From positions 1 through 39,184 of the forward strand of contig CAKMJS010000051.1 of the NCBI GenBank assembly GCA_927405585.1: 39,184 nucleotides of DNA, written 5' to 3'. The translations under genes and the position numbers were made by a program. Of the stretch, positions 1 through 39,184 are shown one piece after another. Position 1 is the first letter of the stretch, and each line of letters starts with the position of its first letter. The notes under the pieces are model-generated. The model worked only from the letters and a program-made list of their open reading frames with translations. It was not told where the DNA came from and did no database searches. The DNA comes from an uncultured Desulfosporosinus sp. (GTDB lineage Bacteria > Bacillota > Desulfitobacteriia > Desulfitobacteriales > Desulfitobacteriaceae).

Positions 1-174
1 TTTGTGGCAGAATCCAATTAGGCGCTCAGGTTGCTCTCCAGCATATGCCCTATCCTCCATAATTGGTAAGAGCCACCTATAGTTTAACCAATTTTTCTTT
101 CAAGTAAAATTTCCATTTACACAAAATAATTTACATTCCCGCAATTATCTATGCCGCTTAAGTACGTTCTATTA

Positions 175-765
175 TTAACTTTCGATAGCTTTTCGAATAC
201 AACTTGATAATGGTTCAATATCATAGACAGATCTAATCGAAGCATGAAGCAGATTATCTTTATTTATAACATTCCAGTTTAAAACATATCCACTTTCAAT
301 AGCCAAACAACGAATGAATTCTCGAATTACACGTCCATTACCTTCTCGGAAAGGGTGAAGAATGTTAAGCTCAGACATGTAAAATGCAGATCTTAGAGAG
401 AAACGTTCGGCATCTGTACCGATTAAGAAACCTTCTGCTTTAAGCTGTCTAAAAAGGTGGTTGGTATTCTCATCTAAATACTGCCAATGGGCAAATAAAG
501 TATTACCCTTGGAAATATCCTCCTCACGAGTTTTACCCGCAAAAGGATAGATATCTTGGAATAGATAATAGTGGATTTTCATTAAATGTTTTAAGTTATA
601 ATCATCTAAAATAGGGGATGCCTGAAGTTCTAAGAGCCTTTGTGTTGTGAAGAGTAATTCGGCTTCGCTTAGTAGCTCTTCATTTTTCAAAGCTAATTTA
701 TTAATTAAGGTATCGGTGTTTGGGTAACAGTACTTGGAGTGGCCAGAGCCGTATTTTGGAGACAT
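175..765 (-). CDS. Fic family protein (probable AMP-transferase toxin)
   Basis: A 196-residue Fic-domain protein. The signature HPFREGNGR lies at residues 137-145, with His137 as the expected catalytic base and the following acidic and Gly/Asn residues forming the anion-binding loop. The upstream flap is also recognisable (YPFAGKTREEDISKGNTLFA, residues 73-92). Fic enzymes transfer AMP, or another nucleotide moiety, from a nucleotide to hydroxyl groups of target proteins. No inhibitory helix is seen inside this protein. Instead the small gene just upstream carries one, which makes this a class I Fic toxin in the VbhT/VbhA sense. Its ATG overlaps the TAA of that gene by one base, so the two are probably translationally coupled. 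The target protein cannot be deduced. Confidence 0.92.
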   Translation of the reverse strand: MSPKYGSGHSKYCYPNTDTLINKLALKNEELLSEAELLFTTQRLLELQASPILDDYNLKHLMKIHYYLFQDIYPFAGKTREEDISKGNTLFAHWQYLDENTNHLFRQLKAEGFLIGTDAERFSLRSAFYMSELNILHPFREGNGRVIREFIRCLAIESGYVLNWNVINKDNLLHASIRSVYDIEPLSSCIRKAIES

Positions 766-956
766 TATCGCACGAATTTTCTGTTCTTATTGACGATGTA
801 TTTTGTAATATCTTGAATTATATCTTCACTGGTCATATGGCCTCTCAAGTATTTACGACCGTACACGACAGAACGTCGTTTCATATTAAAACCTTCAACA
901 GCAAGGCTTGTTTTTACGTTTGCAAGATATCGTTTAATCTCTTTTTCAGGAATCAA
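765..956 (-). CDS. VbhA-like antitoxin of the Fic pair
   Basis: A 63-residue protein directly upstream of the Fic gene. Residues 17-22 read SLAVEG, which fits the Fic inhibitory-helix motif (S/T)xxxE(G/N); Glu21 would clamp the ATP-binding arginine of the toxin. The start appears to be TTG, preceded by GAAAGGATG about 10 bases upstream; the ATG inside that purine stretch runs into a stop after six codons, so it is not the start. The stop overlaps the toxin start (TAATG). Family membership rests on the motif, the size and the neighbour. Confidence 0.8.
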   Translation of the reverse strand: MIPEKEIKRYLANVKTSLAVEGFNMKRRSVVYGRKYLRGHMTSEDIIQDITKYIVNKNRKFVR

Positions 957-1441
957 AAAAAATCATCCTTTCAAAAACTTACACTAGTATATTATTCTCT
1001 ATTCTACCCTAAAAATCCTTTTGCTTGTAAATATTTTAAGATGTATAAAATCCAAAGATTTAGGTTTGGTAATCAGGCGTGGTTGTCGATTATAGGTTAG
1101 AGATAAATTGGAAGAGTATAAAGGTCAAAATTACATAGGTTAGTATGTTTGGATGGTGCCGTTACTTCGAATAAAGGTAGCGGCGTTTTTAATGACATTC
1201 AGTCATGGCACAGAGTAACTAATTGCACATTTTTTTGTCTTTCCGGCAGGTTATAATTGAGCTATTAAATGGTAAATAATCGGAAATTGATTAAAACCCT
1301 TTGGATTCTGAAGGAATATAAGGAAACATGTGGAATGTTAGTTTATCTGAAAGCAGAAGTTTCTAAGTTGCTATTTATAGTTGTTACATTCCTTAAAACT
1401 GAAAGTGCTAATGATTACTACGGATGTGAAGGAGGGTTATG
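957..1441. other. intergenic region before the YobI-like gene
   Basis: No convincing gene was found here. An open frame on the plus strand up to base 1100 is a shadow of the Fic/antitoxin genes. A hairpin at 1158-1184 (GCCGTTAC facing GGTAGCGGC, followed by GTTTTT) could end transcription on the plus strand. A strong ribosome binding site, GAAGGAGGG, lies at 1428-1436. Confidence 0.5.
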
Positions 1442-4400
1442 ATGAGCGATAAGAACTATTACTTTCAAAAACTTACTCCCATTAACAATGCTGAGTTGAG
1501 AATTTATGAAGATGCACTAGATTTTGTTTTTGCCAACGATAATATAAACAATGTTGCAGTATCAGGCTCGTACAGTGCTGGCAAAAGCAGTGTGATCGAA
1601 ACTTATAAAAGTACACATTCCAATCTTCGTTTTTTGCATATTTCTCTTGCTCACTTCGAATCGACTGATTTAGGTAACAAAAGCGAAACTGACAAGGGGG
1701 CAGAAACCTTTTTAGAGGGCAAAATTCTCAATCAGCTTATTCACCAAATTGACCCAGAGGGAATTCCGCAGACACACTTCAAAGTGAAACAAAAGGTGTC
1801 TAATGAGAAAATCGGTAAAATTGCAGCAATCATAACCGCTTTTTTAATCTTAGCAGTTTACATAGGGTGCTTTAAGGATTGGAGCGAGTTTGTCTCGACG
1901 TTACCTGTCGCATGGCTTAAATCTGCACTATTATGGACAACGAATAGTTCAATGCTTCTATTAAGCGGAATAATATGTACTTTCATTTTGGGAATGGTAG
2001 TCTACACTCTTATCAAAACTCAAAAGAATAAAGGCATTTTTAGAAAAGTTAGCTTACAAGGAAATGAGATTGAGATATTCGAGGAACACGAGGATTCTTA
2101 TTTTGACAAGTATCTCAACGAAGTCTTGTATCTTTTTGAAAACTCTAATGCTGACGTTATTGTATTTGAAGACATGGATAGGTTTAACGTAAACCAAATC
2201 TTTGAGAAATTAAGGGAAATTAATACCCTTGTTAATAATAAAAAGAAAATAGAGAAAAGCCCTGAAATTAAATTTTTCTACTTGTTAAGGGATGATATTT
2301 TTACCTCAAAAGATCGAACGAAGTTCTTCGATTTTATTATTCCTATCGTACCGGTTGTTGATGGGTCTAATTCTTATGATCAGTTTATAGCACATTTCAA
2401 GCAAGGTGGTATTCTTGAATTATTCGATCAGAAGTTTTTGCAAGGGTTATCATTATACATTGACGATATGCGAGTCCTAAAAAATATATATAACGAATTC
2501 GTTATATATTTTAATCGGATCGAATCTACTGAACTAGATAGGGACAAACTGCTTGCAATTATTGCTTATAAGAATATTTTCCCTAGAGATTTTGGAGATT
2601 TACAAATAGGAATGGGTTTTGTCCATACTCTATTTGAAAGCAAACCTGATTTCATAAAGCAGGAGATCCTAAGAATTGAAATGGAAATCCAGAAAATCAA
2701 AAATAAAGTTCAATCTGCAAATAGTGAAATGCTGGTTTCCGTTGACGAACTGGATGCCGCTTTCTTGTTATCTAACCTTCAAATACATACTGTTGCGGGG
2801 AAAGATGCTTCCACATTCAATACCCGTGTTCAATTAATTAAAGCTATTAAGGACAATCCAAAGAGGGTCCAATATTTCACCCCTGGCTACAACCCCGGTG
2901 TACATCAAAAAGACATGACCTCTGATTTTATGCAACTTTTACAAAATCCAGAATATATAAATCGAAAGCAAGGTATTGAAAGAAATAATGGAACCTATAT
3001 AGAACAACTTAAAGAAGAGATACAAGAATTGCAATACCAAAAATCTATTATTCTAACTAGTCGGCTAAGAGATATTATAAAAAAGGAAAACATTGATACT
3101 GTCTTTGGTCTTAATTTCAAGAATGAGATAGGGGAAGAAAATACTTTCCCAGAAATAAAATCAAGTTCGTATTTCGCGCTGATAAAATATTTAGTTCGAA
3201 ATGGGTTCATTGATGAAACGTATCCAGATTACATGACCTATTTTTATGAGAATAGTCTTAGTCGGATCGATAAGATATTTCTGCGCAGTGTTACGGATGA
3301 GAAGCCCAAGGAATATTCCTATCCGCTTAAAGATTCGAAGATGGTTCTGTCCAGATTACGGGTTGTCGATTTTGACCATGTAGAAATCCTTAACTTTGAT
3401 TTGTTGTGCTATCTTTTGAAAACGAAGCCAATTAACGATTTATATTTAAGTGGTCTCCTACATCAACTGATGAAAACTAAAAACTACAAATTCATTGGGG
3501 AGTTTTTGGGGCTGCAGAGAGAAACAGATTCGTTTGTTGAAGCTCTAAACAATGTATGGCCAAGTGTTTTTCAATGTATCCTCGCTGAAAGTGGTTTTAG
3601 CGATGCACAGAAAAGAAAATATGCGATCGATACATTATATTATTCATCGGATGCAGATATTGAAGCACTTAATGAAAATGACTGCCTATCAACCTTTATA
3701 TCTGAGAGTCCTATTTTTCTGGACATTGCTACACCTAACATCACCAAAATTGTTGATGGGTTCTCTTTGATTGGTGTTAGATTCACCTGGATTAATCACG
3801 AGGTATCAAACAAAGATCTCTTTTTGGCTGTATATAAAAACAATCTATATCAGCTGAGGTTTGACCTTATTTGCTTAATTTTGAAAGTAGTTTACGGGTA
3901 CTCGGAAAGTAGTGACTTCAATAGCAAAAGTTATACTTTGGTTACTTCTAAACAGGAAGAGCCGTTGGTGCAATATGTGAACGAGAATATAGATCAATAC
4001 ATTGGCATTATCCTCGATAACTGCAGCGAGCGTATTGATGATGAAGAACCCGTGGTACTGGAAATACTCAACAATTCAGAGATTGATAACGATCATAAGA
4101 AAGAGTACATCAACTTCCTGCAAACAGTAATTGAACGCATTGAGTCTGTTCTTGACAAAGGATTGTGGAGTCTTCTATTACAAAAGAAACTGGTTTATTA
4201 CTCCGAGAATAATGTGCTGAACTACTTCTTTCATAGTGAAAATGGGTTAGATTCGTTTTTGATTCAGTTTATAAATGACTTTGACCATAAACCGGAGTTT
4301 GACAAGAACACTATTGATAGCAATTTCGGCGAAGAGTCCACTTCAAAATTCTTTAATGCGATTGCAGCTTGTAATGAGCTAAACAACGAAAGATATGAAG

Positions 4401-5176
4401 TTTTTTTACAAGCTCTAAGCATGAATTTCAGTTCGTTTTCAAAGACCGGCATTGCTGAAGACAAAGTCCAAATTCTTATAAAGCTCAACATAATACGGAT
4501 GGCGGATCCAGTTCTTATATTTATGAGAGAACATTATCCAAACCAGTTAATGCTATTCGTTACGCATAACATTGATCAATACACTGAAGGGATTAATACC
4601 GAGAACTTTGTTTTGAACGAAATGCTTTTAGTGTTAGGAGAAAATGTAGGCGACGAATATATGGTTAAGCTGCTCAAATTTACCACTAATAAGCTATCGC
4701 TAGAGCAAAAAGGATATTCAGATGCAGTTAAACTACACATTCTTAGTCACAACCTGGATGTGACAGATATTCCATTTTTGCTGAGCAGTTATCCAAGCGA
4801 GAGTGAGAGTGTTAAGGCTTCAATAAAAAGTATCTCAATCGAACACATTGGAGACATCGTAACTAAGCAGTATTCCACTCCTTTTGAACTGCTATTAGAA
4901 CTACTTGCGTCGAGTCAGATCGCTAAGGAAGTTCAAAAGGAATTGTTTGCACTAGGTCTACCTGGCATGAATGAAGTGCAGGCAAAAGAATGTCTTTTAA
5001 TCTTACAAATGAACGAATTTTTAAGTTTGTTTAATCGAAGCCGTCCAAAGTTTGAAGTTAACGTGATTAATGAGCAAATCTTAAACATATTCAAAGAAAA
5101 GCACTGGATTACGACATTTGATCTTGTTAAGGATGAACCAGATTATTTCCGAGCATACGGACGCAAAGTAGGATGA
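1442..5176 (+). CDS. YobI-family membrane P-loop NTPase
   Basis: A 1244-residue protein resembling the Bacillus subtilis YobI family of large P-loop NTPases, which are related to KAP-type ATPases. The Walker A motif GSYSAGKSS lies near residues 42-50 and a Walker B-like stretch, VIVFEDMDRF, near 240. Two hydrophobic segments (about 122-145 and 170-192) lie between them, so the ATPase core is probably membrane anchored. The remaining ~900 residues are leucine-rich and helical with no domain I can name. Two ATGs are in tandem (1439 and 1442); GGAGG at 1431-1435 is 3 bases from the first and 6 from the second, so the second is preferred. Function is unknown; size, architecture and position next to a Fic toxin pair suggest a conflict or defence role, which is inference. 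Confidence 0.75.
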   Translation: MSDKNYYFQKLTPINNAELRIYEDALDFVFANDNINNVAVSGSYSAGKSSVIETYKSTHSNLRFLHISLAHFESTDLGNKSETDKGAETFLEGKILNQLIHQIDPEGIPQTHFKVKQKVSNEKIGKIAAIITAFLILAVYIGCFKDWSEFVSTLPVAWLKSALLWTTNSSMLLLSGIICTFILGMVVYTLIKTQKNKGIFRKVSLQGNEIEIFEEHEDSYFDKYLNEVLYLFENSNADVIVFEDMDRFNVNQIFEKLREINTLVNNKKKIEKSPEIKFFYLLRDDIFTSKDRTKFFDFIIPIVPVVDGSNSYDQFIAHFKQGGILELFDQKFLQGLSLYIDDMRVLKNIYNEFVIYFNRIESTELDRDKLLAIIAYKNIFPRDFGDLQIGMGFVHTLFESKPDFIKQEILRIEMEIQKIKNKVQSANSEMLVSVDELDAAFLLSNLQIHTVAGKDASTFNTRVQLIKAIKDNPKRVQYFTPGYNPGVHQKDMTSDFMQLLQNPEYINRKQGIERNNGTYIEQLKEEIQELQYQKSIILTSRLRDIIKKENIDTVFGLNFKNEIGEENTFPEIKSSSYFALIKYLVRNGFIDETYPDYMTYFYENSLSRIDKIFLRSVTDEKPKEYSYPLKDSKMVLSRLRVVDFDHVEILNFDLLCYLLKTKPINDLYLSGLLHQLMKTKNYKFIGEFLGLQRETDSFVEALNNVWPSVFQCILAESGFSDAQKRKYAIDTLYYSSDADIEALNENDCLSTFISESPIFLDIATPNITKIVDGFSLIGVRFTWINHEVSNKDLFLAVYKNNLYQLRFDLICLILKVVYGYSESSDFNSKSYTLVTSKQEEPLVQYVNENIDQYIGIILDNCSERIDDEEPVVLEILNNSEIDNDHKKEYINFLQTVIERIESVLDKGLWSLLLQKKLVYYSENNVLNYFFHSENGLDSFLIQFINDFDHKPEFDKNTIDSNFGEESTSKFFNAIAACNELNNERYEVFLQALSMNFSSFSKTGIAEDKVQILIKLNIIRMADPVLIFMREHYPNQLMLFVTHNIDQYTEGINTENFVLNEMLLVLGENVGDEYMVKLLKFTTNKLSLEQKGYSDAVKLHILSHNLDVTDIPFLLSSYPSESESVKASIKSISIEHIGDIVTKQYSTPFELLLELLASSQIAKEVQKELFALGLPGMNEVQAKECLLILQMNEFLSLFNRSRPKFEVNVINEQILNIFKEKHWITTFDLVKDEPDYFRAYGRKVG

Positions 5177-5397
5177 CAGCTGACCACTCCTTACGCTGTT
5201 ACGTCTTGAGAGCTGAGATCCGTCGTCAAAAAAGGCTAAGGCTACAGTTCGGCTCTCCGACCGCCTGTAGCATGATGAATAATCGGCACCGCCAATAATG
5301 AAATGGATAGAGAAGATTTGGTCTGGTCAATACAAGCCTCAATGTGAATTTTAATAGACAATTGAATTAGGTAATTAGATTTTTGAGGTGTAAAGCT

Positions 5398-5883
5398 ATG
5401 AGTAAAGTCACTAGAAATGGTCCTTGCCCCTGTGGAAGTGGCAAGAAGTACAAAAATTGTTGTATAAACAAGGAGATCCCTGAGTTAGGTGATAATGACC
5501 TTTTTATGGTAAGTAGTTACGGATCAGAAGCCTACAGTAATGATGAGTTGGATAAGTATGGCAGGTTCTTTATTGAAACACAAGCTGATGAAAAGTTTGA
5601 AATACGGAAAGCTGAACAAGGATACTTAGTAAAAGATATAGTTCCACCGGAGATAACTATGCCCGTAAAAAGTTATAGAACGGTTAAACTCAATGATATT
5701 CAACGACAGAAACTTATCAAGCATAATCCGCGGTATGACTTTTTAACCATTGGATCGCATGATTACTATGAGGGTATAGCTGAAGACGGTCATTTTACTT
5801 GGGATGGTGCAGATGGCAGTACAAGTTCAAAGGGGAAAATTAGCAGATTGTATATAAACAGGCTCTGGGAAACTACTTACTGA
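5398..5883 (+). CDS. SEC-C motif protein
   Basis: The N-terminus carries a textbook SEC-C zinc-binding motif (NGPCPCGSGKKYKNCC, residues 7-22), the element found at the C-terminus of SecA and in many small accessory proteins. The rest (161 residues in total) is unrecognised. The start is ATG 5398 because GAGGTG at 5385-5390 sits 7 bases upstream; an in-frame TTG at 5383 would overlap that site. The gene follows the YobI-like gene by 221 bases. Reading seems to continue after its stop in another frame (see 5844-6218), so the C-terminus may be abnormal. Confidence 0.8.
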   Translation: MSKVTRNGPCPCGSGKKYKNCCINKEIPELGDNDLFMVSSYGSEAYSNDELDKYGRFFIETQADEKFEIRKAEQGYLVKDIVPPEITMPVKSYRTVKLNDIQRQKLIKHNPRYDFLTIGSHDYYEGIAEDGHFTWDGADGSTSSKGKISRLYINRLWETTY

Positions 5884-6218
5884 ATGTTAACCTATTCCCT
5901 GAAAAAGGCGAGTTCAAATCGATTGATGAATTTCTACTAACCGGACTATCAATTTATTCAGAAACTAATAAATATGACTTTCCATGCAGGGAGGGGAAGC
6001 TATTTTTTGAAGACAGTCAGATATTTGCCATTTTATCGGCTGTTGATAAAGAATCCTTCAATATCAATGAAATGTTTAGCACGGTACCAAGAGAATATAA
6101 CGTCAGTTTTGACATTGTCATAGGAAAGCCAATTTTTATTTTGAAGGTTCATGAGCAAGGGTTGAAACTATCTATTATTAATGAAAAGGTTATTGATGTG
6201 ACAATCCTAAAGATTTAG
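5844..6218 (+). pseudogene. out-of-frame continuation of the SEC-C gene or start-less fragment
   Basis: An open frame of 124 codons overlaps the last ~13 codons of the SEC-C gene in a different frame and runs to TAG 6216-6218. It has protein-like composition (NVNLFPEKGEFKSIDEFL near its start, GLKLSIINEKVIDVTILKI at its end) but no start codon with a ribosome binding site. The simplest reading is a frameshift near 5844-5883 that split a longer SEC-C protein of roughly 270 residues. A separate fragment that lost its start is the alternative. Confidence 0.5.
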
Positions 6219-6575
6219 GGGGATGGAGGCTAATGAATGCCTAGGTCCTCGTTATGCATGTCGCGATTAGCCCACTGGCAGATCACACATTACTGCGCGT
6301 GTAGCCTGTCCATTCGTGGTCCAACGGAAAATTAATTTACGACTCGCGAATATAGGCTGGTCTGAGCTGCTACGGAATCTAATGTTTAAAAAGATGATAA
6401 GAAATCGACCAATCAAAACACTTAAAGAGTCCGCACAACTACAACAAAAGTATCTCTTACTTACCCGTGTGAAGACGCAGGTAAGTGAGAATTTTTAAGA
6501 TTTTAATATATCCATGATACCCTCTTTCAGTAAGCGGAATTTAACCGTAATGCAACCGTTTTTTAATTAGCTTTT
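6219..6575. other. non-coding or degraded stretch
   Basis: A 60-codon frame at 6316-6498 (plus) has no ribosome binding site and no recognisable similarity, so it is not called. On the minus strand, near 6515-6553, a short reading ALRLNSAY followed by a stop and then RVS resembles the N-terminal motif of large serine recombinases (ALRVAAYCRVS). If real, it is a heavily decayed remnant. Confidence 0.3.
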
Positions 6576-6659
6576 CTAATTAGATTCCTCCCATTTTGGG
6601 GGGATCTTTTTTTTATCTTTTTTCTCCTTAGCGTTTTCTTCTTTGGCCGTGATAGCCAC
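6576..6659 (-). CDS. 27-residue lysine-rich peptide, possibly a recombinase N-terminal remnant
   Basis: GTG start with AAAGGAG placed 9 bases upstream. The product begins MAITAKEENAKEKK and ends KIPPKWEESN. The lysine-rich leader ending in an IPPK-type segment resembles leaders of serine recombinases, and a motif-like ALRLNSAY follows just downstream in another frame. It may therefore be the first codons of a broken recombinase gene rather than a functional peptide. Confidence 0.3.
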   Translation of the reverse strand: MAITAKEENAKEKKDKKKIPPKWEESN

Positions 6660-6774
6660 TTGTTGCAACTCCTTTCAGACTATCTATAGAAAGCATGGCT
6701 TGACGCCATAGCCTTTCATCAGATTTAGCTTTTGGCTTAGCTGATTTGAAATCATACGAGCAGCAATATAAAAG

Positions 6775-6804
6775 GGCACCCGTAGGGAATTTCCCTCGGG
6801 TGCC
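6775..6804 (-). terminator. terminator after the DUF3231 gene
   Basis: A strong hairpin, GGCACCCG-AGGGA facing TCCCT-CGGGTGCC, lies 30 bases past the stop of the DUF3231 gene. On the minus strand it is followed by CTTTTATA. Confidence 0.7.
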
Positions 6805-6834
6805 TTAATGCGGTTTTCTATAACTGTATATTGA

Positions 6835-7911
6835 TTAATGCTGTATTAATTCTTGGCGGTCAGCCGCTTCAGGGACTCTTTCTAGCCAGCCAGCTTCAAT
6901 CATTAAATCTCCTCCACTCTTGGATAATTCAAGAAGGTCTGTAACAAAATTGCGGTAAGTTGATGATAAATCTAATCTGGCGGTGTTTGCCACGGAAAGT
7001 CCATAATTAGAGATGATGTACGCAGTGACCGCAGTGATGTGACATAAGATTAACTTATCGCTTACGGGAGACTCTTTAGATTCGGTAACGAGTATTTCTC
7101 GGATTGAAGGTTGAGATATATCTTCGTCAGCTAAAAAAGAAGCGAGTTTTTTTAGTTGCTTATCTGAAACCTGTTTACATTTGGAAAGATAGCTCCTAAT
7201 TTTTTCAGATTTAACAACTTGACTATATCCTAAATTTAAAGTTCTCAGTAAAAGCTTAGTTTCCATCAATGAAAAAATATGACTAATTTCTATAGCATTC
7301 ATCGGCCTCTTCATTCCAATCATCGCACCAATATTGGAGCCAAAATAACTTTTATCATGCACAAAATCCACCCTGTCAGGAATCGGAATGATAGGGTATT
7401 TTAACAATAAACCTTTTGCTACAAGTACCTCAGTAGCTTTTTGGCGTATCTCAATAGAAGTGTTTAAACATTCAAGGAAAAAATTACGAAAGTCGGAACG
7501 AGAAGAGGCTGAGAGCGCGGAGCTATAATTTAATGAAATATAGTGGTGCATAAGTCTTGTGTATAACAATGTAAAGGATTCAGAAAATAACTGTTTCGCA
7601 TTGCTATCGACATCCTTATCACTGAAAGCCTCGGGGATAGGATGATTAATCGAATTATAGAGGTCCTTCATAGCGTTTACCCGTTGGCTTGAGACATCAA
7701 GTGCTCGCTGTAGAACAGCGTGAATATCGGGGTCTTTTGATTGAGCAACATAGCTTTTGAGAAAACATACGGACATCGTTTCTGCGTAGTAACTTGACCA
7801 AAGATATCCAATTTCAGAAGACACTGGCATAATATTTGACAAATTATGTTGGACGGCTCCAAAGGGAACTTGTTCTACCTGACCTTGGTTAACGTTTTGT
7901 AAATTGTCCAA
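6835..7911 (-). CDS. DUF3231 family protein
   Basis: A 358-residue, mostly helical protein of the DUF3231 family, common in spore-forming Firmicutes and built of two ferritin-like/coat-F-like helical halves. The two-fold organisation is visible: residues ~15-170 and ~190-345 each contain a long helical array, and the C-terminus ends with the family-typical LMIEAGWLERVPEA. The function of the family is unknown; a spore-surface role is an inference from its relatives. Start ATG is preceded on the minus strand by AAAAGGAGTG. A strong terminator follows. A broken relative lies 250 bases upstream (8164-8669) and shares the C-terminal signature. Confidence 0.85.
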   Translation of the reverse strand: MDNLQNVNQGQVEQVPFGAVQHNLSNIMPVSSEIGYLWSSYYAETMSVCFLKSYVAQSKDPDIHAVLQRALDVSSQRVNAMKDLYNSINHPIPEAFSDKDVDSNAKQLFSESFTLLYTRLMHHYISLNYSSALSASSRSDFRNFFLECLNTSIEIRQKATEVLVAKGLLLKYPIIPIPDRVDFVHDKSYFGSNIGAMIGMKRPMNAIEISHIFSLMETKLLLRTLNLGYSQVVKSEKIRSYLSKCKQVSDKQLKKLASFLADEDISQPSIREILVTESKESPVSDKLILCHITAVTAYIISNYGLSVANTARLDLSSTYRNFVTDLLELSKSGGDLMIEAGWLERVPEAADRQELIQH

Positions 7912-8023
7912 TGTTCACACTCCTTTTGTTTTTATTACTAACCTCCCCCCAAAAAAAATAATTTAAACTGGAAATGTCTCTCATATAAACTTTCGATGAA
8001 ACACTTGCTCTGTTGAATCGTTA

Positions 8024-8094
8024 AGAAATATTTAATGCGTTGGTTGAGAAGACAGAATTCTCACACCAACGCATTTTGTGTTTGAATTGAAGAG
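8024..8094. repeat. dispersed hairpin repeat, copy 1
   Basis: A nearly perfect stem-loop: left arm 8034-8050 (AATGCGTTGGTTGAGAA), right arm 8058-8075, loop of 7 bases, followed by TTGTG and a TTGAAGAG tail. The same ~65-base unit recurs at 38373-38441. It may act as a bidirectional terminator; each copy abuts a broken gene. Confidence 0.75.
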
Positions 8095-8163
8095 GGAGGA
8101 AATCGGGAAATAATGGAAAGACTCCCAAGTAAAAAGTTGTAGACGGAAAAGTTTACTCTATCT

Positions 8164-8669
8164 TTAATTGTTCATTGTTCGCAGTTCTCTTCGATTAGCA
8201 GCTTCGGGAACCCTTTCTAACCAGCCATTTTCAATCATTATATCGAGGCCGTCTTTTACATAATCACCGAATTCAGCCATAAGACGAGTCAGGGATGCTA
8301 CTATATCAGTTCTAGCACAATTTGCTAACGCAAGTCCATAGCCTGAGATGCTATGTGCTAAAAAGATCGTTGAATGAAACATTATTAATTTTCAGAATAT
8401 GGGGATTCAGTAGAGTCAGTTACAAGATAATCGTAATTTATAGGTTTGGGCAAATCCTCATTGAAGTGAGCGAATCCAACTTCAAATCCTAAGCCGACGA
8501 CGAACCATTCTGGGACCATACGAAGGTTAATGTACCCACCAACATTAAAATATCCACTGTAGTGCCAAGGGCAATCACCTAAGACTCTCGCCAAAATCTC
8601 ACCACAAGAATATTCAATCATCCAGATCGTGGCTAGATACATCACGCCGCGGGTCCACCAAGGAAGCAT
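8164..8669 (-). pseudogene. chimeric remnant: permease fragment joined to a frameshifted DUF3231 C-terminus
   Basis: Two adjacent frames read as one broken fusion. The first (8669-8385) begins with about 60 residues resembling the end of the putative ABC-transporter type IV permease family (CPWHYSGYFNVGGYINLRM, then VPEWFVVGLGFE). It then switches into DUF3231 sequence (LVTDSTESPYSE), which aligns with LVTESKESPVSD of the intact neighbour. One A appears to be missing from the A-run near 8391; restoring it continues the match as KLIMFHSTIFLAHSISGYG into the second frame (8382-8164), which ends with the signature GLDIMIENGWLERVPEAANR. So both a deletion fusion and a frameshift are present. Confidence 0.75.
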
Positions 8670-8749
8670 ATCCTGATTTTCATTGATATATCATCGCAAT
8701 AGCCGTAATTGTTTTCACTAAAATCATTGATCTTGCAAGTAAACAAGCG

Positions 8750-8779
8750 AAAAGACTATCTCTAGCGAGGTAGTCTTTT
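8750..8779. terminator. hairpin terminator
   Basis: AAAAGACTA (8750-8758) pairs with TAGTCTTTT (8771-8779). It is usable on either strand and separates the minus-strand remnant from the plus-strand small gene at 8910. Confidence 0.6.
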
Positions 8780-8909
8780 CTGTGTTAGTTATCATCCCCT
8801 AAGTCTTCCACACCTCTCGATTATTTTACATACAAAATTTAGTTAAATGCTTATGCTAAAAAAACAAATACTAAGATTGTTAACAGAAAATAGTGAGGAG
8901 GATTATATA

Positions 8910-9011
8910 ATGAGAATGATGAAGATGATGAAAGACAGTTGGTTAGCTCTCACCGTTATCGGTATAGGTGGTGCAATGATGTTAGGGAAGACCTGGAGAA
9001 AAATGACTTAA
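8910..9011 (+). CDS. 33-residue single-pass membrane peptide
   Basis: A short gene with a clear ribosome binding site (GAGGAGG at 8895-8901, 8 bases before ATG) and a strong terminator right behind it. The product begins MRMMKMMKDSWLALTVIG, continues with a short glycine/methionine-rich hydrophobic segment and ends in a basic KTWRKMT tail. Such peptides are typical small membrane proteins of sporulating clostridia, but I cannot assign a family or function. Confidence 0.6.
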   Translation: MRMMKMMKDSWLALTVIGIGGAMMLGKTWRKMT

Positions 9012-9038
9012 GGTATAAATGAGAATTGCCCTTAAATG

Positions 9039-9081
9039 TACCCTATAGATTAGACATTTTTCAAGTCTGATCTATAGGGTA
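9039..9081 (+). terminator. terminator of the small membrane peptide gene
   Basis: TACCCTATAGAT-TAGAC (9039-9055) pairs with GTCTGATCTATAGGGTA (9065-9081), followed by TTTGT. It lies 27 bases past the stop at 9011. Confidence 0.75.
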
Positions 9082-9269
9082 TTTGTATAAAAGCTACGGA
9101 GACAAAGCATAAACGTGACAGTTTAAAAACATACCAGTAACCTATAAGGACAATGCGGATAAGCTTGTCTAAGGAAAGGGTACCTCTAGCGTGGACGGTG
9201 CTTTGCAAATAGATTATTGCTGTATGTTAATTCGTATAAAGGAAATCATAGTGAAAAGGGTTTTAGGAG

Positions 9270-9530
9270 ATGATTAGAATCGAAAGATATCTTATCGTTA
9301 TTGGTCTAATCACTATTAGCCTTGTTCCTCTTGTTCTTATTTCCAAGTTTATTTTCAGAGCTTAATTAAAGTGGATGATCGGTGATTTTACAGGAAAATT
9401 ATTCTCGGATATGTATGGCGAAAATTTATTCGAGATTTGGATCGCTGGGAAACGAAGTTCTGTACAGAATTTAGTTGAGATGGAACTGAGGGCAGTTGAT
9501 GGGAAGCCTATAACCCGATGTTTAGTATAG
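9270..9530 (+). pseudogene. broken gene start, possibly FMN-binding glutamate synthase family
   Basis: An 86-codon reading in one frame with an in-frame TAA at 9363-9365. Before the stop it encodes an N-terminal membrane segment (about residues 7-27). After it comes MIGDFTGKLFSDMYGENLFE, then IWIAGKRSSVQNLVEMELRA and DGKPITR, ending at TAG. From memory this resembles the N-terminus of the FMN-binding glutamate synthase family (a membrane leader, then an NLxEfxSAGkRs...Q..vE...RA segment). The in-frame stop and early truncation mark it as a fossil. The family assignment is tentative. Confidence 0.5.
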
Positions 9531-9543
9531 TGAGGGACGGAGT

Positions 9544-9570
9544 GGGACAACTAACCTGTCCCCTTGTCCC
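9544..9570 (+). terminator. hairpin upstream of PFOR
   Basis: GGGACAA (9544-9550) pairs with TTGTCCC (9564-9570), followed by GTTTATT. It could end transcription entering from the broken gene upstream or act in the PFOR leader. Confidence 0.4.
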
Positions 9571-9657
9571 GTTTATTAATTATTTGAAAATATGTATGAG
9601 AGTCTCCTTAGGAAGAATACTACTGAAGTATATATTTCTGATAGGGAGGTTCTAAGT

Positions 9658-12600
9658 GTGACTAAGAAAATGAAAACAATGGATGGGAACCAAGCAGCTG
9701 CTGAAGCGTCGTATGCTCTGACTGAGGTGGCAACCATCTTCCCGATAACGCCCTCTTCTCCGATGGCTGAGGGTGTTGACGAATGGGCGGCCCACGGCAA
9801 AAAAAATCTCTTTGATCAACCGGTACGAGTTGTTGAGATGCAATCTGAGTCGGGTGCGTCCGCTGCAATGCATGGCTCCCTTCAAGCGGGGGCTTTGACC
9901 ACAACCTACACGGCCTCCCAAGGCTTACTTCTGATGATTCCGGAAATGTATAAAATGGTTGGAAACTTAGTACCAGCAGTCTTCCATGTCACGGCGAGGG
10001 CTTTGGCAACTCACGCGTTATCAATTTTTGGGGATCATCAAGATATTAATGCCGCCCGTCAAACAGGCTTTACCATGATTTGCTCGAACGATGTTCAAGA
10101 AGCCATGGACTTAGGCTTTGTTGCGCATCTTGCCGCGATAAAATCCCGGGTTCCAGTACTGCATTTCTTTGATGGATTTAGAACCTCCCATGAAGTTCAG
10201 AAAATCGAAACCACGAGCTACGACGAAATAGCCAAGCTTGTAGACTTTGAGAAGATTCAGGAATTTAGAAACCGATCGTTGAATCCCAACCGTCCTGTTC
10301 TCAGAGGGACTGCCCAGAATCCAGACATCTATTTCCAAGGACGTGAGGTTTCTAACCCTTTCTTCGAAGCCGTCCCGGACGTTGTCGAAGCTTACTTTAA
10401 GGAGATCAAGAACCTTACGGGACGCGAGTACCATCCCTTCCAGTATTATGGTGACCCCGAGGCGGAAAACATTCTGGTGGCTATGGGGTCGGTTTGTAAT
10501 ACGATCGAAGAAACGATCGACTTCATGGCGCAAAAAGGAGAAAAGGTCGGACTGATGAAAGTCCACCTCTATCGACCATTTTCCAAAAAGTACTTCTTTG
10601 ATGTCCTGCCAAAGTCGGTTAAGAAAATTGCAGTCCTAGACCGAACTAAGGAACCTGGCTCTACTGGTGAACCCTTGTATCTCGATGTGTTACAAATCTA
10701 TAACCACGAAGCATCAAAACCAATCATTGTCGGAGGACGTTATGGTCTGGGGTCTAGGGACACGACTCCCTCGCAAATTCTTGCGGCCTACCAGAATTTG
10801 AAGAAGGCTGAGCCTAAGGATCGCTTTACCATCGGCATTCTCGATGATGTGAGTCACACTTCCTTACCCATCGAGGAGATCATCGACGCTTCTCCTGAAG
10901 GGACAATCCGATGTAAGTTTTGGGGACTTGGCTCCGATGGTACAGTGGGTGCCAATAAGAGCGCCATAAAAATTATCGGCGATAATACCGACCTTTTTGT
11001 CCAGGGATACTTTGAATATGATAGTAAGAAATCCGGGGGGACGACCATCTCACACCTGCGCTTTGGCAAGCAACCGATCAAATCATCGTATCTAGTGTTC
11101 GATGCGGATTATATTGCTTGCCATAATAAGTCGTTTATTTATCACTATGATATCGTTAAGGGTCTGAAAAAAGGAGGGATCTTTGTTCTCAACTGTCCAT
11201 GGCGGGCCGATGAATTAGAAGATCATCTGCCAGCGTCCCTGAAACGAGATATTGCTAAAAATCAGATCAAGTTTTATATCATTGACGCCATTGACATTGC
11301 TCGTGAAATTGGCCTCGGCGGACGCATCAACATGGTCATGCAGGCTGCGTTCTTTAAATTAGCCCAGGTAATCCCTCTGGAGGATGCCGCACAATACCTA
11401 AAAGACTCAATAAAGATAGCCTATGGCAAGAAGGGCTCAAATATTGTCGAGATGAATCATAAGGCTGTCGATCGTGGCATTGATGCCTTACATAAAGTTG
11501 AGGTGCCAGCATCTTGGGCAGAGGTCCCGGATGAGGAGATGCCGATTAAAGGTGAGCCAGACTTTGTTAAAAATATTCAACGGCCTATGGCTCGTCATGA
11601 AGGAGAAGATCTGCCGACCAGCGCTTTTGTCGGGGTTGAGGATGGTACGTTTCCCCTCAGCACAACGCGCTACGAAAAGCGAGGAATTGCCGTATCTATC
11701 CCGGAATGGCAAATCGATCAATGTATCCAATGTAATCAGTGCTCCTATGTCTGTCCCCATGCCACCATTCGACCGTTCCTCTTAGATGATAGCGAGCTTG
11801 CAAAAGCACCGGATACCTTCAAAACGAAGAAGCCAATGGGCAGAGGGCTGGAAGGTTACCACTATCGGATTCAGGTTACGCCCCTGGATTGTACAGGGTG
11901 CGCAAACTGTGCCGACATATGTCCCGCACCAGGTAAAGCAATTGTCATGAAACCAGCTGATCATGAAATTGAAATGGAATCAGAAAACTGGGAGTATGCG
12001 ATTAATAAGGTGACCGAAAAACGTGATCTCATGGATGTAAAGACCTTAAAAGGCAGTCAATTTGCTCGGCCGCTGTTGGAGTTCAATGGTGCTTGTCCAG
12101 GGTGTGGTGAAACACCTTATGCTCGACTTATTACCCAGTTGTATGGGGATCGCATGATCATTGCCAACGCTACCGGTTGCTCCTCCATATGGGGCGGCAG
12201 TGCACCTTCTATTCCGTTTACGGTGAATGCAGAAGGGAAAGGACCCGCTTGGATGAATCCACTCTTTGAAGATAATGCGGAGTTCGGCTATGGCATCTAC
12301 CTGGGTTCCAAGCAAATTCGAGCGAAACTAGCCGATCTGATGCAACAAGGCTTGGAAAATTCGAGCAGCGAAACCCTCAAAGACGCCTTCCGGGACTGGC
12401 TAGAAAACATGGAGGATGGAGAAGGCTCAAAGAGAGCAACGGCCCGAGTACTTGAAGTGATGACTAAGGAAGATGTCGCTGGCAATCCAATGCTGCGCGA
12501 AATCCAGGAGAAGAAGGACTATCTGATTAAACCCTCTGTTTGGATCTTTGGTGGCGATGGCTTTGCCTATGATATTGGCTATAATGGCATCGACCATGTC

Positions 12601-13185
12601 CTGGCGAGTGGAGATGACGTGAATATCCTAGTGATGGACACTGAAGTTTACTCTAATACGGGGGGGCAAGCCTCTAAGGCCACCCAGACGGCAGCAATCG
12701 CAAAATTCGCCGCAGCAGGGAAGAAGGTGCGTAAAAAGGATCTGGGGCTGATGGCTACGACCTATGGCTATGTCTATGTCGCCCAAATTGCCATGGGAGC
12801 GAATATGAATCAAACGATGAAAGCAATAACTGAAGCAGAAAGCTATCGTGGGCCGTCGATTATCATTGCCTATGCCACCTGCGTGAACCACGGCATTAAA
12901 ACCGGCATGGGCACAAGTCTTATGGAACAGAAAAAGGCAGTCCAATCAGGCTACTGGCATCTCTGGAGACATGACCCCCGTCTGAAAGGCCTAGGCAAGA
13001 ACCCCTTTGTTTTAGACTCCAAAGAACCGACGGCTTCTTTCCAAGATTTCTTAAAAGGCGAAGTCCGTTATTCTTCCCTGATGAACGTATTTCCAGGTGT
13101 CGCCCAAGAAATGTTCGACGAGGCGGAAGGCCACGCTCGAGAAAAATATCAGATGTTAAAGCGTTATGCAGAAATGCAATACTGA
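9658..13185 (+). CDS. nifJ: pyruvate:ferredoxin (flavodoxin) oxidoreductase, single-chain
   Basis: Converts pyruvate, CoA and oxidised ferredoxin to acetyl-CoA, CO2 and reduced ferredoxin; a central cytoplasmic enzyme of anaerobes. At 1175 residues it has the usual length of the homodimeric fused enzyme. In order: N-terminal pyrimidine-binding domain with PITPSSPMAE, CoA-binding and gamma-type domains, a two-[4Fe-4S] ferredoxin domain (CIQCNQCSYVCP from Cys689, CTGCANCADICP from Cys745), and the thiamine diphosphate domain with GACPGCGE (Cys813 for the proximal cluster), GDG at 966-968 and the Mg-binding VYSNTGGQ. A late Cys1075 (ATCVNHG) fits the fourth proximal-cluster ligand. Start GTG 9658 is chosen because AGGGAGGT at 9643-9650 is 7 bases away; an in-frame ATG at 9592 lacks a binding site. 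A strong terminator follows, so it is probably monocistronic. Confidence 0.97.
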   Translation: MTKKMKTMDGNQAAAEASYALTEVATIFPITPSSPMAEGVDEWAAHGKKNLFDQPVRVVEMQSESGASAAMHGSLQAGALTTTYTASQGLLLMIPEMYKMVGNLVPAVFHVTARALATHALSIFGDHQDINAARQTGFTMICSNDVQEAMDLGFVAHLAAIKSRVPVLHFFDGFRTSHEVQKIETTSYDEIAKLVDFEKIQEFRNRSLNPNRPVLRGTAQNPDIYFQGREVSNPFFEAVPDVVEAYFKEIKNLTGREYHPFQYYGDPEAENILVAMGSVCNTIEETIDFMAQKGEKVGLMKVHLYRPFSKKYFFDVLPKSVKKIAVLDRTKEPGSTGEPLYLDVLQIYNHEASKPIIVGGRYGLGSRDTTPSQILAAYQNLKKAEPKDRFTIGILDDVSHTSLPIEEIIDASPEGTIRCKFWGLGSDGTVGANKSAIKIIGDNTDLFVQGYFEYDSKKSGGTTISHLRFGKQPIKSSYLVFDADYIACHNKSFIYHYDIVKGLKKGGIFVLNCPWRADELEDHLPASLKRDIAKNQIKFYIIDAIDIAREIGLGGRINMVMQAAFFKLAQVIPLEDAAQYLKDSIKIAYGKKGSNIVEMNHKAVDRGIDALHKVEVPASWAEVPDEEMPIKGEPDFVKNIQRPMARHEGEDLPTSAFVGVEDGTFPLSTTRYEKRGIAVSIPEWQIDQCIQCNQCSYVCPHATIRPFLLDDSELAKAPDTFKTKKPMGRGLEGYHYRIQVTPLDCTGCANCADICPAPGKAIVMKPADHEIEMESENWEYAINKVTEKRDLMDVKTLKGSQFARPLLEFNGACPGCGETPYARLITQLYGDRMIIANATGCSSIWGGSAPSIPFTVNAEGKGPAWMNPLFEDNAEFGYGIYLGSKQIRAKLADLMQQGLENSSSETLKDAFRDWLENMEDGEGSKRATARVLEVMTKEDVAGNPMLREIQEKKDYLIKPSVWIFGGDGFAYDIGYNGIDHVLASGDDVNILVMDTEVYSNTGGQASKATQTAAIAKFAAAGKKVRKKDLGLMATTYGYVYVAQIAMGANMNQTMKAITEAESYRGPSIIIAYATCVNHGIKTGMGTSLMEQKKAVQSGYWHLWRHDPRLKGLGKNPFVLDSKEPTASFQDFLKGEVRYSSLMNVFPGVAQEMFDEAEGHAREKYQMLKRYAEMQY

Positions 13186-13253
13186 GAGAAAAATTTGATC
13201 AAGGACTAAAATGACCAAGACTAAGAAAGACTAAGAAAGACTAAGGACCATAT

Positions 13254-13293
13254 AAAGTGACTCCCGGACCATTCTGGCACGGGAGTCACTTTT
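13254..13293 (+). terminator. terminator after PFOR
   Basis: AAAGTGACTCCCG pairs with CGGGAGTCACTTT across a 14-base loop. It is preceded by a short run of AAGACTAAGA repeats (about 13216-13246). Confidence 0.85.
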
Positions 13294-13308
13294 AAGTTGC
13301 TTTATGGT

Positions 13309-13482
13309 TTAGGATAGGGAATTGGTATCGACCCATTCCTTAGCGTTATCCACAGACTCTTCGCTGGGGATCGGTACCTTCGATTGGGGTTTAACTTTTT
13401 CGATATGTTCTCGCCAGGCTGCCGTGTCATGCCTTTCGATTGGGTTTGCTTGGAACTTTTCCTTTGCTTTATTTTCAGTCAT
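13309..13482 (-). CDS. DUF3787 family small spore protein
   Basis: A 57-residue hydrophilic protein not evident among the longer open frames. It begins MTENKAKEKFQANPIERHD and has the family-typical core TAAWREHIEKVKPQSKVPIP followed by SEESVDNAKEWVDTN. This matches DUF3787 proteins (the CDIF630_02480 family), which are reported on the surface of clostridial spores. The start is supported by AAAGGAGG 9-10 bases upstream. It lies convergent to PFOR and in the same orientation as the SASP and spoVT genes, consistent with a sporulation-expressed cluster. Confidence 0.8.
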   Translation of the reverse strand: MTENKAKEKFQANPIERHDTAAWREHIEKVKPQSKVPIPSEESVDNAKEWVDTNSLS

Positions 13483-13510
13483 CACTATGCCTCCTTTTTT
13501 GTCAAATATG

Positions 13511-13554
13511 GAAAATGCCCTTCTACTTCAACCTTTATAGTAGAGGGCATTTTC
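13511..13554 (-). terminator. terminator of the first SASP gene
   Basis: GAAAATGCCCTTCTAC pairs with GTAGAGGGCATTTTC. The same hairpin, slightly diverged, follows the second SASP gene at 23568-23612. Confidence 0.75.
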
Positions 13555-13617
13555 AAGAGGGATTTGCCATTAAAAGCCCTCTCTTATTTACGAGAAGCTA
13601 AATTGATTGCTGACTAT

Positions 13618-13824
13618 TTATAGTTTGCTACCACCTTTAAGGTGTTCCTCTGCAAATTGAATCATACGTTTAGTCATTTGTCCACCGACAGAACCATTTT
13701 CACGACTTGTGCGGTCTCCACCGAGTTGCAGACCCATTTCGTTAGCAACTTCATATTTGAATTGATCTAATTGTTGTGAAGCTCCTTGAGCCGCTGGTGT
13801 ATTACTGCTTCTTTCTCCTGCCAT
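13618..13824 (-). CDS. alpha/beta-type small acid-soluble spore protein
   Basis: A 68-residue SASP that coats DNA in the dormant spore and is degraded at germination by the GPR protease. Family signatures are seen: FKYEVANEMG around the GPR cleavage region (E-V-A), then GGDRTSRENGSVGGQMTKRM, including the conserved G-x-V-G-G-x-M-x-K-R-M-I. The start has an AAAAGGAGGGC binding site. It differs from the second SASP of this window only at residue 6 (Ser here, Asn there). Expression is expected in the forespore from a sigma-G promoter, which I could not place with confidence. Confidence 0.97.
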   Translation of the reverse strand: MAGERSSNTPAAQGASQQLDQFKYEVANEMGLQLGGDRTSRENGSVGGQMTKRMIQFAEEHLKGGSKL

Positions 13825-13968
13825 GATGGTGCCCTCCTTTTATTGTGTTTATAATTATCGTTATGTTCTAAATGGCATTCTTATTTTATCCGACTCTGGA
13901 TTCTTAACACTGGTAATTTATAGCTGTACATTGAACAGAATATTATGTACTGAGGGGTAATGAAGCAT

Positions 13969-14532
13969 TTATTGTTCCATTTGCTTTGCCAAAAAGGCGG
14001 CTGCCGTCTCGACTAATTTAATTTCCAGCTTACCCATCTTCATTTTGGGCTCTTTAGACAAGAGCATCACAGTGCCGATTGGATCGCCTTGCAGGATAAT
14101 CGGGGCGATGACTTCACTGGTATACTTACAGCTATCCTCATCTTCATTTTTTAGACAACCTATACACTCGGTTTGTTCTCCGTCAATGCCGCTATGAAGG
14201 GTTTTCCTTTCCTCCATGGCCTGTTCTATGGCGGATCCTAGAGCTTTATTCAGATACTCTTTTTTTGATGCTCCCGCCACAGCGATAATCGTATCACGAT
14301 CTGAGATACAAGTAATATGACCAGTCGCTTCGAATAGTGAATCCGCATATTCCTTAGCAAATTCTCCTAATTCTCGTATAGGAGAATATTTCTTTAAGAT
14401 GACTTCCCCATCCCGAGCTACAAAAACCTCTAACGGATCTCCTTCCCGAATACGCAGGGTACGACGAATTTCCTTTGGAATAACGACCCTTCCGAGGTCA
14501 TCAATTCTTCTGACAATTCCAGTTGCTTTCAT
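13969..14532 (-). CDS. spoVT: stage V sporulation protein T
   Basis: A 187-residue forespore transcription regulator. The N-terminal AbrB/MazE-type swapped-hairpin DNA-binding domain is clear (ATGIVRRIDDLGRVVIPKEI, residues 3-22, then RRTLRIREGDPLEVF). The C-terminal GAF-like domain runs from about 55 to 185. Length is close to the B. subtilis protein (178). Start ATG 14532 is preferred over GTG 14541 because AAGGTGA lies 5 bases upstream of it. SpoVT modulates sigma-G genes, including SASP genes, and here it sits immediately upstream of a SASP gene in the same orientation. Confidence 0.95.
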   Translation of the reverse strand: MKATGIVRRIDDLGRVVIPKEIRRTLRIREGDPLEVFVARDGEVILKKYSPIRELGEFAKEYADSLFEATGHITCISDRDTIIAVAGASKKEYLNKALGSAIEQAMEERKTLHSGIDGEQTECIGCLKNEDEDSCKYTSEVIAPIILQGDPIGTVMLLSKEPKMKMGKLEIKLVETAAAFLAKQMEQ

Positions 14533-14930
14533 AACTCTCACCTTCTTCTTCTTTTGTTGCTGCTAAAACACATTTCTCACTTATGAATCTCTGAAGTCTC
14601 TCGCATTCCACCTCCTCTCCCCCTCCTGACAGATGGGGTTTTTTATCTACAAGTAACTTATTTTGTAAGAGCCGACATGTTTTGATCTTTTACATCTTTA
14701 GTAACTTAGTTATTGTTTGTACCATGCGTACTATAGAGCTTGACCAGCGACTTAGCATATTATTGGTTAGTTTCATTCAGCTCATCTCCTCTTTGCTCGA
14801 TGATGGTATTATTTGCTGATCTTGATTTAATTATGAGCAAAAATGAATTATGTAGCATATCTTTGCCATTTGATAATGAAAATCTAAATACCTTAAGTTA
14901 AGAGCTTGGGCATTTGCTTGAAGCCACTGG
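14533..14930. other. intergenic region upstream of spoVT
   Basis: Low-GC sequence with no recognised gene. A 28-codon minus-strand frame (ATG near 14795, with GAGGAG 9 bases upstream, product starting MKLTNNMLSRW) is possible, but it has no other support. Confidence 0.4.
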
Positions 14931-15074
14931 TTACCAGATATCTCTCTGATAATACTTATCTTTGAATTCTCCTAACTCGTGGGCTATCTTCATCTGGTAA
15001 TACTCATCTCTAAGCTGTCCTAAATCGTTGACAACCTTCACATCTTCTTCTTCAACCTCATGATAATTGCTCAA
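14931..15074 (-). CDS. 47-residue protein with an internal repeat
   Basis: TTG start with GGAGG 9 bases upstream. The product, MSNYHEVEEEDVKVV followed by two similar 14-residue units, is highly charged and tyrosine-rich. Unit 1 is LGQLRDEYYQMKIA (18-31) and unit 2 is LGEFKDKYYQRDIW (34-47), which ends the protein. The repeat and good ribosome binding site suggest a real gene; I do not recognise the family. Given the surroundings it may be a small sporulation protein, which is inference. Confidence 0.6.
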   Translation of the reverse strand: MSNYHEVEEEDVKVVNDLGQLRDEYYQMKIAHELGEFKDKYYQRDIW

Positions 15075-15506
15075 GACGTAGCACCTCCTCAATATTTATC
15101 GATAATAGTATTTACTGAAAAGCAGGAAAAATGTTTAGAAATTTACATTAATCCATCAAACGAGGCTCGTTCTAATGATTGTAATTGCAACGTCAGTTCT
15201 GGCTATAATAATGATCCTTTCACCCTGAACAATTACACTAGAATAGTAGAAATGCAAAAGCCGGCAGATGCTATATATTTGTGCACTGCCGGTTTCTTTC
15301 ATCACTACTGAGCGCCGCTACAAAGCAAGGGATGCAGAGTGCAAAAATGAGGTGTGAAAATGACAGATGAAAATTTTTAATAAATTTGAGGTAGACTTTG
15401 CGATGGTTGGGCCTTGGGAAATTAGAATAAAATAATGTAAACGTTGAGTATAAAATACAGTAAATTTAGCAATAATATAAGAAAAATAGGTTTAGGAGGA
15501 TTTTTT
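15075..15506. other. intergenic region with a hairpin
   Basis: The 83-codon plus-strand frame at 15060-15311 overlaps the minus-strand small gene and lacks a binding site, so it is not called. A hairpin, CCGGCAG (15261-15267) facing CTGCCGG (15286-15292) and followed by TTTCTTTC, is a plausible plus-strand terminator. A good ribosome binding site, TAGGAGGA, lies at 15494-15500. Confidence 0.45.
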
Positions 15507-15731
15507 ATGAATTGGTTATCAAAAGCAGCATTAATACTTGTAATTGTCGGAGCCCTAAATTGGTTGTTAGTTGGTGTCTTTCAATGGGACCTAGTGGCTG
15601 CTATTTTTGGTGGGGACACATTAAGAGAGTCATCTGGATTAAGTAGGATAATTTATACACTAGTTGGTCTAGCGGGTATTTACTCGATCACTTTTCTTTT
15701 TACGGATAATGAAGTTAGGTCTAGTAAGTAA
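15507..15731 (+). CDS. DUF378 family membrane protein
   Basis: A 74-residue protein with two membrane segments (about 5-27 and 44-64) and the DUF378 signature GALNWLLVGVFQWDLVAAIFG. Relatives include YuzA of B. subtilis; the function is unknown. ATG 15507 is selected because AGGAGGA lies just upstream; the longer in-frame extension to 15444 has no binding site. A terminator hairpin follows at 15825. Confidence 0.9.
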   Translation: MNWLSKAALILVIVGALNWLLVGVFQWDLVAAIFGGDTLRESSGLSRIIYTLVGLAGIYSITFLFTDNEVRSSK

Positions 15732-15824
15732 ACTATGGAATTTTTTACATTGGATTGGGCCAATGAGGTTGGTAATTTTGCTATTGGCCAAAAGAGTCAT
15801 TAATATCAGTCAGTGATGTAGACT

Positions 15825-15855
15825 AAGGTCAGATCGTTTAAAACGGTCTGACCTT
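15825..15855 (+). terminator. terminator after the DUF378 gene
   Basis: AAGGTCAGA (15825-15833) pairs with TCTGACCTT (15847-15855), followed by CTGTTCTTG. Confidence 0.6.
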
Positions 15856-15905
15856 CTGTTCTTGTTTGGGATATATACAAGTTCACGCATTCGATAGCAT
15901 CCTAT

Positions 15906-15954
15906 GACACTGGGCCACCATTTGTTGATTTCAACAAAATGGTGGTCCAGTGTC
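15906..15954 (-). terminator. long hairpin at the end of the isochorismatase remnant
   Basis: An almost perfect inverted repeat with GACACTGG and CCACCAT blocks, about 21 base pairs. It starts 3 bases past the stop of the truncated hydrolase. There is no clear T-run on the minus strand, so termination is likely but unproven. Confidence 0.5.
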
Positions 15955-15956
15955 TA

Positions 15957-16304
15957 TTAATGCCAACTTGATAATAGAAAAAATTGCTCCCGTAAATAGG
16001 ACTCCAATTGAGTGCCAATAAAGGCGCTGTTCACATTCTTAGGAAAAACCATCTCATCGAATTGCGGGTGAAGGAGATTCTTAATCTCTGTGCCCATCTC
16101 ATTTTTGTGATAGAGCGGTGACTGAGGCTGGACAGATAAGTGTTTGGAGTAAATTATGTTCCATTTACGCTTTCGCCATTCTGTCAGCAATCGAAAAATA
16201 TTATTCTCTGCTTGGGGATTGTTCCGTTTTCCCCAATAAAGATCATCAAACCCTTTTTGAGCATCCAAAACCATTAACGCTGGTGCGTTGATAAACTGAT
16301 TCAT
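15957..16304 (-). pseudogene. C-terminally truncated isochorismatase-family hydrolase
   Basis: 115 residues with the N-terminal half of the cysteine-hydrolase fold: catalytic Asp in ALMVLDAQKGFDD (Asp14), then WGKRNNPQAE, and the lysine in FPKNVNSAFIGT (about residue 89). The family normally continues to ~180 residues with the nucleophilic cysteine in a GxxTxxCV segment. Here reading ends at LREQFFLLSSWH, before that cysteine, and runs straight into a long hairpin. With the nucleophile missing the product should be inactive. Confidence 0.8.
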
Positions 16305-16691
16305 TGCCGTCTTCTCCTAACATGCTTTTGTGAATAATTGCTACTATACATTCTGTGTACATTTTTACATTATTATTTACAGATTGCGATGTTTCTTTCT
16401 TAGCAACTCGTTTAATAGATAGATAATGATTTCACTAATTTACATAGGAGTACTATGTATTTTCATATTATTGATTATATATTACGCAGGAGTGGCATCA
16501 CAGGATGTGGAAATATATATTCAACAGTTGAAGATTTGTGATCCCTATCTATATCCTATGGGCTCGTGTAAGCAACAGTATTGGCAGTCGGGCGGAGGCT
16601 CTTGGACTACCTGGAACAAGCGATACGACTTGCTGAGCCGGGTCAGTATTTGATGTCAACGAACGCCTTAATCAAGGAGGAGATATTATCT
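16305..16691. other. gap with a coding-like fragment fused in frame to the next gene
   Basis: A 75-codon frame at 16426-16653 starts with a hydrophobic stretch (MISLIYIGVLCIFILL) but lacks a binding site and similarity. From about 16572 another frame (ATVLAVGRRLLDYLEQAIRL, then AEPGQYLMSTNALIKEE) runs without a stop into the DUF998 gene. It looks like the tail of an unrelated, unrecognised protein left upstream of that gene. Confidence 0.4.
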
Positions 16692-17333
16692 ATGAAAAAA
16701 CTATATCCAGTGTTTGGAATCATTTCACCTTTAATCTACATCGCTGCAGTTTTGATTGGCGGATTTCTTAGGAGCGATTACAGTCATGTCTACAATGCTA
16801 TCAGTGAACTGATCATGACTGATGCTCCCAACAAGCTGTTATTGGATCTGATGTTTACGTTCTACAACTTAGGCTTAGCCATACTTGGTTTTGGTATGTT
16901 CTTTTATTTGGAAAGTCCTCGTACGAAACGAATGCAAAGTGCGTCACTCATGTTGGGTGTGATTGGGGTACTTGGCTTAGTGATGTTTTTCTTCTCTCAG
17001 GATCCCAGAGGGGGAACTGTAACTTTAGAAGGAATTATACATATTGTATTAGCTGGAATTATCTCATTGTTAACAATTATAGTAGTATTTGTCGCAGGGT
17101 TTAGTTTCGGTGGTGAGCCAAAAATGAAAGGGCTAAAGTTGTATTCTCTCCTTTCAGGCGTGCTTATTGTGGTGTCAGGAGGTTTGACTGCCGCCTTTAC
17201 AGCCAACGGGTCAAACTATATGGGTGTGTTTGAACGGTTGGTGATCGGAACGTTCATTACATGGGTACTAGTATTATCTTTGAAATTATACGCCTTGGAA
17301 ACAGGAAACAAAGATAACAATCTTCGATTGTAG
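16692..17333 (+). CDS. DUF998 family integral membrane protein
   Basis: 213 residues with six predicted hydrophobic segments (about 5-25, 50-75, 85-103, 115-140, 150-172, 185-205) and the family-typical start MKKLYPVFGIISPLIYIAAV. DUF998 proteins are widespread, uncharacterised membrane proteins. ATG 16692 is chosen because AAGGAGGAG (from 16674) lies upstream. The in-frame extension to 16581 is hydrophilic and looks like a remnant of something else. Confidence 0.85.
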   Translation: MKKLYPVFGIISPLIYIAAVLIGGFLRSDYSHVYNAISELIMTDAPNKLLLDLMFTFYNLGLAILGFGMFFYLESPRTKRMQSASLMLGVIGVLGLVMFFFSQDPRGGTVTLEGIIHIVLAGIISLLTIIVVFVAGFSFGGEPKMKGLKLYSLLSGVLIVVSGGLTAAFTANGSNYMGVFERLVIGTFITWVLVLSLKLYALETGNKDNNLRL

Positions 17334-17848
17334 TAATTTCGGGTGTAGTATTGACGATTTAATCGTAATTTTTATAGAGCGTATGATTCCTTACAAACGT
17401 AATGGAAATATAGCACTTTTAGGGTGATAGGGCACGTGGAGACTTGTGCCAAGGACGTTATTTATACCACTCTTCCGCTTGGCATCATCCTCTTACTTGC
17501 TGCCCAAGTAACAAAAAGAGCTATATAGATGGGTATTTACAACTCATACGTAACCAATCAAGCCACTTGTATGGAACAGGAAGCGAAGCTATAGGTAAAA
17601 GCATAGGAACAAGATTTGTTCAAGGGCAAGGAATGAGGCAAGGCATTGGACAAGGTAATGGAGGCGGCTCTAAGGGTGGAATGGGCAGAGGTGCTGCTCA
17701 GAACAACTACCTCAACTATTACCACAGAAAAGATATAAAAAGAAATAGGAAAGTCATAAGTTTATGTTATTATAAAAACAATCTTTAAATGGAAATTAAG
17801 TTGGCACAAATAACGTTCAAACCTTAATAAAGGAAGGATTGATAAAGT
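17334..17848. other. gap with orphan coding-like tails
   Basis: A 30-codon frame at 17436-17528 ends a hydrophobic helix (VIYTTLPLGIILLLAAQVTK) and may be the last membrane segment of a lost transporter. A second frame, to 17788, contains a glycine-rich run (QGIGQGNGGGSKGGMGRG) of the kind found at the tails of some metal-cofactor proteins, but nothing supports a start. The short motif AGGGCACGTGGAGACTTGTGCC at 17428-17450 has relatives at 22730 and 39043. Confidence 0.35.
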
Positions 17849-17998
17849 ATGTTATGGACAATCGTTGTTATTCTCGGGGTCTTATGGCTTCTTGGTATGG
17901 TCACTTCATATACTGCGGGCGGATTAATTCATATCCTTCTTTTAATTGCTTTAGTTGTAATAGTGGTAAACTTAATTTCGGGGAAGAGGGTGCTTTAA
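17849..17998 (+). CDS. lmo0937 family membrane protein
   Basis: A 49-residue two-helix membrane protein: MLWTIVVILGVLWLLGMV, then a glycine-rich turn (TAGGLIH) and LLLIALVVIVVNLISGKR. This pattern is characteristic of the lmo0937 family of tiny membrane proteins in Firmicutes, whose function is unknown. AAGGAAGGA lies about 10 bases upstream of ATG. A longer frame over the same bases (17839-18186) is a shadow in its first half. Confidence 0.85.
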   Translation: MLWTIVVILGVLWLLGMVTSYTAGGLIHILLLIALVVIVVNLISGKRVL

Positions 17999-18178
17999 CC
18001 AACGAATGTAGCATTCCCGTTGAAGCAAACACGATAATTGATGATAGCTTGTCGACCATGGGGTTTAGAGTAGTACGCCGAAGGTTAAAATCCTTTACTG
18101 GGAAGTGGGTATCAACTAAGGTTCCGGTCCCGACCGAATTAATTGTAATTAATACGAACTATAATAGAGGTGATTTTA

Positions 18179-18340
18179 ATGGATGACGATAAGAAAGTCG
18201 AAATCGAAAAAGTAAACGTTGAAAAAAGATTTGACGGTAGTGCTTTTGGCTCAGTGGTAGTTAAATATGCTGCTTATTTAGCAATATTTTTCGGACTAAT
18301 GTACTTTATTGTAGTTTATATTTTGCCAATGTTTAAGTAG
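18179..18340 (+). CDS. 53-residue single-pass membrane protein
   Basis: Starts at ATG 18179 with AGAGGTG 6 bases upstream. The first ~20 residues are acidic/basic (MDDDKKVEIEKVNVEKRF), followed by one membrane helix (about residues 27-51) ending LPMFK. No family is recognised. It lies 180 bases after the lmo0937-type gene and may be co-transcribed with it. Confidence 0.6.
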   Translation: MDDDKKVEIEKVNVEKRFDGSAFGSVVVKYAAYLAIFFGLMYFIVVYILPMFK

Positions 18341-18435
18341 TCTGAAAGTTAAGGACTTTATATCATAGGCTCTTTATTATATTTGAAAAATTACGAAATA
18401 GTGTACATACAGAAAAGTTCTCTGAAGTAATTGTA

Positions 18436-18486
18436 GAGCTGAATAATAACTTTACATGATAAATATGTAAAGTTATTATTCAGCTC
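18436..18486. terminator. perfect 22-bp stem-loop
   Basis: Left arm 18436-18457 (GAGCTGAATAATAAC then TTTACAT) and right arm 18465-18486 are exact reverse complements around a 7-base loop. It lies between the plus-strand small membrane gene and the minus-strand Spo0E-like remnant, so a bidirectional terminator is the likeliest role. There is no downstream T-run on either side. Confidence 0.6.
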
Positions 18487-18704
18487 AGTTGTCATTCTGG
18501 GAATTTACAGGAAAGTTTGTCGGTGCGACAGCGACTGATAGACCAATAAGATATCTTTTCTTTGCTATATAAAACTCGTTAATGAGCAAATCTAATTTTT
18601 CGCTTATTGTACCAATCCGTAAGATCCGGAGCCTCATTAATCATGTCAAGCTTACCCTTAGTCTCCAAAATAAGCTTAGTATTTAGCTTGGCCCTATATT
18701 CCAT
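18485..18704 (-). pseudogene. frameshifted Spo0E-like phosphatase remnant
   Basis: Two minus-strand frames read together as a Spo0E-type protein. Frame 1 (18704-18579) gives EYRAKLNTKLILETKGKLDM. Frame 2 (18637-18485) gives RISEKLDLLINEFY-like sequence (actual reading GTISEKLDLLINEFYIAKKR). SEKLD-LLI fits the Spo0E signature SQELDxLI; these small proteins dephosphorylate Spo0A~P. The two frames differ by one base and neither has a ribosome binding site, so a frameshifted remnant is likely. Assignment rests on a short motif. Confidence 0.45.
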
Positions 18705-18742
18705 GAATTGCAGAAAAAAGTTTAGAAGGAAGGATTCCGATT

Positions 18743-19120
18743 GTGACTACCTATGGACTCATTGGACTCGTATTTATTAACTTAGCTATGATAATTTACA
18801 CTATAGGGGTGTGGAGTGAACGAATTCAAGGCAGACTAAAGTGGTGGCATGTGGGAATGTTTTATACTGGTCTAGTATGCGATACGATAGGAACTGGGGC
18901 CATGAGTCTTATGGTGGGAAGTTTGCTTCAATTCAACTTCCATGGAATCACTGGTTTAGTAGCAATACTGATTATGCTCTTTCATGCTGGTTGGGCTACT
19001 TTAGTTTTAATTAACAAAAATGAGGTTCTAATAGTTAAGTTTCATAAATTCAGTTTAGTGGTATGGGTTATTTGGCTGATTCCGATGGTTACGGGTGCAG
19101 TTTTTGGTGCGACAAGATAA
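18743..19120 (+). CDS. HsmA (TIGR03987) family membrane protein
   Basis: 125 residues with four hydrophobic segments (about 4-20, 35-58, 68-88, 100-120) and the family hallmark WSERIQGRLKWWHVGMFYTG, followed by LVCDTIGTGAMS and FHGITGLVAI. These match the HsmA/TIGR03987 family of small membrane proteins of unknown function. The start is GTG 18743 with GAAGGAAGG 9-10 bases upstream. Confidence 0.85.
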   Translation: MTTYGLIGLVFINLAMIIYTIGVWSERIQGRLKWWHVGMFYTGLVCDTIGTGAMSLMVGSLLQFNFHGITGLVAILIMLFHAGWATLVLINKNEVLIVKFHKFSLVVWVIWLIPMVTGAVFGATR

Positions 19121-19518
19121 CCACCTATCCGCTTGTCCGACCCTAACAAGGACTATCTTGTCATGTATTCCGTTTTAACGCATCCTTCGGATGGATTTAC
19201 ACAAAAGGGTATGTGGCCAAAAGAACAAAGGGTGTCCCTGCTTAGTAAAGCAGAACTGTGGTGCGATTTGCTGGGTGGGTTGAGTCTCAAGAATAGAATA
19301 ATAACCTCTAGTTGATCTAACCTATAATTTTGACGCTGTAATAAGCGTCTTTTTTTATTTTTCCAATTGGAGGAATATGGACAATTATGAAGAATTAAAC
19401 GGGTGAGTGGCTCTGGAATAACTCTTCATGGGTAAACTTGGACTTAAATTAGTGAAGATTTTGCCCCTATAGTTACTGAAGTAAAATATAATGACAGAAT
19501 TTGAAGGAAGTGACTTCT
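19121..19518. other. intergenic region with a terminator
   Basis: A 60-codon frame at 19133-19315 has no binding site and no similarity and is not called. The only clear element is the terminator at 19332-19349. A GAAGGAAGTGA ribosome binding site at 19503-19513 serves the next gene. Confidence 0.5.
19332..19349 (+). terminator. intrinsic terminator
   Basis: GACGCT-GTAATA-AGCGTC followed by seven T residues; a classic short-stem intrinsic terminator on the plus strand. Confidence 0.85.
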
Positions 19519-22017
19519 TTGGAACACAAAACGGAGAAACACAACAATAGTAAGGATTCTCAGTTATATACGGATATGTCAAAAGGGGAACTAATTAGTG
19601 AATTGATCGTGCTAAAAAAAGAATTGTCGCAATTTAAGCAGGTTAGGACCAAACCCATAGAAGAAGACAATAAGCAGTTGCTTGGAAAATTCCAATTAGA
19701 AAAGGTGCTATTTAATTTTGAAAAACAGCAATTGGCTGAAATCGAGGCAATATACAACTCTGCACCAATTGGCATGTGTGTATTTGATACTAATCTCCGC
19801 TTTGTAAGGCTTAATAATCGCTTTGCAGAGATTAACGGTGTGTCGGTAGAAGTACATATAGGCAAAACTCCAAAACAAGTTGTTCCCGATTTGGATGAAC
19901 AAGCAGTGTCGGCTATTAGTAGAATCCTTGAAACTGGGGAACCACTTCTCAATTTGGAGATTTGCGGTACCACACCTGCCCATCCAGGAGTTCAACGCTA
20001 TTGGAACGAAAATTGGGTACCGTTAAAGGATGATTTAGACAATATTATCGGAATAAGTGTGACAGCAGAGGATATTACAGAACGTAAATGGGCAGAAGAA
20101 GTCCTTAGACGCGATCGTCAGCAGCTTGAAATACTAATACAGGAACGTACGCAAGAACTTCAATTGGCCAATGAACAACTTAGAGCTGAAATAAATGAAC
20201 GAAAAATAATTGAGCAAGAATTACTTGTTACCACTAGAAGACTTAAATTTTTACTGGACTATAATCCTTCGGTTATCTACGTTAGTAAAGTTTCAGAAGA
20301 CTATCGAGCAACTTATGTTAGTGATAATGTTACCATGATGACTGGTTATGCCCCCAGCGATTTTATCCAAAAGGAAGGTTTCTTTTTGGATCGTATCCAC
20401 CAGGAGGATAGACCGCAGTTTTATAACGGTATTGAGCAATTAAATGAAACAGGAGAATGTATTGCTGAATACCGGTTTAAATGCAAGGATGGCAGTTACC
20501 GCTGGACCCAAAGCAACGCAAAGCTGGTGCGTGATAAAGATGACTTGCCTATTGAGGTTATCGGTTGCTGGTCAGATATCAATATTAGAAAAATTGCAGT
20601 ATTAGCTTTAATAGAAAGCGAGAATCGATTTAGATCCGTAACCGAGAGTATCTCTGATGCCTTTTTCGCACTGGATTGCGAGTGGTGTTTTACTTATATG
20701 AATAAGAAGGCTATGATACTTTCATTTAATGATCGCGATTTAATTGGCAAAAACCTCTGGGTGGAATACCCGCAAGCTATGGATTCGATATTTTATAATG
20801 AACTTCACAAATCAATTCGTGAACAAAATAGCGTTAGATTCGAAGCATTTTCAGAGGTAAGCAAAAAATGGTTTATGGTTCATGCATATCCGTTTGCTCA
20901 AGGGTTAACCGTTTTCCTAAACGATATAACTGAGCAAAAACAAATGGAAACAGCCTTACGCCTATCAGAAGAAAGATTTTCTAAAGCGTTTAATGCTAAC
21001 CCATCGTCCATGATTATTACTTCTCTTGATGATGGGCGCTATTTTGATGTTAATGACGCGTTCTTGAAATTGACAGGGTTTACCCGGGAAGAAGTTATCG
21101 GTTCCTTGGCGACCGAATTAAATGTTTTTGCCATTCCCGAAGATTGCTTGGAGTTAAGAAGACGCATAGCGGAAGAGGGAATATGCAGAGATCTTGAAGT
21201 AACATTACGAATGAAGTCGGGTAAATTACGCTATGGTTTAGCAGGTGCAACAGTTATAGATATAAACGGCAGGTCCTGTATTTTAGGGGTATTCTTTGAC
21301 ATTACCAGGCACAAAGAGTTGGAGAAGGAGATCTTACAACTAGACCGGTTTAATTTAATAGGACAGATGGCCGCTGGTATCGGTCACGAAATAAGAAACC
21401 CAATGACGTCAGTTCGCGGGTTTCTGCAACTTATTGAAGGCAAGGCCGAATGCCAAAATTATAAAGATTATTTTAAATTAATGATTGACGAATTAGACCG
21501 GGCCAACGGTATTATTACAGAATTTTTATCTTTGGCCGGAAATAAAAAATATGATGCAAATGCACTAAAAAAACACAACCTAAATTCAATAATTGAAAAA
21601 TTATTACCATTAATCTTCGCCGATGCAATGAAGTTAGACATATCTTTAACTAAGGAATTAAGCAATATACCGGATATATTAATTGATGAAAAAGAAATCA
21701 GGCAGTTAATATTAAACCTAACCCGTAACGGCATTGAGGCAATGTCATCCGGTAAAGCCCTAACCATAAAAACATTAATGGATGGTGGAGAAATTGTCTT
21801 ATTAATCCAGGACCAAGGAGATGGAATAAGAGAGGAAGTCCTGAAAAATATGGGGACGCCTTTCTACACTACAAAAGCTGATGGAACAGGCTTGGGACTG
21901 GCTATATGCTATAGTATTGCCGAACGTAATAACGCCAAAATTGACATTGATACCAACTCAAATGGCTCAGTCTTTTATGTACGGTTCAACCAAGCGCTCC
22001 AATTAGGTAAATCATAA
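19519..22017 (+). CDS. PAS-domain sensor histidine kinase (orphan)
   Basis: An 832-residue cytoplasmic kinase without membrane segments. It has an N-terminal coiled coil, then four PAS-type sensor domains (about 75-195, 235-365, 370-480 and 485-605) separated by a helical linker (QERTQELQLANEQLRAEINE). The HisKA domain has phospho-acceptor His623 in GIGHEIRNPMTSVRG, and the catalytic ATPase domain has an N box (NLTRNGIEAM), DQGDGI and GTGLGLAI. No response regulator is adjacent. Multi-PAS soluble kinases of this HisKA subtype include the sporulation kinases that feed Spo0A, but the partner here cannot be proved. Start TTG 19519 is chosen because GAAGGAAGTGA is placed correctly for it; TTG at 19501 lies upstream of that site. 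Confidence 0.93.
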   Translation: MEHKTEKHNNSKDSQLYTDMSKGELISELIVLKKELSQFKQVRTKPIEEDNKQLLGKFQLEKVLFNFEKQQLAEIEAIYNSAPIGMCVFDTNLRFVRLNNRFAEINGVSVEVHIGKTPKQVVPDLDEQAVSAISRILETGEPLLNLEICGTTPAHPGVQRYWNENWVPLKDDLDNIIGISVTAEDITERKWAEEVLRRDRQQLEILIQERTQELQLANEQLRAEINERKIIEQELLVTTRRLKFLLDYNPSVIYVSKVSEDYRATYVSDNVTMMTGYAPSDFIQKEGFFLDRIHQEDRPQFYNGIEQLNETGECIAEYRFKCKDGSYRWTQSNAKLVRDKDDLPIEVIGCWSDINIRKIAVLALIESENRFRSVTESISDAFFALDCEWCFTYMNKKAMILSFNDRDLIGKNLWVEYPQAMDSIFYNELHKSIREQNSVRFEAFSEVSKKWFMVHAYPFAQGLTVFLNDITEQKQMETALRLSEERFSKAFNANPSSMIITSLDDGRYFDVNDAFLKLTGFTREEVIGSLATELNVFAIPEDCLELRRRIAEEGICRDLEVTLRMKSGKLRYGLAGATVIDINGRSCILGVFFDITRHKELEKEILQLDRFNLIGQMAAGIGHEIRNPMTSVRGFLQLIEGKAECQNYKDYFKLMIDELDRANGIITEFLSLAGNKKYDANALKKHNLNSIIEKLLPLIFADAMKLDISLTKELSNIPDILIDEKEIRQLILNLTRNGIEAMSSGKALTIKTLMDGGEIVLLIQDQGDGIREEVLKNMGTPFYTTKADGTGLGLAICYSIAERNNAKIDIDTNSNGSVFYVRFNQALQLGKS

Positions 22018-22105
22018 AGCTGGTGTTCGATTTGTTCACCATAAAGAGGTATCAATAATGAAAGGGCTACCACCAATAAAGATGATAGCCTTTTGATGAG
22101 TATTT

Positions 22106-22183
22106 TTAGAAGATTACGCCTAAAGCGATAAGAATCAAGATAGCAATCGCAATAATAATAAAGTGATCTAAAACCATAGGCAT
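22106..22183 (-). CDS. 25-residue hydrophobic peptide
   Basis: MPMVLDHFIIIAIAIL followed by LILIALGVIF: almost entirely one membrane helix ending at the C-terminus. It recalls the YjcZ-type tiny sporulation membrane peptides in size and layout but lacks their glycine/tyrosine N-terminus. The nearest purine-rich site is weak (GAAG), so translation is uncertain. Confidence 0.35.
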   Translation of the reverse strand: MPMVLDHFIIIAIAILILIALGVIF

Positions 22184-22333
22184 CAACTTCTGAAGTTTTA
22201 AGTAAGAAGTTCTATGGGAAGTTATATTCTCTCCTTATATCATACCATATCTCCCTTTAAAGGGTTTTTCTTAAATTTACAGAACAAGATTTATGATGTG
22301 ATAATCATAGTTTTTACAAGGGAGGTTTTTGTT

Positions 22334-22378
22334 GTGGTCTGGTTGAATGTTGATAAGCCAACAAAAAATGCACATTGA
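22334..22378 (+). pseudogene. N-terminal fragment of an unrecognised small protein
   Basis: A good ribosome binding site (GGGAGG at 22320-22325) precedes GTG 22334, but only 14 codons (MVWLNVDKPTKNAH) follow before TGA. The beginning resembles that of a short conserved clostridial protein, so this may be a truncated gene. Confidence 0.3.
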
Positions 22379-22476
22379 GGAGGTGTTACTCAAGTTATAG
22401 AATATAAACTCACTCAAATATGTAATTGGTAGTTTCATGCTTCGATAGTTGGGAGTTTAGCGAACAAATAATAAAA

Positions 22477-22507
22477 AGGCACTCATAGGTTTTTCCTAAG
22501 AGTGCCT
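22477..22507 (+). terminator. hairpin terminator
   Basis: AGGCACTC (22477-22484) pairs with GAGTGCCT (22500-22507), with an inner ATAGG/CCTA pairing, followed by AAACATTTTTT. Confidence 0.7.
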
Positions 22508-22864
22508 AAACATTTTTTAATGGAATGTATATTGAACAGGTTGAACATCGTCTCTTTTTGACCTTGATATTTGCTCAGTGGTTTGTTCTGTTGATTGTAA
22601 GTAGTGAGGATTTTAACTGCTGATACTCCGCCGACCATACTTAACCCTATATTCATCATTGTTCCAAGAAGTTGTCCTTGCCATTTTTCAGCTTGTCTAC
22701 GAGAACAGTAATATTATGGAGGCGGGATGCTCTCGTGGCTTGTGCCAAGAACGTACTCGGTGAGTACGATGCTGTATTCGAGATGAGGTAGGGCCTTCGA
22801 AGCCAGTTTATAGGAGCCGCTAATGATGGAGCTGAAAGTAGCACGATCATTGGGGCCATTTGCG

Positions 22865-23479
22865 TTACTGAGAAGTATAGGTAGTAGGATTTGGAGAGGT
22901 ATCGGGAGTGGGATTTAGAGAAGTATCTGGAATGGGATCCGAAGAAGTATTGGGCGTGGAATTAGAAGGTAAATTGGATGTCCTTGAGTCAATAGCAATT
23001 AGATTAGATATAATTGAAGATATTTCATCACTGACATCGTATTCGCGAATTTGTCCGTTATCGACGAGGATTACCGTCATTGTGGGAGTTCCTTTACGGT
23101 CGCTTATGATCAACCCTTGTATAAAGGCATAATCTTGAGGGCTAACGGAAAATTCCTGAAGTGTACCCTTAGATAGGTATAGTATCCAATTTCCAGTTGC
23201 TAGTTTACTCGTTTCATTTCCGCTGCTCGATGTGTTATTAGCACTAGGGGAATCTATGATGGGGTAACTTGATGAGTTGAGGGGATTAGGATCATTAGTG
23301 TTGGGTTGGGAATCAGGCAGACTTGTACTGGTAAGAGGCGGAGTTGTCTTTGGATAATCAGGAAGAAGCCTGTACCCAATAATGCTTATAATCACTATTA
23401 CAAAAACTAAGGTCCATGGATTCTTCCCTATTATCTGACGCCCCTGTTGATTAGGATAAATATTAACCGCTCCTCTCAA
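22865..23479 (-). CDS. membrane-anchored protein with Pro/Ser/Thr-rich low-complexity ends
   Basis: 204 residues: a short cytoplasmic N-terminus, one membrane helix (about 24-42, TLVFVIVIISIIGYRLL), a Ser/Thr/Pro/Asn-rich linker, a small folded region (about 90-165, NWILYLSKGTLQEFSVSP onwards) and a C-terminal tail of PNPTPDTSPN-type repeats. The topology suggests an extracytoplasmic domain on a flexible stalk. Start is TTG 23479 with GAGGAG 10 bases upstream. I do not recognise the family. It is the upstream neighbour of SASP copy B on the same strand. Confidence 0.6.
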   Translation of the reverse strand: MRGAVNIYPNQQGRQIIGKNPWTLVFVIVIISIIGYRLLPDYPKTTPPLTSTSLPDSQPNTNDPNPLNSSSYPIIDSPSANNTSSSGNETSKLATGNWILYLSKGTLQEFSVSPQDYAFIQGLIISDRKGTPTMTVILVDNGQIREYDVSDEISSIISNLIAIDSRTSNLPSNSTPNTSSDPIPDTSLNPTPDTSPNPTTYTSQ

Positions 23480-23567
23480 GTGTGGAGAACTCCTCGCTTT
23501 TACATATACGTAATACTGTTCGTGTATATGTCTGAACTGAAGTTTAACCTGGGTGAGAGCATAACAA

Positions 23568-23612
23568 GAAAATGCCCTTCCACTTGAATCTTAAAAGTGG
23601 AAGGGCATTTTC
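23568..23612 (-). terminator. terminator of the second SASP gene
   Basis: GAAAATGCCCTTCCACT (23568-23584) pairs with AGTGGAAGGGCATTTTC (23596-23612), a perfect 17-bp stem. A second small hairpin, AGGGATTT facing AAATCCCT, follows at about 23617-23638. Confidence 0.75.
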
Positions 23613-23678
23613 AAAAGGGATTTGCCATAAAAATCCCTCTTTTATTTATGAGCATCTTAATTGATTAACGCTGACTAT

Positions 23679-23885
23679 TTATAGTTTGCTACCACCTTTA
23701 AGGTGTTCCTCTGCAAATTGAATCATGCGTTTGGTCATTTGTCCACCGACAGAACCGTTTTCACGACTTGTGCGGTCGCCACCGAGTTGAAGACCCATTT
23801 CATTAGCAACTTCATATTTGAATTGATCCAATTGTTGTGAAGCTCCTTGAGCTGCTGGTGTATTACTGTTTCTTTCTCCTGCCAT
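23679..23885 (-). CDS. alpha/beta-type small acid-soluble spore protein (second copy)
   Basis: 68 residues, identical to the SASP at 13618-13824 except Asn6 instead of Ser6. All family motifs are intact (GPR region FKYEVANEMG; C-terminal GSVGGQMTKRMIQ), so both copies should be functional. AAAAGGAGGGC precedes the ATG. The near-identity points to a recent duplication, or to gene conversion keeping the coding parts alike while flanks drift. Confidence 0.97.
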   Translation of the reverse strand: MAGERNSNTPAAQGASQQLDQFKYEVANEMGLQLGGDRTSRENGSVGGQMTKRMIQFAEEHLKGGSKL

Positions 23886-24201
23886 GATGGGTGCCCTCCT
23901 TTTAATTGTGTGTTATTAACTAGTCGTTTATGTTCAAATGGCATTCTTATTTTATCCCACTCTCGATTCTTAACACTGGTAATTTATAGCGGTTACCTTG
24001 AACAAAATATTATGAGCTTAGGGGTTAATTAGGTTTTAACTTCGAGCAATTTATCCAAAATTCTTTGCTTAATTATTTATTATGAAAAACATGTCAGGAA
24101 TTTGCGATAAATAACTATTTCCTATAGAGGCGTAAACTCTTACGAGGGACAGGCTTCATCAATACATTAGCTACTTTTTAAGTCACCTTATTTATTGGGA
24201 T

Positions 24202-24208
24202 TTCGACA
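24202..24208 (-). promoter_or_regulatory. candidate Spo0A box (0A box)
   Basis: TTCGACA on the plus strand is the exact complement of the 0A box TGTCGAA. It lies 84 bases upstream of the spo0A-like remnant at 24292, where an autoregulated spo0A promoter would carry it. A 7-base match can occur by chance. Confidence 0.45.
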
Positions 24209-24291
24209 GGGTCTGTGACGTATAATTACAAACATCGGCTAGGCGATGCCTATTATTATAAATAAAATCAAGGAAGAAGGATGTTGGCGAA

Positions 24292-24386
24292 ATGGCTAAG
24301 AACGTAAAACTAATTATCGCGGATGATAACCGGAATTCATCGCACTGATTGCTGATAAATTAACCATGATGAAAAACGTGAGTTAA
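24292..24386 (+). pseudogene. spo0A N-terminal fragment
   Basis: ATG 24292, with AAGGAAGAAGGATG upstream, begins MAKNVKLIIADDNR, the N-terminus of the Spo0A receiver domain including the acidic pair that binds Mg. One base is then missing: the frame ends at TGA 24346, while restoring it continues as EFIALIADKL (Spo0A reads similarly), then MMKNVS and a stop at 24384. Everything after that, including the phosphorylated Asp and the DNA-binding domain, is absent. The organism needs an intact spo0A elsewhere if it sporulates. Confidence 0.75.
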
Positions 24387-24955
24387 GTCTTGACCATTGC
24401 TTCCATTAATTTTTGTAAAGCTTTTTTCTCTATTCGAGAAACATAGGAACGGGAAATATCCAGAGTCTTTGCTATCTCACGTTGTGTCTGCCTCGGACAG
24501 TTCATCAACCCATAACGCAATTGTAGTACCAACTTTTCTCGTTTCGTCAATTGATTTACGAGTTTTAATAATGCCGCTTGCTCGGACTCGTTTTCAACTA
24601 GGATTGAAATATCCATTTCATTCGAACTAAGAACATCAACGAGAGAGACCTCATTGCCTTGGCTATCCATTCCTATTGGATCATAAATGGACACTTCTCC
24701 CCTTGACTTTTTCTTGGTTCGCAGATGCATTAATATTTCATTTTCTATGCATCGTGCAGCGTAGGTAGCCAGCTTTGTTCCTTTACCTGGATCAAAGGTA
24801 TTAATCCCCTAGATTAGCCCAATCGTACCAATGGAAATTAAGTCATCACTGTCTTCTCCCGTCCCATCATATTTCTTCACGAGATGGGCAATCAAACGCA
24901 AATTGTGTTCCACTAACGTATTGCGCGCTTTCTCGACCTCATTAAACCAAATCCA
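24383..24955 (-). pseudogene. sigK: sigK-like sporulation sigma factor, broken
   Basis: Reads as sigma-K from region 2 to region 4: [20 protein letters not shown], then [23 protein letters not shown], an in-frame TAG at 24809-24811, GINTFDPGKGTKLATYAARC, IENEILMHLRT and a 115-codon part with EVSIYDPIGMDSQGNEVSL and the region 4 helix-turn-helix (TQREIAKTLDISRSYVSRIE). The expected residue at the amber codon is lysine (GLIKGINTFDP; AAG to TAG). The first ~45 residues of the family are missing. Sigma-K drives late mother-cell genes. The amber codon plus the missing N-terminus indicate a pseudogene. Confidence 0.85.
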
Positions 24956-24992
24956 TGATAGAACTCACAATGATGTGCCACTGTATGCATGA

Positions 24993-25016
24993 AAACCACC
25001 GATTTGGTGGTTTTTT
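24993..25016 (+). terminator. intrinsic terminator
   Basis: AAACCACC-GATTT-GGTGGTTT followed by TTT; points along the plus strand, although no intact plus-strand gene precedes it. Confidence 0.7.
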
Positions 25017-25048
25017 AATGCTCTAATAATCTACTAATCTACTAATAA

Positions 25049-25213
25049 AATTTATAGAATATGCTGCTCAAAAAGGCTTAGGCGTTGATGGAACCTTTAA
25101 GAGGCGGTAAGCTTGCGGGTAATCTTCCTGAGGACGTGCAAAATGCTTTCGATCAGGCAGACGTAAAGAGAAAACCTGCGGATTGGGCTTTAAGTCTATT
25201 TAAAGTGGATTAA
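25049..25213 (+). pseudogene. aldo/keto reductase fragment
   Basis: A short internal piece of a ferredoxin-type aldo/keto reductase. Frame 1 reads KFIEYAAQKGLGV; after a frameshift, frame 2 reads MEPLRGGKLAGNLPEDVQ and ADVKRKPADWALSLF before a stop. In the family these segments are continuous (KGLGVVIMEPLRGGKL...WALRW). Both ends are missing. Just downstream, another coding-like piece (ERMMWGTPRDYTAWCMGKGC, to 25322) belongs to something I do not recognise. Confidence 0.75.
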
Positions 25214-25391
25214 CTGCCGGTGAACATAACCATCAGGTCAAAGGCGAGAGAATGATGTGGGGCACTCCCAGAGATTACACCGCATGGTGTATGGGAAAAG
25301 GCTGTAAGACTTACCTGGAATGAAAATTGCAGTAGGTAATGGTAATAATGCAGTTGAGCATCCTAGTTTTATTCGAAAGGGAGAAGAAGAG

Positions 25392-25757
25392 ATGAAAATG
25401 TACAGTAAAGATCATCAATGGGTTGAGTTGGAAGGTAACATAGCTCGCATGGGAATTACGGAATATGCAGCAGGGCAATTAGGGGATATCGTCTATGTGG
25501 AGCTCCCAACAGTTGGAGATCAGGTCGCGATTGGAGAAGTAGTGGCAAAGGTAGAGTCTGTCAAGTCCACCTCAGATATCTACACCCCTGTAAGCGGAAA
25601 AGTGCTGACCATAAAAGAGGAGTTATGTGATACACCTGAACTGTTGAACATTAATCCGGAAGGGGAAGCCTGGATTGCAGAACTCATGCTTGAAAATGTT
25701 GCACAACTGGATGAACTGATGACGATCGAAGAATACTTGGCCTGCTGTTCTAACTAA
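25392..25757 (+). CDS. gcvH: glycine cleavage system H protein (lipoyl carrier)
   Basis: 121 residues. The lipoyl-lysine is Lys58 in VAKVESVKSTSDIYTPVSG. The N-terminal KMYSKDHQWVELEGNIARMG and GITEYAAGQLGDIVYVELP are classic for GcvH. The protein shuttles the aminomethyl group between the P, T and L proteins and in some bacteria serves as a lipoate relay. No gcvP, gcvT or lipoate gene is nearby, so this is a stand-alone copy. ATG 25392 has AAAGGGAG about 9 bases upstream; the in-frame ATG 25320 extends into the broken region upstream and is not used. A terminator follows. Confidence 0.93.
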   Translation: MKMYSKDHQWVELEGNIARMGITEYAAGQLGDIVYVELPTVGDQVAIGEVVAKVESVKSTSDIYTPVSGKVLTIKEELCDTPELLNINPEGEAWIAELMLENVAQLDELMTIEEYLACCSN

Positions 25758-25768
25758 TTTTTCTAACT

Positions 25769-25800
25769 CGCCCTGTAAGTCTTCGTGGGATTTCAGGGCG
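25769..25800 (+). terminator. terminator after gcvH
   Basis: CGCCCTG (25769-25775) pairs with CAGGGCG (25794-25800), followed by TTTCATT. It separates gcvH from the sigma-54 activator gene. Confidence 0.75.
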
Positions 25801-25876
25801 TTTCATTATCATAGATTCTTTGCTATCTGATAGGCTGAGTATTATAATAAAGAAACTTGAGTTTAGGGGAGAAGTT

Positions 25877-27625
25877 ATGAAAGTTAAGCAGATTATGTTG
25901 GAGAATCCTCGGACCCTCCACTACACTAAAACAATACAGGATGTCAGTCATTTATACCGGGAAACCAAGGTTAACTGCGCTCCGATTGTTGATGATGAGG
26001 GCAATGTTGTGGGAATTCTTACTGTCTTTCGCATGCTTGAGGCGATTGAACAAGGAGCGACCCTGGACACTCGGGTAGACAAGATCATGGAAACGAATTT
26101 ACATATTATCGATGAAGATACTTCCTTCCATGATATCAGAGATCACACCATTGATAGGTTGCTAATTTATAATAATGAGCAACGACTCACTGGCGTATTA
26201 ACCAGAATGGACTTAATTAATAAGGTTCATGGGTCGTTGATGAATTCTGAACACAAATTAGCGGAAGTCTTTAAGACCAACATAGATTTAAGAAATATTA
26301 TTGAAGCTTCCCATGATGGCATCATCGTTGTTGACAGACAGGGCTTGGTTCAAATTGTTAATAAAAGCTTTTTCCGGGTACAGGGTTCTGACCACGACCC
26401 GACGGGAGAGTCTATAGAACGCCTTGTCATTGTGTGCCGTGAATTAGTGATTCAAATGTATAAGCGAGCTCTGGAAGATGGAAAAGTTACTTTTGATCGA
26501 TATAATGGGAAAAACTTAACTGAGTTATGGATTACTGTAAGTCCAGTCTTAGATGAACTAGGTCGCCTAGTGCGGGTGGTTATTAACATCAGAGACCTAA
26601 CTGAGTTAAATCAATTAAAACTTCAATCACAGAGGTATTCACACGAACTAAAATTATTTAGAGCAAAGGAACAGAAAGATTTAATTTACCACAGTGACGC
26701 AATGGAGAAGGTAGTAAACCAAGCTTTGCGGGTAGCAGGGGTAGATTCCACGGTTCTTATCACGGGTGAGTCCGGAGTAGGCAAAGAGGTGATTGCTAGA
26801 ACGATTCACAACAATAGTCCCAGGGTAGACGGGCCGTTTATTCAAATTAATGTTGGAGCGATACCAGAAAGCTTACTAGAATCAGAGTTGTTTGGGTATG
26901 AGAAGGGATCGTTTACAGGGGCCAATAAGGAAGGAAAACCAGGTCTGATGGAACTGGCTAATGGAGGTACTCTATTACTGGATGAGGTGGGCGACATGCC
27001 CATGTACCTTCAAGTGAAATTATTACGAGCGATACAAGAGCAGGAGATTTATCGGATTGGTGGACGTGCTGGTATTAAGCTGAATATTCGAATTCTATCG
27101 GCCACTAATAAAAATCTTAAAAAAATGATTGCAGAAAAAAACTTTCGTGAAGATTTGTTCTATCGTCTGAATGTCGTCCCCATTGAGATACCACCGTTAC
27201 GGGAACGGAAGAGCGACATCTTACCACAAGCGAAACATTTCTTAGATAAAGTTAACAGCAGATACACTGTCCAAAAGTATTTTTCCACTGAGGTTTGCAA
27301 ACTCTTGGAAGAGTATAACTGGCCCGGAAACAGTAGAGAACTTGCTAATATCGTAGAACGATTGGTGATCATGTCCGAACAGGATGCTATTTTACCAGAT
27401 CAGTTGCCAGCGTCATTATTTTCTCAGGTAACCTCGAGTCCTCTCAGAGTATCTATCGATAAGATCGTTCCGTTAAAGCAGGCTCGAGAGATTGTAGAAA
27501 CCGAGTTAATTGTAAAGGCCTTGAAGGAGTATCACAGTCTGCGTCGTACGGGAGAAATCTTAGGAGTAGCCCATTCTACCTTATTACGGAAAGCGAGAGC
27601 ATTGGGAATTTCTTATACGGACTAA
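25877..27625 (+). CDS. sigma-54-dependent activator with CBS pair, PAS and AAA+ domains
   Basis: 582 residues. Two N-terminal CBS motifs (about 1-120) probably sense an adenosine-containing ligand. A PAS domain follows (about 140-255), then the AAA+ enhancer-binding core: Walker A GESGVGKE (297-304), GSFTGA (the sigma-54 contact loop, with Ser in place of the usual Ala) and Walker B GGTLLLDEVGDMP. It ends with a Fis-type helix-turn-helix (SLRRTGEILGVAHSTLLRKA). Start ATG 25877 with GGGGAGAAG upstream; the in-frame ATG 25820 has no site. A sigma-54 promoter lies 176 bases downstream in front of the osmC and symporter genes, so those are its likely targets. Confidence 0.93.
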   Translation: MKVKQIMLENPRTLHYTKTIQDVSHLYRETKVNCAPIVDDEGNVVGILTVFRMLEAIEQGATLDTRVDKIMETNLHIIDEDTSFHDIRDHTIDRLLIYNNEQRLTGVLTRMDLINKVHGSLMNSEHKLAEVFKTNIDLRNIIEASHDGIIVVDRQGLVQIVNKSFFRVQGSDHDPTGESIERLVIVCRELVIQMYKRALEDGKVTFDRYNGKNLTELWITVSPVLDELGRLVRVVINIRDLTELNQLKLQSQRYSHELKLFRAKEQKDLIYHSDAMEKVVNQALRVAGVDSTVLITGESGVGKEVIARTIHNNSPRVDGPFIQINVGAIPESLLESELFGYEKGSFTGANKEGKPGLMELANGGTLLLDEVGDMPMYLQVKLLRAIQEQEIYRIGGRAGIKLNIRILSATNKNLKKMIAEKNFREDLFYRLNVVPIEIPPLRERKSDILPQAKHFLDKVNSRYTVQKYFSTEVCKLLEEYNWPGNSRELANIVERLVIMSEQDAILPDQLPASLFSQVTSSPLRVSIDKIVPLKQAREIVETELIVKALKEYHSLRRTGEILGVAHSTLLRKARALGISYTD

Positions 27626-27630
27626 AAGAA

Positions 27631-27659
27631 GTGGTGCAATGTTGCAAAGTGTGGTGCAA
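27631..27659 (+). promoter_or_regulatory. two direct GTGGTGCAA sites (candidate activator half-sites)
   Basis: GTGGTGCAA at 27631-27639 and again at 27651-27659, 20 bases apart, i.e. about two helical turns and therefore on the same face. The core GTGGTGC is repeated as a dyad at 27730-27750. The placement upstream of a sigma-54 promoter suggests an upstream activating sequence for the adjacent activator. Confidence 0.5.
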
Positions 27660-27727
27660 AAATGGAACACAACTTCTAAAGGCTGTGCAAGCGGGTTCTT
27701 TCACAATGTATAGAGGGATATTTTTTT

Positions 27728-27751
27728 ACGTGGTGCACTAAGGCACCACGT
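27728..27751 (+). terminator. GTGGTGC dyad: terminator of the activator gene and/or activator binding site
   Basis: ACGTGGTGC (27728-27736) pairs with GCACCACGT (27743-27751), followed by ATTTTTG, which fits an intrinsic terminator. The same GTGGTGC core occurs twice upstream as direct half-sites, and the dyad centre is about 60 bases before the -24 element, a usual distance for an enhancer-binding protein. It may serve both roles. Confidence 0.6.
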
Positions 27752-27800
27752 ATTTTTGTTAGGGGTTAACTTTGTCAGGCTTTTCGGTCCTTTAGAAACA

Positions 27801-27816
27801 TGGCGCGAGATTTGCA
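27801..27816 (+). promoter_or_regulatory. sigma-54 (-24/-12) promoter for osmC and the symporter
   Basis: TGGCGC-GAGAT-TTGCA matches the consensus TGGCAC-N5-TTGCA with the invariant GG and GC exactly 12 bases apart. Transcription would start near 27828, giving a ~140-base leader to the OsmC gene. Confidence 0.8.
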
Positions 27817-27898
27817 ATAGTAATCACAAGGACAAGCTGAGATCGTTAAAAAGGTGGTGGAGTCGAAAGAATAATTCTCAACAATACGTGGATAATCG

Positions 27899-27934
27899 GA
27901 TTGAGGCTAGGATTGAGGCTAGGATTGAGGCTAG
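27899..27934 (+). repeat. three tandem 12-base repeats in the osmC leader
   Basis: GATTGAGGCTAG occurs three times in perfect tandem, ending 18 bases before the ribosome binding site region of the OsmC gene. As a multiple of three it would add IEAR repeats if translated, but the frame has no credible start downstream of the sigma-54 promoter. Confidence 0.8.
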
Positions 27935-27968
27935 GAACGAAGTAATTTAATAAAGGAGAGATTGATGT

Positions 27969-28409
27969 ATGTCACAAGTTAACATTACCTGGGAAGGAAA
28001 AATGAAATTTGTAGGGGCCGATGATAGTGGAAATAAGGTATCTATGGATGCTGCACCAATTTATGGTGGAGAAAATCAAGGGGTAAGACCGATGGAGTTA
28101 ATGCTAATGTCTCTTGGCGGATGCACAGGTATCGAGTTAGGTCATATTCTCAATAAAATGAGAATCGTGTATGATCGTTTAGACATTGAAGTTAGCGGAA
28201 ATAGAGTAGAAGAGCACCCTAAGGTGTTCAGTAATATTCACGTCGTATATCGATTAAGCGGAGAGAATATCCCGGCAGATAAGGTAAATAAAGCTCTCCA
28301 AATGGCTGAGCAGGTCTATTGTTCAGCGTCTAATATGATAAAAAAGGTTGCCGAAATCACCTATTCCATAGAAATTAATGGTATCGTCCACAAATATGAA
28401 GAGAATTAG
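27969..28409 (+). CDS. OsmC family protein
   Basis: 146 residues of the OsmC/Ohr fold. The two family cysteines are present: Cys52 in SLGGCTGIELGHIL and Cys118 in EQVYCSASNMI, the pair used for thiol-dependent peroxide reduction. The N-terminal GVRPMELMLMSLGGC arrangement is typical of the YhfA/OsmC branch. AAAGGAG lies 10 bases before ATG. It is the first gene after the sigma-54 promoter and is 37 bases upstream of the symporter gene, so the two probably form an operon. Exact substrate is unknown; for this branch, reactive sulfur or organic peroxide are possibilities. Confidence 0.9.
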   Translation: MSQVNITWEGKMKFVGADDSGNKVSMDAAPIYGGENQGVRPMELMLMSLGGCTGIELGHILNKMRIVYDRLDIEVSGNRVEEHPKVFSNIHVVYRLSGENIPADKVNKALQMAEQVYCSASNMIKKVAEITYSIEINGIVHKYEEN

Positions 28410-28446
28410 TTAATCAAAGGTTGATTATTATGAAGGAGGAGCACAG

Positions 28447-30084
28447 ATGAATTCATTCGGAGCATGGATTGTGGGTTTGTGGCTAACTTATACGGTTGTT
28501 CTTATTGTACTTAGCAGATATGCCAAAAAGAAAGCTGAATCCGGTACGGGTGGGGATAGCTTTTGGGTTGGAGGTCGAAGCTTTAAACCCTGGATGGTCT
28601 TCGTATGTATCACCGGCTTATTTTCGGGTTCTTCGTTTATCGTTGTTTTAGAATTATCCTACAAAGTGGGTATTTCAGCGATCTGGTATGGCGTGGCTGA
28701 AATGGTTCATGTCTTAATCATTGCACTACTATTAATTGCCAATCTCCGTAAACTTAAAATGGTGACTGTTTCTGGATTAATCGGGGATAAATTCGGGCGT
28801 ATGGCACTGGGTATAAGCGGTGCTATTACCGCTTTTACTTTTCCCATGTGGTCAGTTGCAACCGCCCTTGCTTTTGCTTCTGCTCTTCACGTATTTACCC
28901 CTTTATCACTTCCCGTTTCCATTGCGATTACAAGTATAACGTTACTGATTTTTCTTCAATCTGGTGGAATGTGGTCAATTGTTGTTACTCAAACAGCCAA
29001 TAGTTTTGCGTTTGCAGCAATGTTTATCGTCGGGTGCATTGCCTTCTTTATAGAACCAGGTTTCGACGGATTAGCTCTGTTAGCAACCGCTAAACCAGCC
29101 ATGTTTTCTCCAACAAATGTAGGGTTGCAAGTGATTATTGCTTGGTTCGCTACATTTTTGATTAATGTCTTTGTAGCCCAAGCGGCATTTCAGATGGCCT
29201 TATCCTGTCGTACACCTGAGGAAGGAAGAAAAGGCTTGTTAATGGCTTTTGGAGCGAATTTTTTCTTCATTATTTTTGGTGTTTTATTCGGATTGGCAGC
29301 TGCTGCAGTGGTGCCGGGCGGAGCTCGGGGCATGATTGCCATTCCGCAATATTTGGCTCAAGTGTTACCAGCTCCATTAGTAGGCGTGTTTTTCCTTGGA
29401 ATTTGGGCCGCAGCCTTAGGATGGGGTGCTCCCTGTCAATTCTCCGGTGCGACCAGCCTTGGGCGTGATGTAATGGGTGCAATTAACCCATCCTTAAGTG
29501 ATGAACGTAAAGTTCGTTACACAAAATATGCACTGGTTGCGCTAACCTTAGAAATGATTTTATTAGGCCTAATGCGTAGTGAAAACGCTTCCTGGTGGAA
29601 TGTTTTAGCATGGACGTTACGAAACGGATCGACGTTCGCTCCAGTGGTTGTGGCCTTGGCTTGGCCTCTGGCAACACGTCGTGGAGCAATAGCTGCTCTG
29701 CTGGGAGGATTTATTTCTGGTTTATCCTGGTACGCATTAGGTGGTTGGGATCCTGTCAACTTCTTCTTTAATATTCATCCTGTGTTTATCGGCATGACGT
29801 TTAATATCTTATTAATGGTCGTAGTTTCAATGGTGGACAATGCCGGACAGTGGAAAGTTAAATTTGATCAGCCATCCGGCAGAAAGACTTTAGGGCTTGT
29901 TTCCGCGGCAGCCATGATTTTATTGGGGTTCACAGCATTTACTCAATTTAGCTGGCTTTACACGAAAGGGTTGATTGGCTTAAACCTCTTCCTCATCGTA
30001 GCGGCCATTTTTGTGAATGTAATAGTGTTTGTCGTACCAAAAAAATCAGGGGGAGCATCTCCCAAAGAAGTCATTGCATCGTAA
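28447..30084 (+). CDS. sodium:solute symporter family permease
   Basis: 545 residues with about 13 membrane segments. It shows the SSS-family opening (FWVGGRSFKPWMVFVCITG, then LFSGSSFIVVLELSYKVG) and the GLIGDKFGRMALGISGAITA segment typical of the family. These carriers take up organic solutes with sodium (amino acids, organic acids, vitamins and others); the substrate cannot be read from sequence. Strong site AAGGAGGAG before ATG. It is the last gene of the presumed sigma-54-controlled operon and is followed by a terminator. Residue counts from the start: ~25 periplasmic/short loop, then helices to ~530. Confidence 0.9.
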   Translation: MNSFGAWIVGLWLTYTVVLIVLSRYAKKKAESGTGGDSFWVGGRSFKPWMVFVCITGLFSGSSFIVVLELSYKVGISAIWYGVAEMVHVLIIALLLIANLRKLKMVTVSGLIGDKFGRMALGISGAITAFTFPMWSVATALAFASALHVFTPLSLPVSIAITSITLLIFLQSGGMWSIVVTQTANSFAFAAMFIVGCIAFFIEPGFDGLALLATAKPAMFSPTNVGLQVIIAWFATFLINVFVAQAAFQMALSCRTPEEGRKGLLMAFGANFFFIIFGVLFGLAAAAVVPGGARGMIAIPQYLAQVLPAPLVGVFFLGIWAAALGWGAPCQFSGATSLGRDVMGAINPSLSDERKVRYTKYALVALTLEMILLGLMRSENASWWNVLAWTLRNGSTFAPVVVALAWPLATRRGAIAALLGGFISGLSWYALGGWDPVNFFFNIHPVFIGMTFNILLMVVVSMVDNAGQWKVKFDQPSGRKTLGLVSAAAMILLGFTAFTQFSWLYTKGLIGLNLFLIVAAIFVNVIVFVVPKKSGGASPKEVIAS

Positions 30085-30108
30085 TGCTGAGAAATTTATT
30101 CTAAACGG

Positions 30109-30146
30109 AGATAAGCTGGCAATTTTTAAACGTTGCCAGCTTATCT
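30109..30146 (+). terminator. terminator of the osmC/symporter operon
   Basis: AGATAAGCTGGCAA pairs perfectly with TTGCCAGCTTATCT across a 10-base loop; CTATGTTTT follows. Confidence 0.85.
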
Positions 30147-30223
30147 CTATGTTTTGGTAGTTTGTGAGCCGCCTATAACAATTTAAGATAGAGCTAAGAT
30201 TTACAACAGCCACATTCACCATA

Positions 30224-30661
30224 GATTTAGTAAGAAAACTATCCGATACTAATATGCCTATCCTATCTTGTAGTGGGGCTGGTGTTCCAGAAAGGTTTTT
30301 ATCAAAAAAGCAAATGAATAACCAGCAATCTCAACGTATAAAAGGTTTTTATCCACTCCTTGAAGAGATTCAGAAAACTACTTTCATATTTGCCCACGGA
30401 GGGATGTATGAAACTGATGATCTAATAGAATTAATGAAAAAGTTCCCTAATACATATACAGATATTAGCTTACAGCCTTCACATCATATACGAAAGCTTA
30501 TTGATAAGTTAGGCAGTGAGAGGCTTATATTTGGAACAGACTATCCTTTTTTAAACCACTCCTTCTCAATTGTCTCAGTATTAAGAGCGACTTCAAAAGA
30601 TGAAGAAAGAGAAAATATTTTTTCGCGTAATTCATGTAGATTATTAAATATTCGTAATTGA
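30224..30661 (+). pseudogene. amidohydrolase (metal-dependent) C-terminal fragment
   Basis: About 145 codons corresponding to the second half of an amidohydrolase-2 type TIM-barrel enzyme: FIFAHGGMYETDDLIELMKK with a metal/active-site His, NTYTDISLQPSHH, and the conserved GSERLIFGTDYPF with the catalytic Asp. The N-terminal HxH metal site is missing, and the strand that usually carries a histidine (PxxxHxG) reads PILSCSGAG here. The frame is open upstream of ATG 30254 with no start or binding site. A truncated, probably inactive copy. Confidence 0.75.
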
Positions 30662-30764
30662 ATTCGGTTGAAATCATATTTGTTTTTAATTTATTAGGGG
30701 GTTATCGGATGGTAAATTTAGAAAACCCTTAAAGTGGTGTGGTCAAGGAATACTTGGATTAATA

Positions 30765-31736
30765 GTGATAGGGTTACTTATCCCAACTTGGACACCTGCT
30801 ATTAAGGGTGAAAATAGTGTAAGAGTCTATGAGCAGGTTTTAATAAACGGAACTAAACATCAACTTATGGTACGAGGCGTAGATAAAAATAATCCTATTT
30901 TAATTTTTGTACATGGTGGTCCGGGATATTCGGAAATTCCATATGTAAGGAAATATCAAGATATCCTGGAGGAGAAATTCACTATAGTTCACTATGACCA
31001 ACGTGGAGCTGGCAAATCATATCATCTTTTTGAGGACTACTCAAATTTATCTGCAGAATTACTCACCAAGGACTTAATAGCACTAAGTAAGTATGTTCGT
31101 GAACGGTTTGGAGTGGATAAGGTTCTCTTAGCTGGTCATTCCTTTGGTTCTTACATTGGAATGCAGGCTGCAGCAAAAGCAACTGAAAATTATATTGCCT
31201 ACATTGGAATTGGACAAGCATCAAATTTCAAGGAAAGTGAATTAGATGCTGTAAATTATTGTCTTGAAGAGGCTGCTAAAGCAGGGAATAAAGTTGATAT
31301 TGAAGAGCTTGAGGAAATAAAGAGCCGATTTGAAAATGGAATTGTTTTCGTTCCACGTAAATACAAAGAAAAATATGGGGGTGGCTCACGCCTTACTGAT
31401 GAATATGGTGATTATAAGAATCGTTATCTTACGAATAGAGAATACAATCTACTTGACATAGTCCGCTTTAGACTAGGCGTAAATAATAGTATAGTTATGG
31501 TTGATGACATACTTCAAAACCCTGTGACAAGTCTTGTTAAAAGACTTGAAATACCATGTTATTTCCATATGGGACAGTATGATTATCAGACTTCTGCAAA
31601 AGCCGCAAAGAATTATTATGACTCGATTAAAGGACCTGAAAAAGAATTTATATTATATCAAGAATCAGCTCATTATCCGCAATTTGAAGAAGAAGAAAAA
31701 TTTGCTGATTGGCTTATTAATAGGTTCTCAAACTAA
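30765..31736 (+). CDS. alpha/beta hydrolase (proline iminopeptidase-like), start frameshifted
   Basis: 323 residues from GTG 30765. The serine-hydrolase core is intact: oxyanion HGGPG (50-54), DQRGAG (78-83), nucleophile Ser126 in GHSFGS, and plausible acid and base in MGQYDYQT and ESAHYPQFEE. The real start was probably ATG 30709, 7 bases after AGGGGG: it begins M-V, but one A is missing and it stops after seven codons. Restoring that A gives KFRKPLKWCGQGILGLIVIG, a basic stretch and membrane anchor that continues into this frame. Translation from GTG 30765 would yield a form lacking most of the anchor, so this may be a recent pseudogene. The peptidase label is by similarity only. Confidence 0.75.
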   Translation: MIGLLIPTWTPAIKGENSVRVYEQVLINGTKHQLMVRGVDKNNPILIFVHGGPGYSEIPYVRKYQDILEEKFTIVHYDQRGAGKSYHLFEDYSNLSAELLTKDLIALSKYVRERFGVDKVLLAGHSFGSYIGMQAAAKATENYIAYIGIGQASNFKESELDAVNYCLEEAAKAGNKVDIEELEEIKSRFENGIVFVPRKYKEKYGGGSRLTDEYGDYKNRYLTNREYNLLDIVRFRLGVNNSIVMVDDILQNPVTSLVKRLEIPCYFHMGQYDYQTSAKAAKNYYDSIKGPEKEFILYQESAHYPQFEEEEKFADWLINRFSN

Positions 31737-31897
31737 CATATCCGTTAGCGAAATTCGGGCTAACAGACCCATTGCTGATAGTTGGAAAGCAAAGATTGAT
31801 GCGGATTTTGAACGCCGTAACAAAGATCGTCCAGAGAATTAGGCTTATGATTTAAAGCCGATCCAGTAATTTGTTCTTTTTTTTGCATAGTGAAAGA

Positions 31898-32296
31898 ATG
31901 ATTTTTAACATGTCTTGCCAAGTTTCCGAATTCTCTTTTGTTCATAAGATATATAGGCTTGAGTTTATCAATGATGAGCAAAACACCATAAAACTGTTGA
32001 ATGAAAACAAGATTAAATCCAAGTATGAAGATTGTGAGTTTCTCTCGATTACTTTTAGTGCGGACCAGGAGCAAGCTGAGGTAGTTTATAAGGTAAGGAC
32101 CTGTGTGGTAAGTGCTGTCGACAGATATTTTAATGAGCTAAACAAAAAGAACAATAAGAATAATAGAATTATAGGAGGAACTCCTTTTAGCACTAAATAT
32201 ACGCTAATAGTGAAAAGGGAGAAGGGGACTTGGAAAATAGACCAGTTTAAAGCTCTTCTCAGGAACTATAAATTTTACTATTCCGGTTACGGCTAA
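31898..32296 (+). CDS. hypothetical protein
   Basis: About 132 residues (starts possible at 31898 or 31910, neither with a strong ribosome binding site). The sequence has regular beta-rich composition: KYEDCEFLSITFSADQEQAE, VVYKVRTCVVSAVDRYFNEL, then YTLIVKREKGTWKIDQFKAL. The closing Y-x-L-x-V-K-x-E-x-G-x-W-K-I-D pattern resembles NTF2-like/SnoaL-type small domains. The weak start suggests the N-terminus may have been lost. Confidence 0.5.
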   Translation: MIFNMSCQVSEFSFVHKIYRLEFINDEQNTIKLLNENKIKSKYEDCEFLSITFSADQEQAEVVYKVRTCVVSAVDRYFNELNKKNNKNNRIIGGTPFSTKYTLIVKREKGTWKIDQFKALLRNYKFYYSGYG

Positions 32297-32384
32297 CCCT
32301 TTGAGGATGGAAGAGTGGAATAAAACCCATTACTCCAATTATTTACCCTCCTTCAAGAGTAACTTGTAGATATATCAGTGAGAC

Positions 32385-32531
32385 TTAAAGAAGATGACTC
32401 CCGTTCAATTCAGGAATCATCTTCTCAATGTCGCATGACCTTTTGTTAAATTGTCCTTGACTGAGGTACACATTACAACGTCCGAGGGCCTCTATTAATT
32501 CATCGACTTCCTCTCTCCTTGACTGCGCGGC
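32385..32531 (-). other. unrecognised start-less reading frame
   Basis: A 48-codon minus-strand frame (AAQSRREEVDELIEALGRCN, then VYLSQGQFNKRSCDIEKMIP) opens after a TAG and has no start codon with a binding site in frame, although AAGGAGAGAGG lies inside it. It follows the selenoprotein gene by 17 bases. It could be the tail of a lost gene. Its 3' end forms a hairpin (AGAAGATGA facing TCATCTTCT, about 32389-32424). Confidence 0.35.
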
Positions 32532-32548
32532 CTAAAGGCACGTAGTTG

Positions 32549-32836
32549 TCAAAATACCCCTTTGACTGTAAAGGCTGGTTTAAAAAGAGGTATTTTTATT
32601 TTTACCTTAATTTGAAGAGTTTCCGAAATCTTTACACTCTTATCAATATAAATTTTGATCCCTTGGTATTCATACTCATCGTAAGTATCCATTTTTTCAT
32701 ATTGTGGTTTCGATACCCCTGACCAGAGGCTTCTTGAAATTCCTGATCACGTATGGCAGACAAATTGACTTATAAAAAAGGCACCAGTGCTTTTTTTGAT
32801 TGCACTTATAGTTTTTGCATTGATATCAAACTTCAT
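32549..32836 (-). CDS. probable selenoprotein, 95 residues with in-frame UGA (CxxU), CC/Se-motif (HesB-like) type
   Basis: ATG 32836, with a perfect AGGAGG 10 bases upstream, opens a frame of 96 codons interrupted only by TGA at codon 30 (32749-32747) and ended by TGA at 32549. Before the internal TGA: MKFDINAKTISAIKKSTGAF and FISQFVCHT. After it: SGISRSLWSGVSKPQYEKMD, TYDEYEYQGIKIYIDKSVKI, SETLQIKVKIKIPLFKPAF, TVKGVF. Reading TGA as selenocysteine gives Cys27-His-Thr-Sec30, a redox CxxU motif. The layout (I-x-A-K-x-x-I start, Y-x-x-x-GIKIYI middle, VKG end) matches, from memory, the ~95-residue HesB-like CC/Se-motif (seleno)protein family. A SECIS-like hairpin follows the TGA and a strong sigma-A promoter precedes the gene. 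A nonsense-mutated pseudogene is the alternative. Confidence 0.7.
32715..32730 (-). promoter_or_regulatory. SECIS-like hairpin after the in-frame UGA
   Basis: In the mRNA, GCCUC pairs with GGGGU around the apical loop UGGUCA, beginning 16 bases after the UGA, with the loop reached after 21 bases. Bacterial SECIS elements need a short stem with a G/U-containing apical loop at about this distance; the well-studied E. coli fdhF loop AGGUCU is similar. The stem is short (5 pairs, two of them G-U). Confidence 0.45.
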
Positions 32837-32879
32837 ACTTTTTGCACCTCCTATATACCCGTATGGAGTATTATAGAAT

Positions 32880-32908
32880 ATTATAGTCTAGTTTCTATAA
32901 GTGTGCAA
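32880..32908 (-). promoter_or_regulatory. sigma-A promoter of the selenoprotein gene
   Basis: Reading on the minus strand: TTGCAC (32908-32903), exactly 17 bases, TATAAT (32885-32880). The -10 is perfect and the -35 matches 5 of 6. It places the start near 32873, about 37 bases before the ATG. Confidence 0.75.
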
Positions 32909-32964
32909 TTCCAACAATCTTATATCTCAATTTGCAAATTATAGAACTGAAAAATCTAATGTCT

Positions 32965-33639
32965 TTATCCTATGGTTCGAAAAAGAATGAGAAGTTCTTT
33001 AACAAAGTCCTGAACGTTGAACCCTTCGGACTTTGCCTGGTTGTTATACCATTTTCTAACGGTTTCAATAATCCAGTGTGGAAGTGCTTTTCCATCAATT
33101 AAGTGATAATGTTCCTGATATCCTTCTTTCAAGTATTCCCACCTGTTATCGTTTCCTTGTTTCATATATTCAGAGACATCAAGAAGTTTAGCTCTCCCTT
33201 CGTGGAGAAGAATGTTCTTTAAATGAATATCTCTTGGGTTTAGTCCTCTTGTAATGACAAAGTTTCTCGCACTGTCTACATCCTCAACGACCTGTTTTGG
33301 TATATGAATACCTTTTAACAAACAATCGTACAGGGTTATTCCCTCTTCATAACTGATTACTAGGAAATTAATTCCTCGTCCATAATATTCAGGAAAATAC
33401 TCTGACTTCCCGAGTTTTAAGTAAACCTCAGTCTCTAATTCTATCTTTCCAAGCTTGTCATTACTATACACTTTAAATGCATAGTTCGGCGTATGAACAA
33501 AACGAAACACTGCGGCATCCGTCCCCACACCTATACACTCAAATTTATCAGAGTTTCCCTTTACGGTAACAAGTTCATTTTCTCCATTAGATGTCACTTT
33601 CACTTTACATAATTCTTTCTCTGCAATATCCCACTCCAT
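32965..33639 (-). CDS. protein kinase-like fold protein
   Basis: 224 residues with a compact kinase core. Gly-loop-like GVGTDAAVF (37-45), lysine in AFKVY (Lys56), a glutamate at ~69-71, catalytic loop PRDIHLKN (Asp137, Asn142) and DVS (Asp154) at the position of DFG. These resemble the small RIO/YrzF-like kinases of Firmicutes. The DVS in place of DFG and the short C-lobe are atypical, though the key acidic and lysine residues remain. AAAGGGTG lies upstream of ATG. The selenoprotein gene follows on the same strand after 128 bases but has its own promoter. Substrate unknown. Confidence 0.8.
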   Translation of the reverse strand: MEWDIAEKELCKVKVTSNGENELVTVKGNSDKFECIGVGTDAAVFRFVHTPNYAFKVYSNDKLGKIELETEVYLKLGKSEYFPEYYGRGINFLVISYEEGITLYDCLLKGIHIPKQVVEDVDSARNFVITRGLNPRDIHLKNILLHEGRAKLLDVSEYMKQGNDNRWEYLKEGYQEHYHLIDGKALPHWIIETVRKWYNNQAKSEGFNVQDFVKELLILFRTIG

Positions 33640-33751
33640 TTGAGCACACCCTTTGTTCTTATTATTGGCCTATCTATTACCAACCGTTTCATCCCGACTT
33701 GGATTTTCTTCAAAAGCTGATTCGGCAACTTAAATTGTCTAGCCCAAGTTA

Positions 33752-34705
33752 TTAAGCATCAAACCATCCCTTATGTTTAAACCACAAGAACATTGAAATA
33801 CCGATACAGGTCATTATTCCTAAAGCCATGAAATAACCATATTCCCATGTTAATTCCGGCATATACTCAAAGTTCATGCCATAAATTCCGGCTACAAAGG
33901 TTAACGGAATGAAAATTGAAGTTATTACTGTCAAAACCATCATATTTGTATTCATACGGTTTGAATTTATAGACAAATAACTATCACGAAGGTCAGAAGT
34001 TATTTCTCTGCTTGACTCAAGCATATCTGAGAGTTTTAATAAATGATCATGTATGTTTGAAAAATATATTTTATGCTCGTTAAAGTTTGGTAGTCGTTCA
34101 GAATTTAATATTCTATACAACAAGTCTCTCATCGAAGATATGATTCTTCGTAGTTTCATTAGATCCCCTCTTATTTGAAATACCTCGTCTAACAATTTAT
34201 GGATAGACTTATTATCTGAATTTGAGTCTAAACCATCTAATTTATCCTCAATCTTGTAAACAGCTGGGAAAAACTGGTCAACTATTTTGTCAAGAATTTT
34301 ATACGCCACAAATGTGGGCCCTTTGTCCCAATTGCTTGGATCTCCAGTAACTCGTTCCCAAGCTTCATCTATTTCACCTGAGCTTTCCGTGTGGAACGAT
34401 ATAATATATTTTTGTTCAACAAATATGGATATCTCCGTTGGGCTTAGAGCATCCCTTCTTAAGGCATTAAGTATAAGAAAGCTGTAGCCTTCATAGTAGT
34501 CTAATTTCGGTTTGTTCAACGAAAAAAGGCAATCCTCTATAGACAACGGATGAAAATCGAAGTAATTACAAAGCAATTCTTTTTCAGGTTCGCAAGGGTT
34601 ATCAAAATCTACCCAATACCATAGAAGGTCATAGTCACTCAACCTATTTAGATCGAAGTCAAAAAAAGCCTCCGAGTTCTTCTTAATTCCAAAAGTTCGA
34701 ATCAA
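33752..34705 (-). CDS. CorA family magnesium/divalent cation channel
   Basis: 317 residues. A large cytoplasmic N-terminal domain (about 1-250, with the long helix around LRRIISSMRDLLYRILNSER) is followed by two membrane helices near the C-terminus. The first ends in the selectivity motif YGMN (GMN at 276-278), then the loop FEYMPELTWEYG and the second helix, and a basic tail KHKGWFDA. These features define CorA-type pentameric channels. The start follows AGGAGAATGAG on the minus strand. Upstream it is separated from the hybrid kinase by terminators. Confidence 0.93.
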   Translation of the reverse strand: MIRTFGIKKNSEAFFDFDLNRLSDYDLLWYWVDFDNPCEPEKELLCNYFDFHPLSIEDCLFSLNKPKLDYYEGYSFLILNALRRDALSPTEISIFVEQKYIISFHTESSGEIDEAWERVTGDPSNWDKGPTFVAYKILDKIVDQFFPAVYKIEDKLDGLDSNSDNKSIHKLLDEVFQIRGDLMKLRRIISSMRDLLYRILNSERLPNFNEHKIYFSNIHDHLLKLSDMLESSREITSDLRDSYLSINSNRMNTNMMVLTVITSIFIPLTFVAGIYGMNFEYMPELTWEYGYFMALGIMTCIGISMFLWFKHKGWFDA

Positions 34706-34799
34706 ACTAACTCATTCTCCTGTCTCGACTTTTAATTGAGTAATATATACTGACAGAATAATTTTATGGACATTGCAGATATAATTTGTGATTAAGAAA

Positions 34800-34826
34800 C
34801 AAAGTAATCCTCTATAGATTACTTTG
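34800..34826. terminator. hairpin
   Basis: CAAAGTAATC (34800-34809) pairs with GATTACTTTG (34817-34826), a perfect 10-bp stem that could stop transcription in either direction. Confidence 0.6.
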
Positions 34827-34945
34827 TTCAGCAGTATTTTTCAAGTTGTGGATTAGTATAGTTCTCCAGGACAATGGAACTAATAGTTGTGTAGTTTAAG
34901 CGTACAGCCTCCTTTGCGTGAAGAAGTATATAGGTGATATGACTG

Positions 34946-34979
34946 GTCAGGTAGTCTTAAAAGGGCCTGACATTTTTTT
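34946..34979 (+). terminator. terminator-like hairpin in the kinase leader
   Basis: GTCAGG (34946-34951) pairs with CCTGAC (34966-34971), followed by A and seven T residues. It lies 120 bases upstream of the hybrid kinase start, where it would either insulate the gene or act as an attenuator. Confidence 0.6.
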
Positions 34980-35101
34980 GGTCTATTTGGATTTTTTTTC
35001 ACGATTTTGGAAGGAAATTCAGGAAATTTGTTGAAATACTGTCAAAAGTATATTTTCGACACTCAAACCCTTGTTGGCACAGAGATACGGAGGATAAAAA
35101 T

Positions 35102-38100
35102 ATGACTAGAAAAAGAGATGACAATAGTAGATACGAAGAAGGCCAGAATAAGTTTGATGAGATTCCTGCTGAACATAATGAGGACCCTATTATGCAGAGA
35201 GATTTGTGCATACTTAAAAAAAATACTTCCAGTATGATAACAGAAAACTTCCAATTGTTATTTGAAAACATGATGGACGGTTTTTCCTATCATAAGATGA
35301 TCTTTGATTGTGAGGGTAAACCGACTGACTATGTTTTTTTAGAGATAAATCGTGCATTTGAAGAGCAAACAGGGTTGAGGAGAGAAAACCTTATCGGAAA
35401 AAGTGTCCTTGAAGTGTTACCAACTACTGAAAGTTATTGGATAGAAATATATGGTAGAATCACTACGACAGGAGTCCCAGAGAAATTTGAGAGTTATTCA
35501 AAGGAGCTTAGTAGGTGGTATGCGGTAAGTGCTTATTCCCCTAAAGCAAATCATTTTGCCGTTATTTCGAGAGATATCACCGCGAGAAAAAAAGCTGAAG
35601 AGACCCTAAAAGAAGTTAATTATGAACTAGAAAATAAAGTAATAGAGCGTACAATGCAATTAATGGATTTAAACTCTGAACTTGAAGAAACCAATGCAGA
35701 GTTAGAAGAATTAAATGCAATGCTCGAAGAAGAAATTACTAAACGCCAAAAAGCTGAAGAGGAACTTACGAAATTGAATGAAGGATTAGAAAACAAGGTT
35801 ATAGAACGTACATCTCAGTTACAGGACATGAATTCTATATTGGAAGAAGAAATTATTGAAAAAATTCGGGCTGAAAACGAATTGAATAAAGCAAGATTAT
35901 TCACTGACGCCTTATTTAATAGTGCGCCAGGGATGATCTATCTCTACGATGATAAAAGTAAGTTAGTGAGATGGAACAAGCAACACGAGGAGATGACAGG
36001 GTATACTACGAAAGAGCTAGATCATATGAATTTATTGAATTGGTTTGTGGGAGATGAGAAAAGCCAAACGGCTGTAATTGAAGGAATTAATAGGGTTAAT
36101 CAGTCAGGATTCGGAGATGCTGAAGCGGTTATACAAACAAAAGACGGCACAAAAATTCCGATGCATTTTACTGCCAGTTCAGTAGCTATTGATGGCAGAC
36201 AGTATTTTGCCGGTATAGGAATTGATATTACTGAGCGAAACTTATTAAACGATAGGCTGCGAAAATATCAAGTTCTCGCTGAAAAGACCAACGATGCAAT
36301 GATGTTCATAGATAAAGAAGGGAATATCCTCGAAGTCAATGAAGCTGCTGTAAGAATTTATGGGTATACATATAAAGAATTTTTGTCAATGACTATATTT
36401 GACCTGAGGCATACGAGCAAATCTTCAATTATTATTGATCAAATGGAATTAGCAGATAGAGAAGGAATTATTTTTGAAACTGTTCATTATCTAAAAGATG
36501 GTACTTTTATTAATGTTGAAGTAAGTTCACAAGGAACCTACTTAGAAAATAAACGTGTTCTTCTCAGCATAGTGAGAGATATAACGCAGCGAAAATTAAC
36601 TGAAGTCAAACTAAAAGAAAGTGAAGAGAAGTTTAAGGAAATCGCCGAAAATCTCGGCGAGGTGATTTGGGTTCGCCAGGACGGACAACTTGTTTATGTC
36701 AGTCCTGCATACGAGAAAATCTGGGGAAGAACCTCTCAAAATTTATACGATGACCCCGATTCATTTATTGAGTCCATCCACCCCGAAGATAGAGAACGAA
36801 TTATGCAAACTTACCTAGATGAGAACGACATATCAAACGGTCGGTTTGATGAACAGTACAGGATTATCAGGACAGATGGTGCAATCAGGTGGATCTGGTC
36901 GAGAAAGTACCCAATCTTTGACCAAAATGGGAATGTGATTCGGCTTTTAGGGATCAGTGATGATATAACCAAAATCAAAGAAACCGAGGAATCATTAATA
37001 TTGGCGATGGAAACAGCGGAAACAGCCAATAAAGCAAAAAGTCAGTTCCTCGCAAATATGAGCCATGAGATTAGAACCCCTATGAATGGTGTTATGGGGA
37101 TGTTGCAGCTGTTGCAAATGACAGAATTGACAAAAGAGCAGGCTAACTATATTAAGATATCTATGACATCTTCAGATGCTCTATTAAAGGTTATTAACGA
37201 TATCCTTGACTATTCAAAGATTGAAGCTGGAAAGATGGAACTAGAAAAGAACGCATTCTGTCTTTATGAATTCATTGAAGATCTCTCGATTCTATTCAAG
37301 CCTTCAACCCAAAATAAACGACTTATCTTGGATATGGAAATTGAGGATGATGTGCCAGAAATTGTAATAGGTGATTCCTTTAGATTAAGACAGATACTAT
37401 CAAACCTGATAGGTAATGCAATCAAATTTACTAACGAAGGAAGAATCGACATTACTATTAGGTATGTCGAAAAACTTGAAGCACAGAAAATGAAGCTGGA
37501 GTTTAAAGTTAAGGATACAGGGGTCGGTATACGTGAAGAGAGAATATATGAAATTTTCCAAAGTTTTAATCAAGCCGATTGCTCAACAACCAGACAATAT
37601 GGAGGAACTGGACTTGGATTAACCATATGTAAAGGTATAGTTGAAAAAATGAAGGGTGAAATCTGGGCAGAAAGCAAAGAAGGGGAAGGGAGCAGCTTTT
37701 ATTTCACTTGTGTATTGGGAGAATACGAGGGAGAAGATAACATTTGTACAGAGGGAATTCAACATATCGAGGACAGCTCAGATGAGTATTTCTTGAAGTT
37801 GCTAATTGCTGAGGATGATCCAACTAGTCGGGTCGTCATGGAACATCTCGTCAAACGAAAAGGGTGGCATGCTAAGTTAGCTAAAAACGGGAAAGAAGCT
37901 GTTGATGCTTATCGAGAATACACTTTTGATGTGATTCTTATGGATGTTCAGATGCCTATTCTTGATGGATATAAAGCGACAGGAGTAATCAGACAGCTTG
38001 AAGGTCAAAAAGGCGTGCACACACCCGTTATCGCCATGACTGCTTACGCATTAAAAGGAGACCGAGAAAAATGCATGGAATCTGGAATGGATGATTACCT

Positions 38101-38167
38101 TTCTAAACCAATTGATGCTGAAAAATTCTATGCAATTGTTGAAAAGTGGACGAAAAGTAAGAAATAA
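35102..38167 (+). CDS. multi-PAS hybrid sensor histidine kinase/response regulator
   Basis: 1021 residues, no membrane segment. PAS domain (about 45-155), long coiled coil with two similar segments (ELENKVIERTMQLMDLNSEL and GLENKVIERTSQLQDMNSIL), three more PAS domains (about 275-385, 392-505, 512-635, the last with a PAC-type WIWSRKYPIFDQNG). Then HisKA with phospho-acceptor His655 in NMSHEIRTPMNGVMG, HATPase (IGNAIKFTNEG, DTGVGI, GGTGLGLTI) and a C-terminal receiver domain with acidic pair AEDD, phospho-acceptor Asp948 in LMDVQMP and Lys1002 in LSKPID. A phosphorelay inside one protein; a downstream histidine phosphotransferase or output is not encoded nearby. GGAGG is 8 bases before ATG. 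Confidence 0.94.
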   Translation: MTRKRDDNSRYEEGQNKFDEIPAEHNEDPIMQRDLCILKKNTSSMITENFQLLFENMMDGFSYHKMIFDCEGKPTDYVFLEINRAFEEQTGLRRENLIGKSVLEVLPTTESYWIEIYGRITTTGVPEKFESYSKELSRWYAVSAYSPKANHFAVISRDITARKKAEETLKEVNYELENKVIERTMQLMDLNSELEETNAELEELNAMLEEEITKRQKAEEELTKLNEGLENKVIERTSQLQDMNSILEEEIIEKIRAENELNKARLFTDALFNSAPGMIYLYDDKSKLVRWNKQHEEMTGYTTKELDHMNLLNWFVGDEKSQTAVIEGINRVNQSGFGDAEAVIQTKDGTKIPMHFTASSVAIDGRQYFAGIGIDITERNLLNDRLRKYQVLAEKTNDAMMFIDKEGNILEVNEAAVRIYGYTYKEFLSMTIFDLRHTSKSSIIIDQMELADREGIIFETVHYLKDGTFINVEVSSQGTYLENKRVLLSIVRDITQRKLTEVKLKESEEKFKEIAENLGEVIWVRQDGQLVYVSPAYEKIWGRTSQNLYDDPDSFIESIHPEDRERIMQTYLDENDISNGRFDEQYRIIRTDGAIRWIWSRKYPIFDQNGNVIRLLGISDDITKIKETEESLILAMETAETANKAKSQFLANMSHEIRTPMNGVMGMLQLLQMTELTKEQANYIKISMTSSDALLKVINDILDYSKIEAGKMELEKNAFCLYEFIEDLSILFKPSTQNKRLILDMEIEDDVPEIVIGDSFRLRQILSNLIGNAIKFTNEGRIDITIRYVEKLEAQKMKLEFKVKDTGVGIREERIYEIFQSFNQADCSTTRQYGGTGLGLTICKGIVEKMKGEIWAESKEGEGSSFYFTCVLGEYEGEDNICTEGIQHIEDSSDEYFLKLLIAEDDPTSRVVMEHLVKRKGWHAKLAKNGKEAVDAYREYTFDVILMDVQMPILDGYKATGVIRQLEGQKGVHTPVIAMTAYALKGDREKCMESGMDDYLSKPIDAEKFYAIVEKWTKSKK

Positions 38168-38439
38168 GTAAATAGAACATTTATATCTCCGAGGTAGGGT
38201 ATCCATAGATAGGGATGAGGGTGGAGGAGTTAGAGTAAAAAGTACCCCAAAAGAGGTGTTTCTTCTTTAACGTCCCGAGTGTACCGAGGCGCGCCCCAAC
38301 CACATGCATTTTGTTCGAAACGCTAAAGACCGTTTTTCTCAAGCTCACGTCGATTTACTATGGTGTTTGAAAAAATATTTAATGCGTTGGTTGAGAAGAT
38401 AGAAGTTCTCACACCAACGCATTTTGTTATAAATTGAAG
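38168..38439. other. intergenic region with hairpin repeat
   Basis: No gene seen. Its right end is the second copy of the dispersed hairpin repeat, after which coding-like KtrB sequence begins abruptly. Confidence 0.5.
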
Positions 38440-38441
38440 AG
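38373..38441. repeat. dispersed hairpin repeat, copy 2
   Basis: Same unit as at 8024-8094: AAATATTTAATGCGTTGGTT, the stem arms 38381-38397 and 38406-38423, and the tail with TTGAAGAG. Differences are limited to the loop and a few flanking bases. Confidence 0.75.
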
Positions 38442-38969
38442 TAGGATGAGGGGGAGGACCACATCTACATTCTTTATCTTAATTCTACTAGGAGCATTAA
38501 GCTTCTTTTTATTAGAGAAAGACCTATTTATGGCAGACTTTCCTTGGCACGAAAAGGTATTCCATTCGTTGTTCTTTTCGGTTACTCCCCGAAATGGGGG
38601 TCTTGCTACATTAGATGTGAACATATTTAGTACACCGACTTTATTTATCACTTCAATATTAATGTTTATCGGGGCTTCGCCATCAAGTGTTGGTGGTGGC
38701 ATTAGAACCACAACATTACGGCAATTATCTTATTGGACAGTATTGAACAATATCCATTTATCGGCATAATATTTGAGGTGTGTTCAGCTTTTGGTACAAC
38801 TGGCTTATCTATGGGATTGACAACCTAATTATCAACACCAGGCAAATTCATAATTATAGCTTTAATGTTCATTGGTAGAATTGGTATTTTAAGCGCACTT
38901 TTGCTTACTAGCAGTAAATACGAAAAAGAACGTTATCATTTTCCCGAGGAAAAAGTTTTAATTGGTTAA
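38440..38969 (+). pseudogene. KtrB/TrkH potassium transporter remnant
   Basis: Pieces of a KtrB-type potassium channel subunit. Piece 1 (to about 38747): a membrane helix, then FFSVTPRNGGLATLDV (pore-loop region), LFITSILMFIGASPSSVGGG and IRTTT. Piece 2 (38748-38969, different frame): YPFIGIIFEVCSAFGTTGLS (the last pore-loop), an in-frame TAA after MGLTT, then LSTPGKFIIIALMFIGRIG and the C-terminus YHFPEEKVLIG. The N-terminal half and ~50 residues between the pieces are missing. The broken 5' end coincides with the hairpin repeat. Confidence 0.85.
38748..38856 (+). repeat. inverted repeat, left arm (inside the KtrB remnant)
   Basis: 109 bases, CAATATCCATTTATCGGCAT through GCAAATTCATAATTA, identical to the reverse complement of 39076-39184, including the premature TAA. 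Confidence 0.9.
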
Positions 38970-39075
38970 ATTAGTTTATGGAAAAATGATATAATTGTTT
39001 TAAGGCAATATGACTATAATCAATATAGCTCTTTTAACGTGACAGGGCACGTCGAGATAGTCTGGGCGCTCACTT

Positions 39076-39184
39076 TAATTATGAATTTGCCTGGTGTTGA
39101 TAATTAGGTTGTCAATCCCATAGATAAGCCAGTTGTACCAAAAGCTGAACACACCTCAAATATTATGCCGATAAATGGATATTG
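39076..39184 (-). repeat. inverted repeat, right arm at the window edge
   Basis: 109 bases that are the exact reverse complement of 38748-38856. The match runs to the last base of the window, so the repeat probably continues beyond it. The 219 bases between the arms hold the rest of the KtrB remnant and a GACAGGGCACGTCGAGATAG motif. Confidence 0.9.

Follow-up and report, generated by a model that had tools for sequence, protein, structure and literature searches.

The window, by which we mean the whole 39,184-nucleotide stretch of DNA from an uncultured Desulfosporosinus sp. analysed here, carries on its minus strand what we judge, with a probability of about 0.9, to be a real selenoprotein gene whose in-frame UGA at codon 30 is read as selenocysteine (Sec). 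The gene very probably falls in a Sec-only branch that is sister to the CC/Se motif family NF041239 and is called here the LWS branch, its members sharing an LWS(E/G) peptide after the TGA. The parent family is already known; the LWS branch appears to be new. Sec insertion at UGA30 itself is what we infer from the conservation of this codon, of the coding sequence on both of its sides and of a hairpin that follows it.

The initial annotation described an ATG, an AGGAGG and a TTGCAC-N17-TATAAT promoter ahead of a frame broken only by a TGA at codon 30, and all of these are present (Table 1). The TGA is the single in-frame stop and the frame is otherwise open, so that read-through gives a product of 95 residues with U30 within V-C-H-T-U and no Cys after Sec30. 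As had been claimed, standard translation splits the gene: under the standard code, the sole listed open reading frame (ORF) of at least 30 codons in that frame within the gene has 47 codons (32692-32549).

Table 1. Features of the Sec-encoding locus and its upstream region in the window.
Feature	Position	Strand	Details
Proposed selenoprotein gene, 95 codons + stop	32549..32836	minus	ATG 32836-32834, stop TGA 32551-32549
Proposed Sec codon UGA (codon 30)	32747..32749	minus	aligned codon is TGA in 23/24 clade rows, window included
bSECIS-like stem-loop in the coding sequence	32713..32732	minus	loop UGGUCA 32725-32720, 21 nt after UGA
Ribosome-binding site AGGAGG	32847..32852	minus	direct reading of the sequence
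CsoR-type palindrome ATACTC-N5-GGGTAT, putative operator	32855..32871	minus	between -10 and ribosome-binding site
Putative promoter TTGCAC-N17-TATAAT	32880..32908	minus	direct reading of the sequence only

Conservation at the protein level is found on both sides of the TGA, in agreement with the initial annotation, which had described protein-like composition on both sides and a frame kept throughout. A hidden Markov model (HMM) built solely from eight relatives outside Desulfosporosinus, with a search space of 20,000, matched the whole read-through protein at E=3.9e-31, the segment after the TGA alone at E=1.6e-20 and the segment before it alone at E=0.0014. Among 205 controls, composed of the five other frames and 200 shuffles, a single one was listed (E=9.8), with all others above 10. 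Compared with the gene of the closest relative (L048, 88% identical), the window gene has four synonymous and two non-synonymous codon differences before the TGA and ten of each after it; per site and uncorrected, the non-synonymous and synonymous values are 0.029 and 0.25 before the TGA and 0.071 and 0.29 after it. A conserved in-frame TGA flanked by coding sequence on both sides, as expected of a bacterial selenoprotein gene, is thus present.

A profile search with NF041239 gave matches in 68 of 150 related genomes. Among these matches, a sub-group from the same genus and order covers approximately profile positions 1-81 with one TGA in each gene, and the fetched loci of this sub-group have the TGA at the aligned codon, followed by the common LWS(E/G) peptide. 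The closest record, from Desulfosporosinus sp. UBA8487, is about 86-88% identical to the window protein (86% by tblastn), and identity to the window protein ranges from 33 to 88% across 18 aligned relatives. More distant members of the branch come from Gracilibacter and Peptococcaceae metagenome-assembled genomes (MAGs), Clostridium simiarum and Alkalibacter mobilis. Within the order, 19 of 73 genomes carry an LWS gene, the source genome included. When 398 genomes of the phylum were compared with the branch profile, 29 matches were obtained at E<=1e-4, of which only the source genome (G000), G008 and L094 (in G123) fall inside the clade on the tree; the other phylum matches included in the tree are all outside it.

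On this tree, 24 rows (23 with the LWS motif, plus L094) lie on one side of a branch with support of 100, a value from a quick method using SH-aLRT only, applied to 87 rows and as few as 96 columns, with L094 and L123 as long rows. Position 30 in the 24-row clade is Sec in 23 rows, Leu in one and Cys in none, and both Sec and Cys-Cys types occur among the rows outside it. L094 has kept Sec and lost LW, and the close relative L048 keeps both TGA and hairpin, with no sense codon at this place. The single Leu belongs to a tandem pair of LWS genes (L053; G069 contig C10, about 30303-31067), one copy of which has TTA replacing TGA; that copy has no nearby Cys, retains the hairpin sequence and, judged by eye, has half of the palindrome described below. 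In a set of 22 genes picked for having the TGA, which includes neither the L053 Leu copy nor L094 (both in the tree), Cys is found three residues before Sec in ten genes, two residues before it in two, and at neither place in ten. With Cys at -3 in fewer than half of these genes (10 of 22), the conserved residue is Sec and not a CxxU pair; and since ten genes have Cys at neither -3 nor -2, a CxxU mechanism cannot be branch-wide. Ten of the LWS genes, from other genomes of the genus (L039-L047 and L049), form a second Desulfosporosinus group, in nine of which Tyr, not Cys, stands two residues before Sec, while L039 reads SCGU.

The hairpin with a UGGUCA loop, which the initial annotation had put at SECIS distance from the UGA, is present there and conserved across the genes. 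As folded, the window hairpin has a GGUC loop closed by a U-A pair. According to a 2026 review, bacterial SECIS (bSECIS) elements have a loop of 3-9 nt, a stem of 4-16 bp, a G in the first two loop positions, a distance of 16-37 nt from the UGA and a minimum free energy of -7.5 or lower (PMC13188914). The window hairpin agrees with these rules, with a distance of 21 nt and an energy of -8.3 kcal/mol (44 nt folded), a value that is not below that of shuffled sequences (z 0.11; 98 of 200 shuffles as good), for which reason folding energy was rejected as proof of a SECIS element. In an alignment running gap-free from the TGA through 20 of the 22 genes (L123 and L164 left out), 82.1% of the cells of CUC-UGGUCA-GRG and its outer pairs are paired, versus 76.5% in shuffles (0 of 500 as high), and covariation is 0.228 versus 0.171 (2 of 500 as high). 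The pair at columns 20/35 is GC in 14 genes, GU in four and AU in two. Pairs changed on both sides showed no excess over shuffles (2 vs 1.9). Of the seven pairs, two are open in about half of the rows, columns 19/36 in 10 of 20 and columns 21/34 in 9 of 20. The distance from the UGA to the loop is 21 nt in all but one of the 22 genes and 24 nt in Alkalibacter. The Leu codon of LWS is CTC in 22/22 genes, compared with 13 of 137 Leu codons elsewhere in the same genes, and in two genes where the Trp of LWS has become Arg, the GG of the loop is still kept. The LWS peptide thus appears to owe its sequence to the RNA hairpin more than to the protein.

Two explanations would do without selenocysteine. 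The gene could be a decaying pseudogene, an ordinary CC-type member of the family whose codon 30 has mutated to a stop; the tandem L053 copy, with Leu for Sec, demonstrates that loss does happen. Decay is nevertheless hard to reconcile with a TGA kept in nearly every row of the clade at identities to the window protein reaching down to 33%, with protein-level conservation on both sides, with a retained hairpin and with a clade that contains no Cys row, and we regard a pseudogene as very improbable. The locus could instead comprise two short genes, for a 29-residue peptide and for a 47-residue protein starting from the ATG at 32692, the latter being the ORF that standard translation lists. Against this stand the relatives in the family that lack the stop and run through with Cys-Cys while others have TGA, the conserved residues G32, L37 and S39 within residues 31-48, which lie outside the short ORF, and, by eye, the lack of an AGGAGG-like site before the ATG at 32692. 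A pair of separate genes is thus highly unlikely, and we retain the reading of one selenoprotein gene.

The machinery for Sec insertion is encoded in the genome, with selA, selB and the tRNA-Sec (selC) each above its own cut-off: SelA at 540 bits (cut-off 268), SelB at 375 bits over its frame (cut-off 242) and tRNA-Sec at 66.1 bits (gathering score 47). Across the order, the co-occurrence of tRNA-Sec does not discriminate carriers of the LWS gene (16 of 19) from non-carriers (38 of 54), in counts for which one of the two underlying analyses had stricter filters. The three carriers without tRNA-Sec are assemblies in 250 to 970 contigs.

The initial annotation had linked the product to HesB-like CC/Se-motif (seleno)proteins. 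The homology to the CC/Se family holds, as does a resemblance to HesB-type proteins in predicted fold; the score against the family model falls short of its threshold. NF041239, the 'CC/Se motif family (seleno)protein' model, matches residues 1-79 of the read-through protein over profile positions 1-78 of 91 at E=1.3e-7, scoring 31.6 bits where the cut-off is 40 (24.6 bits in a six-frame search). Homology thus covers most of the profile, with Sec at the motif. Scores in the LWS branch are around or below the cut-off, at 22-38 bits for members from the genus and from most of the order; L056 of G068 just attains it (39.7, counted as 40). Besides profile homology, the LWS branch and NF041239 (Moor_selen_rel) share Sec or Cys-Cys at the aligned place and hairpin-like sequence straight after the UGA. 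They differ in that the LWS branch is a separate clade without a Cys row, has LWS(E/G) where NF041239 has P-x-V-x-x-G-x-P, and, by eye, has the hairpin CCUC-UGGUCA-GRGG instead of the CCUGC-CGUG(U/C)AU-GCAGG of L090, L020 and L096. The initial annotation also called the CHTU spacing unusual, which proved mistaken, as CxxU is the motif listed for NF041239, predicted in Moorella, in a table of the 2026 review (PMC13188914). In the literature passages searched, which came from PMC13188914, PMC10318464, PMC9918477, PMC12013277 and PMC5029168, the parent family is named only in the first and the LWS branch in none, though an earlier mention may exist. The source genome has a further relative of the CC/Se family (C13:31-333; L002, L059) with an in-frame TGA (SGGUCP) and 32.8 bits, under the cut-off; similar genes, some over the cut-off, occur in G018, G021, G022, G002, G019, G012, G020 and G034.

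HesB/IscA proteins carry a C-terminal Cys pair, and the window protein, with no Cys after residue 30, lacks one. Neither TIGR01911 nor PF01521 matched the window protein at E up to 10, and in a PF01521 search of the source genome with E up to 1, L172 and L173 were the sole entries. These form a HesB/IscA-type pair, 79% identical, at 1501-1839 (+) and 1450-1767 (-), with Cys in one and an in-frame TGA at the same place in the other (GMGCGG / GVGUGG); they are probably Cys and Sec isoforms. What the window protein shares with the TIGR01911 and IscA/SufA/ErpA proteins is the predicted A-type carrier fold, and the same genome holds L173, with its own in-frame TGA; the missing Cys pair and the missing match to a sequence model set it apart. 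Profile comparison of alignments A2 and A3 with the two HesB-type proteins of the genome was not significant (2-3% probability), so that the relation to HesB depends on the predicted fold. In one local alignment (A3 with A5), residue 30 does stand opposite the Cys/Sec of the HesB-type proteins, and Sec30 is probably near the place of their first conserved Cys. Three other results concern unrelated families or RNAs: RNase H2 subunit B accounted for five of six PDB sequence matches at E up to 10 (best E 0.24) and Pfam ArfGap scored 20.8 of 28.7 bits, below its cut-off (E 4.3e-4), both taken as chance, and no Rfam family matched within the window at gathering scores.

The predicted structure resembles A-type Fe-S carriers (IscA/SufA) in an AlphaFold2 model built from 13 rows (pLDDT 88.7, pTM 0.78). 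In a Foldseek search of the PDB with this model, no match reached E 0.001; the first four ranks went to chains of SufA and IscA, with E from 1.7e-3 to 1.3e-2, and rank 5 had E 1.3. With VIA-align, the best ten rows were A-type or HesB-like by title, at Z 4.3-6.8, values that, being under 8, may reflect only a common arrangement, and the next row had Z 2.2. They included IscA (Z 6.8, rmsd 4.2, 85 aligned), SufA (Z 6.8, rmsd 3.1, 82 aligned), Aquifex AQ_1857 (6.2), two putative Fe-S biosynthesis proteins (5.8 and 5.1), A. vinosum DsrR (5.5), a YneR model (5.5) and HI1723 (4.3).

The promoter of the gene contains an operator-like palindrome. The pattern ATACCY-N5-RGGTAT lies 15-31 nt before the start in 11 of the 12 genes that do not belong to the second Desulfosporosinus group, window included; nine of these palindromes have no mismatch and two (window and L048) have one mismatch to the strict pattern. 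In shuffles of each region, 0 of 1000 were as good, although the shuffles kept nothing but base content and the genes, being related, do not count as independent. The LWS gene of Alkalibacter has no such palindrome upstream (four mismatches), and neither has any of the ten genes of the second Desulfosporosinus group, where the best candidate has three. The pattern occurs at eight distinct places in the source genome, compared with three forward and two reverse for a reversed control pattern, and at 32 sites versus 8 control sites in eight relatives, where seven of the 32 precede the LWS gene itself and some others are inside ORFs. L080 and L084, inside longer ORFs, together with L086, which like L084 has short spacing, were taken as chance.

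Further sites in the source genome accompany an SBF-family transporter, a thioredoxin reductase, a small ferredoxin and a csoR-like cluster, and with a change the palindrome also precedes a csoR-like gene (L167) followed by thioredoxin (trxA). Sites in relatives, several recognised by eye, belong to trxB, a csoR-like gene with thioredoxin, ferredoxins, rhodanese, an SBF-type transporter and an ArsM-like methyltransferase; L079, L082, L083 and L167 share the palindrome with these loci of relatives. Some of these gene names were tested against models; those of second copies in relatives, of DsrE- and TusE-like genes and of a copper ATPase were assigned by eye. The set is apparently a thiol/sulfur or metalloid response in the order. 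Five CsoR-family genes are present in the source genome, three of them within 8 kb on contig C124 (L085, L169, L170, L171), where the neighbouring genes resemble, by eye, those of Mrp-type ATPases, DsrE and TusE/DsrC. By eye, the His of the copper site is missing from two regulators on C124; of the five, the one with thioredoxin has a C-H-C spacing and two others have C-Y-C. PMC10318464 describes most CsoR-RcnR proteins as binding pseudo-palindromes with G or C tracts, and CstR homologues as often repressing rhodaneses. The present sites resemble CsoR/CstR regulons in having a G/C-tract pseudo-palindrome at the promoter and rhodanese, thioredoxin and transporter genes among their other locations; they differ in including a selenoprotein, none being mentioned in the available parts of PMC10318464 or PMC9918477.

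The gene could also be a real selenoprotein gene under a CsoR operator for copper or another metal, its product serving as a metal buffer and not as a sulfur or thiol protein. The csoR-like product next to trxA (L167) fits such a view, with C/H/C by eye at spacings 0/+25/+29, which we take to be the Cu(I) ligands of CsoR, and with the copper sensor RicR as its nearest NCBIfam model, at 75.3 of 175 bits and hence far below cut-off. The site found in relatives at an ArsM-like methyltransferase gene, which at 218 of 263 bits stays short of its cut-off, points the same way. The other targets, however, are trxA, trxB, ferredoxins, rhodanese and an SBF-type transporter, and a copper P-type ATPase gene recognised by eye beside another CsoR-family gene (L168) has no site by the loose pattern. 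We consider a metal-buffer function under a metal-sensing CsoR less likely than not.

On the reading that we prefer, UGA30 would be decoded as Sec with the help of the in-gene bSECIS hairpin, giving a 95-residue A-type-like protein (by predicted fold) with no C-terminal Cys pair. A CsoR-family regulator would probably repress the gene at the palindrome, in the source genome and in most relatives of this type, and the gene would be induced alongside those for thioredoxin reductase, thioredoxin and small ferredoxins. Sec30, with Cys27 where present, may bind or transfer sulfane sulfur or a soft metal, or reduce a thiol target. The repressor, its signal and the chemical role are our proposals from these patterns, and chalcogen or soft-metal handling by the Sec30 protein has, in our estimate, slightly less than an even chance of being correct. 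More tentative still is the idea of a Sec-obligate, A-type-carrier-like family, with no Cys form, that would hold or move sulfane sulfur, selenide or a soft metal as part of a CsoR/CstR-type stress regulon in anaerobic Clostridia-like bacteria. No selenium-dependent protein of A-type fold that lacks a Cys form is known to us from reactive-sulfur or thiol stress.

The curated family model scores below its cut-off on the window gene, and standard translation cuts the gene in two. Methods needing Cys-containing homologues would struggle with a Sec-only clade, and the authors of deep-Sep name this need as a limit of their tool (PMC12013277). The LWS peptide lends itself well to a study of how coding and SECIS function are reconciled, and the palindrome ties a selenoprotein to a regulon of thiol and sulfur genes in a way that can be tested directly.
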